The position numbers and the translations under genes were made by a program. From assembly GCA_016876035.1 (NCBI GenBank), contig VGOE01000011.1, positions 1-46,389 on the forward strand: a DNA stretch of 46,389 nt, given 5' to 3'. This document shows, one piece after another, positions 1 through 46,389 of this stretch; the first letter of the stretch is position 1, and each line of letters begins with the position of its first letter. A model generated the notes under the pieces. It ran no database searches and was not told the DNA's origin. It saw only the letters and a program-made list of their open reading frames with translations. Source of the DNA: Chloroflexota bacterium. GTDB lineage: Bacteria > Chloroflexota > Dehalococcoidia > UBA2247 > RBG-13-53-26.

Positions 1-99
1 GGTCTCCTGCTCAAAATCCCCCCACCAATCCTCCTCATCCTTGACCTCCCGCCACAAATCCTCTAACTTGAGTTGGGTCAGGTCTTTGACCTGTACCAT
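1..99 (-). CDS. Transposase N-terminus, IS256-like, truncated by window edge
   Basis: An ATG on the minus strand at 99 opens a frame that stays open to the edge, giving 33 residues beginning MVQVKDLTQLKLEDLWREVK and continuing DEEDWWGDF. A strong Shine-Dalgarno (AAAGGAGG) lies just upstream. An acidic N-terminus with a DLWREVK-type stretch fits what I recall of IS256-family DDE transposases, but the catalytic core lies outside the window. The protein would catalyse cut-and-paste or copy-out transposition of the element. The right end carries the first ten identical residues. Confidence 0.65.
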   Translation of the reverse strand, partial: MVQVKDLTQLKLEDLWREVKDEEDWWGDFEQET

Positions 100-184
100 G
101 GGGCGTCCTCCTTTCTAAGATATCTTTCTCTTATCTCTAGAAGGATACGCCCCCCTCTTTTTACACACAATATGTTACGCTACC
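1..184 (-). mobile_element. IS256-like insertion sequence, partial (left copy)
   Basis: Positions 68-184 are identical, as reverse complement, to 46273-46389 at the other end of the window, so this is one copy of a repeated element. The shared sequence stops abruptly at 184, which marks the element tip. The tip, read inward, is GGTAGCGTAACATATTGTGT followed by GTAAAAAG, and a GTGTAAAA-type terminal repeat is characteristic of the IS256 family. The transposase start lies 85 bp inside the tip and reads out of the window. The family call rests on the tip and 33 residues only. Confidence 0.75.
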
Positions 185-199
185 GTGTCACCCGCCACC

Positions 200-228
200 T
201 TGACTTTTGGCAGGAGTAATGGTAAAGT
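200..228 (+). promoter_or_regulatory. Probable sigma70-type promoter of the ribosomal superoperon
   Basis: TTGACT at 200-205 and TAAAGT at 223-228 are separated by exactly 17 bp, and the rpsL start is 44 bp downstream of the -10 box. This is the only good promoter-like pair between the IS tip (184) and rpsL. The -35 box lies 16 bp from the IS tip, so the insertion spared the core promoter but replaced whatever lay upstream of it. Confidence 0.6.
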
Positions 229-271
229 TTGAACTTGTGCGTTTTTCTGAGAGGATGGATGAGCAAATAAA

Positions 272-712
272 ATGCCTACGGTAAGTCAACTTGTACGGCG
301 GGGGCGCAGAAGACTCGGCAGGAGAACTAAAGCTCCCGCGTTATGCCGCGGGTTCAATACACTCAAACGTCGTGTGACAGAGACCAAGGGTTCTCCACAG
401 AAGAGAGGCGTTTGCGTTCAGGTAAAGACCATGACACCCAAGAAGCCCAATTCCGCCCTACGTAAGATTGCTCGGGTGCGGCTGACCAATGGCATGGAGG
501 TAACAGCCTACATCCCTGGCGAAGGGCACAATTTACAGGAGCATTCTGTTGTCCTGATTGAGGGCGGTAGGGTGAAGGATCTTCCCGGCGTCCGTTACCA
601 TGTTGTGCGTGGTACCCTGGATGCTGGCGGTGTTGTCGATAGACGGCAAGCTCGCAGCAGATACGGAGCAAAGCAAGCCAAGGGCTCGGGGAGCCCGGGC
701 TCGGGAGCCTAG
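272..712 (+). CDS. rpsL: 30S ribosomal protein S12
   Basis: S12 sits at the decoding centre and the 30S shoulder. The 146-aa product starts [12 protein letters not shown] as expected and carries the conserved [11 protein letters not shown] segment and the KDLPGVRYH loop. The ATG at 272 is fixed by this N-terminus even though its ribosome-binding site is weak: GAGAGG lies 17 nt upstream and is followed by a tiny overlapping ORF at 255-284. The C-terminal tail ([10 protein letters not shown]) is longer than usual and is encoded by two tandem GC hairpins. First gene of the superoperon; rpsG follows after 74 bp. Confidence 0.97.
682..709 (+). repeat. Two tandem GC-rich hairpins at the 3' end of rpsL
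   Basis: GGGCTC-GGG-GAGCCC (682-696) is followed directly by GGCTC-GG-GAGCC (698-709), and GAGCCCGGGCTC (691-702) is itself a perfect palindrome. Both lie in the last codons of rpsL, immediately before its stop codon. No T-run follows, so they are not standard terminators. They may slow ribosomes, protect the upstream mRNA, or be a small repeat expansion. Confidence 0.6.
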
Positions 713-786
713 GTCGCCAGGTCGGGCGGAGGAGTCGTGTGAGTTGGCGAAAGGTGCGCCCGAGTTTTTTGTGATTGGGAGAGAAT

Positions 787-1257
787 ATGCCAAGAAGAGG
801 TAGGGTAGTCAAAAGGGAAGTGCTGCCGGACACCAGGTACGGGAGCCAATTGGTGACGAGAGTCATCAATAAGACGATGAAAAAAGGTAAGAAAAGCAAA
901 GCTGAGAACATCATTTATACTGCTCTTGATATTGCTGCCGAGCAACTGAAGAAGACACCGGCGGATGTCTTAGATCAGGCGATCAAGAATGCCACGCCGT
1001 TACTTCAGGTCAAAGCACGTCGTGTGGCCGGGTCCACCTATCAGGTGCCAGTAGAAGTCAGAGGTGAAAAAGGCAGTGCCTTAGCCATACGCTGGCTACT
1101 GGATGCCGCCAGAGGGCGGAGTGGCAGGTCGATGGCAGAGAAGCTGGCTGCGGAGATTATTGATGCGGCCCGGGGCCAAGGGGCTGCAATCAAGAAGCGC
1201 GATGATACTCATAAGATGGCCGAGGCAAACAAAGCCTTTGCACATTTCCGATGGTAG
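787..1257 (+). CDS. rpsG: 30S ribosomal protein S7
   Basis: S7 is the primary assembly protein of the 30S head and contacts E-site tRNA. The 156-aa product starts [15 protein letters not shown] and contains the expected helices and the [15 protein letters not shown] beta-ribbon region. I chose the ATG at 787 over one 12 nt upstream because it gives the canonical start and has GGGAGAG at the right distance. It lies between rpsL and fusA as in a str operon. Confidence 0.97.
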
Positions 1258-1337
1258 ACATGGTGGACAAATTGTTGATGTCTAATTCTGTTGCTATACC
1301 CGTCCTGGATCAAGAAGTGAGCTTGCCTGGGGCGAAC

Positions 1338-3428
1338 ATGAAGGAGGCGGATCGTCTTTCCTCTCTGCAGCAGATCAGGAATATCGGAATAATCGCTCAC
1401 ATAGATGCCGGTAAGACCACCGTTACTGAGAGGATTCTCTATTACACTGGTCGCACCTATAAGGTTGGTGAGGTAGACGAGGGGACGGCGGTAATGGACT
1501 GGATGGATCAGGAACGTGAGCGGGGTATCAGCATCACTGCTGCCGCCACTACTTGCTACTGGCTGGGGCACCCGATTAACATCATCGATACTCCAGGACA
1601 TGTGGATTTCACTGCCGAGGTAGAGCGGAGTCTACGGGTACTCGATGGAGGAGTGGTAGTTCTTGATGCTGTGGCAGGTGTTCAGCCTCAGTCCGAAACA
1701 GTATGGCGTCAAGCAGATTCTTACCGCGTTCCCAGAATCTGTTTTGTCAACAAGATGGATCGGGTGGGTGCTGACTTTTATCGCACGGTAGGCATGATAA
1801 AGGAGATACTCGGTGCCAAAACGGTATCTATCCAGTTGCCTTTGGGAGTAGAGGATGCTTTTCAGGGCATAATCGATCTGGTCGAGATGAAAGCCTGGAT
1901 GTTCTCCGGCGATATCGAGGCTCCATCTGCGGAATCAGCCATACCTCAGGGTTATGCGGACAAGGCTCTTGAGCAGCGGGAGATAGCACTGGAGACTCTG
2001 GCAGAAGAGGATGAGCAGTTCATGGCGGCTTACCTGGAAGGCCGTCCTATCAGTACTTCGGACATAAAGGAAGCCTTGCGGAGAGCTTGCGTGGCTAACA
2101 AGCTTGTACCCGTGTTATGTGGTAGTGCTTTGAAAAACAAAGGCGTGCAGAGATTATTGGATGGAGTGGTGGATTACCTCCCTTCCCCTCTAGATGTGCC
2201 ACCAGTTCAAGGAACCGATCTAAGAACAGGCCATATAGTCACCCGTGAAGCCAGCGAAACAAGCCCCTTCTCAGCCCTGGCCTTCAAAGTGGTGACTGAT
2301 CCCTTTGTTGGCAGACTGGTTTATTTCAGAGTCTACTCAGGGAAGGTAAAGGCTAAGGCTCAAGTGTTCAACTCAGCTAAGGAGCAAAAAGAGCGCATAG
2401 GGAGACTGCTGCGGATGCATGCTAACCGTCGTGAAGAGGTAGAGGAGGTGGTTGCTGGAGGGATTGCTGCTGCTTTGGGCTTGAAGAGCACCTCTACGGG
2501 CAACACCTTATGTGATCCACACAAGCCGATTCTTCTCGAGGCCATCCGTTTTCCTCAGCCGGTGATCTCGGTGGCGATTGAGCCGAAGACCAAAGCTGAC
2601 CAGGACAGAGTTGGTAGTGCCTTGGTGAAGCTGATGGAGGAGGATCCCACTTTTGAAATGCATTACGAGGCAGAGACCGGTCAGACGGTGATATCGGGCA
2701 TGGGCGAACTCCATCTAGATGTCTTATTAGAGCGGATGAAGCGCGAATTCAAGGCAGAAGTGAGGACGGGTAGACCGCAAGTAGCCTACAAAGAGACTAT
2801 CACAGCCTCGGCTGAGGCAGAGGGGAAGTTCATAAAGCAGTTTGGGGGCCGGGGCCAGTATGGACATGTTGTGCTCAGATTGGAGCCTGGGGAGAGGGGG
2901 AGTGGCTTTGCCTTTGCCAATGGTATTCGACAAGCTGCCATACCCCGAGAATATATCCCGGCTGTGGAGGCAGGGGTGAGGGAGGCATTACAGCGCGGGG
3001 TGATAGCCAATTATCCTATAGTTGACATTAAGGTGACCCTGTGTGATGGCAGCTTTCATGAGGTGGATTCATCGGATATCGCCTTTAAGATGGCGGGTTC
3101 GATTGCTCTGAAAGAAGGAGTCAGCCGAGCTAAACCTACGTTGCTTGAACCGATTATGAAGCTGGATATATTCAGCCCGGAGCAATTTCTGGGTGACATA
3201 CTGGCCGATCTTGATGCCAGGAGAGGACAAATCGAAGGCATTGGAGTTCAAGGAAGCACGAGAGTAATTCATGCTCTTATTCCACTGGGCGAGGTTTTTG
3301 GCTATGCCACTACGCTGCGATCTTTGAGTCAGGGAAGGGCCACCCACTCAATGGAATTTCACCACTATCAACAAGTACCTTCGGCTTTGCTGGAGCAGAT
3401 TCTCAGATCCGGGGGAAGGTTCGTGTGA
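1338..3428 (+). CDS. fusA: Elongation factor G
   Basis: EF-G is the GTPase that drives translocation and, with RRF, ribosome recycling. The G domain shows AHIDAGKTT (P-loop), DTPGHVDF (G3) and NKMD (G4), and the protein ends with the usual domain V ([14 protein letters not shown]). From the ATG at 1338 it is 696 aa, a normal length with the usual distance to RNIGI. The same frame is open from 1251 (725 aa), overlapping the rpsG stop, and has other possible starts at 1260 and 1278, so the start is uncertain. Only 1 bp separates it from rpsJ, and no tuf gene intervenes. Confidence 0.96.
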
Positions 3429-3429
3429 A

Positions 3430-3738
3430 ATGACAAAGCAAAAGATTCGTATCAAGTTGAGGTCTTTCGACCACAAGATATTGGACCAGTCGGCAGCTCA
3501 AATTACCGAGACGGCGGAACAGACGGGGGCTCGGGTAGCTGGCCCAGTACCTCTGCCGACACGAATTCAGAAGTTCTGTGTTATTCGCTCTCCTTTCATC
3601 GATAAGGATTCAAGAGAACAGTTTGAGATTCGGACTCATAAGCGTCTAATTGACATCCTTGATCCTACCTCGAAGACCATTGAGGCTCTGACACGGTTGA
3701 ATTTGCCATCTGGGGTAGATGTGGAGATAAAGCTGTAA
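3430..3738 (+). CDS. rpsJ: 30S ribosomal protein S10
   Basis: S10 is part of the 30S head; in other bacteria it also pairs with NusB in antitermination. The 102-aa product has [15 protein letters not shown] near the start, the [18 protein letters not shown] segment and the RTHKRLIDI motif. It follows fusA by 1 bp and is the first gene of the S10 part of the superoperon. A 126-bp gap, long for this region, separates it from rplC. Confidence 0.97.
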
Positions 3739-3754
3739 GGCGAGCAGACGCACA

Positions 3755-3862
3755 ATGATGTACGAGAACTTAACGGATTTGAAGACATTGAGGAGTGGAT
3801 TTTGGAGTCACTCTAGGAAGAGGAGTCGACTATTTCAGAGAGTGGCACGGACGGAGACATAA
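3755..3862 (+). CDS. Possible 35-aa basic small protein (hypothetical)
   Basis: A short frame starts ATGATG at 3755 and ends TAA at 3862, two bases before the rplC start. The product begins MMYENLTDLKTLRSG, continues FWSHSRKRSRLFQRV, and is strongly basic. It fills almost the whole rpsJ-rplC gap in the operon direction. There is no clear ribosome-binding site in front of it (GCAGACGCACA), and I recognise no family. It may be chance or a leader peptide; only conservation would decide. Confidence 0.25.
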   Translation: MMYENLTDLKTLRSGFWSHSRKRSRLFQRVARTET

Positions 3863-3864
3863 GG

Positions 3865-4500
3865 ATGGCCTTTTGGGGAATTCTAGGTCGAAAAGTGGGC
3901 ATGACACAGGTCTTTGACCAGGGCGGCAGACTGCATGCAGTCACTGCGGTTGAGGCTGGCCCCTGTTTCGTCTGTCAAATAAAGACCCAATCTAACGACG
4001 GTTACAATGCAGTGCAGCTTGGCTTTGGGGAGAGTGGGCGGCTGAATTCTCCAGAAAAGGGGCACCTCAAGGCTGTAGGGCACCAAGTTAAACATCTCAG
4101 GGAGTTCAGGGTTGATGAAACCGGTTCTGTTCAAGTGGGGCAGAGGATAGATGTGAGCATCTTCAACAGTGGCGATAGGGTCGACGTTATCGGTGTATCG
4201 AAAGGGAAAGGCTTTGCAGGGGGAGTAAAGAGATATCACTTTCGTGGTGGACCGAAGACCCATGGTCAATCGGATCGCCACCGTGCTCCTGGTTCCGTTG
4301 GTTCCACTACTTATCCGGGGAGGGTGCTGAAGGGGACAAGAATGGCAGGTCACATGGGGCACAGGCGAGTGACGGTGCGTAATCTTCAAGTAATGCAATC
4401 AGATGTGGCTCGCAATCTGCTACTGATCAAAGGCGCGGTGCCAGGTGCAGTGAACGGGCTATTGCTTATCAAGCGATCGAGTAAAGGTACGGGCGGGTAA
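3865..4500 (+). CDS. rplC: 50S ribosomal protein L3
   Basis: L3 is an early 50S assembly protein whose loop reaches toward the peptidyl-transferase centre. The 211-aa product has GILGRKVGMTQVF at the start, VSKGKGFAGGVKRY in the middle, and the extended loop FRGGPKTHGQSDRHRAPGS followed by GRVLKGTRMAGHMG. The stop codon overlaps the rplD start (TAATG), so the two are translationally coupled. GGAG 8 nt upstream supports the ATG at 3865. Confidence 0.97.
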   Translation: MAFWGILGRKVGMTQVFDQGGRLHAVTAVEAGPCFVCQIKTQSNDGYNAVQLGFGESGRLNSPEKGHLKAVGHQVKHLREFRVDETGSVQVGQRIDVSIFNSGDRVDVIGVSKGKGFAGGVKRYHFRGGPKTHGQSDRHRAPGSVGSTTYPGRVLKGTRMAGHMGHRRVTVRNLQVMQSDVARNLLLIKGAVPGAVNGLLLIKRSSKGTGG

Positions 4501-5150
4501 TGCAGTTTCCAGTTCGTAATGCTTCAGGACAGGTTATTGACCACCTCGAAATTGACGATAGCGTTTTCGCTGTACCTTTTAATGGTGCGGTGGTTCATCA
4601 AGCGATGGTTAGACAACTGGCTAATGCTCGGCTGGGCACAGTGAATACCAAGACAAGAGGGGAAGTGTCTGGAAGTACGAAAAAGCTATATCGTCAGAAA
4701 CATACTGGATGGGGGCGACGGGGAAGTAAACGGTCGCCGCTTCTCAGACATGGGGGGATAGTCTTTGGCCCTCACCCCCGCACCTACAGACAGAGAATGC
4801 CGAAGAAGATGCGCCGCCTTGCCCTGAAGTGCCTGCTATCAGCAAAGGCTTCCTCAGGGGAGATGGTTATAGTAGATCAATTTGGACTTGAGGTACCCAG
4901 GACAGGTGATATGGCCAGTGTGCTTAGAGCGCTAGGCGCAGATTACTCGACACTGGTTGTCACTGGTGAACCTGAGTCAAATGTTGTGATATCGGCTCGT
5001 AATCTGCCAAAGACCAAGACTCTACCGGCTAGCCTGCTAAACGTGCTAGACCTTCTTTCCTACAAGTTCTTGGTAATTAGCGTAGATGGGTTGCGCCGGG
5101 TGGAGCGCATTTGGGGCAGAGAGGACCTGTCTACACCGGGAGCAGCTTAG
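4500..5150 (+). CDS. rplD: 50S ribosomal protein L4
   Basis: L4 lines the nascent-chain exit tunnel and, in some bacteria, represses its own operon. The 216-aa product contains the tunnel-loop signature TKKLYRQKHTGWGRRGSKRS and GGIVFGPHPRTY, followed by MPKKMRRLALKCLLS. The start ATG shares one base with the rplC stop. No L4-type leader control site was recognised. rplW follows after 2 bp. Confidence 0.97.
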   Translation: MQFPVRNASGQVIDHLEIDDSVFAVPFNGAVVHQAMVRQLANARLGTVNTKTRGEVSGSTKKLYRQKHTGWGRRGSKRSPLLRHGGIVFGPHPRTYRQRMPKKMRRLALKCLLSAKASSGEMVIVDQFGLEVPRTGDMASVLRALGADYSTLVVTGEPESNVVISARNLPKTKTLPASLLNVLDLLSYKFLVISVDGLRRVERIWGREDLSTPGAA

Positions 5151-5152
5151 AA

Positions 5153-5437
5153 ATGCATTCTTACGAAGTCTTACGCCGTCCCATAATCAGCGAGAAAAGC
5201 ACCCTGCTTCAGGAGCGGAATAAGTACACCTTTGAGGTGATGAGGAAAGCTAACAAACAACAGGTTAGGCAGGCAGTGGAGAAGGCCTTCAAGGTTAAGG
5301 TGGTGAAGGTGGACGTCATGACTGTCCCTGGCAAGACGCGAAGAATGGGACGACGTCAGGTGAAAACCCCTCCTTGGAGAAAAGCAGTGGTCACCTTGGA
5401 ACCGGGTCAGAAGATTGAGTATTTTGAGGGTGTTTGA
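5153..5437 (+). CDS. rplW: 50S ribosomal protein L23
   Basis: L23 sits at the tunnel exit and is the docking site for trigger factor and SRP. The 94-aa product has [14 protein letters not shown], the stretch [19 protein letters not shown] and the loop [15 protein letters not shown] chose ATG 5153 because it gives the standard N-terminus; the frame is open upstream to 5111 inside rplD but that would add unrelated residues. It ends just before the rplB start. Confidence 0.96.
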
Positions 5438-5439
5438 TA

Positions 5440-6261
5440 GTGGGACTGAAAGTATACAAACCGACTTCCCCAGGTAGACGAGGCATGAGTGGCTCTACCT
5501 TTGAGGAAATTACAAAGACAAAGCCAGAGAAAGCCATGTTAGTGCCACTGAAGAAGAAGGGGGGGCGTAACAATCAAGGTAAGGTGACTGTGCGTCACCG
5601 TGGCGGTGGGGCTAAACGTATGCTTCGAATTATTGATTTCAAGCGGGACAAGATTGGTATTCCTGCTGAAGTGCTGGCAATTGAGTATGACCCTAATCGC
5701 TCAGCTCGTATCGCTTTGATTCAATACGCTGACGGAGAGAAACGCTATATTCTAGCGCCCTTGGGATTGGCTCCAGGGGATAATGTGTGCTCCGGCCCCG
5801 GCGTGGAGGCAAAGGTGGGCAACGCCTTGCCTTTGGGTCAGATCCCTGTTGGCACGCCGATTCACAATATCGAGCTTGAGCAGGGCAAGGGCGGGCAGAT
5901 AGTGCGCAGTGCTGGTGCTGCTGCTCACATTATGGGGCGAGAGGATAGCTATACCTTATTGAAGCTGCCGTCTGGCGAAGTGCGTCGCGTTCGCAGTGCC
6001 TGTTTGGCTACCGTTGGTCAGGTGGGGAATGTGGATCACCAGAACATAAGCCTGGGCAAGGCAGGGCGTAGTCGCTGGTTGGGGCGGCGGCCGGTTGTGC
6101 GAGGCTCAGCCATGAGCCCCCGTGACCATCCGCATGGTGGGGGAGAGGGCAGAAACCCCCGGGGCATGAATCCAAAGACACCGTGGGGGAAACCGGCCTT
6201 GGGTCATAAGACCCGGGGCAAGAAGCAAAGCGACAGATTAATCGTCAAACGGAGAAAGTAG
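5440..6261 (+). CDS. rplB: 50S ribosomal protein L2
   Basis: L2 supports subunit association and the peptidyl-transferase centre. The 273-aa product begins [16 protein letters not shown] and ends in the conserved region [16 protein letters not shown], with the essential histidines present. The start is GTG 5440, giving the canonical N-terminus with GAGGG 9 nt upstream; a TTG two codons earlier is less likely. It is followed by rpsS after 4 bp. Confidence 0.97.
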
Positions 6262-6265
6262 GCTA

Positions 6266-6541
6266 ATGGGAAGGTCGATTAAGAAAGGTCCCTTTGTTGA
6301 TGCAAAGCTCATGAAGAAGGTCGAGGCGGCCAAGCAGGCTGGGGAGAAAACGGTGATAAAGACGTGGGCCCGGGCATCCACTGTCGTTCCAGAGATGCTT
6401 GGGCTTACTATTGCGGTACACGACGGGAGAAGGCACGTGCCTATCTTCGTAACAGAGAATATGGTAGGACACAAGCTGGGCGAGTTTGCTCCCACCCGAA
6501 CCTTCAGGGGCCATGTAGCTAAATCGGAGAAGAAGAAATAG
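6266..6541 (+). CDS. rpsS: 30S ribosomal protein S19
   Basis: S19 binds the 30S head next to S13 and contacts the A-site side of the intersubunit bridge. The 91-aa product shows [26 protein letters not shown], and the conserved [22 protein letters not shown] stretch (quoted here only in part by its ends HVPIF and GEFAPTR). The stop codon overlaps the GTG start of rplV (TAGTG), indicating translational coupling. Confidence 0.97.
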
Positions 6542-6876
6542 TGCGAGTAAGAGCTGTAACCAGCTATGTTGGCATATCACCCCGCAAGGTGTCCTTAGTA
6601 GCGGGGCTGGTGCGAGGGAGAAAGGTAGAGGAAGCGCTTGCACTCCTCAATTTGTATGCTTCTCCCTCAGCTCGGGTAATAGCCAAAGTTATCAAATCGG
6701 CGGCAGCTAATGCAGAGAATAATACCCAGGCAGATATCGCCGAATTGAAGATCGTGGATCTGTTTATTGACAAGGGGCCCACACTAAAAAGACATCGTGC
6801 CCAGGCTCGCGGGCGGGTGACACCGATACTCAGGCGGTCGAGTCATATCACAGCTATCGTTGACACGGAGGAATAA
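6541..6876 (+). CDS. rplV: 50S ribosomal protein L22
   Basis: L22 has a globular part on the 50S surface and a beta-hairpin that lines the exit tunnel. The 111-aa product has the family features ISPRKVSLVAGLVRGR near the start, SAAANAENN in the middle, and the hairpin region KRHRAQARGRVTPILRRSSH. It starts with GTG, overlapping the rpsS stop by one base. rpsC begins at the very next base after its stop codon. Confidence 0.97.
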   Translation: MRVRAVTSYVGISPRKVSLVAGLVRGRKVEEALALLNLYASPSARVIAKVIKSAAANAENNTQADIAELKIVDLFIDKGPTLKRHRAQARGRVTPILRRSSHITAIVDTEE

Positions 6877-7653
6877 TTGGGACAGAAGGTTCATCCTATA
6901 GGCTTCAGGATCGCCGTTATTAATGACTGGCTTTCCAAGTGGTATGTGAGCAAGGATTACGCTGCTTTTGTGCAAGAGGATTTTCACATTCGTAGGTTAA
7001 TTGAATCGAGGAGTTCAGATGCGGGTATTTCCAGAATGGAAATCGAACGCTGGGCAAATGAGGTGGTAGTAACTGTTCACACTGCTAGACCGGGAATCGT
7101 TATTGGTCGCGGCGGGCAGAGGGTGGATGAGCTAAGACGTACTCTGGAAGACATTTGTGGTAGGAAGGTACGGTTGAACATCCAAGAAGTTCGTGATCCG
7201 GAGTTGGATGCTCGCCTGGTAGGCAAGAATATTGCTAATCAAATTGAGCGTCAGATTGCTTATCGCAGGGCTGTGAAGCGAGCGATAGCTAGAACCATGC
7301 AAGCTGGTGCCAAGGGGGTGAAGGTAAAGTGTTCTGGGAGGTTGGGTGGGGCCGAAATAGCCCGTAAGGCAACTTTCCATGAGGGAAGAGTACCGTTGCA
7401 TACATTGCGCGCTGACATCGATTATGGGATTTGCGAAGCGCATACCCTGTTGGGACGCATCGGGGTGAAGGTCTGGATCTACAGGGGCGATATTCTTCCC
7501 GAAAGGGCTGAGGAGGAAATGGAAGTCACGTCGCCGGCTGCGGTACTAGGCGGCGAGGGACAGGCACAGGCAAGAGACTCGGAGCAAATGATTAGGGATG
7601 AGGTAAAGGGCAATGCTGCAACCGAAAAGGGTAAAGCACCGGAAAGTACATAA
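6877..7653 (+). CDS. rpsC: 30S ribosomal protein S3
   Basis: S3 forms part of the mRNA entry tunnel. The 258-aa product starts [12 protein letters not shown] from TTG 6877, with a strong GGAGGA 4 nt upstream. It carries the KH-domain loop [14 protein letters not shown] and the C-terminal S3 signature ([10 protein letters not shown] and [10 protein letters not shown]). The tail after GDILPERAE is long, low in conserved features and rich in E, A and G. Its last 41 nt overlap the start of rplP in another frame. Confidence 0.97.
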
Positions 7654-8038
7654 GATTAGATTGAAGGGAAGGGCACAGTCAGGGAACAGCGTTGTTTTCG
7701 GTGATTTTGGACTTCAATCAATGGGTAGCGCCTGGCTCACGGCAAGGCAGATCGAAGCAGCACGGCGATCTATCGTGCATTACCTTCGCCGTGGTGTCAA
7801 GTTGTGGATTCGCGTTTTCCCTGATGTGTCGATGACCAAGAAGCCGGCCGAGACGCGCATGGGCGGCGGTAAAGGCACCCCGGATTACTGGGTAGCTGTG
7901 GTCAAACCAGGGAGAATTCTTTTTGAGATCAGCGGCGTCAATGAGGAACTCGCCAGGGAAGCAATGCGCCTTGCTGCTCATAAACTTCCCATTAAGACGA
8001 GGTTTGTAGCCAAGGGAGCGGCCAGTGAGAGTGGATGA
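7613..8038 (+). CDS. rplP: 50S ribosomal protein L16
   Basis: L16 organises the A-site tRNA region and is a late 50S assembly protein. The 141-aa product starts [19 protein letters not shown] and contains [20 protein letters not shown] and [27 protein letters not shown] is well placed before ATG 7613. This start is inside the rpsC tail (41-nt overlap), and its end overlaps rpmC by 14 nt, so three genes interlock here. Confidence 0.97.
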
Positions 8039-8222
8039 AATTCGGGCCCTCGGTGATCAGGAATTGACAAAACAACTCGAGGAAGCACGGCGGGAGCCAT
8101 TTAATCTCCGCTTTCGCTTGGAGACCAGGCAACTCGTGAATCATCGTGAGATTTGCAGGGTAAAGAGGAACATTGCTAGAATGATGACCATAATGCGAGA
8201 GAGGCAACTGTCAAAAGCTTAG
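8025..8222 (+). CDS. rpmC: 50S ribosomal protein L29
   Basis: L29 is a small two-helix protein beside L23 at the tunnel exit. The 65-aa product has the expected pattern: [34 protein letters not shown], then [18 protein letters not shown]. The start is GTG 8025 inside the end of rplP; a GTG two codons later is possible. A 75-bp gap without a convincing gene separates it from rpsQ. Confidence 0.95.
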
Positions 8223-8297
8223 ATGGTTGGTAGGAACAACAGTAAGATGCCTGGTACCAGTGGGTGTAGGTAGGTACATGAAGGGGTTAGGCAGTTC

Positions 8298-8585
8298 ATG
8301 AAGAAAATACGCAAGACTCTGGTTGGCCGCGTGGTGAGTGACGGAATGGACAAGACTGTGGTTGTAGCTGTGGAATCGCTGAGACCTCACCCTGTCTATA
8401 GGAAGGTCACTAGACGATTGGTGAAACTGAAAGCTCATGATGAAAGTAACGCTTGTCGAGTCGGCGACATGGTAAGGATTGAAGCGAGTCGCCCCCTTGC
8501 TAAGACGAAACATTGGCGTGTTTTGGGGACGGTATCCAAGGTGGAAGTCGTAGAAGAGGTGCTCAATGATTCAGCCTCGGACTAG
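8298..8585 (+). CDS. rpsQ: 30S ribosomal protein S17
   Basis: S17 is an OB-fold protein that binds 16S rRNA early in assembly. The 95-aa product shows [19 protein letters not shown] near the start, [19 protein letters not shown], and [19 protein letters not shown]. The last 20 nt overlap the start of rplN in a different frame. Confidence 0.96.
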
Positions 8586-8934
8586 GTTGAGAGTAGCTGA
8601 CAACAGTGGGGCGAGATTCATTATGTGTATCAACGTACCTGGAGGTACGAGGCGAAGGTACGCTCGGATTGGAGATGTCATTGTTGCCTCTGTAAAGCAG
8701 GCAGTTCCCAGAGGGATGGTGAAGAAAGGTGAAGTGGTGAGAGCAGTTGTAGTGCGTACGGCCAGGGCTTATCGGCGCCCCGATGGTTCGTATATCAGAT
8801 TTGACGATAATGCTGCGGTGATTCTTACTGATCAGAATAACCCGAGAGGGACTCGCATCTTCGGCCCGGTAGCCAGAGAGTTGAGGGAGCGGGATTTCAC
8901 AAGGATCATCTCCCTAGCACCTGAGGTACTGTAG
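8566..8934 (+). CDS. rplN: 50S ribosomal protein L14
   Basis: L14 lies at the subunit interface and is the target of ribosome silencing factors. The 122-aa product has [17 protein letters not shown], the [19 protein letters not shown] segment, [19 protein letters not shown] and the typical end [23 protein letters not shown] 8566 lies inside the rpsQ end. The closely spaced rplX starts 3 bp after its stop. Confidence 0.97.
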
Positions 8935-8937
8935 ACA

Positions 8938-9246
8938 ATGAAGATCCGTAAAAACGATACTGTGCTCATTATGCGTGGCAAGGACAGGGGTAAAAAGGGT
9001 AAAGTACGGTTTGTTTACCCTGTGGAAGAGCGTGTTTCTGTCGAGGGTGTTAATATGATCAAGAGACACTCCAGGGCCAGGGCAAAGGTGAGGCAGGCGG
9101 GGATTATCGAGCTTGAGGCACCTGTGCACATATCTAAGGTGATGTTGGTCTGCAACAAGTGTACTCAACCTACTCGGGTGGCCTTTCGTTTCCTGGAGGG
9201 AAAGAAAGTGCGTGTTTGTTCTTCGTGTCACGAGGTAATTGACTGA
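8938..9246 (+). CDS. rplX: 50S ribosomal protein L24
   Basis: L24 initiates 50S assembly and sits near the tunnel exit. The 102-aa product has the KOW motif region ([19 protein letters not shown]), [12 protein letters not shown] and a C-terminal CNKC (residues 72-75) paired with CSSC (94-97), a zinc-ribbon form common in many bacteria. The stop TGA overlaps the rplE start (TGATG). Confidence 0.97.
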
Positions 9247-9806
9247 TGGTGCAGAAGCGCACCTTGCCAAGGCTGCAGGAAAAGTATCGGCGGGAGATTG
9301 TACCTGCTATGATGGGCGAGTTCAGCTATACTAACGTCATGCAGGTGCCACGATTGAAGAGTATTGTGCTCAACATAGGTTTAGGAGAAGCAATTCAAAA
9401 CGCCAAGGCACTAGAGGCGGCTGAAAAGGATTTGGCCTCTATTTCAGGGCAGCATCCAGTGATTACTCGTGCCAAGAGATCCATTGCAGCCTTCAAACTG
9501 AGAACTGGCATGCCCATCGGGATGATGGTGACTCTGCGCGGCAGGCGGATGTATGAATTCTTGGATAGATTGATCAACGCAGTGCTACCTCGTATCAGGG
9601 ATTTTCGTGGCATGTCAAGGGATTCATTCGATGGCCGGGGCAACTATAGTATGGGATTGAAGGATCAGTTGGTTTTTCCTGAAATCGAGTACGACAAAGT
9701 GGATAAGGCTCGTGGGCTTGAGGTCACCATTGTGACCACCGCCTCTTCTAACGAAGAAGGTAGACGTCTGCTGGAGCTCCTAGGTTTTCCTTTTATGAGA
9801 GGTTAG
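9246..9806 (+). CDS. rplE: 50S ribosomal protein L5
   Basis: L5 binds 5S rRNA in the central protuberance. The 186-aa product contains [53 protein letters not shown], and the end signature of the family ([17 protein letters not shown]). It is coupled to rplX through a one-base overlap and is followed 4 bp later by the TTG start of rpsN. Confidence 0.97.
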
Positions 9807-9810
9807 TGAA

Positions 9811-9996
9811 TTGGCAAAGTTATCGAAGATCTTAAAATCGCAGCGGCCTCCCAAGTATAGGGTGCAACAACACAATCGGTGTCATCTATGTGGCCGACCT
9901 CGAGGGTATATGCGCAAGTTTGGGCTTTGTCGCATCTGCTTCCGAGAGCTTGCCCTCAAAGGAGAAATCGCTGGTGTGAGAAAATCAAGCTGGTGA
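9811..9996 (+). CDS. rpsN: 30S ribosomal protein S14, zinc-binding type
   Basis: This 61-aa protein is the short zinc-binding (type Z) form of S14, needed late in 30S head assembly. The zinc ligands are CHLC (24-27) and CRIC (40-43), followed by [18 protein letters not shown]. The start is TTG 9811 with GAGAGG 8 nt upstream. No long zinc-free S14 paralogue occurs in the window. Confidence 0.96.
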
Positions 9997-10002
9997 ACTG
10001 AG

Positions 10003-10398
10003 ATGATTACTGATCCTATCGCCGATATGCTGACGAGGATAAGGAATGCCAATATGGCAAGACAAGAGTTTGCTTTGATGCCTTGGTCTAAGATGAAGCT
10101 GGCAGTTGCCAAGATATTGAAGGAGGAGGGCTTTATTGCCAATTACGAGGTGCTTCGGGCAAGGCCAGGGCGGGTAATGAAAGTCTACCTCAAATACTAC
10201 GACAAGGATCAGCCGGCCATCCTGGGATTGAAGCGCGTAAGCAAGCCTGGACTAAGGGTATATGTGGAGAGATCAGACATTCCGCGCCTTTACGGGGGAC
10301 TAGGTATTTCTATCCTTTCTACGTCTAAAGGAGTAATGACTGGTCACAAGGCATGGGCGCAGCGACTAGGTGGTGAGCTACTGTGCTACGTTTGGTGA
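10003..10398 (+). CDS. rpsH: 30S ribosomal protein S8
   Basis: S8 binds the central domain of 16S rRNA and, in some bacteria, its own mRNA. The 131-aa product begins [20 protein letters not shown] and ends with the family signature [20 protein letters not shown]. It follows rpsN by 6 bp. I saw no S8-type regulatory stem in front of rplE, but did not fold the region. Confidence 0.97.
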
Positions 10399-10428
10399 CC
10401 AGCGGGAAAGTGTTTTGGCAGGTCAGCA

Positions 10429-10983
10429 ATGTCTAGAGTAGGCCGACTCCCCATACTATTACCGGAGAAGGTAACGGTAGATATTCGGCAAAATGAGGTC
10501 ACTGTTAAGGGGCCGAAGGGGGAGCTATGTCGCTCCTTCGATCCTGCGATTTCTATCGCGGTGAAGGATGGGTGCATAGTCGTTTCTCGTGCCAGTGACC
10601 AAAAGATTTACCGTGCCCTACACGGATTAACTCGCAGCGTCTTGGCCAATATGGTGAAGGGGGTAGACAAGGGCTTTGAGAAATACCTGGACATCGTCGG
10701 AGTCGGTTACCGCGTTCAGAGTGTAGGTGATAAGATAATCCTTCAAGCAGGCTATACACATCCGGTGGAAGTGGTGCCTCCCCCGGGCATAACTCTAACC
10801 GCAGAGGGCCCCAGTAGAATCAAGGTTTCAGGGGTCGACAAAGAGAAGGTAGGGCAGGTGGCCGCTGATATCCGAGCAATTCATCCTCCTGATGCCTACA
10901 AAGGCAAGGGCGTCAGGTATTCCGGAGAGCAAGTTCGCCTTAAGCCTGGCAAGGCTGGTAGGGCAGGAGGGAAAAAGAAATAA
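10429..10983 (+). CDS. rplF: 50S ribosomal protein L6
   Basis: L6 sits near the factor-binding centre of the 50S. The 184-aa product has two alpha/beta repeats, MSRVGRLPILLPEKV at the start, NMVKGVDKGFEKYLDIVGVG in the middle, and the signature PDAYKGKGVRYSGEQ near the end, followed by a lysine-rich tail. The gap to rpsH is 30 bp and rplR follows after 3 bp. Confidence 0.97.
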   Translation: MSRVGRLPILLPEKVTVDIRQNEVTVKGPKGELCRSFDPAISIAVKDGCIVVSRASDQKIYRALHGLTRSVLANMVKGVDKGFEKYLDIVGVGYRVQSVGDKIILQAGYTHPVEVVPPPGITLTAEGPSRIKVSGVDKEKVGQVAADIRAIHPPDAYKGKGVRYSGEQVRLKPGKAGRAGGKKK

Positions 10984-10986
10984 GGC

Positions 10987-11316
10987 ATGGCCATGAGCGT
11001 TAGGAGACGGCAGAAAAGGCTGGGCCAGAAGGCAAGACCAAGGTTGCGTGTTTTCCGCAGCTTAAATCACATCTACGCCCAGGTTATAGACGATGTCAGA
11101 TCCCATACTCTGGCAGCAGCGTCCAGCCTTGAACTGAAGACGAGCGAGGAGACACAGGGGAAAATTGGCACTGCCGCATCTGTGGGTTCACTTATTGCGC
11201 AGCGAGCTAAGGAGAAGGGAATAACTCAGGTTGTCTTTGACAGAGGCAGGAATAAGTATCACGGTCGGGTTAAAGCCTTGGCTGAAGCGGCCAGGCAGTC
11301 GGGTCTAGATTTTTGA
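10987..11316 (+). CDS. rplR: 50S ribosomal protein L18
   Basis: L18 binds 5S rRNA together with L5. The 109-aa product is a little shorter than usual because its N-terminal basic tail is short ([20 protein letters not shown]). The core [18 protein letters not shown] and the C-terminal [20 protein letters not shown] are intact. A second ATG two codons in is also possible as the start. Confidence 0.96.
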
Positions 11317-11329
11317 CAACAGGAATAGG

Positions 11330-11818
11330 ATGGAAGAACAGGAGCTAGAACCCAAAGAAGAATTAGTTGAGAAGTTGATCTCTGTAAACCGCGTCGCCAA
11401 GGTGGTCAAAGGAGGCAAGAATCTCAGTTTCAGTGCTTTGGTAGCCGTTGGCGATGGGAAGGGACAATTAGGTATCGGGATGGGTAAAGCGAAGGAGGTT
11501 TCCCAGGCGATTCAGAAAGCGGGCACTATTGCTAGGAAGAACCTGGCTACAGTGCCTCTAGCTGGAACAACCATCCCACATGAAATAACGGTTAAGTTTG
11601 GAGCAGCCAAGATTCTCCTTAGGCCTGCAGCACCAGGTACCGGCGTTATCGCTGGCGGCAGCGTTCGAGCTGTGCTTGAAGCGGCCGGCGTGAGAGACAT
11701 CCTTACTAAGTCTCTAGGGAGTTCCAATCCCGTCAATCTGGTAAAGGCGACCGTAATTGCGCTGTGCCGGCTGAGGGAGCCAGAGAAAGAGATCGCCAAG
11801 CGGAGGACATCAACATAG
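11330..11818 (+). CDS. rpsE: 30S ribosomal protein S5
   Basis: S5 lies at the mRNA entry channel and affects decoding accuracy. The 162-aa product has [40 protein letters not shown], and the glycine-rich end of the family ([20 protein letters not shown]). Its last codons contain GGAGG (11802-11806), which may serve the next gene, rpmD. Confidence 0.97.
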
Positions 11819-11838
11819 CAAAGAAAGCGAAGGGATCA

Positions 11839-12024
11839 GTGACTAGGCTCTACGTCACCTGGGTCAAGAGTGATATCGGTTACGCAAGAGAGCAGAAGAT
11901 GACTATCAGGGCGCTTGGGCTTCGCCGTTTGCATCAACGGGTGAGCCATGATGATTCCCCTGCGATTCGCGGCATGCTGGCCAAGGTCAGACACCTAGTT
12001 GAAGTGGAGCAGGCGGAGGAATAA
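11839..12024 (+). CDS. rpmD: 50S ribosomal protein L30
   Basis: L30 is a small, non-essential 50S surface protein in many bacteria. From GTG 11839 the product is 61 aa, the normal length, with [10 protein letters not shown] near the start and [13 protein letters not shown] in the middle. The frame is open further upstream. A well-placed GGAGG at 11802-11806 points not to this GTG but to an ATA (11815) followed by GCAAAGAAA, as if an original ATG had changed. The start is therefore open. The stop overlaps the rplO ATG (TAATG). Confidence 0.88.
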
Positions 12025-12491
12025 TGCCAGGGCAGAATGAGCTTGTTCCCAGCCCGGGGTCAAAGCATAAGAGGAAGCGTGTTGGGCGAGGGTTAGGTAG
12101 CGGGCATGGAAGGTATTCGGGGAAAGGCCAAAAAGGGCAGAAGTCACGCAGTGGCCCTCACATTCCCGCTCACTTCGAGGGAGGGCAGTTGCCTTTAGTT
12201 AAGCGGCTGCCGGCGAGGCGTGGTTTTACCAATATTTTCAGAAACGAATACTCAGTGGTGAACTTGGGCAGGCTTAATGTCTTCGAGAAGGGTAGCGTGG
12301 TGGATCGTGAGATTCTGCTGGAGGCGGGGCTAATCAGGTCGGCTTGGAAACCGGTGAAAATCTTGGGCATGGGTGAATTAGACCAAGAGCTGATAGTGAG
12401 GGCCGACAAGTTCTCGACTGCTGCCAGAAAGAAGATTGAAGCAGCAGGGGGCAGAGTGGAGGAAGCAGGAAGTGCACCAAAGGCAAGCTAG
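12024..12491 (+). CDS. rplO: 50S ribosomal protein L15
   Basis: L15 is a late 50S assembly protein. The 155-aa product contains the glycine-rich RNA-binding stretch RVGRGLGSGHGRYSGKGQKG and GGQLPLVKRLPARRGF, followed by the usual globular C-terminal part. Its final 20 nt overlap the GTG start of secY, and the secY ribosome-binding site (GGAGGA, 12458-12463) is inside rplO. Confidence 0.96.
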   Translation: MPGQNELVPSPGSKHKRKRVGRGLGSGHGRYSGKGQKGQKSRSGPHIPAHFEGGQLPLVKRLPARRGFTNIFRNEYSVVNLGRLNVFEKGSVVDREILLEAGLIRSAWKPVKILGMGELDQELIVRADKFSTAARKKIEAAGGRVEEAGSAPKAS

Positions 12492-13752
12492 CAAGCCTCG
12501 CCTAGCCCAAGCGTTAATAGATGCTTTCAGCTTACCCGATCTAAGGCGTCGGATTCTCTTCACCCTAGGCGCTCTGGTAATCTTCCGCTTTGTTGCACAT
12601 ATTCCGGTTCCAGGTGTTGACCCTGATGCTTTACAAAATATTTTCGACAGGAATCTATTTTTGGGTATGCTCGACCTGTTTAGCGGCGGGGCGATGCGCA
12701 ATTTCAGCGTTGTCGCCATGGGAGTATATCCGTACATCACGGCCTCCATTATTATGCAGTTACTGGTGCCGGTTATCCCGAGGTTGCAGGCTCTCTCTAA
12801 GGAGGGAGAGGCAGGAAGAAACAAGATTAACCTCTATACGCACTGGCTGACGGTACCCCTGGCTTGTCTACAGGGCTACGGTCAGCTTGTGCTGCTAAGG
12901 CGAGAGGGTGGTATCGGAGCTTCAGGCGATTTAACTACAGTGACGATAATCGTGTCCATGACAGCAGGGACCATGTTTCTGGTCTGGCTGGGTGAACTCA
13001 TCCAGGAGCGTGGTATCGGTAGCGGTATTTCGATGATTATCTTTGCTGGCATCGTGGCGGGTATACCAGACATGGTAAACCGAGGCTTCATTGCGCCTGA
13101 CAAACTGATAGCATTACTCGGTTTTGCGCTGCTAGGCCTGGCGACGGTGGTGCTGATTGTCATCTTCACGGAGGCACATCGGCGCATACCAGTACACTAC
13201 TCGAGAAGCGTCTTTCGAGGGCGAAGGATGTACCGGCAGTCTGGTGCAACGCACATTCCCCTGCGGGTGAACACCGCTGGAATGATACCGCTGATTTTTG
13301 CCATGTCACTGGTGATCTTGCCCCAAACCGTAAGCAGCTATTTCCACGGGGGCGTAGCCGACTTCTTTCAAGACTGGGCTAATCACTGGAGCTACTGGAT
13401 AGTGTATTTTGGCCTGGTGGTGGGCTTTGCCTTTTTCTATACCATGGTCATTTTCGAACAAATGGCGCTGGCTGAGACTTTGCAGAAGCAGGGTGGTTTC
13501 ATCCCGGGTGTGCGCCCCGGGCCAGCGACGTCCACTTATCTGAGCCAGGTAGTGAATCGCATTACATGGGCTGGTGCCCTCTTCTTAGGTGTAGTCGCAG
13601 TGTCACCTTTTATCCTGCGGCGGATCACCGGCGTTGAGGTGGTGGCTCTTTCGAGCACTTCCTTATTGATTATGGTCGGTGTCGCCTTGGATACGATGAA
13701 ACAGTTGGAGGCGCAATTACTCATGCGCCGCTATGAGGGTTTTCTCAAGTAA
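12472..13752 (+). CDS. secY: Protein translocase subunit SecY
   Basis: SecY is the channel of the Sec translocon in the cytoplasmic membrane. The 426-aa product has about ten hydrophobic segments, the N-terminal FSLPDLRRRILFTLGALVIF, the plug-region text LDLFSGGAMRNFSVVAMGVYP (residues around 60-80, quoted in part), and the cytosolic loop MYRQSGATHIPLRVNTAGMI. I chose GTG 12472 because GGAGGA lies 8 nt before it; the frame is open to TTG 12436. It overlaps rplO and is followed by adk. Confidence 0.96.
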   Translation: MHQRQASKPRLAQALIDAFSLPDLRRRILFTLGALVIFRFVAHIPVPGVDPDALQNIFDRNLFLGMLDLFSGGAMRNFSVVAMGVYPYITASIIMQLLVPVIPRLQALSKEGEAGRNKINLYTHWLTVPLACLQGYGQLVLLRREGGIGASGDLTTVTIIVSMTAGTMFLVWLGELIQERGIGSGISMIIFAGIVAGIPDMVNRGFIAPDKLIALLGFALLGLATVVLIVIFTEAHRRIPVHYSRSVFRGRRMYRQSGATHIPLRVNTAGMIPLIFAMSLVILPQTVSSYFHGGVADFFQDWANHWSYWIVYFGLVVGFAFFYTMVIFEQMALAETLQKQGGFIPGVRPGPATSTYLSQVVNRITWAGALFLGVVAVSPFILRRITGVEVVALSSTSLLIMVGVALDTMKQLEAQLLMRRYEGFLK

Positions 13753-13768
13753 TCGGAGAGGTATAAGG

Positions 13769-14398
13769 TTGCGCTTAGTTCTACTGGGTGCTCCAGGTTC
13801 AGGTAAAGGGACGCAAGCGGAAAGGCTTTCCCAGGCGACTGGTCTGGTGCACATAGCTTCGGGCGATCTCTTTCGTCAGGCTGAAAGGGAAGGTACTGAA
13901 CTTGGCAAGATAGCTAAATCTTACATGGAAAAGGGGCTGCTTGTTCCTGATGAAGTGACGATCAGGATGATCTTGCGGCATATTGATGGGATTAAGCAGG
14001 GGTTCATGTTGGACGGTTTTCCGAGAACCATCGAGCAGGCTCAAGCTCTGGATAAGGCATTAGGAAATAAAGGTATCGAAAAGGTGATATATATCAGGGT
14101 TTCTGAAAAGGAGCTTCTGCGCCGCCTAAGTGGGCGCTGGATTTGCAGGCAGTGCCAGGCGCCGTATCACCTAGTTTCTTCTCCACCCAAGGTGGCAGGA
14201 AAATGCGATGCCTGTGGTGGCGAGCTTTATCAACGTGCAGACGATACGCTAGAAACAGCTCGGAAGAGATTAGAGACATATTTTGCTCAAACCGCCCCTC
14301 TTATTGACTACTATAGGCAGGACGGGAAGCTGGTGGAAATAGATGGCGAAAGAGCAATAGAAGAGGTAAACAGAAAACTTGTTGCGTTGCTCTCCTAA
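13769..14398 (+). CDS. adk: Adenylate kinase
   Basis: Adenylate kinase interconverts ATP plus AMP and two ADP. The 209-aa product has the P-loop GAPGSGKGT at residues 7-15 and FMLDGFPRTIEQAQAL. It has a LID domain of the zinc-binding type, with cysteines in CRQC and CDAC around residues 128-152. The start is TTG 13769, which matches the family start MRLVLLGAPG and has GGAGAGG 7 nt upstream. The position between secY and map is the common one. Confidence 0.96.
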   Translation: MRLVLLGAPGSGKGTQAERLSQATGLVHIASGDLFRQAEREGTELGKIAKSYMEKGLLVPDEVTIRMILRHIDGIKQGFMLDGFPRTIEQAQALDKALGNKGIEKVIYIRVSEKELLRRLSGRWICRQCQAPYHLVSSPPKVAGKCDACGGELYQRADDTLETARKRLETYFAQTAPLIDYYRQDGKLVEIDGERAIEEVNRKLVALLS

Positions 14399-14405
14399 GG
14401 AACAA

Positions 14406-15155
14406 ATGGGTATAATTGTAAAGTCTCATGATGAAATTGCCGTTATGCGGGAGGCAGGAAGGATTGTATGTAGAACCCTGCAGACGTTGGCTAAAGGCAT
14501 TAGACCGGGCATTAGAACCCAGGAGCTCGATTCAATCTGCGTGCAGGAGTTAGCCAGATGTGGAGCCAGGTCTTCTTTCAAAGGGTATCGGGGTTTTCCG
14601 GCTAACCTATGCGTGTCGATAAATAATGAAGTAGTTCATGGCATCCCTGGAGAGCGGGTACTGCACGAAGGAGACATAGTTTCATTGGATGTAGGAGCAA
14701 TTCTGGACGGTTTTCAAGGCGACGCAGCAATCACTGTCGGCGTAGGCAATATCAGCCCGGAGGCCAAGAGGCTTCTAGAGGTTACGGAGGGTGCTTTAGT
14801 GGCTGGTATTGCAGCGGCAAAGAAGGGAGCGCGTTTAGGGGATATCTCGTCGGCCATCCAGAACTATGCGGAATCAAGAGGCTTCTCGGTAGTGAGAGAA
14901 TATACTGGGCATGGTATTGGGCGGGATATGCACGAAGAGCCTCAAATTCCCAATTTTGGGCTTCCTGGGCAAGGTATTGTGTTGCGAGAGGGAATGACTC
15001 TAGCTATCGAGCCGATGGTGAACGCTGGTGACTGGCGTACAGCTGTTTATAACGACCAATGGACAGTGGTCACTGCTGATGGCAGCCTTTCAGCGCACTT
15101 TGAGCATACCATTGCCATTACTGACGGGGAGCCGGAGATACTCACCGCACCGTAA
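14406..15155 (+). CDS. map: Methionine aminopeptidase, type I
   Basis: This metalloenzyme removes the initiator methionine from new proteins. The 249-aa product has the pita-bread fold with the metal ligands visible: Asp in SLDVGAIL and in FQGDAAIT, His in YTGHGIGRDMHEEP, Glu in LAIEPMVN, and the final Glu in HFEHTIAIT. The ATG at 14406 gives the standard start (MGIIVKSHDEIAVMREAGRI) with AAGGA upstream; the frame is open to 14379 inside adk. Confidence 0.96.
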   Translation: MGIIVKSHDEIAVMREAGRIVCRTLQTLAKGIRPGIRTQELDSICVQELARCGARSSFKGYRGFPANLCVSINNEVVHGIPGERVLHEGDIVSLDVGAILDGFQGDAAITVGVGNISPEAKRLLEVTEGALVAGIAAAKKGARLGDISSAIQNYAESRGFSVVREYTGHGIGRDMHEEPQIPNFGLPGQGIVLREGMTLAIEPMVNAGDWRTAVYNDQWTVVTADGSLSAHFEHTIAITDGEPEILTAP

Positions 15156-15164
15156 ACGAGGCTG

Positions 15165-15383
15165 ATGGCTAAGAAAGAAAGAATAGAGGTCGAAGGGAAA
15201 GTACTGGAATGTCTGCCCAATGCGATGTTTCGTGTTGAACTACCGAATGGGCATAAGGTGCTGGCACATATTTCAGGCAGGATGAGGCGTCACTTTATCA
15301 AGATTTTGCCGGGTGACATCGTCCGAGTGGAGCTCTCACCTTATGATTTGAACCGAGGTAGAGTCATCTATCGCTACAAGTAA
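15165..15383 (+). CDS. infA: Translation initiation factor IF-1
   Basis: IF-1 occupies the A site during initiation. The 72-aa product is the usual length and shows the OB-fold signature: [40 protein letters not shown] and the end [14 protein letters not shown]. It sits between map and rpmJ, the typical order for this cluster. Confidence 0.97.
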
Positions 15384-15400
15384 TTGAATGGGAGAAAGTT

Positions 15401-15514
15401 GTGAAGGTCAGGGCTTCGGTCAAGAGACGTTGCAAGCAGTGTAAGATAGTGAAACGGAAGGGTCTGGTGAGGATCATCTGTACTAATCCCAAACATAAGC
15501 AAAGACAGGGATGA
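15401..15514 (+). CDS. rpmJ: 50S ribosomal protein L36
   Basis: This 37-aa protein starts at GTG 15401 and ends TGA 15514. The product begins [20 protein letters not shown] and ends [12 protein letters not shown]. It carries the L36 zinc set CxxC (residues 11 and 14), Cys27 and His32. It binds 23S rRNA in the 50S. GGAGAAAG lies just before the start, and the context (infA before, rpsM after) is standard. Confidence 0.96.
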
Positions 15515-15527
15515 AGGGGAGGTTTAA

Positions 15528-15917
15528 GTGCCACGCATAGCAGGTGTTGACATTCCCGCCGGAAAGCACATAGAGATTAGCCTACAGTACATTTATGGGA
15601 TTGGTCCCAGCTTGGGTAAGGCCATTCTGGCACAAACTGGCATAAGGCCCGACAAGAAGGCCAGTGATCTGACAGAAGAAGAGATCAGCCGTCTGCGTGA
15701 ATACGTTGATAAGCAATGTAGGGTAGAAGGGGAATTGAGGAAGGAGACAAGCCTGAATATCAGTCGGCTGACAGAGATTGGTTCCTACCGAGGTCTACGG
15801 CACCGCCATAGGCTACCTGTTCGAGGGCAACGTACAAAGACTAATGCTCGGACGAAGCGGGGGCCGCGACAGACTGTGGCTGGTAGAGGCAGACGCCGTG
15901 GTATGGCCAAGAAGTAA
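15528..15917 (+). CDS. rpsM: 30S ribosomal protein S13
   Basis: S13 sits in the 30S head and touches P-site tRNA with its C-terminal tail. The 129-aa product starts [20 protein letters not shown] and ends with the basic signature [20 protein letters not shown], followed by a run of R and G. The start is GTG 15528 behind GGGGAGG. It begins the alpha-operon-like section with rpsK, rpsD, rpoA and rplQ. Confidence 0.97.
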
Positions 15918-15930
15918 AGGTTGGTAAGAA

Positions 15931-16329
15931 ATGGTAGAGAAGAAGAAGGGCAGGCCCAGGTCGAAGAGAAGAGAGAAAAAAGCTGTTCCCCAGGGAAAAG
16001 TCTACATCCATTCCACTTTCAATAATGTGATCGTTACTCTCACTGATCCTGTCGGGAATGTGATCGCCTGGGGAAGTTCAGGCACTGGTGGTTTCAAAGG
16101 CTCGCGCAAGGGTACTCCTTACGCTGCCCAAATGGCAGCCGAGGGTGCAGCTAAACGTGCCAGGGATCACGGATTGCGCCAGGTAGAAGTATTTGTCAAA
16201 GGGCCAGGCAGTGGCCGAGAAGCTGCTATTCGAGCACTTCAGATTGCCGGTCTGAATATAACCAGTATTAGAGATGTGACACCTATTCCACATAATGGTT
16301 GCCGGCCACCGAAGAGAAGGAGAGTTTAG
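15931..16329 (+). CDS. rpsK: 30S ribosomal protein S11
   Basis: S11 lies on the platform next to the E-site mRNA. The 132-aa product has a basic N-terminus, [40 protein letters not shown], and the end signature [17 protein letters not shown]. It is followed 6 bp later by rpsD. Confidence 0.97.
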
Positions 16330-16335
16330 GGGATT

Positions 16336-16962
16336 ATGGCTCGCTATACTGGACCAGTTTGCCGATTATGCCGTCGTGTTGGTGAAAAGCTAATGCTCAA
16401 GGGAGAAAGGTGTGCTACCCCCAAGTGTGCCATGGAAAGGCGGCCAACACTGCCTGGAAAGCGTCCTGCGCGTCCGCGCCGCCCCTCTGACTACGGCATA
16501 CGGCTTCGGGAAAAACAGAAGGCCAGATATAGCTATGGGGTGCTGGAACGGCAATTTTACGGTCTTTTCACCAGGGCTGAGAGGAGCCCTGGTATGACAG
16601 GGGAGAACCTAATGCAGTTGCTGGAGAGGCGACTGGATAGTACTGTTTATTCCCTTGGTTTTGCCGATTCCCGCAGTCAGGCCAGGCAACTGGTGAGTCA
16701 CGGTCACCTCAGCGTTAACGGGCGAAAGGTCGACATCCCATCCTTTCTCGTCAAACCCGGCGATGTCATTGCTTGGCGGGAGAACAGTCTTAACAAAGAA
16801 CCATATAAGATGGCCTTAGAGAGGGTTGATTCCAAGGTCATTCCTAGCTGGTTAAGCCTAGACAAGAATAACTTGTCTGGGAAAGTGTTGACGCTTCCTA
16901 CAGTTGAGGAAGCCATGGCGAAGTTCGATGGGAAGATGATCGTGGAGTACTACTCCCGATAG
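16336..16962 (+). CDS. rpsD: 30S ribosomal protein S4, zinc-binding form
   Basis: S4 starts 30S assembly and guards decoding accuracy with S5. The 208-aa product has an S4 RNA-binding domain (RRLDSTVYSLGFADSRSQAR, VSHGHLSVNGRKVDIPS). Cys9, Cys12, Cys26 and Cys31 near the N-terminus make it the zinc-containing (C+) form. In some bacteria S4 represses the alpha operon, but I recognised no such site here. Confidence 0.97.
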   Translation: MARYTGPVCRLCRRVGEKLMLKGERCATPKCAMERRPTLPGKRPARPRRPSDYGIRLREKQKARYSYGVLERQFYGLFTRAERSPGMTGENLMQLLERRLDSTVYSLGFADSRSQARQLVSHGHLSVNGRKVDIPSFLVKPGDVIAWRENSLNKEPYKMALERVDSKVIPSWLSLDKNNLSGKVLTLPTVEEAMAKFDGKMIVEYYSR

Positions 16963-16983
16963 TTCCGAAAGGAGATTGCAGTT

Positions 16984-17922
16984 TTGTCCTACCTTGTGAC
17001 GCCGAAAGTCGAGTGCGCGAAAAGGCAAGACTACTATGCCCGTTTGGTGGTAGAGCCTTTGGAAAGAGGTTTCGGGACTACCTTGGGCAATGCTTTGCGG
17101 CGTGTGCTCCTCAGTTCCCTGCTGGGAGCAGCAGTGAACTGGATAAAGATTGAAGGAATACAGCACGAGTTTTCTACTATCCCGAATGTTAAGGAAGATG
17201 CGACACAGTTTCTGCTGAACGTAAAGGCTTTGCGATTATGCCCCGTAACCAAGCAGCCCGGCAAGCTATTTCTAGAAGTGGAGGGAGAAGGAGAGGTGTG
17301 CGCTGGTGATATTAAGCCATCAGCGGATTTTGAGATTGCCAATCCTGAGCTTCACCTAGCCACTCTGGACTCAGAAGAGGCCAGACTTTCCGTCGAGTTC
17401 AACGTGGTGCTAGGAACGGGCTATGTTCCTGGTTCTTACCAGGATGGTCTGGCTATAGGAATAATCCCTGTGGATGCCATCTTCACTCCAGTGCGCAAGG
17501 TCAATTACTCCGTCGAGCGGACGAAGTACGCTGAACGCAATGACTATGAGAAGCTTGTCATTGATGTCTGGACTGATGGTACTATTTCACCGGTAGAGGC
17601 GATCAGTCAGAGTGCCCAGATATTGACGGAGCAATTTTCCAGTCTTGTCCCTGCTCCATCTGACGAACCTGGGAAACCGCCAGCAGCCATGGCTGTATCA
17701 ACGGAGTACTATGAGATGCCGCTGGAGCAACTTGGGCTTTCGCCTCGTGTCTTCAACTGCTTGAGAAGAAACAAGATTAGCAAGGTAGGCCAAGTGTTGG
17801 AAATGACCGAACAGGAACTGCTCTCGCTGAAGAAATTGGGACAGAAGTCTGTACAAGAACTGCAGGAACGTCTCTCGAGTATGGGTTTGACGTTAAGATC
17901 AGAGGGGAATGATGAGACATAG
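16984..17922 (+). CDS. rpoA: RNA polymerase subunit alpha
   Basis: This is the assembly subunit of RNA polymerase. The 312-aa product has the alpha-NTD dimerisation motif [20 protein letters not shown] and [20 protein letters not shown]. After a short linker comes the alpha-CTD (about residues 245-312), with [20 protein letters not shown] and [13 protein letters not shown]. The start is TTG 16984 behind AAAGGAG. Its end overlaps rplQ. Confidence 0.97.
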
Positions 17923-18265
17923 AGTAGTTGGCCGGAGGCTCTCAAGACGTACGGGGCACAGAATGGCGGTCTATCATAACCTGACTGCCGACCTCCTGAG
18001 GCACGAGCGGATTTTTACCACTGAAGCCAAGGCTAAGGAGGTTCGCAGCATAGCAGAAAAGATGATTACCCTGGGAAAGAATGGTAGTCTCCACGCCAGG
18101 CGCCAGGCAGTCGGTGTGGTGGGCGATAGAAAAGTGATAGAGAAACTCTTCGATGAGCTTGCCAAAAGATATGTTGATCGGAACGGTGGATATACGCGAG
18201 TGCTCAAGATTGGGCAACGCGTTGGTGACGGGGCGGCGATGGCACTTCTTGAATTGGTGAAGTAG
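17912..18265 (+). CDS. rplQ: 50S ribosomal protein L17
   Basis: L17 lies near the tunnel exit. The 117-aa product shows [40 protein letters not shown], and the end [20 protein letters not shown]. The start is one of two adjacent ATG codons (17909 or 17912); 17912 gives the usual MRH. Both lie inside the end of rpoA with AGAGGGG directly upstream. Confidence 0.96.
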
Positions 18266-18312
18266 GTGGAACTACGGGGGATGACATTTCCACTCAGGGA
18301 AAGACTAGAGTT

Positions 18313-19056
18313 GTGTTGATAATGGAGTACGATGGAACTAGATACCATGGTTCCCAGTACCAGACTAATGCGTCAACTATTCAGGGAGAAACAGAGCGTG
18401 CCTTAGAGAGGCTCACGGGAGAAAAGGTTCGCATTGCAATAGCAAGTCGGACTGATGCTGGGGTTCATGCTAAAGGACAAGTAGTGAGTTTTAAGACTAA
18501 TTCAAGTTTCCCTCCAAAGACCTGGGTCAGGGCGCTAAATCACTATCTCCCACCAGATATTGCCATTAAAGCTGCCTATTACGCAGACGATGGTTTTGAC
18601 GTTCGACGCCATGCCTGGAGCCGGGAGTATCGGTATTCCATCCTGAACACGTCTACGCCATCTCCGCTGATGCGGAGATATACCTACTTTGTTCCTCACC
18701 CCCTTGATACGGAAGATATGGATCGTGCTTGTCGAGAACTTGTTGGCGAGCATGACTTTGCTTCTTTTGCGAGCGTGATTGAAGGGCAGGCCCGTCGCAG
18801 GGTTTACAGAGCCGAAGTGAACCAGCAGGGCGACCTTGTCATATTTGATATTGAGGCGAGTTCCTTCTTGCCACATCAGGTGCGCAATACTGTAGGCGGC
18901 CTGATCCGGGTGGGCCTGGGGAAGCTGGAAGTGGAGACCTTCTGGGCACTGGCTGAGTCCAGACGGCCAGGTGCGTTAGGACCGGCTGCCCCGCCTCAAG
19001 GTTTGTGTCTAACGAAGGTCAATTATAATGATTTTCCCCCGTTCGAGGAGATGTGA
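18313..19056 (+). CDS. truA: tRNA pseudouridine(38-40) synthase TruA
   Basis: TruA makes pseudouridine at positions 38-40 of the tRNA anticodon arm. The 247-aa product has YDGTRYHGSQYQ near the start and the catalytic aspartate in ASRTDAGVHAKGQVVSF, then FASVIEGQARRRVYRAEV and FLPHQVRNTVGGLIRVGLGK. The best start is GTG 18313, since no other in-frame start follows the rplQ stop. It lies between rplQ and rplM, a common order. Confidence 0.95.
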   Translation: MLIMEYDGTRYHGSQYQTNASTIQGETERALERLTGEKVRIAIASRTDAGVHAKGQVVSFKTNSSFPPKTWVRALNHYLPPDIAIKAAYYADDGFDVRRHAWSREYRYSILNTSTPSPLMRRYTYFVPHPLDTEDMDRACRELVGEHDFASFASVIEGQARRRVYRAEVNQQGDLVIFDIEASSFLPHQVRNTVGGLIRVGLGKLEVETFWALAESRRPGALGPAAPPQGLCLTKVNYNDFPPFEEM

Positions 19057-19062
19057 CGCAAG

Positions 19063-19494
19063 ATGAAAACGTATAGCGTAAAGGCTTCTGAGATTGAGCG
19101 TAAGTGGTGGCTGATGGATGTCTCTGGGAAGACCTTGGGTAGAGTGGCTACCGAGATAGCGGTGCGGCTCCAGGGCAAAGGCAAACCGATGTATTCGCGA
19201 CACATCGATGTGGGAGACTTTGTTATTGTAACAAACGCGGCTAAGATTCGTGTGACGGGCAAGAAAGTCGAAGAGAAGATTTACTACCGACATACTCAAT
19301 ATCCGGGGGGATTAAGAAAACAGACACTTGGCCAGATGCTGGAGGCAGACCCTACTCGTGTTATCAGGCACGCGGTAAAGGGCATGCTTCCGCACAATCG
19401 GCAGGGACGCGCCATGTTGCAGAGGCTCAAGATTTATGCCGGGGATACTCATCCACATCAGGCTCAAGTACAACAAGGGGGGTTAGGTGACTGA
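19063..19494 (+). CDS. rplM: 50S ribosomal protein L13
   Basis: L13 is an early 50S assembly protein. The 143-aa product has [20 protein letters not shown], the segment [20 protein letters not shown], and [20 protein letters not shown]. The end overlaps the rpsI GTG start by 8 nt, which fits the usual rplM-rpsI pair. Confidence 0.97.
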
Positions 19495-19882
19495 TCAGGC
19501 TCATTTCTACGGAACAGGAAAGAGGAAGACCTCCATAGCAAGAGTGAGATTGGTGAGCGGCAGTGGCAATATTGTCATCAATGGTAGACCTTTGGAGGAA
19601 CATTTGCCGCTGCCTGCCCTACAATCGATAGTGCTTGAGCCGTTGCGAGTCACTAATACGCTCGATAAGTTCAATGGCGTAGCAAAAGTGGAGGGGGGAG
19701 GGATTTCAGGGCAGGCTGGAGCTATTCGTCATGGCATCGCCCGTGCCCTGGTAGAAGCCGACGCCGGCCTAAAACCTGTGTTGCGTCAGTATGGATTGCT
19801 CACCAGGGATGCCAGGATAAAGGAGCGTAAGAAATACGGGCTTAGGCGCGCTCGCAAGGCACCGCAATATACGAAGAGGTAA
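19487..19882 (+). CDS. rpsI: 30S ribosomal protein S9
   Basis: S9 reaches the P site with its basic C-terminus. The 131-aa product shows [40 protein letters not shown], and the end [17 protein letters not shown]. It starts at GTG 19487 and is the last gene of the superoperon. No T-rich intrinsic terminator follows directly. Confidence 0.97.
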
Positions 19883-19918
19883 GAGCTACGCCTCCTTGGG
19901 TTGGTGTCTGCTGCTTGA

Positions 19919-19946
19919 TTGACAGAGTAAACTGGGACGCTCTAAG
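19919..19946 (+). promoter_or_regulatory. Candidate promoter for the epimerase gene
   Basis: A perfect TTGACA (19919-19924) and TCTAAG (19941-19946) are separated by 16 bp. If used, transcription would start near 19953 and leave a leader of about 210 nt before the gene at 20165. The -10 box matches only four of six positions, so this is a candidate. Confidence 0.35.
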
Positions 19947-19961
19947 ACAATGGAGCCTACA

Positions 19962-20093
19962 TTTGAGGCTAGACCTCAAGTGGTGATTGACTGCCCTTAG
20001 CGCTGAATACCTCACCCTATCGGATCTGTTTCTCGGAGATCATCACTCTTCAAGGAAAGCGGCTAATTTGAAGCCATATCCTGCGTTAGCCGC
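19962..20093 (+). other. Structured leader between rpsI and the epimerase gene
   Basis: The 282-bp gap (19883-20164) holds two inverted repeats: TTTGAGG/CCTCAAG at 19962-19968 and 19974-19980 with a 5-nt loop, and GCGGCTAA/TTAGCCGC at 20059-20066 and 20086-20093. Neither is followed by a T-run. I recognise no riboswitch class. They could be processing sites, weak Rho-independent stops, or a leader structure. Confidence 0.4.
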
Positions 20094-20164
20094 AAAGATG
20101 AACTGACATAGGGCACTGAGGAAAAAGAAGGTGGCCCACGAGCTCCAGAAGGAGGAAAGAAGAG

Positions 20165-21136
20165 ATGAAAACGTTGCGAAATGAGAGAATTTTGTTTACC
20201 GGTCTTACGGGCCAAATCGGCTTTCCGCTGGCTGTGGAGTTGGCTAAGAACAATGAAGTCTGGGGTCTAGCACGATTTCGGGATAAGGCCAGGCGGGAGG
20301 AGGCGGAGAAGGTGGGACTCAATGTGCACGCAGCCAAGCGGGAAGAGATGGAGGAGTTGGGCATCATTACTCGGATGGTGGACCTGGCTGATCCCGATTT
20401 CAGCCAACTGCCGGATGATTTCACTTACGTAATTCACTTTGCCGCCTACATGGGAGGCGGACTCGACTTCGATCATGCCTTGCGCAGCAATGCCGAGGGT
20501 ACTGGTCTCCTAATGAGCCATTGCCGCAAGGCAAGGGCATTCTTTGTAATGTCGACATGCTCAATCTATGAGACGCCTCAAGATCCCTACTACCCGGTCA
20601 AGGAAACAGATCCGCTAGGTGGGGCTCGATCTGTGTATACTCCTACATATGCTGTCTCGAAGACGGCGGAGGAAGCAGTGGCGAGGTTCGTGGCACGCCA
20701 GTTGAATCTGCCTACCATCATCGCACGAATGAACACGTCCTACGGGCCAAATGGAGGCTTGCCTGCATATCAGTTCGATTGGATGCTGGCAGGCCAGCCA
20801 ATCCCTACTATGGAGGGTCGCCCCTCAGTGACCACTCCTATTCACCAGGATGACATTAACGCTCAGATTGCTGGGCTGCTCGCCGCAGCAAGTGTGCCGG
20901 CCACCATCGTCAACTGGGGAGGCGATGACGCGGTCGATGAGGAGACCTATTGTCGCTATATGGGAGAGATCGCAGGGCTGAAACCCGAGTTTCTGCACAT
21001 CCCGGAGGCTGTCAGACACATAGTCACTGACAACACTAGACGCAGAGAGCTGGTTGGGGATTGCCGGGTGAAATGGCGGGAAGGGATGCGTCAGATGATT
21101 GCGGCACGACATCCCGAACTGAAGCTCAAAGCCTAA
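20165..21136 (+). CDS. NAD-dependent epimerase/dehydratase family protein
   Basis: This 323-aa product is an extended short-chain dehydrogenase. Near the N-terminus it has the nucleotide-binding TGLTGQIG (residues 12-19), then HFAAYMGGG, an active-site Ser/Thr in STCSIYE (about 130-134), and YxxxK as YAVSK (Tyr162, Lys166). Such enzymes act on nucleotide sugars or related alcohols; the substrate cannot be told from sequence. GGAGGAAAGAAG lies 4-12 nt before ATG 20165. It lies downstream of the ribosomal genes but probably has its own promoter. Its link to the next gene (178 bp away) is uncertain. Confidence 0.85.
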   Translation: MKTLRNERILFTGLTGQIGFPLAVELAKNNEVWGLARFRDKARREEAEKVGLNVHAAKREEMEELGIITRMVDLADPDFSQLPDDFTYVIHFAAYMGGGLDFDHALRSNAEGTGLLMSHCRKARAFFVMSTCSIYETPQDPYYPVKETDPLGGARSVYTPTYAVSKTAEEAVARFVARQLNLPTIIARMNTSYGPNGGLPAYQFDWMLAGQPIPTMEGRPSVTTPIHQDDINAQIAGLLAAASVPATIVNWGGDDAVDEETYCRYMGEIAGLKPEFLHIPEAVRHIVTDNTRRRELVGDCRVKWREGMRQMIAARHPELKLKA

Positions 21137-21314
21137 AAGCCCAATGGCTGAGTAGCCAGATCGGCTCAAAAGGGCAGACTCAGGTGAATGAGCGGAAGCG
21201 ATTCTTCCTGGTCGATGGCAGCCCCCTACAAGTAGTCTACCTCAATGGCTGCCCGACGGTTCAAGATTGATCCCTGGCGGTATCCCGAATAAAGCTGTGG
21301 GAGGTAACTGATTT

Positions 21315-21674
21315 ATGATTAAATCAATGACGTTGATCAAGAGAAAGCCTGGCCTTTCGCGAGAAGAGTTTGTCAAGTATTATGAGGAAGTACATGTGCC
21401 CTTGTCCTTGAAGCATTTCCCGACCTTCAGGAGGTACGTGAGGAACTATGTCATTGCTCCGTTTGGGGTCGAGGAACCAGACTTTGACTGCATAATGGAG
21501 GTTTGGTTTGACGATATGGAAGGGGCCCAGGCAGTGAGCGATGCCCTTGGCGGGTACAGCGCTCAGGGTGGCTATGAAACAGAACTGGGACGGATTTTCC
21601 GTGAAGACGAAGAGAAGTTTATGGATAGAGCTAGTAGAATTGCCTTCCTTGTTGACGAAAGGGTTTCGAAATAG
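21315..21674 (+). CDS. EthD-like dimeric alpha/beta-barrel protein
   Basis: The 119-aa product begins MIKSMTLIKRKPGLSREEFV and continues KYYEEVHVPLSLKHFP, the typical opening of the EthD group (ferredoxin-like fold, dimeric alpha/beta barrel). A later aromatic-rich stretch (DFDCIMEVWFDDMEGAQAV) fits the second half of the fold. Members include small degradation enzymes and proteins of unknown role, so no reaction is assigned. GGGAGGT is well placed before ATG 21315. It converges with the response-regulator gene across a 247-bp gap. Confidence 0.75.
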   Translation: MIKSMTLIKRKPGLSREEFVKYYEEVHVPLSLKHFPTFRRYVRNYVIAPFGVEEPDFDCIMEVWFDDMEGAQAVSDALGGYSAQGGYETELGRIFREDEEKFMDRASRIAFLVDERVSK

Positions 21675-21721
21675 GGAGGCTGTTTCAGGGATAATCTCCA
21701 CGGTATGCCCCGAACCGCTTA

Positions 21722-21870
21722 GTGTAGTGTCTCTGTTATGACCTTACGGTCGCCCCTTCCGTATCAAGCGTGGAATCCGCCGTCACGTACTTCCGGATCT
21801 CTATCCTTCGCAGCAGGGACAGAGATGGCGCGGATAACTCTACCGTTGAGTGTTTTCAGAGACACCACAC
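21722..21870. repeat. Inverted repeat in the convergent gap after the EthD-like gene
   Basis: GTGTAGTGTCTCTG at 21722-21735 and CAGAGACACCACAC at 21857-21870 are inverted copies (13 of 14 positions, the exception a G-U pair), enclosing 121 bp. The gap contains no gene I can support. It could be a remnant of a small mobile element or a chance pairing. Confidence 0.4.
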
Positions 21871-21921
21871 CGGAGGACTAAGGGCAAACCATTACGCCTG
21901 GGGGCCTATCGCAGAGCAAAT

Positions 21922-22740
21922 TTATGGTCTTTCGCCCTCTGGCCAGTTGACAGTTACGTAGGCAAAAGCCGGAGGAAAGTACCTTCCTGCACCTACTGCC
22001 CTTATGCCAGTGAGCAGATCTGAGCTGGCGGCCCTCTTGGCAATGAAGCCATAGGCCCCCGCCTGCTTGGCAACAAACATGTTCTCATCCTCGTCGTACT
22101 GCGTCAAAATCAACACCTTCGTTTGAGGACATTCCCTGCTTATTCGTTTTGTTGCTTCCAGACCGCTCATCACCGGCATCACTATGTCCATTAGAACCAC
22201 ATCTGGTATGAGCCGCATCACTTTGTCAATGGCGTCTTGCCCATTAACTGCCTCGCCCACCACCGCCATATCCTTTTGCAATGCTAGAACGGCACATATT
22301 CCATCACGGACCATAGTATGGTCATCCACTACCAGTATTTTTATCCTCCGCGTCGCTTCTTCAAGCAGGCCAATAACCCGAGGCACCAGTGAAGCTGGCT
22401 CGATAGGTTTGGTTACATAGTCCTCAGCCTCGAGTTGCAGACCCTCATCTCTACTCCATCCCCTTACAGGTCGCTCCTCTTCCCTGGCATCGATGACTAA
22501 GATTGGTATCTCCCTGTATCTGGGATGGCCTTTCAGCCATCGATGCAATCGAAATGCTTCCCCAGATGGAGCGATGGTCCCCAGAACGATCACACCTGGA
22601 TTCAGTCTCACCGCATCCTGAAATTTGGTGGCACTCGATGCAGCAACCACCTGGTATGATTTAGCTTCCATGGTTTTCGAGAAGGCGTCCACAAAATCAG
22701 GCTCATCATCCATGATCAGAATCATCTTATTCCTTTCCAT
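21922..22740 (-). CDS. Tandem receiver-domain protein without output domain
   Basis: This 272-aa protein has two response-regulator receiver domains and nothing recognisable after them. Receiver 1 (about 6-125) keeps the acidic pair (MDDEP, 11-12) and a VTKP lysine, but the usual phospho-acceptor Asp is Gly54 (IVLGTIAP). Receiver 2 (about 134-255) is NarL-like and complete: DD139-140, Asp185 in VLMDIVMP, Thr213, Lys235. There is no HTH, so it probably signals through a partner protein. The start is ATG 22740 with a perfect AAGGAGG upstream. It is the last gene of the operon, 74 bp after metF; no histidine kinase lies nearby. Confidence 0.85.
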   Translation of the reverse strand: MERNKMILIMDDEPDFVDAFSKTMEAKSYQVVAASSATKFQDAVRLNPGVIVLGTIAPSGEAFRLHRWLKGHPRYREIPILVIDAREEERPVRGWSRDEGLQLEAEDYVTKPIEPASLVPRVIGLLEEATRRIKILVVDDHTMVRDGICAVLALQKDMAVVGEAVNGQDAIDKVMRLIPDVVLMDIVMPVMSGLEATKRISRECPQTKVLILTQYDEDENMFVAKQAGAYGFIAKRAASSDLLTGIRAVGAGRYFPPAFAYVTVNWPEGERP

Positions 22741-22814
22741 CTTATCCTCCTTCTTAACAATTGGATCTTCATCGGCGCGCTCAATACACAACCGTGCTCG
22801 GCTAGAGCGCCACG

Positions 22815-23717
22815 TCAATGATGCGCACCGACAACTTGAGCCGCCTCCAAGATATCAGGCACGACCTTTTCATTGCCCACCGCCATAATATGGACGCCGT
22901 GGCATAGGTTTTCCTCCCTTATGGCTCTTATGAATCTGGCTGCGATGTCGATTCCTTTCTGCAGACCCTTACCTTTCTCGGCGCTGGCTAGCTCATCGAT
23001 GACGGTTTGAGGCACTGTTATTCCGGGGACATTATCATTCATGTACTTGGCCATCCTCGCCGAGGATAAGACTATGATCCCAGCCAGAATTTTCACATTG
23101 AACTGGGAAGCGTATTGCATGAACCTCCGCAGGCTGGCCAGGTCGAAAATGCCCTGGGTCTGGAAGAACTGCGCTCCGGCCGCCACCTTCTTTTCAAACT
23201 TGATGAGTTGTGGCTCGATGAAGTCTGCTTCCGGATGAACCGTGGCACCAACGCAGAATTTGGGAGCGCTTTTGAGAGCGTTACCGCCCATATCTGTTCC
23301 TGATTCAATGGTCTTGATCATCTTCAACAATTGAACCGAATCCAGGTCAAAGACAGGCTTGGCTTCTTTGTGGTCACCCACGTCAACCGAATCTCCTGTG
23401 AGGCAAAGCACATTGGTGACGCCTCTGGAGTATGCCAGGAGAAGATCTGCCTGAAGTGCCAGGCGGTTACGGTCACGGCAGGTCATCTGAAGGATAGGCT
23501 CGCCACCGTGCTCCTTTACAAAGAGACAGCCACCCAGCGAAGGAAAGCGCATTACCGAACTCTGATGGTCGGTAATATTTATGGCATCGACCCTTTCCTT
23601 AAGCAAATCTATGTGGTGAACCATTTCCGAGGCATCTGCACTCTTGGGTGGTCCGACCTCGGTTGTTACCAGAAACCTATCGGAGTAGAGTTTTTCCTCA
23701 AATAGCGATTTAGCCAT
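22815..23717 (-). CDS. metF: Methylenetetrahydrofolate reductase (MetF)
   Basis: The 300-aa product is a TIM-barrel flavoprotein that reduces 5,10-methylene-THF to 5-methyl-THF, the last reductive step of the methyl branch. It has the catalytic Glu in LVTTEVGPPKSAD (Glu20), MTCRDRNRLALQADLL, and the folate-site Asp in LCLTGDSVDV (Asp109). The start is ATG 23717, with AGGAG upstream. It overlaps the MetV-like gene by 8 nt, and this pairing, with no NADH-binding extension, suggests electrons come through MetV and the FeS protein. Confidence 0.92.
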   Translation of the reverse strand: MAKSLFEEKLYSDRFLVTTEVGPPKSADASEMVHHIDLLKERVDAINITDHQSSVMRFPSLGGCLFVKEHGGEPILQMTCRDRNRLALQADLLLAYSRGVTNVLCLTGDSVDVGDHKEAKPVFDLDSVQLLKMIKTIESGTDMGGNALKSAPKFCVGATVHPEADFIEPQLIKFEKKVAAGAQFFQTQGIFDLASLRRFMQYASQFNVKILAGIIVLSSARMAKYMNDNVPGITVPQTVIDELASAEKGKGLQKGIDIAARFIRAIREENLCHGVHIMAVGNEKVVPDILEAAQVVGAHH

Positions 23718-24393
23718 TGCCCTCTCCTGCATTGGCCGTTGCTTTGACCACTATCCTTTTTGGCCTGGGGATGGCCCGGAAGTTTCTCGGGGGATAATAG
23801 CGCCTCATTCTGTCCAGTTGCTGCAGCCGTTCGAGGCGCTTGTAGATGAGAACCCAGGCACAATCTGCCTCTTTGTTGGCTTCACATTTGTTGTCCTTCA
23901 CACCAGCGCAGGGACCGTTAAGTATCCCCTTGGTACACCTGGTGATAGGGCAGATGCCAGCAGTATCCTCTAACCTGCAATCTCCACAGGCAGCACACCG
24001 CTCATCCCACACACCCAACTCCTTGGCCATACCCATGAAAGAGGTATTAACGCCGGGCATGACAGGTATATCCGCAAAGCGTTCGGCTATTGCCTGAACC
24101 CCAATACCACAACCTAAGGACAGAATGGCATCTACTTCGCCCACTCTGTCAGCGAGTGGCTCCAAGAATTCAGGATCGCATTGCCTCTTCACGGTATATT
24201 CTGCAAAGGCGTGTGTCCCATCGCCAATCTTGACCTGGGCTAGCCGCAATGCGTTATGGAGGAATGAGACCTCGCGCTCGCCACCAGCATTGCAAACCGT
24301 CATGCAAGTGCCACAACCAACGATCAGCAGTCTTTCGTAAGGCCCGATCATCCGTCTGATTTCGTCCAAAGGCTTCTGCTCTGCGACTATCAC
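23710..24393 (-). CDS. metV: MetV-like methylene-THF reductase partner protein
   Basis: The 227-aa product is cysteine-rich: GCGTCMTVCN (Cys27, 30, 34), LGCGIG (Cys95), CAACGDC (133-139), CPITRC (148-153) and more after. The C-terminal part matches the domain usually annotated as the MTHFR C-terminal or MetV domain, which in acetogens binds FeS clusters and partners MetF. The gene overlaps metF by 8 nt and the flavoprotein gene by 4 nt, so all three are translationally coupled. It likely carries electrons from the 705-aa protein to MetF; this is inference. Confidence 0.85.
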   Translation of the reverse strand: MIVAEQKPLDEIRRMIGPYERLLIVGCGTCMTVCNAGGEREVSFLHNALRLAQVKIGDGTHAFAEYTVKRQCDPEFLEPLADRVGEVDAILSLGCGIGVQAIAERFADIPVMPGVNTSFMGMAKELGVWDERCAACGDCRLEDTAGICPITRCTKGILNGPCAGVKDNKCEANKEADCAWVLIYKRLERLQQLDRMRRYYPPRNFRAIPRPKRIVVKATANAGEGNG

Positions 24394-26507
24394 CTTGCCA
24401 CCTCCATCTTAATTGCCGTCGCTAAATGGAGCTGACCTATTTGCTCAGTGAACTTGTCCAACTCCGCGGCGGGATTCCCATTGGTGCTGTCTGGAAGAAA
24501 AGCCTGCAAGCGCTCCGGCTCAAGTCCGATCTGGGACAGTGTCTTTCTGACCTTTTCCATCCGTTGCTGTAGCCAGGTGGCTGTGTTTTCTCGAGCGCAT
24601 TGTTTTCCGCACCCAGCAATGAAAACTCCCTCAGCACCTATCTCAAAAGCGCGCAGCATGTGCTCGGCCTCCACCTTGGCAACACAGAGAACAGGCAAAA
24701 TCCAGATGCCGGCCCTGGCTCCCTTCCACAGGCTTGCCAAACTGCCAGTTCCGAAAAGGCCGTACTGGCAACAGAAGCCGATAATGAGGGGCTTGAGCTT
24801 CGCTTCGGTTCCAGACTTAATTACATGCTCTAGCTCTTCTGTTATCTGACGTCGGTCATAGGGCTTTCTCAAGATTATTGCCTTCGCTGGGCACTCTGCC
24901 ACACATATTCCACACGCCAGGCACTGGTCAGCCGGTATCTGAATGGTGCCGCTGGCATCCAGATAAGGCACGTGATAAGGACAGACCCTGAGACAGGTAA
25001 GACAAGTGGCACACTTGTCTTGGAACAGGATCTCAGCCCCCACTCCACACCGCAGACACCTTCTTGCTTCGTTCACCGCAGCTTCCCAGTCATAGACAAG
25101 CTCCACAGGCTCGAAGTCCTTCGCCCTCGTTTCAGGAGGCAGAATCGGCGGCTCAAGCCGGCTCATTTTCCTTATCATTTCTATTGTTTTGGGCAGCAGG
25201 TCAGTGGTCAGAGTTGGCCTACCTCCACTGGGTAAGGGGTATCTGTGCTGGAGATAGTCGTCAATACGTGAGGCCGCTAGCCTTCCCGCGGCCAATGCTT
25301 CGGTCACGGTTGCAGGCCCGGTGACGGCATCGCCTCCTGCGAAGACCCCAGCTCTGTTAGTGGTAAGGGTGATTGGGTCGACTTGAATGGTACTACCCCT
25401 ACCCATGCGCACACGGAAATCCGTTGGGGTTTGGGGTGCTTGTCCAATAGCCGTGATTAGCGTATCGAACCTTTCAATGAAGTCGCTGTCTTTGATTGGT
25501 ACAGGTTGACGACGGCCACGGGCATCTGGCTCACCAAGTTCCATCTTTATGCAAGTTACGACCAGCTTTCCATTTTCACGCTTTATCTTGGTCGGTGTTG
25601 CCAGGAACATTACTTCAATGCCTTCGCCAAGAGCGAGCTCTACCTCCCCGGCATTGGCTGGCATTTCCGCCTGACTGCGGCGGTAAATAATTTTCACTTT
25701 CTTGACTCCGAGCCGAGCTGCTGTGCGAGCAGCATCAATGGCCACATTGCCACCTCCCACCACAGCCACGGCTTTCCCTAAGGACGGCTTCAGACCAAGG
25801 TTCACTTCCCGGAGAAACGTCGCTCCGTCTATCACGCCTGGGCTCTCCTCACCCTCTATTCCCAATCTGAGGCCCTGATGGGCACCTATGGTGACGAAGA
25901 TAGCTTTGTAGCCTAGGTCAAATAGCAGATCCAAGGATACCACCCGTGTATTTGTCCTGATTTCCACCCCTATCCCGGTTAGCCTTTCAATCTCGGTGTC
26001 CAACACCTTACGGGGGAGACGATATTGAGGAATACCAGTTCGCAGCATGCCACCAAGCTCCGAATGAGCTTCGAAGATGGTTACCGGGTAACCCAGCTTC
26101 CTCAGATAGTACGCACAAGCCATTCCTGCCGGACCAGAGCCTACAATAGCGATCTTCTCTGGATGCGTTGTTTCGGCTTCAGCCCGCACCATCCGGTCAC
26201 CACCGAACTCCACTGCAAACCTTTTCAAGGCTCTAACAGCTATGGACTTATCTACCTGAGAACGGCGACAAGCATCCTCGCAAGGATGAGTGCAAACGTA
26301 GGCACAGATGGACGGGAAGGGATTGCCACTTCTTATGGTTTGTAGTGCCTCCATAATCTTGCCTTGGGCAACCAGGTCAATATACTCCCGGACATCCATA
26401 TGCAGGGGACAGGCAGACTGACAGGGAGACACCAGGCTGTGGTCAGGAGATTTGTGCGGTCGCTCGGCTTGATACTTTCTAGTATCGCCACTCACTACTG
26501 GAGACAT
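24390..26507 (-). CDS. Fused NfnB/GltD-like flavoprotein with ferredoxin and MvhD domains
   Basis: This 705-aa protein joins four parts. Residues 28-105 form a GltD/NfnB-type FeS domain (Cys29, 33, 68, 72, 76, 80). Residues 118-420 form an FAD/NAD(P) oxidoreductase (GSGPAG at 123-128, GGG at 251-253, YRRSQAEMPA, FAGGDAVTGP). Residues 480-545 carry two 4Fe4S motifs (Cys499-509 and Cys529-539). Residues 573-655 form an MvhD/FlpD-like domain (Cys579, Cys580, Cys608, Cys633, Cys637). First gene of the metVF operon; ATG 26507 follows AAGGGGGCG. It probably links NAD(P)H or ferredoxin to the MetV-MetF reductase. HdrA is an alternative label, but the flavin domain reads as GltD-like. Confidence 0.88.
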   Translation of the reverse strand: MSPVVSGDTRKYQAERPHKSPDHSLVSPCQSACPLHMDVREYIDLVAQGKIMEALQTIRSGNPFPSICAYVCTHPCEDACRRSQVDKSIAVRALKRFAVEFGGDRMVRAEAETTHPEKIAIVGSGPAGMACAYYLRKLGYPVTIFEAHSELGGMLRTGIPQYRLPRKVLDTEIERLTGIGVEIRTNTRVVSLDLLFDLGYKAIFVTIGAHQGLRLGIEGEESPGVIDGATFLREVNLGLKPSLGKAVAVVGGGNVAIDAARTAARLGVKKVKIIYRRSQAEMPANAGEVELALGEGIEVMFLATPTKIKRENGKLVVTCIKMELGEPDARGRRQPVPIKDSDFIERFDTLITAIGQAPQTPTDFRVRMGRGSTIQVDPITLTTNRAGVFAGGDAVTGPATVTEALAAGRLAASRIDDYLQHRYPLPSGGRPTLTTDLLPKTIEMIRKMSRLEPPILPPETRAKDFEPVELVYDWEAAVNEARRCLRCGVGAEILFQDKCATCLTCLRVCPYHVPYLDASGTIQIPADQCLACGICVAECPAKAIILRKPYDRRQITEELEHVIKSGTEAKLKPLIIGFCCQYGLFGTGSLASLWKGARAGIWILPVLCVAKVEAEHMLRAFEIGAEGVFIAGCGKQCARENTATWLQQRMEKVRKTLSQIGLEPERLQAFLPDSTNGNPAAELDKFTEQIGQLHLATAIKMEVAR

Positions 26508-26539
26508 CGCGCCCCCTTTGAAAACTATCTTCTACTTTA

Positions 26540-26567
26540 ATGGTACGCCATGATAATGGCGATGCAA
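26540..26567 (-). promoter_or_regulatory. Promoter with fully palindromic spacer, metVF operon
   Basis: On the minus strand, TTGCAT (26567-26562) and TACCAT (26545-26540) are spaced 16 bp. The spacer, CGCCATTATCATGGCG (26546-26561), is an exact inverted repeat with 6-bp arms and a 4-bp centre. The ATG lies 33 bp beyond the -10 box. A palindrome filling the spacer is where a MerR-like or classical repressor dimer would sit. The -10 box is weak (four of six). Confidence 0.5.
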
Positions 26568-26568
26568 T

Positions 26569-26626
26569 GGGAAATTCCTGGTGATTAGTGGGGATTTCTG
26601 TAGGGATTTTCCCAAGGGAAATCCCC
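26569..26626. repeat. Cluster of GGGATTTTCC-like motifs
   Basis: Four near-palindromic units occur within 58 bp: GGGAAATTCC (26569-26578), GGGGATTTCT (26590-26599), GGGATTTTCCC (26603-26613) and GGGAAATCCCC (26616-26626). The last three are 13 bp apart. GGGGATTTC/GAAATCCCC (26590-26598 and 26618-26626) also form a perfect 9-bp inverted repeat. They lie directly upstream of the minus-strand -35 box, as an activator or repressor array might. Confidence 0.5.
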
Positions 26627-26735
26627 TATTTTCGGAGGACAGAACGCGGTTCTAGCGGATCCCATCTGCTGAATAGCGTGGGAGTCTTCTATGTCTGTGC
26701 AGAGGATTCCGTATTGGACACCGCACAACAAACTA

Positions 26736-26764
26736 TTGCATTTTCCCCCTGGTTGTGGTATATT
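26736..26764 (+). promoter_or_regulatory. Probable promoter of the nusA operon
   Basis: TTGCAT (26736-26741) and TATATT (26759-26764) are spaced exactly 17 bp. The expected transcription start (about 26771) is 77 bp before the nusA ATG and just upstream of the hairpin at 26788-26808. Confidence 0.55.
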
Positions 26765-26787
26765 TCGGCTGTATCGGGATTGCTTAT

Positions 26788-26815
26788 GGAGTGGGTGCCC
26801 CCCACTTCTTTTGTT
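26788..26815 (+). terminator. Intrinsic-terminator-like hairpin in the nusA leader
   Basis: GGAGTGGG (26788-26795) pairs with CCCACTTC (26801-26808; one G-U) over a 5-nt loop, and the strand continues TTCTTTTGTT (26806-26815). This is the form of a Rho-independent terminator, placed between the promoter and the ATG at 26848. It would allow attenuation, perhaps by NusA itself, which promotes termination at such sites. Confidence 0.55.
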
Positions 26816-26847
26816 AAAGGAGAGTTTGAGCGGGAGTAAAGTAGCAG

Positions 26848-28437
26848 ATGAAGAGTGATTTCGTAGTTGCTCTTACTCAATTAGCTGCTGAGAGGAACCT
26901 ACCGAAGGAGGTTATCCTCAAGACTCTGGAGACGGCATTGGTCCCCGTCTTCAAGAAGAGCAGCTTTGCGCCCGAACAAGAGGTTTCTGTCAAGATTCTG
27001 CCTCAAACTGGCGAAGTCAAGGTTTATGCTCGAAAGTTGGTAGTAAAACGGAGTACCGACCCTAGGCAGCAGCTAACGCTGGCTCAAGCCCGAAAACTGA
27101 AAACGGACGCTCAACTGGGAGACGTTATTGAAGTAGAGGGCACTCCACCTGATGCCGGTCGCATTGCTGCTCAAACGGCGAAACAGGTGATCTTGCAGCG
27201 GCTCCGAGAGGCCGAACGTGATGCCATCTTTGGTGAATACGCTGATAAAGAGGGTGACATTGTCAGCGGCGTTGTCCATTTAGTAGAACCGAAGCAGATC
27301 ATTGTTGACCTGGGAAGAGCGGAGGCAATACTCCCTCTGGCTGAGCAGGTAAGCACGGAACATTACCGGGTAGGACAAAGGCTGAAGCTCTACCTTCTGA
27401 AAGTGTTGCGGGCTAGCAGGGGGACCCAGTTGATAGTCTCGCGGACACACCAGAATCTGCTACGCCGCCTTTTTGAACTGGAGATTCCAGAGATCTTTAA
27501 CGGCACAGTGGAAATCAAGGCTTTGGCGCGAGAACCGGGCTACCGGAGTAAGGTTGCTGTTTCCGCTCGCCAAGAAGGTGTTGATGCCGTCGGCTGTTGT
27601 CTTGGGCTGCGCAGCATCAGAATCCAGAATATTATCAAGGAACTGAATGGGGAGAAAATAGACGTTATTCAGTGGCACCCTGATCCAGTGGTCTTCATCG
27701 CTAGCGCGTTGAGTCCGGCGTCGGTAGTAAAAGTGGAGGCGAGTGAGGAGGAGAAGAGTGCTAACGTCGTTGTTCCTGATAGGCAACTTTCGTTGGCTAT
27801 TGGCAAAGGGGGACAGAATGCCAGGCTTGCTGCTAGGCTCACTGGCTGGCGGATAGATATCAAGAACGTCTCCATGGTTGAGGCGGGGAAAGCCGCCAAG
27901 CCGGTGGAAGTGGCTGCTGAAGTGCCTGCTGAGGAAGCCAAAGTAGTGGGGGAGCCGATACTCGATAAAATTGGTGGTGAAGAGCGCGCGGAGGGAGTAG
28001 GCGTTGCTGAGGTCGTGCCGGCAGTTGCCCCTGTAGCAGAGATTGCGGTGCAGCCGGTAGCTGCTGAGGCGGCCCCTGTTTTGGAGGAGGTGGTCCGGGT
28101 GGTGTCAGTCCCAGTAGAGACGCCACCGGAGATTGAAGCGCCGGTTGAAGCGGTGGAGACGGTCGAAGCTGAAGAGCCTAGCAAAACCTATTCGGTTGAA
28201 GAGATACTGTCTGAGATAGAGTTGGCTACCGAGAGGATTCAAAGCCGCTTCGGGGGAGCGGCTTCGGCACCCAGGCCGCAGCCTTGGGTTAAGAAGGGGA
28301 AAAAGGAGAGTGTTCCTGAGGACGAGGCGCCAGTGAAGACGAAGGCGAAAAAGGCTGCACGACGCCGGCGTATAGCGGACGAGGATTCGGATCTTGACGA
28401 AGGGCCTGAGTTGGAGATTGGTGGTGAAGAGGAATAG
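26848..28437 (+). CDS. nusA: Transcription termination/antitermination protein NusA
   Basis: NusA binds RNA polymerase and controls pausing, termination and antitermination. The 529-aa product has an N-terminal polymerase-binding domain (about 1-130), an S1 domain (about 135-200) and two KH domains (200-345) with [20 protein letters not shown] and [20 protein letters not shown]. Residues 345-529 are an unusual low-complexity tail rich in A, V, E and P, ending in basic then acidic runs ([19 protein letters not shown]). It heads the operon; the usual upstream rimP is absent. Confidence 0.95.
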
Positions 28438-28726
28438 GGCGAGTCAAGCTCAACCTGTGAGACATATCCCTAATCGTACCTGCATTGCTTGCCGTGAGGT
28501 TAGGCCAAAGCGAGAGCTAATCCGCTTGGTTTATACGACGGATGGCACAGCAGAGGTGGATCCTTCAGGGAAGAAAGCGGGACGGGGTGTCTATCTTTGC
28601 CCATCGGTAGATTGCTGGCAGAAGGGATTAGCAAAAGACAAACTGGAGCGTGCATTGCGGGGGAAAATTAGTACCGAGAGTCGTCAGAATTTGCTGGCGT
28701 TTGGGAAAACGCTCAACTCCACATGA
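28424..28726 (+). CDS. ylxR: YlxR-family RNA-binding protein
   Basis: A 100-aa member of the YlxR family, small basic proteins encoded between nusA and infB in many bacteria; in Bacillus-type studies they have been linked to nucleoid or RNase P functions. The core is IPNRTCIACREVRPKRELIR followed by GKKAGRGVYLCPSVDCWQKG. I chose GTG 28424, 7 nt after GGAG; it overlaps the nusA end. The frame is open further upstream. Confidence 0.9.
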   Translation: MKRNRASQAQPVRHIPNRTCIACREVRPKRELIRLVYTTDGTAEVDPSGKKAGRGVYLCPSVDCWQKGLAKDKLERALRGKISTESRQNLLAFGKTLNST

Positions 28727-28759
28727 CAAGGGGGACCCCTCTGAGCGCGAGGAATTAGA

Positions 28760-30547
28760 ATGCCCAGGAAAGTCACGAAAGAGAAGACTCCTACCAAGGC
28801 TGAGAATCAGATTGAGCTTCCACCGTCAATGACGGTTCAACAACTAGCTGATCTGCTTGGGATCAGTGGAGTGGAAGTGATCAAGCAGTTGATGCAGAGC
28901 GGCGTCATGGCGAATCTCAACCAGATCATCGATTATGAAACAGCGGCCATAGTTGCCTCAGATCTTGATTACGAAACAATAGAAATAGCGGCGCCTGCGC
29001 CTGCTGTCAGTGCAGCGTTGCCAGGGCAACAGCTTCAACCCCGTCCTCCTGTGGTCACGGTTATGGGCCATATCGACCATGGCAAGACCAGACTTTTGGA
29101 TGCCATCCGACAAACAAATGTGATGGCTACTGAAGCAGGGGGTATCACCCAACGGATTGGTGCCTATCAGGCAGAAGTGGATGATAGGAAGATAACGTTT
29201 GTCGATACTCCCGGTCATGAGGCTTTCACGGCTATGCGAGCAAGAGGGGCAAAGGCAACAGACATTGCTGTTCTTGTAGTAGCTGCCGATGATGGGGTAA
29301 TGCCCCAAACTCGAGAAGCCATAGCTCATGCTCGGGCGGCTGGGGTACCGATTGTGGTGGCCCTGAATAAGATTGATAAGCCTGGCATTAACTTGGAGAG
29401 GGTGAAGCAACAGCTTAATGAAGAGGGTTTGGTTATTGAGGAGTGGGGTGGGGACGTTATCTGTGTGCCGGTTTCCGCCAAGATGAAACAAGGTGTTTCT
29501 GAGCTTCTGGAGAACATCCTTATTGTTGCGGAGATGTTGGACCTGAAGGCGAATGTTGATTGCCCAGCCACCGGGGTGGTCATCGAAGCCGAACTAGACA
29601 AGACAAGAGGCCCGCTGGCTACTGTATTGGTTCAGAACGGCGTTCTTAAGGTGGGGGACTCCGTGGTCGTCGGCGACAACTGGGGTAAGGTGAAGGCCAT
29701 GTTCAGTGACGCTGGCAAGCGGGTGAAGCGTGCAGAACCAGCGACCCCAGTTAAGGTATTAGGTTTAAGTGGTGTGCCCCAAGCGGGTGATACCTGCACA
29801 GTGGTGGGCAGTGAGCGTGAGGCGAGGAGTTTAGGCCAGCAACGTCAGGCGGAAAAACAACTCAGATTGCAGAGGCCAACTAGAGTCCTCAGTTTAGATA
29901 GTCTGTTTGCTGAGGTTAAGGAGGGGCAAGCAAGAGAGCTTAACCTTGTTCTCAAGACCGGTGTCCAGGGGAGCATTGAACCGATAAAGAAGTCATTGGA
30001 GCAGTTGGAGACAGAAGAGACAAAAGTGAAAATCATTCACTCTGGCAGCGGTAGTGTCACTGAGGGTGATGTTCTCTTGGCGTTGGCCTCCAAGGCGATT
30101 GTCATTGGCTTTGACGCTGCACCAACCTTGGGTGCGCGGCGGATGGCGGAACAGGAAGGTGTTGACATCCGGCGCTACAGCATAATCTACGACCTAATAG
30201 ACGATGTCCAACGAGCCATCAAGGGTATGAAGGAGCCGTCATACGCCGAGACCATCCAGGGACACGCAGAGGTGAGGGCCGTATTCTCGGCCAGCAAGAT
30301 TGGAAAGGCAGCCGGGGTCTATGTTACGGACGGCAGGCTACAGCGAGACGATTCGGTTAGAGTCCTACGCCAGGGGGAAGTAATTTACGAAGGCACCATC
30401 AGCAGCCTGAGACGTGTCAAGGAGGATATGAAAGAAGTGCTGGCTGGGTTTGAGGCTGGTGTAGGAATAGGGGGGTTCAAGCAGTTTCAGGAAGGTGACA
30501 TAATCGAAGCTTATCGGATGGAGAAAGTTGATGAGTCGGCGCATTGA
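28760..30547 (+). CDS. infB: Translation initiation factor IF-2
   Basis: IF-2 is the GTPase that brings initiator tRNA to the 30S and joins the subunits. The 595-aa product is short for the family because the N-terminal region is reduced to one IF2_N-like domain ([20 protein letters not shown]). The G domain has [16 protein letters not shown] and NKID. Domains II-IV follow to the end (TDVQGS-like [32 protein letters not shown]). The compact form resembles Dehalococcoides IF-2 as I recall it. Confidence 0.96.
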
Positions 30548-30905
30548 GAGGGTGAATAGCCTTATCCGTCAAGAGATGAGCCAATTGTTGCAACGCGAAG
30601 TGAAGGACCCAAGGCTAGCTCGTTTTGTAACTGTGACACAGGTTTCTACCTCTCTTGACCTGCGTCATGCCAAGGTACTAATCAGCACCATGGGCAGCGA
30701 TGAGGAAAAAAAGGAAGTGCTTGAGGCTTTGACCGCTGCCTCTGGTTTCCTGCGCAGGGAGATAAGCCATCGTCTCAGGCTACGGTACACCCCACAGTTG
30801 ACCTTCTGCAACGATAATTCCATCGACCAAGCATCCAAGGTTCTCCAGCTAATCCGCCAGGCGGGCACTGCTGAAGCTGGAGAAGATGAACAAGGTGAGT
30901 GTTGA
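30531..30905 (+). CDS. rbfA: Ribosome-binding factor A
   Basis: RbfA binds the 30S during late maturation. The 124-aa product starts [20 protein letters not shown] and has VKDPRLARFVTVTQVSTSLD and VLEALTAASGFLRREISHRL, the KH-like family pattern. ATG 30531 is inside the end of infB (17-nt overlap); a TTG one codon before is also open. It overlaps truB by 20 nt. Confidence 0.95.
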   Translation: MSRRIERVNSLIRQEMSQLLQREVKDPRLARFVTVTQVSTSLDLRHAKVLISTMGSDEEKKEVLEALTAASGFLRREISHRLRLRYTPQLTFCNDNSIDQASKVLQLIRQAGTAEAGEDEQGEC

Positions 30906-31800
30906 TGGTATCCTGAATATCTTCAAGCCCTCAGGCAGGACCTCCTTCTCGGTGGTCTCACTTCTGCGTCGCCTGAGTGGCGAGCGCCGGGTAGGGCATA
31001 CTGGCACACTTGATCCTGAAGCCACTGGTGTGCTGGTCGTTTGCTTTGGACAAGCAACCAAGGTTATTCGTTTCTTAGCAAGAGCTAAGAAAACCTATCA
31101 AGCTGAGATTGAGTTGGGATTGGCCACTGACAGCTACGATGCTACTGGGAGGGTAGTGAAGAGGGGGGATCCATCCTCTGTCAACAGGGATCAGGTGGAG
31201 CAGGTGCTGAATTGTTTTCGTGGGCCTATCGAGCAGGTGCCGCCGATGTATAGTGCGGTGAAGCGTGAAGGTAAGCGTCTGTACCGTCTTGCCTGGGAAG
31301 GCATTGAGGTACCAAGAAAACCCAGGACGGTGCAAATTTTCCGCCTGGAGCTTATGGAGTGGCAATCTCCCATTGCCAGCATTGAGGTGGAGTGCAGTGC
31401 TGGGACATATATTCGCTCCTTGGCTCAGGATATAGGCGTAGCCCTAGGTTGTGGTGCCCATCTCAAGAAACTGGTTCGTCTCAAGAACGAGCCCTTCCAC
31501 ATTTCTGAGGCCGTGTCTCTTCCTCTGATTGAAGAAGCCTTTCATCATGGCTACTGGGACCGTTTTCTGTATCCTATTGACGAGGTGCTTCTTGGGTGGG
31601 AGGCTACTATCCTCAGCAAGGAGAACGAAATGCTGGTCGATAAAGGTAGGACGGTATGTCTACAGGGTGAACGTCTATTGGCTCACCCGGTTAACCGGTG
31701 CCGTGCCTACTCTGCAGATGGCCGTTTTCTGGCCGTATTACGGCAAGAGACCATAGGTCTGTGGCATCCTGAGAAAGTGTTCCATTCTATTCACCTTTGA
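30886..31800 (+). CDS. truB: tRNA pseudouridine(55) synthase TruB
   Basis: TruB makes pseudouridine 55 in the tRNA T-arm. The 304-aa product has DGILNIFKPSGRTSFSVV, the catalytic Asp in GHTGTLDPEATGVLVV, and YDATGRV, and the C-terminal half carries CSAGTYIRSLAQDIG. It overlaps the end of rbfA, completing the common nusA-ylxR-infB-rbfA-truB set. A C-terminal PUA-like region is likely from length. Confidence 0.95.
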   Translation: MNKVSVDGILNIFKPSGRTSFSVVSLLRRLSGERRVGHTGTLDPEATGVLVVCFGQATKVIRFLARAKKTYQAEIELGLATDSYDATGRVVKRGDPSSVNRDQVEQVLNCFRGPIEQVPPMYSAVKREGKRLYRLAWEGIEVPRKPRTVQIFRLELMEWQSPIASIEVECSAGTYIRSLAQDIGVALGCGAHLKKLVRLKNEPFHISEAVSLPLIEEAFHHGYWDRFLYPIDEVLLGWEATILSKENEMLVDKGRTVCLQGERLLAHPVNRCRAYSADGRFLAVLRQETIGLWHPEKVFHSIHL

Positions 31801-31844
31801 TCTCCGGTTAGACTCACCGATCAAGGCTGGAGCACAGAATTTTG

Positions 31845-31873
31845 TTGCCTTGTCTGGCTCGCTATGCTAAACT
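31845..31873 (+). promoter_or_regulatory. Candidate promoter upstream of hslU
   Basis: TTGCCT (31845-31850) and TAAACT (31868-31873) are spaced 17 bp, 32 bp before the hslU start. Matches are four of six each. The 104-bp gap after truB is the largest in this stretch, so a new transcript beginning here is reasonable. Confidence 0.4.
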
Positions 31874-31904
31874 TTAACCCGAAAATCTCCTTGGAGGAGG
31901 GTGA

Positions 31905-33317
31905 GTGCCAGATTTGACGCCGAGGGCCATTGTCAAAGAGTTGGACAGATATATTGTGGGCCAGCAAGCAGCTAAGAAAGCGGTAGCTATTGCTTTATCT
32001 AATAGGGAACGGCGGCGGAAGCTTCCGGCGGAGATGCGTCACGAGGTTCTGCCGAAGAATATTCTGATGATTGGATCGACAGGTGTTGGAAAAACGGAGG
32101 TGGCGCGCCGCCTGGCGGCGCTGATACAGGCTCCTTTTGTGAAGGTGGAAGCAACCAAATTCACAGAGGTAGGTTATGTAGGGCGGGATGTAGAAACCAT
32201 CGTACACGATGTGGTTGAGGCAAGCATCAACAAGGTGTACCAGGACAATCTTGAGGAAATAAAGGGAAAGGCAGAAAGGCTGGCGACTGAGAGGATCATA
32301 GGCTATTTGTGCCAGCAACTGGGGCAGAGGAGACGTAAGGGGATTACCAAGAAGGAGCAGCAGGTTCTTGGTAGAGCAGCTAAAGCGACAAAGCGTGCTC
32401 CGCTTTGTGTGACTAATGAGGGGGACCACACTCTGAGTCGTGATAGTGTAAGCAGGCTTCTGCGCAGTCATCAATTGGAAGAGCAAGTCATCGAGATCGA
32501 GGTCGGGAGTGATGTTGAGGTACCGGATTCGTTAATCGAATCCCATCTAGGGATCGACCTGGAGAATCATGGCTTGTTGGACAATTGCTACCGGAGCGTG
32601 ATAAGCCACGTCGGGCAAAGAAAGCGCAAGGTTCCGGTGAAAGAGGCACGGCGTATTCTTACGATGGATGAAGCCAACAAGCTGCTCGATTTTGAGCAGG
32701 TGATAGAGTGCGCAATCAAAGGTGCAGAAGAGGGTGCTGTAGTTTTTATCGATGAGATTGACAAACTTTGCGGCCCAAAGGTGGATATAGGCAGGGATAT
32801 TTCTGGAGAGGGGGTACAACGTGACCTCTTACCCCTGCTGGAGGGGACGACGGTAATGACACGCTACGGCCCGGTAAAGACAGAGCATATACTGTTTATC
32901 GGTGCTGGTACCTTCTCTCAGAACAAGCCCTCTGACCTTATCCCGGAGCTACAAGGGCGTTTCCCGCTGCGTGTAGAATTCGATGCTCTCACCCAGCAAG
33001 ACTTGGAGAGGATCCTAGTTGAACCGCATAATTCTCTGACCAAGCAGTACCAGGCGCTGCTAGCAACAGAGGGAGTTGAGCTTCAGTTCACTGAGGATGG
33101 GATTCGGGAGGTCGCGCGCTTTGCGCTGTTGATGAATGAGCGTGTTGAGAACATTGGTGCGCGGCGATTATTTACTATTATGGAGAAGTTGTTGGAAGAC
33201 GTAAGCTTTACGGCTTCTGAAAGGAGAGGTGAGAAAGTGGTAGTAGATGCCAACTATGTTGGTCAGCAGGTAGGTGGCCTAATCAAAGATGACAATCTTA
33301 GTCGCTACATATTGTAG
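31905..33317 (+). CDS. hslU: ATP-dependent protease ATPase subunit HslU
   Basis: HslU is the AAA+ unfoldase that feeds the HslV peptidase. The 470-aa product has Walker A GSTGVGKT (57-64), the pore motif GYVG (90-93), a long I-domain, Walker B VVFIDEIDK (279-287) and the C-terminal tail DDNLSRYIL that normally docks into HslV. The start is GTG 31905 behind GGAGGAGG. hslV, which usually lies directly upstream, is absent from the window; the intergenic space is too small to hide it. Downstream rpsB begins 6 bp later. Confidence 0.94.
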   Translation: MPDLTPRAIVKELDRYIVGQQAAKKAVAIALSNRERRRKLPAEMRHEVLPKNILMIGSTGVGKTEVARRLAALIQAPFVKVEATKFTEVGYVGRDVETIVHDVVEASINKVYQDNLEEIKGKAERLATERIIGYLCQQLGQRRRKGITKKEQQVLGRAAKATKRAPLCVTNEGDHTLSRDSVSRLLRSHQLEEQVIEIEVGSDVEVPDSLIESHLGIDLENHGLLDNCYRSVISHVGQRKRKVPVKEARRILTMDEANKLLDFEQVIECAIKGAEEGAVVFIDEIDKLCGPKVDIGRDISGEGVQRDLLPLLEGTTVMTRYGPVKTEHILFIGAGTFSQNKPSDLIPELQGRFPLRVEFDALTQQDLERILVEPHNSLTKQYQALLATEGVELQFTEDGIREVARFALLMNERVENIGARRLFTIMEKLLEDVSFTASERRGEKVVVDANYVGQQVGGLIKDDNLSRYIL

Positions 33318-33323
33318 GAAGCC

Positions 33324-34163
33324 ATGACACAACAGAGTACGGTGAACGCTGTTTCTATTAAGTCATTGCTGGAAGCTGGGGCCCATTTCGGGCATCAGGC
33401 AGGTCGCTGGCATCCGAAAATGAAGAGGTATATCTTCATCCAGCGTAATGGCATTCACATTATCAACCTCGAGCAGACCATAGGATTGCTGCAGAAAGCT
33501 AGTAACTTTGTCACCGATGTGGTTGCCAAGGGAGGAGAGGTTCTTTTCGTGGGCACAAAGAAACAGGCCCAGGAGGCAATCGAACAAGAAGCAAGAAGGT
33601 GTGGCATGCCCTATGTTAATCAGCGCTGGATAGGTGGGATGCTCACCAATTTCAAGGTTATCCAGTCACGCATTGACTATCTAGTTCAGCTAGAGGATAA
33701 GAAAGCCAGAGGTCTCCATTCCCGATTGCCCAAGAAGGAGGCTCTAAAGCTGGAGAGGACGATGCAAAGGCTGAACCGGCAAATGGGTGGCTTCAAGGAA
33801 ATGACCAAATTCCCTGATGCCGTTTTTATTGTTGATCCTTCTAAGGAAAGGATAGCTGTGGCTGAGGCTAGGCATACAGGTGTGCCCATTGTGGCCATAG
33901 TGGATACCAACTGCGATCCAGATGAAATTGATTACCCTATCCCGGCCAACGATGATGCGGTTAGGGCCGTGAAGCTGATATGTGCTAGGATGGCTGACGC
34001 AGTCTTCGAGGGGAAAGCAATTCTGGAGAAAACGGCGGAAGAGGCAGAAGAGATGGCCGGTGAGGAGGCCATAGAGGCCCTGGGAACGTTAACCTTTGCC
34101 CCCGAGGAGGAAAGAAGTGCAGATATCAGTGGCACAGATCAAGGAGTTGAGGGAGAGGACTAG
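33324..34163 (+). CDS. rpsB: 30S ribosomal protein S2
   Basis: S2 binds late to the 30S body. The 279-aa product has [53 protein letters not shown] and the end signature [20 protein letters not shown], then an acidic tail. The last 47 nt overlap tsf in another frame. This order (rpsB-tsf-pyrH-frr) is shared by many bacteria. Confidence 0.97.
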
Positions 34164-34620
34164 TGCTGGTGTAATGGAATGCAAGAGTGCCCTGGAGGAA
34201 GCGGGTGCTGATCTGGAAAGGGCATGTCAGATTCTACAAGAAAGAGGTTTGGCCAAGGCAGAGAAGAAGAAAGGCCGTGCTGCTTCTCAAGGGCTCATTG
34301 AGGCTTATGTCCACCCAGGTGGGCGCATCGGGGCAATGGTAGAAGTAAATTGCGAGACCGATTTTGTTGCCAGGACTGATGAATTTAAGTCGTTAGCTCA
34401 TGATCTGGTGCTGCAAATTGCAGCCACTAATCCGCGGTACCTTTCTGCCGCAGATATCCCTGAAGGTGCGGGTCTCAATCCAGAGGAGGTCTGCCTGTTG
34501 GATCAGCCGTTCATAAAGGATGAGAAAAGGAAAATTGGTCAGCTTATTACTGAAGTTGTGGCTAAAATGGGAGAGAACGTCACCGTAAGGAGGTTTGCCA
34601 GGTTCGAGCTGGGCGAGTAG
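34117..34620 (+). CDS. tsf: Elongation factor Ts (short form)
   Basis: EF-Ts exchanges GDP for GTP on EF-Tu. The 167-aa product has the N-terminal UBA-like domain ([26 protein letters not shown]) and the core signature [20 protein letters not shown]. It lacks the longer second half found in E. coli, as in several short EF-Ts forms. The start is GTG 34117, 6 nt after GAGGAGG; the frame is open to 34096. It overlaps rpsB. No tuf gene is in the window. Confidence 0.95.
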
Positions 34621-34709
34621 GATCGGCGCTGCCGTGCGTTGATGGTATGTCACTTCCGGGCTAACCTGGAGCCCGAATCAGGCAGGTAAGAGATATCCAA
34701 GGATTCTGA

Positions 34710-35438
<729 letters not shown>

Positions 35439-35440
35439 CA

Positions 35441-35998
35441 ATGATCGAGCAGGCCTTCTCCCGAGCTGACGAGAAAATGGGAAAGAGTATCCAGGCCTTA
35501 AAAAGAGACTTGGCTACTCTTCGCACCGGACGAGCTATGCCAACTCTGCTGGACGGCATTGATGTGGAAGCATACGGGGTCTCTACCCCGCTGAACCAGT
35601 TGGCCACTATTTCCACACCAGACGCCAGAACTCTGATTGTACAACCCTGGGACAAGAGCATCTTGGGTGATATCCGGAAGGCTATTCTCAAATCTGATTT
35701 AGGGCTCAATCCGGCAAGTGATGGCACTGCCCTCCGCCTGGTGATCCCCGATACTACAGAAGAGCGTCGGAGGGAACTGGTCAAGGTAGTGCGAAAGAGG
35801 GTTGAAGAAGCGAAAGTGGCCATTCGCAACATAAGGCGGGATGCAGTAGAGGAGGTGAGGAAGATGGAGAAGGATAAGGAGATCTCCCAAGACGAGAGCA
35901 GGCGAGCCCTGGATCGGCTGCAAAAGCTTACCGATGGTTACATAGAAACGGCGTCTGAGGTGGGCCAAAGCAAAGAAGTCGAGATTATGGAAGTCTAG
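35441..35998 (+). CDS. frr: Ribosome recycling factor
   Basis: RRF splits post-termination ribosomes together with EF-G. The 185-aa product is exactly the usual length, with LATLRTGRAMPTLLDGIDVE, STPLNQLATISTPDARTLIV and the helix KVRKRVEEAKVAIRNIRRDA-type stretch near residue 125. ATG 35441 is 2 bp after the pyrH stop; a GTG at 35435 overlapping pyrH is also possible. Confidence 0.96.
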   Translation: MIEQAFSRADEKMGKSIQALKRDLATLRTGRAMPTLLDGIDVEAYGVSTPLNQLATISTPDARTLIVQPWDKSILGDIRKAILKSDLGLNPASDGTALRLVIPDTTEERRRELVKVVRKRVEEAKVAIRNIRRDAVEEVRKMEKDKEISQDESRRALDRLQKLTDGYIETASEVGQSKEVEIMEV

Positions 35999-36075
35999 CC
36001 GAAAATTGGTTGGGCAGGTTTCCGATCGGGCGAGAGGATTACCAGAAGGCTAGACTCCAACTGAGAGACTGAGAG

Positions 36076-36792
36076 ATGCAGCCCTCCCCTGCTGACGACG
36101 CTGAAATCAGCCCCATTCCGACCCATGTGGCCATAATTATGGATGGGAATGCAAGATGGGCTGAAAGACATCATTTGAGCCGCCTTGAGGGGCACCGCAT
36201 TGGAACGGAGAACATCCGCCGCGTCGTCGAGACCTTTGCCAAGTATAAGGTGAAATACCTCACCCTTTACGCCTTTTCGACTGAGAACTGGAAGCGTCCC
36301 AAGACCGAGGTTCAGGGGTTGATGCAAATCTTGAGTCGGGTGATCAAGAGCGAGACCAAGGCTTTGCACGAAAATGGGATCAGGCTTCGCCATCTGGGAA
36401 GGCTAAACAAGCTATCTGAGAGAATGCAGAAGCAAATTCAGAAGTCTATCGAGCTGACCAAGAACAATACGGGAATGACTGTTAGCGTTGCCTTCGACTA
36501 CGGAGGGAGGGCTGAAATTGTGGATGCAGTAAGGAGCATTGTGGCTGAAGGCCTTCCTGCTGCTGTGATTGACGAGGATTTGCTGAGCAAACGGTTGTAC
36601 AGCAATGGGTTACCAGACCCAGACCTGATCATCCGTACTGGCGGTGAGATGAGGCTGAGCAATTTCCTGCTTTGGCAATCGGCCTATAGTGAGTTGTACT
36701 TTACGTCGGTGCCATGGCCTGAATTCGATGAGGAAGAGGCCAGGAAGGCGCTTACTGCCTATAGCAAAAGAGAACGAAGGTTCGGAGGGTAA
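36076..36792 (+). CDS. uppS: Isoprenyl transferase (undecaprenyl diphosphate synthase type)
   Basis: UppS builds the C55 polyprenyl carrier for peptidoglycan. The 238-aa product has HVAIIMDGNARWAERHHLSR with the catalytic Asp, YLTLYAFSTENWKRPKTEV, and PDLIIRTGGEMRLSNFLLWQ, the cis-prenyltransferase signature set. It starts the lipid and isoprenoid section with cdsA, dxr, rseP and ispG. Confidence 0.95.
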   Translation: MQPSPADDAEISPIPTHVAIIMDGNARWAERHHLSRLEGHRIGTENIRRVVETFAKYKVKYLTLYAFSTENWKRPKTEVQGLMQILSRVIKSETKALHENGIRLRHLGRLNKLSERMQKQIQKSIELTKNNTGMTVSVAFDYGGRAEIVDAVRSIVAEGLPAAVIDEDLLSKRLYSNGLPDPDLIIRTGGEMRLSNFLLWQSAYSELYFTSVPWPEFDEEEARKALTAYSKRERRFGG

Positions 36793-36822
36793 TGCCCACA
36801 CCAGCAAAACAGTTAGGAGTAG

Positions 36823-37647
36823 ATGAAACAAAGGATTATCACTGCACTATGTGGCATACCCGTATTGGTAGCCTTCATCTGGTATGATACCCCTCGCTTT
36901 CCTCTGCTGATCCTCCTTATTGCTGGTTTTGCCGCTCTTGGCGCACTAGAGTTCTACCGTCTAGCTACTCTCGCGGGAGCGCGCCCGATGACAGTCTTCG
37001 GGGTGGCCTGGTGCTTGCTGTTCGTCGTAGGTGCTCACCTCGATGCCAATTATAAGGTGGATTACCTCATTCCCTCGTTATTGGGCTCAGCGCTGATCCT
37101 CCCCGTGATCTGGTCTCTGGTATCCGGCAGTCAGAGAAGCTTTGTTAACTGGTCTTGGACTGTAGTCGGTATCCTTTACCTGGGATGGTTACTAAGCCAT
37201 TATGTATCCCTGAGGGAGGAGGATGAGGGGAGGGAGTGGGTCATTCTGACTGTGTTTTCTGTTTTTGCTTGTGATACTGCTGCCTTCTTCGTGGGCAGAG
37301 CCTGGGGTAAGCATCGGCTGGCTCCGACCATCAGCCCCCAAAAGACATGGGAAGGGGCCATCGGAGGTTCTATTGGCGCTCCAGCAGCAGCGGTGATTAT
37401 CTATGCTCTTCTTAACGTAGCTGATCGTTCACTGCCCACTGGCTATGCTCAGATTGTGTTCCTTGGCTTCATTGTGGGGGTTGTTGCCCAACTGGGCGAT
37501 CTTCTGGAGTCTTTGCTGAAGCGGAAAGCAGGGGCCAAGGACTCAGGAAGGCTGCTTCCGGGCCATGGCGGTATCCTGGATCGTATCGACAGCCTTGTCA
37601 TTACAGGGGCTATCGCATACTATTACGTTGTGGGGGTGGTGGGATGA
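36823..37647 (+). CDS. cdsA: Phosphatidate cytidylyltransferase
   Basis: CdsA makes CDP-diacylglycerol, the branch point of phospholipid synthesis, in the cytoplasmic membrane. The 274-aa product has about seven to eight hydrophobic segments and the family signature KDSGRLLPGHGGILDRIDSL near the C-terminus, plus SPQKTWEGAIGG. AGGAG lies 4 nt before ATG 36823. The stop overlaps the dxr start by 4 nt (ATGA). Confidence 0.94.
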   Translation: MKQRIITALCGIPVLVAFIWYDTPRFPLLILLIAGFAALGALEFYRLATLAGARPMTVFGVAWCLLFVVGAHLDANYKVDYLIPSLLGSALILPVIWSLVSGSQRSFVNWSWTVVGILYLGWLLSHYVSLREEDEGREWVILTVFSVFACDTAAFFVGRAWGKHRLAPTISPQKTWEGAIGGSIGAPAAAVIIYALLNVADRSLPTGYAQIVFLGFIVGVVAQLGDLLESLLKRKAGAKDSGRLLPGHGGILDRIDSLVITGAIAYYYVVGVVG

Positions 37648-38789
37648 AGAGGATAGCCATCCTCGGATCAACAGGTTCCATAGGTCAGCAGACCATGGAA
37701 GTGGTGCGCCTCTTTAGCGACAGATTTTCCATAGTAGGTCTGGGGGCGGGAAGGAACACGGAACTGTTAGCCAAACAAGTCGAGGAATTCAAGCCCAAGC
37801 TTGTTTCTTTTCAAGCAATGGGGAATGGGAATCAGGGAAAGGCTGTCCTGGCCTGTGCTTCAGGTTCCCGGTTGGTCAGCCTTGAGGAGATGGCTTGCCA
37901 TCCGGACGTGGACATGGTCGTGGTAGCCACTTCAGGCAAGGCTGGCCTGGCTCCCACTTTGTCTGCTATCCGATCTGGAAAACAGATTGCCCTGGCTAAC
38001 AAGGAAGTGCTGGTAATGGCTGGCAAGATCGTTATGGCCGAGGCTAGGAAAAATGGAGTGGTGGTCTTCCCCGTGGATAGTGAGCATAGTGCCATCTGGC
38101 AGTGTCTTCGTGGCGAGAGCGGGAGGGAAGTAGCCCGCTTGATCCTGACTGCCTCCGGAGGCCCCTTTCTTCGCTATACTCTGGAGCAGATGGCAACAAT
38201 AACCCCGGAGCAAGCGCTGAATCACCCTACGTGGCAAATGGGAGAGAAGGTCACCGTTGACTCGGCCACCTTGATGAACAAGGGTATGGAGATCATCGAA
38301 GCCCACTGGTTGTTCGACCTGCCCTTGCAGCGCATCCAGGTGCTGGTCCATCCCAGAAGTATGGTGCATTCGCTGGTGGAGTTTGCTGATGGTTCGGTGA
38401 AGGCGCAGCTATGTGTGCCCGATATGCGTTTGCCCATCCAGTATGCCCTGACGTATCCTGAAAGGCTGGCCAATCCTGAACTTCCCAGGGTTGACTGGAA
38501 CAAGCTGTCTTCTCTTCACTTTGAGTCGCCGGACCTGACCTTATTCCCTTGCCTTAGGCTGGCCAGGGAGGTGGGGGAGCGGGGTGGGAGCTATCCTGCA
38601 GTGCTTTGTGCTGCGGATGAAGTGGCGGTACGGCTATTCCTCACCCACCGCATTGGTTTTCTGGATATCGCCAGACTGGTGGAGGACACCCTGGGGCGTC
38701 ATCAAGGGATAGACAATCCTTCTCTGGATGAGATCCTGGCGGCTGATGCCTGGGCTAGGGAATACGCCGAGAACTGGAGCGCAAGATAA
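37644..38789 (+). CDS. dxr: 1-deoxy-D-xylulose 5-phosphate reductoisomerase
   Basis: Dxr converts DXP to MEP, the committed step of the MEP isoprenoid pathway. The 381-aa product has the NADPH-binding GSTGSIGQQT, LANKEVLVMAG, and the active-site block PVDSEHSAIWQCL, TASGGPF and TVDSATLMNKGMEIIEAHWL. It is coupled to cdsA by the ATGA overlap. ispG lies two genes further on. Confidence 0.96.
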   Translation: MKRIAILGSTGSIGQQTMEVVRLFSDRFSIVGLGAGRNTELLAKQVEEFKPKLVSFQAMGNGNQGKAVLACASGSRLVSLEEMACHPDVDMVVVATSGKAGLAPTLSAIRSGKQIALANKEVLVMAGKIVMAEARKNGVVVFPVDSEHSAIWQCLRGESGREVARLILTASGGPFLRYTLEQMATITPEQALNHPTWQMGEKVTVDSATLMNKGMEIIEAHWLFDLPLQRIQVLVHPRSMVHSLVEFADGSVKAQLCVPDMRLPIQYALTYPERLANPELPRVDWNKLSSLHFESPDLTLFPCLRLAREVGERGGSYPAVLCAADEVAVRLFLTHRIGFLDIARLVEDTLGRHQGIDNPSLDEILAADAWAREYAENWSAR

Positions 38790-38792
38790 CGT

Positions 38793-40127
38793 ATGAGCCT
38801 TGCCTTAATCATTATTAGCTTCATCGTGACGCTGTTTGTCCTGGTCACAGCCCATGAGTTGGGACATTTCTTTGTTTCCAAGAGAATTGGCGTGGCAGTT
38901 GAGGAGTTTGGTATTGGCTTCCCTCCACGACTCCTGGCTATCAAGAGGGGAGAAACGATCTACTCTCTCAACCTCATACCTCTAGGGGCCTTTGTCAAGA
39001 CCGCAGGAGAAAATGACCCTACAGTGCCTAACAGCTTGGCCAGTAAGGGCCCATGGGCCAGGATGGGTGTCTATGCCGCTGGCCCTTTGATGAACATACT
39101 GTTGGCCTTTCTTATTCTAAGCCTCTTCTTCATGCTGCCTAAGAGTGTCATCAGTGGTGAGGGTGCTATGGTGCATTCTGTGGCACAGGGTTCACCGTCG
39201 AAACAAGCTGGCATGCAGGCTGGTGACATAATCCTGAAAATAGATGATTTGGAAATCAATGAGTGGCAAGACGTACAAAAAGGAATAAACTCAGACGGAG
39301 GGACGGAGAAAACCTTGCTTTTGCGAAGGGATGGTGAACTGTTAGAGATAGAGGTGGTACCGGAGTACAATCATGACTATGATCGGTACACCATCGGTAT
39401 TCTTCTGTGCTGGGGGATAGTGACGAGCGTGGAAGATGGCTCATCAGCGGAAGCGGCCGGTATAAAACCGGGGGACACAATACTGAAGATCAACGGGAAG
39501 GTGGTCTATAGTGACCAGAGCATGCGTGATGCCCTGAGCTCTGCCAAGACAGGGGATAGAATAACTTTCACTTTACTTCGCGCCGGGGAATCTGGGGATG
39601 TTGTCACCACCAGTTTGGTACTGAGTTCCCAGGGTGGGCCGGATGAGATTGGGTTGGCCACCCAATGGGTCAATTCTGACCGTCATCGGGAGCGAACACC
39701 ATTCTGGCAGTCGCTTTACCGTAGTGGCAATTATATGGTGCATATTCCTTCCCTGATAAAGCAGTCCATACCCATTATCAGGGAAGATCCCAGCAAGCTG
39801 GCGGTGGGGGTGGTGGGAGCCGGTCAGTTGACCGTAGAGGCAGTGAAGTCCTCCGGCTTCACCAATGTGCTCCTGTTGGGGGGCCTGATCAGCGTGGGAC
39901 TGGCGCTGTTCAATTTCATTCCCATTCCCCCGCTGGATGGAGGGGGGATATTGATAGCGGCCATAGAGGGAATTCGCAGAGGTAAGCGCCTTTCGGCGCG
40001 CACAGTACGCCTTGCATACGTTGCCGGGACAGCGCTGATGATAACTGCCTTTGTAGCGATCATGTACAACGATATCGCCCGTGTAGTCAGGTCTATTGTC
40101 ACTGGGGAAAGCGGTTTTGGGCTATGA
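38793..40127 (+). CDS. rseP: Site-2 membrane metalloprotease RseP
   Basis: RseP/RasP cuts membrane-bound regulators and signal-peptide remnants inside the membrane. The 444-aa product has HELGH in the first membrane helix (residues 21-25), two PDZ domains (around 115-195 and 200-290, with SPSKQAGMQAGDIILKIDD and SSAEAAGIKPGDTILKINGK), and the second metal site FNFIPIPPLDGGGI near the C-terminus. Its stop overlaps the ispG start (ATGA). Confidence 0.95.
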   Translation: MSLALIIISFIVTLFVLVTAHELGHFFVSKRIGVAVEEFGIGFPPRLLAIKRGETIYSLNLIPLGAFVKTAGENDPTVPNSLASKGPWARMGVYAAGPLMNILLAFLILSLFFMLPKSVISGEGAMVHSVAQGSPSKQAGMQAGDIILKIDDLEINEWQDVQKGINSDGGTEKTLLLRRDGELLEIEVVPEYNHDYDRYTIGILLCWGIVTSVEDGSSAEAAGIKPGDTILKINGKVVYSDQSMRDALSSAKTGDRITFTLLRAGESGDVVTTSLVLSSQGGPDEIGLATQWVNSDRHRERTPFWQSLYRSGNYMVHIPSLIKQSIPIIREDPSKLAVGVVGAGQLTVEAVKSSGFTNVLLLGGLISVGLALFNFIPIPPLDGGGILIAAIEGIRRGKRLSARTVRLAYVAGTALMITAFVAIMYNDIARVVRSIVTGESGFGL

Positions 40128-41218
40128 ACCGACGGAGAGCTTCCAGGCCTCTCAGCATAGGCGGGGTAACTGTTGGTGGAGCGGCGCCCGTGGTGGTTCA
40201 GTCCATGACCAAGACCGATACCCGCAACGTAGCTGCCACCGTTAACCAGATAGGCGAGCTTGAGGAATATGGCTGTGAGATTGTCAGGGTGGCTGTGCCC
40301 GATGAGGAAGCAGCCCAGGCTCTGGCGGCTATTAAGCGCCGGGTGCGTATTCCGGTCATCGCCGACATCCATTTTGATTACCGACTTGCCCTGGCGGCTC
40401 TGAGGGCTGGTGTTGATGGGCTGCGGCTGAACCCGGGCAACATCAGTGAACCGGAGCAGATCGCTGCTGTTGTCAAAGCTGCCAAGCCCAGGGGGGTGCC
40501 CATCCGGATTGGGGTAAACGCTGGCAGCCTACCCCAGACTGCGAATGCTGGGGCACCTCTCGCAGAGCGAATGGTGGAGGCGGCGCTCCAGCAGATACAC
40601 CTTCTGGAAGACCTGGATTTCGACCTGATCAAGGTCTCGCTGAAGGCCTTCGAGGTCCCTACCACTATCGAGGCCTATCAGCTCATCGCCCGTAAGATGC
40701 CTTATCCTTTACACCTGGGTATCACGGAGGCTGGCTTGCCCAGAACTGGCGTCATTCGCAGCACGCTGGGCATCGGCATTCTGCTTTATCTGGGAATCGG
40801 TGACACCATCCGTGTTTCGCTTACCGCTCCTCCGAGGGAGGAGGTAATTGCGGCACACGAAATTTTGAAAGGCCTCAATTTGCGGCAGCGAGGCCCTACT
40901 CTGGTGAGCTGTCCCACTTGTGGCAGATGTGAGGTAGACCTGTTTGGCCTTGCCCTGGCTGTGGAAGAGAGGCTGGCCAAGCTAGATAAGCCTGTCAAGG
41001 TAGCGGTGATGGGGTGCGTGGTCAATGGGCCAGGGGAGGCGAGGGACGCCGATGTGGGTATCGCCTGCGGCAGAGGTCGGGGGGCCATATTCAGGCGAGG
41101 GGAGGTAGTGCGCACGGTAGGGGAGAAGGACTTCCTGGAGGCGTTGATGGGAGAGGTGGAGGAAATTGAATGCAGCGCCGGTCTTAAGCCTGGCACTGCT
41201 GGGATCAATCACGGTTAG
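40124..41218 (+). CDS. ispG: 4-hydroxy-3-methylbut-2-enyl diphosphate synthase
   Basis: IspG is the FeS enzyme that turns MEcPP into HMBPP in the MEP pathway. The 364-aa product has VQSMTKTDTRNVAATVNQI at the start, GLRLNPGNI, ITEAGLPRTGVIRSTLGIG, and the cluster cysteines in SCPTCGRCEVD and MGCVVNGPGEARDADVGIA. Compact length fits the usual bacterial form. It overlaps rseP by 4 nt. Confidence 0.96.
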   Translation: MNRRRASRPLSIGGVTVGGAAPVVVQSMTKTDTRNVAATVNQIGELEEYGCEIVRVAVPDEEAAQALAAIKRRVRIPVIADIHFDYRLALAALRAGVDGLRLNPGNISEPEQIAAVVKAAKPRGVPIRIGVNAGSLPQTANAGAPLAERMVEAALQQIHLLEDLDFDLIKVSLKAFEVPTTIEAYQLIARKMPYPLHLGITEAGLPRTGVIRSTLGIGILLYLGIGDTIRVSLTAPPREEVIAAHEILKGLNLRQRGPTLVSCPTCGRCEVDLFGLALAVEERLAKLDKPVKVAVMGCVVNGPGEARDADVGIACGRGRGAIFRRGEVVRTVGEKDFLEALMGEVEEIECSAGLKPGTAGINHG

Positions 41219-41245
41219 CTGTTTGTTTTTGTGAGGTGAAGCCCA

Positions 41246-42943
41246 ATGCGTCTATCTAAATTGTTCACCAAGACCCTGCGAGAGGTTCCGGCAGAAGCTG
41301 AAACCGCCAGCCACCAGCTTATGCTCCGGACAGGGATGATCCACCAGGTGGCGGCGGGCGTCTATTCGTACCTCCCCTTGGGTTGGAGAGTCCTGCGTAA
41401 GATAGAGCAGATAATTCGGGAGGAGCTGGACAAGATAGGCGGGCAGGAGGTGATGATGCCTGTCCTTCAGCCGTTTGAACTATGGGAGAAGACGCAGCGG
41501 CATCATGCCTTCGGCAAGAGCCTGTTCGTCCTGACCGACCGCCGCGAGCGCAAACTGTGTCTTGGCCCCACCCATGAAGAGGTTATCACCGAGCTGGTTC
41601 GCCACCAGGTGAGAAGCTACCGAGACCTACCGCTTCTACTGTATCAGATTCAAACCAAGTTCCGTGATGAGCCTCGCCCCAGAGGCGGACTCCTTCGCGT
41701 GCGGGAGTTCTCTATGATGGACCTCTACAGCTTCGATGCTGATGCAGAGGGACTGGATCTGAGCTACCAGAAAATGAGGCAGGCTTATACCAGTATCTAT
41801 CAACGCTGCGGCCTACCGGCGATGGAGGTCGAGGCTGACAGTGGTGCTATCGGGGGCAAGGATTCTCATGAGTACACGGTCATTACCCATACTGGGGAAG
41901 ACGAGATTATTCACTGCCAGAGCTGTGGCTATGCTGCCAATGTGGAGAAGGCGCAAAGCGTCAAGTCGGAGGGTGAGCGTACTGCCCTCCTGCCGCTGGA
42001 GGAAGTGGCTACACCGGGCATGAAGACCATTGAGGAGGTGGCTGGCTTCTTGCACATCCCCCAAAGCCACACCCTCAAGGCGGTGTTCTATTCCGCCGAT
42101 GACGATCTGGTGTTTGTGGTCATCAGGGGGGACCTCGAGGTGAACGAGGTGAAGCTGCGGAATGCCCTGGAGTGCTCCGAGTTGCAGTTGGCCTCGGAGG
42201 AGCAGGTGCGGCGGGCGGGACTGGTGGCTGGATCGGCCTCTCCGCTGGGGCTTTCAGGCGTGAAGACGCTGGCCGATGATTCCATAACGCTGGGAACAAA
42301 CTTCGTGGCCGGAGCTAACAAGCCAGACTATCACATCAGGAACGTCAACTACCCGAGGGACTTTCAGGTTGACCTGATGCTGGATATTGCCACGGCGCGG
42401 CCTGGTGATGGGTGTCCCAGATGCGGGCACAGCCTGGCCTCTGCCCGTGGAATTGAGGTAGGGCATATATTCAAGCTGGGGACGCTGTTCAGTGAAAAGC
42501 TGGGCGCTTCTTTTCTCGATCGCGAGGGACGGCAACTGCCCATCATAATGGGCTGCTACGGGATCGGGTTAGGCCGCATGATGGTAGCTGCTATTGAACA
42601 AAACTATGATGACCAGGGCATCATCTGGCCTCTGCCACTGGCTCCCTACCAGGTTTATCTCTGTGCTTTGGGAGTGGATAAATCTGAGGTGGCTGCCTCG
42701 GCGGAGAAGCTATACGCCGATTTGGAAGCAGATGGCCTGGAAGTGCTGTACGATGACCGCGCCGAATCGCCGGGGGTGAAGTTTAATGACGCCGACCTTC
42801 TGGGGATACCCCTGCGGGTGGTGGTCAGCCCCCGCACCTTGAAATCTGGGAACGTTGAAATGAAATGGCGCAGCCAGAAAGAGAGCCAACTCCTGCCACT
42901 GGAGGGGGTGGTGGGAAGGATCAGGGGGCTTTTTGCAGTCTGA
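41246..42943 (+). CDS. proS: Prolyl-tRNA synthetase, bacterial type
   Basis: ProS charges tRNA(Pro). The 565-aa product has motif 1 region GVYSYLPLGWRVLRKIEQII, LCLGPTHEEVITELVRHQV, motif 2 RDEPRPRGGLLRVREFSMMD, an inserted editing domain (about 220-390, IPQSHTLKAVFYSADDD), motif 3 MGCYGIGLGRMMVAAIEQNY and an anticodon-binding domain at the end. GAGGTGAAG lies just before ATG 41246. Its place after rseP and ispG matches many bacteria. Confidence 0.96.
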   Translation: MRLSKLFTKTLREVPAEAETASHQLMLRTGMIHQVAAGVYSYLPLGWRVLRKIEQIIREELDKIGGQEVMMPVLQPFELWEKTQRHHAFGKSLFVLTDRRERKLCLGPTHEEVITELVRHQVRSYRDLPLLLYQIQTKFRDEPRPRGGLLRVREFSMMDLYSFDADAEGLDLSYQKMRQAYTSIYQRCGLPAMEVEADSGAIGGKDSHEYTVITHTGEDEIIHCQSCGYAANVEKAQSVKSEGERTALLPLEEVATPGMKTIEEVAGFLHIPQSHTLKAVFYSADDDLVFVVIRGDLEVNEVKLRNALECSELQLASEEQVRRAGLVAGSASPLGLSGVKTLADDSITLGTNFVAGANKPDYHIRNVNYPRDFQVDLMLDIATARPGDGCPRCGHSLASARGIEVGHIFKLGTLFSEKLGASFLDREGRQLPIIMGCYGIGLGRMMVAAIEQNYDDQGIIWPLPLAPYQVYLCALGVDKSEVAASAEKLYADLEADGLEVLYDDRAESPGVKFNDADLLGIPLRVVVSPRTLKSGNVEMKWRSQKESQLLPLEGVVGRIRGLFAV

Positions 42944-42998
42944 AATAGGCCTTCTGAGTTTGGTTAGGGGTTTGATTGGGCATTAGAGGTAGAAAGCG

Positions 42999-44474
42999 AT
43001 GATAGTGCCTCGCAGCATGAGTACCCAACATCCTGATAACGCAAGGATGCCTTTTTTTGCTTCAGGCAATGTCATAGGTGGCGAAGACGAAATCTCAGAG
43101 GTGTATTGGGGTTTTTCTCAGCTTGGCTGCCAAGAGCAAATGTGGGATTTCGAAGGGAAGAAAACTCTGTCCTGGGTGATTTCCGAGCTCTTGGTGAGAA
43201 ATCAAGGGTTTTTTAAGGAACGACCCCTTGGTACGGAAGTTTTTCTGACTTTTAGAATTCCTAATCCAGAGATTGAAGTGATTGAAGCAAAATTGGTGCC
43301 GGAACTTCTAGATAGCATTCCCCGAAGTTATGATATGACTCAGGCTTTGTACCATAGCGATCTTCCCCCCGTCTTTGAAGTGATTTTGCCAATGACTACT
43401 TCAGACAAACAGTTGAATCGAATATATTACTATTACCAAAACTTCGTGATCAGGAAAAAGGATTCGCCGATTTTCCCTGGGGATGCCCTTTCCATTGGCC
43501 AATGGCTTGGGGAATTCAAACCAGAGAAAATCGCTGTTATCCCCTTATTTGAAGATAAGTCCTCACTACTTGATGCCGACAGAATAGTGGCGGGCTATTT
43601 GGAAGATAAGAAGGTGGAGTATCAGCGAGTGTTCTTAGCTCGTTCTGACCCGGCTTTGAACTACGGAAGCTTAGCAGCTGTGTTGTTGCTCAATGTTGCC
43701 CTTCAGAGATTAGACAGATTGGAAAAGAGGGTTGGTGTCCCAATCTATCCAATTTTAGGGGTGGGATCTCCACCTTTTCGTGGAAATTTCAAGCCAACAA
43801 ATGTGGAAAGTACTCTCCGGGGTTATGCCAGTTGTCAGACCTTTACCATCCAGTCAGCCTTCAAGTATGATTGGCCACTGCAAATTGTTGCTGATGCAAT
43901 TGAATTGATCAATTCGGCTCCCCGGGGCGATCCTTTGCCAGTTGATGAAGAGAAAGCAAGTTTCCTTATTGAGAAAACGGTAGTCGCTTATCAGGAGCAG
44001 ATACCTGAAATAGCTTCTTTAGTAAATCGGCTAACACCTTTTGTTCCTCAGCGACGCCTTCGCAAGCTCCATATCGGTCTTTTTGGTTATTCACGGAATG
44101 TTGGGGGAGTTCATCTACCCAGAGCTATTCCTTTTTGCGCCAGTCTATATTCCCTCGGATTGCCGCCAGAAATTCTGGGCTTGCACTGCTTGGAGACTGC
44201 GGATCTCAAGGTGGTCAGAGAGGTCTACCCTAGCCCCAATTTTGAGGAAGACCTAAGAGACGCCCTGGTTTTCTACAATCCTGAAGTTCTTCATCTTCTG
44301 TCTCCAACAATGAGAGATCAAGTCAAGAAGGCACTGAAAATTGTCGATTTTGAAATAGATCGGGAGCATCAAGAGGTAACTTCTGAAATCATCGGGTGTT
44401 TCCGCGAAAACCGGACTGAGCGCCTCACAGAGTTAATTCAGAAGGCAGGTCAAATCAGGAGATTTCTCGGCTGA
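42999..44474 (+). CDS. ppcA: Phosphoenolpyruvate carboxylase, archaeal type
   Basis: The 491-aa product matches the archaeal-type PEP carboxylase, which fixes bicarbonate onto PEP to give oxaloacetate, an anaplerotic step. It is about half the length of the common bacterial enzyme. Visible markers: PRSMSTQHPDNARMPFFASG, SIGQWLGEFKPEKIAVIPLF followed by EDKSSLLDAD, LARSDPALNYG, VGSPPFRGNF. The start MIVPRSMSTQHPDN fits the family. The DNA is visibly richer in A and T than the genes before it, which suggests transfer. It converges with the next gene across 26 bp, and no terminator is obvious. Confidence 0.93.
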   Translation: MIVPRSMSTQHPDNARMPFFASGNVIGGEDEISEVYWGFSQLGCQEQMWDFEGKKTLSWVISELLVRNQGFFKERPLGTEVFLTFRIPNPEIEVIEAKLVPELLDSIPRSYDMTQALYHSDLPPVFEVILPMTTSDKQLNRIYYYYQNFVIRKKDSPIFPGDALSIGQWLGEFKPEKIAVIPLFEDKSSLLDADRIVAGYLEDKKVEYQRVFLARSDPALNYGSLAAVLLLNVALQRLDRLEKRVGVPIYPILGVGSPPFRGNFKPTNVESTLRGYASCQTFTIQSAFKYDWPLQIVADAIELINSAPRGDPLPVDEEKASFLIEKTVVAYQEQIPEIASLVNRLTPFVPQRRLRKLHIGLFGYSRNVGGVHLPRAIPFCASLYSLGLPPEILGLHCLETADLKVVREVYPSPNFEEDLRDALVFYNPEVLHLLSPTMRDQVKKALKIVDFEIDREHQEVTSEIIGCFRENRTERLTELIQKAGQIRRFLG

Positions 44475-44500
44475 AGGCGAGACCGTTACCTGTCATTTCC

Positions 44501-45700
44501 TTAGTGCGAGTGAAACGAACCGAACAGCCTTGCTGCGGTTAAGCGCCACATTAGCGATATCACCCCTCCCATCCCCAAATGCCTCACCCCCTTCAGGATC
44601 AGCCGTCCGTGCCAATCAAAGGAGAAATCAGGGGAGTTGAGCAACGATTCCGGGAGGTGTTTGGCTTGCGCTAACTGGAAAAGGCGTTCGATTTGCCTGT
44701 CGTTGAGTTTCTCGAACAGCCAGCGCGCCCGCCGACCCAGCCATAGCTCTCTGGCCAGCACCGCTCGCCATTCCTTTTCATAGGTGGAAAGCCTCTTAGC
44801 TGTGAGGTCATCGCTGCAAAGCGCTTGATGCAGGGTGTCAGCGGCTATCTGGGCGCAGAGAAGGCCATAATAAATCCCGCCACCCGTGGTCGGCTTCACC
44901 TGTCCGGCAGCGTCCCCGACAACGAGCGCTCTTCCCCCCGCGGTTCTGGGCAGCGTCTTGAGGGGTATTCCCCCGTAGCTTATTTTGACGTCTGGTGAGA
45001 CTATCTTGCCCTGGCTGGCCAAATGGTCAAGGAAGCCTTTCAGATGTGAACTGGTGTGGCGGCGGCAGAGGAGACCAGCTAGTGCCCAGTCTTGATAAGT
45101 AGGCACCAGCCAGGCAAAGAAGCCCGGCGCGATGCGGTTGCCGAAGTATACCTCCACCTCGTCAACTCCCTTTGTCTGCACCTCTGCCTGAGCGCCCATG
45201 ACAAAGTCGCTGTTCTTGCTGAAACCCAACTTCTGAGGCAGCCTGGAGCCGAAACCGGAGGCAATGACTACCGATTTCCCTTCGTACGTCATTTCCCCCT
45301 GCTTATTCTTGACCTGGACGCAGGCGAGGTTTCCTGTTGTGGTGACGTCGGTCGCCTGGCTTTCCAGGTGGTATTCTGCTCCGTGCATTTGGGCGATTCT
45401 GGCCAATTTGATGTCGAAAGCGGTGCGGTCCACGACGTAGGCTTGAGGCGTTTCTTTTTCCAGAGTGAGACAGTCTCCCGAGGGGGCGAAGAATCTGGCG
45501 GATTTTATCTCCCTGAGCACGGCTTCTCTGCCAGCAGGGAAGGCATCGAGGCATTCCTTTCCCAAAATGCCGGTGCAGCAGTGTGCCTGGCCGATACTTT
45601 CCTGGCGCTCGAAGACAATCACCTTGTGCCCGTGGCTAGCCAACTCGCCGGCGACATGGCTTCCAATAGGACCGGCGCCAACTACGATTGCGTCGTACAA
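44501..45700 (-). CDS. Geranylgeranyl-reductase-family FAD-dependent oxidoreductase
   Basis: The 399-aa product has an FAD-binding start VVGAGPIGSHVAGELASHGH, QAHCCTGILGKECLDAFP (a CCTG motif typical of the family) and the second FAD motif LVVGDAAGQVKPTTGGGIYY. Family members saturate isoprenoid chains in chlorophyll, menaquinone or archaeal lipids; the substrate here is unknown. The nearby uppS, dxr and ispG supply isoprenoids, which is suggestive only. The start is TTG 45700 with GGAGAG upstream. Confidence 0.85.
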   Translation of the reverse strand: MYDAIVVGAGPIGSHVAGELASHGHKVIVFERQESIGQAHCCTGILGKECLDAFPAGREAVLREIKSARFFAPSGDCLTLEKETPQAYVVDRTAFDIKLARIAQMHGAEYHLESQATDVTTTGNLACVQVKNKQGEMTYEGKSVVIASGFGSRLPQKLGFSKNSDFVMGAQAEVQTKGVDEVEVYFGNRIAPGFFAWLVPTYQDWALAGLLCRRHTSSHLKGFLDHLASQGKIVSPDVKISYGGIPLKTLPRTAGGRALVVGDAAGQVKPTTGGGIYYGLLCAQIAADTLHQALCSDDLTAKRLSTYEKEWRAVLARELWLGRRARWLFEKLNDRQIERLFQLAQAKHLPESLLNSPDFSFDWHGRLILKGVRHLGMGGVISLMWRLTAARLFGSFHSH

Positions 45701-45726
45701 ATGGTCTCTCCAACCTTTGGCAAGTA

Positions 45727-45755
45727 ATGTTACAGCCTCCGGCCTGCGCTGTAAA
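45727..45755 (-). promoter_or_regulatory. Candidate promoter with overlapping inverted repeat, reductase gene
   Basis: On the minus strand, TTTACA (45755-45750) and TAACAT (45732-45727) are spaced 17 bp, 27 bp before the TTG start. TTACAGC (45730-45736) and GCTGTAA (45748-45754) form a perfect 7-bp inverted repeat overlapping both boxes, as an operator would. Confidence 0.45.
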
Positions 45756-45819
45756 ACGAGGCTGGGCGGTGACCTTGAGATCGGTTCGTGAGATTGTTTA
45801 GTAATGTCATTCTGAGGGG

Positions 45820-45916
45820 TCTGCCTGCGAGTTTGTGAAGAAATGCGGGCCGTAGCTTCGGCCCTTCACGATTTCCAGCTTTGAAGGGGCAATAAATTCA
45901 CAAGCTCGCAGGCGGA
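45820..45916. repeat. Structured inverted-repeat element (MITE- or REP-like)
   Basis: A 20-nt arm beginning TCTGCCTGCGAG (45820-45839) pairs with the arm ending CTCGCAGGCGGA (45897-45916) with two G-U pairs and no mismatch. Inside lie GGGCCG/CGGCCC (45847-45852 and 45859-45864), flanked by GAAAT/ATTTC (45840-45844 and 45871-45875). The flanking TGTCATTCTGAGGGG (45805-45819) resembles edges of dispersed repeats in other genomes. A single copy is seen in this window. Confidence 0.6.
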
Positions 45917-46015
45917 GAAGGGTCTCACTTGATGAAGCAATGTGACTCTCATTTCTGCAACCAAGCACTGGTACGGGTTGCGGCCCTCCATGTTGAACGG
46001 TTTCACCTGCCTCAT
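45866..46015 (-). CDS. Possible 49-aa small protein (hypothetical or gene remnant)
   Basis: A minus-strand frame opens at ATG 46015 with a good ribosome-binding site (AAGGAG, 9 nt upstream) and starts MRQVKPFNMEGRNPYQCLVA. The second half runs into the inverted-repeat element (45897-45916) and ends at 45866. It may be the head of an older gene cut by the repeat. No family recognised. The frame is also open from ATG 46144 (92 aa). Confidence 0.25.
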   Translation of the reverse strand: MRQVKPFNMEGRNPYQCLVAEMRVTLLHQVRPFSACELVNLLPLQSWKS

Positions 46016-46272
46016 ATGGAATAACTCCTTCCTTATTGCCGACTGGCTCTGGATGGCCGTTTGTACGTCCTGGGCAAGGATAGGAATAACATGAGGGACG
46101 AGAAGAATCGGCGCATCAAGGCTCCTGCGGCGCTTCTCAGCCAAGAGGTCTCGTTTTTAGCCATGAAATGGGCTTCTGTAGTGGGCGTGAATGCAGGACC
46201 TAACCAGAAGGCAAAGATTACAGAAAGCTTACTAAAACATTACAAATAGATTAAGACAGGCCAGCAGACGCA

Positions 46273-46389
46273 GGTAGCGTAACATATTGTGTGTAAAAAG
46301 AGGGGGGCGTATCCTTCTAGAGATAAGAGAAAGATATCTTAGAAAGGAGGACGCCCCATGGTACAGGTCAAAGACCTGACCCAACTCAA
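46273..46389 (+). mobile_element. IS256-like insertion sequence, partial (right copy)
   Basis: Exact reverse complement of 68-184, beginning GGTAGCGTAACATATTGTGT at the tip. The tip is at 46273, where similarity to the left copy stops abruptly. The element runs out of the window. Flanking bases differ from those at the left copy, as expected for independent insertion sites. Confidence 0.75.
46358..46389 (+). CDS. Transposase start, IS256-like, truncated by window edge
   Basis: ATG 46358 behind a strong AAAGGAGG (46343-46350) opens MVQVKDLTQL, identical to the first ten residues of the left copy. Only 32 nt are in the window. The call depends on identity to the left copy. Confidence 0.6.
   Translation, partial: MVQVKDLTQL

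Follow-up and report, generated by a model that had tools for sequence, protein, structure and literature searches.

We conclude that the leader hairpin of the nusA-ylxR-infB-rbfA-truB operon in this member of the Dehalococcoidia (Chloroflexota) is probably a promoter-proximal intrinsic terminator that acts as a NusA-sensing attenuator (probability about 0.75). The hairpin lies in a stretch of 46,389 nucleotides, called the window hereafter. By sequence, the order promoter, terminator and nusA is present, with a predicted transcription start. The features are as follows.

26736-26741, plus strand: -35-like box TTGCAT, read from the sequence
26756-26764, plus strand: extended -10 element TGGTATATT, with TG at 26756-26757 and TATATT at 26759-26764
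26788-26808, plus strand: terminator hairpin GGAGUGGG-UGCCC-CCCACUUC, from sequence, conservation and the best genome match of covariance model R1
26788-26795, 26796-26800 and 26801-26808, plus strand: the hairpin parts read from the sequence, namely stem GGAGTGGG, loop TGCCC and stem CCCACTTC
26809-26815, plus strand: U-rich tract UUUUGUU (TTTTGTT), read from the sequence; the T-rich tail is conserved in the class
26848-28437, plus strand: nusA (Pfam NusA_N, S1, KH_5), ATG at 26848
28394-28726, plus strand: ylxR, the next gene of the operon (Pfam YlxR)
28760-30547, plus strand: infB, encoding IF-2 (Pfam IF-2, IF2_N)
30528-30905, plus strand: rbfA (Pfam RBFA)
30886-31800, plus strand: truB (Pfam TruB_N)

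The spacer between TTGCAT and TATATT is 17 nt, and a TTGC-type -35 box with a spacer of 16-18 nt is the commonest form in 90 leaders of the class. Transcription is expected to start near 26771, as predicted from the extended -10 promoter. The stem begins 17 nt past this position and ends 39 nt before the nusA ATG. A first-pass annotation made from the letters alone had described a promoter-like pair, a hairpin, a U-rich tract, the 17-nt distance and nusA downstream, and all of these were found in the sequence. Its "8-bp GC hairpin" was correct in length and slightly generous in composition, as the stem has five G-C, two A-U and one G-U pair. The stability of the bare hairpin is moderate (-11.1 kcal/mol; the class median, calculated with flanks, is -12.4). 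Counted from CCCAC, the U-tract of the window is broken by a C. The tract that follows CCCAC reads TTCTTTTGTT in the window and in genome G004, TCTTTTTGGTT in most of the window's family (L001-L010) and TTTTTTGTT in most of the class. An in-frame stop codon (TAG, 26842-26844) precedes the nusA ATG; therefore, nusA has no upstream extension and the hairpin is non-coding in the nusA frame.

Taken alone, the window sequence is unremarkable. Folding of the 77-nt leader (26771-26847), which the first-pass annotation had proposed as a check, gave no support, since the native sequence folded no better than its shuffles (z +0.87; 161 of 200 shuffles at least as good). The count of terminator-like sites over 7 kb was six, at chance level (6.3 expected), and the window promoter scored under the threshold of a simple promoter scan. 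The single-sequence statistics (folding z and terminator count) were not counted as evidence. The hairpin and the promoter are credible because they are conserved in relatives.

NusA was detected in 97 of 100 relatives. These provided 97 nusA genes with upstream sequence, as one genome has two and one gene cut by a contig end was uncounted (G067 lies at a contig end, with no usable upstream sequence). A strict hairpin pattern matched 73 of the 97 leaders. By a relaxed motif-anchored search, which accepted changes at the five core pairs as long as they stayed paired and demanded at least 5 T in the next 10 bases, the hairpin core GUGGG...CCCAC with its U-tract was found in 90 of 97. The seven misses differ in kind: G018 has only 169 nt of upstream sequence, G028 shows a recognizable variant that contains a G-U pair and a long T-tract, G029 is degenerate, and G033, G066, G084 and G098, all of one genus, have lost the U-tract terminator. 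In place of the terminator, these four leaders (L092, L093, L090 and L095, respectively) share another element around GGTCGGGC...TCTGATCCTGCG.

In the rest of the phylum, 38 of 44 nusA leaders matched. All 24 first loci did (a 25th belongs to the window's class and is outside this set), as did 14 of 20 further loci, one of these 14 being 488 nt ahead of the matched start. Among the six non-matches, the stem of G127, G154, G108 and G146 is changed yet still paired, as judged by eye; in G115, rimP immediately precedes nusA and is itself preceded by a GGGGCCGTCGGCCC-T5 hairpin; and G120 has no terminator. The absence of the terminator from the four genomes of one genus and from G120 indicates that it is not indispensable. 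The motif-anchored search replaced an automatic terminator finder, which placed the best stem of the window at 26603-26625 and missed some relatives through its scoring. BLAST of the leader DNA against the window's own genome and 20 others (21 in all) returned the window itself only; such a short and divergent leader is beyond the reach of BLAST, so the hairpins were compared by position and by covariance model.

The promoter is conserved together with the hairpin. Of the 90 class leaders, 82 carry the motif TGnTAnnnT in the 110 nt that precede the hairpin. The best promoter-like pair in the 110 nt upstream of the 90 hairpins scored a mean of 10.3 out of 14, compared with 7.7 in shuffled sequences, and a score of 11 was reached by 36 of 90 leaders vs. 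1.2% of the shuffles. In 78 of the 90 leaders, 21-41 nt separate the -10 element from the stem. A conserved promoter at a near-constant distance indicates that promoter and hairpin form one conserved module. From CCCAC to nusA, the median distance in the class is 49 nt.

Covariation was assessed in an alignment (A1) of 76 hairpins. Fourteen of the 90 were left out: 11 of the window's family, two near-duplicates and one with an 11-nt loop; two rows that were kept (L030 and L033) are one column out of register. Five of the eight pairs change on both sides (38 cells), a value reached by none of 500 shuffles. Relatedness alone can beat shuffles, and sliding the pairing partner guards against this: 94.2% of the cells in A1 are paired, and only 34.5-63.0% were when the partner was slid by 1-3 columns. 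Within GGG/CCC, the three G-C pairs are almost invariant. Comparison of the leaders of relatives, also proposed by the first-pass annotation, thus yielded both conservation and covariation.

The covariance model R1 was built from A1, with the window's family excluded. Its best match in the window is 26786-26816 (28.9 bits, E 1.5e-4), and this site also ranks first in the entire genome of 2.53 Mb (E 0.008; the next best reaches 19.0 bits). In each of the 10 family genomes, R1 scores highest at the site before nusA. R1 matched at E 0.01 or better in 79 of 100 class genomes, a count that shows specificity rather than discovery because most of those leaders trained the model. Among the 88 matches listed, 74 lie before a mapped nusA, 9 lie elsewhere (genomes G027, G062, G081 and G143) and 5 are in genomes without a mapped nusA.

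We propose the following mechanism. RNA polymerase would start near 26771 and transcribe about 17 nt before the hairpin. The GUGGG/CCCAC hairpin and its U-tract, seen as sequence and as a conserved structure, would then be made, and either an RNA of roughly 45 nt would be released or transcription would read through into nusA. Judging from B. subtilis, E. coli and S. agalactiae, polymerase-bound NusA would favour the hairpin, so that with abundant NusA more RNA would be released and less nusA mRNA made, and when NusA is scarce readthrough would rise. Such a loop would work without a separate ligand, a leader peptide or a conserved antiterminator. An antiterminator was considered and rejected: the segment between start and stem pairs weakly with the stem (-8.5 vs. 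-11.1 kcal/mol for the hairpin), and no conserved sequence was seen between promoter and stem.

The same observations would suit a terminator that cuts operon expression by a constant fraction with no response to NusA, as a leader of this length has no room for a visible sensor, nothing is conserved from promoter to stem and the alternative pairing is the weaker one. A weaker promoter would suffice for that purpose, yet a near-invariant GUGGG/CCCAC has been kept across phyla at nusA, and the B. subtilis counterpart is reported to respond to NusA (PMC12288461). We therefore regard a fixed attenuator as unlikely.

The NusA-sensing attenuator proposed here has a known counterpart. The rimP-leader has been described as the most ubiquitous attenuator, with a conserved GGGc/gCCC stem (Naville & Gautheret 2010, PMC2965389). 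As described there, it is a short terminator with a G-rich 5' arm, a C-rich 3' arm, a T-stretch and no larger sensor domain, and it precedes the first gene of the rimP-nusA-infB operon by 4-130 nt. The element at 26788-26815 likewise has a GGG 5' arm, a CCC 3' arm and a T-stretch, 39 nt before nusA. It differs in two respects from that description. First, rimP is undetected in the window's class and the leader sits directly on nusA. Second, the window has GGGU/CCCC, with U/C replacing the c/g pair inside GGG/CCC; at this position, 46 of the 76 A1 rows of the class set have a standard pair. The position of rimP at the head of the operon is a contextual trait of the name and not of the RNA element. 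The nusA-leader element is the rimP-leader attenuator, a known kind of switch that is largely understood. In Rfam, the window leader had no match at the gathering threshold, and none was found for 8 related loci. The only permissive match, STnc290 (22.9 bits, gathering threshold 60, E 0.069), described as an IS200-linked Salmonella RNA (PMC2515195), was rejected as chance.

The idea of NusA feedback itself has already been published for the same element elsewhere. In B. subtilis, a 2025 review reports autoregulation of NusA by attenuation, including the response to NusA (PMC12288461). As here, an intrinsic terminator lies in the leader of an operon that encodes NusA; unlike here, that operon starts with rimP (ylxS), and the NusA effect is reported there, whereas it is inferred for the window. 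In S. agalactiae, RNA-seq placed a termination site 31 nt downstream of the start of the rimP-nusA operon, and NusA feedback was proposed (PMC4448216). That leader is also very short; it belongs to another phylum, has rimP first and is described from RNA-seq, compared with sequence in our case. In E. coli, NusA is reported to lower the expression of its own metY-rimP-nusA-infB operon, terminators lie upstream of rimP, and stimulation of termination by NusA has been proposed there as well (cited in PMC2965389 and PMC4448216); the E. coli leader differs in being longer and in containing two terminators, RNase III sites and a tRNA gene. The first-pass annotation, which had suggested that high NusA could reduce its own transcription, was right on the structure and very probably right on the role, given the conservation, the covariation, the near-constant promoter distance and this published precedent.

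The motif was also sought in public genomes with the pattern AAGTGGGN{3,9}CCCACTTTTTTRTTR, using no gene information, and at least 120 loci were returned. NusA lies downstream in 103 of 120 of the matches listed, at 18-132 nt in 52 and at 461-691 nt in 51. Eight of the 51 loci with the longer gap were checked, and RimP was in the gap in all eight. Hence, nusA is the immediate downstream gene without rimP and the next gene with rimP. Nine of the 17 matches listed without NusA have less than 900 nt of downstream sequence, and one of these (L216) shows RimP. Several of the remaining non-NusA matches listed resemble terminators at the ends of other genes; these few perfect copies suggest that the sequence also acts as an ordinary terminator. 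The titles of the 80 loci listed by name include Acidobacteria, Calditrichota, KSB1, Deltaproteobacteria, Actinomycetota, WWE3 and Chloroflexi. At L190, L199 and L200 (records titled WWE3, Phycisphaerae and Actinomycetes), only 30-93 nt separate the motif from nusA, too little to hold rimP.

NusA was named the best candidate regulator of the rimP-leader, with RimP as the named alternative (PMC2965389). The RimP_N domain was found in none of 60 class relatives, including the window's genome (32 of high quality), compared with 10 of 14 controls, and the RimP C-terminal domain in none of 41 class relatives (10 of 14 controls). The class thus appears, from these domain searches, to be without RimP, and RimP was rejected as the regulator for this class: it is undetected and the leader is still on nusA, so it is unlikely to be the sensor. 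Across the phylum, RimP_N was detected in 6 of 61 genomes. In 6 of 61 Chloroflexota genomes (L254-L259), rimP lies beside nusA, and a rimP-leader-like hairpin was seen before rimP in L256 and, by pattern, in none of the other five. In G103, G124, G132, G140 and G149, where rimP adjoins nusA, the pattern found no motif before rimP.

These data also bear on whether NusA could be a mere bystander and the terminator be read by another factor, such as NusG, a growth signal or an operon product (IF-2, YlxR or RbfA). A conserved sequence does suggest a specific reader, and ylxR, infB, rbfA and truB are also in the operon. The constant partner is nusA, however, directly downstream without rimP and the next gene with it, and RimP, the alternative named in 2010 (PMC2965389), is undetected in the class. 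Such a reader is, in our judgment, quite improbable. Lastly, an ordinary terminator of upstream transcription, a stabilizer of the mRNA 5' end or a source of small RNA would agree with the chance frequency of terminator-like sites and the few motif copies at gene ends elsewhere, but we give these very little credence because the gene on the other side of the leader (24390-26507) is divergent from nusA and leaves no upstream operon for the hairpin site to terminate, in most relatives the hairpin is preceded by a promoter at a near-constant distance, and the conserved T-rich tail argues for termination rather than stabilization.

Two further observations concern the surroundings of the leader. 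An inverted repeat, GGGATTTTCCCAAGGGAAATCCC, lies between the divergent genes at 26603-26625 in a single copy in the genome; it might be an operator of the divergent gene, which encodes an FAD/FlpD oxidoreductase. In addition, positions 272-21674 of the window hold a long run of mostly short same-strand ORFs, which could be a prophage.

The proposed NusA-sensing attenuator at the head of this operon would extend a general autoregulation device to a new phylum, as no report of this nusA leader in this class or in the phylum was found in the open-access literature. With RimP undetected and the leader persisting on nusA, the class offers a natural experiment on the identity of the regulator, RimP or NusA, which was left undecided in 2010 for the most widespread predicted attenuator (PMC2965389). 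This apparently RimP-free setting is the added value of our analysis, and it favours NusA as the sensor. More tentatively, and with rather less than even confidence, we suggest that GUGGG...CCCAC with its U-tract is an ancient, phylum-spanning cis-signal of nusA, whose exact sequence, and not just its stability, may be tuned for unusual NusA sensitivity, and which may remain at nusA where rimP has been lost or never existed, as in the Dehalococcoidia and most of the Chloroflexota sampled. The near-invariant stem across phyla also provides a testable hypothesis on what makes a terminator sensitive to NusA.
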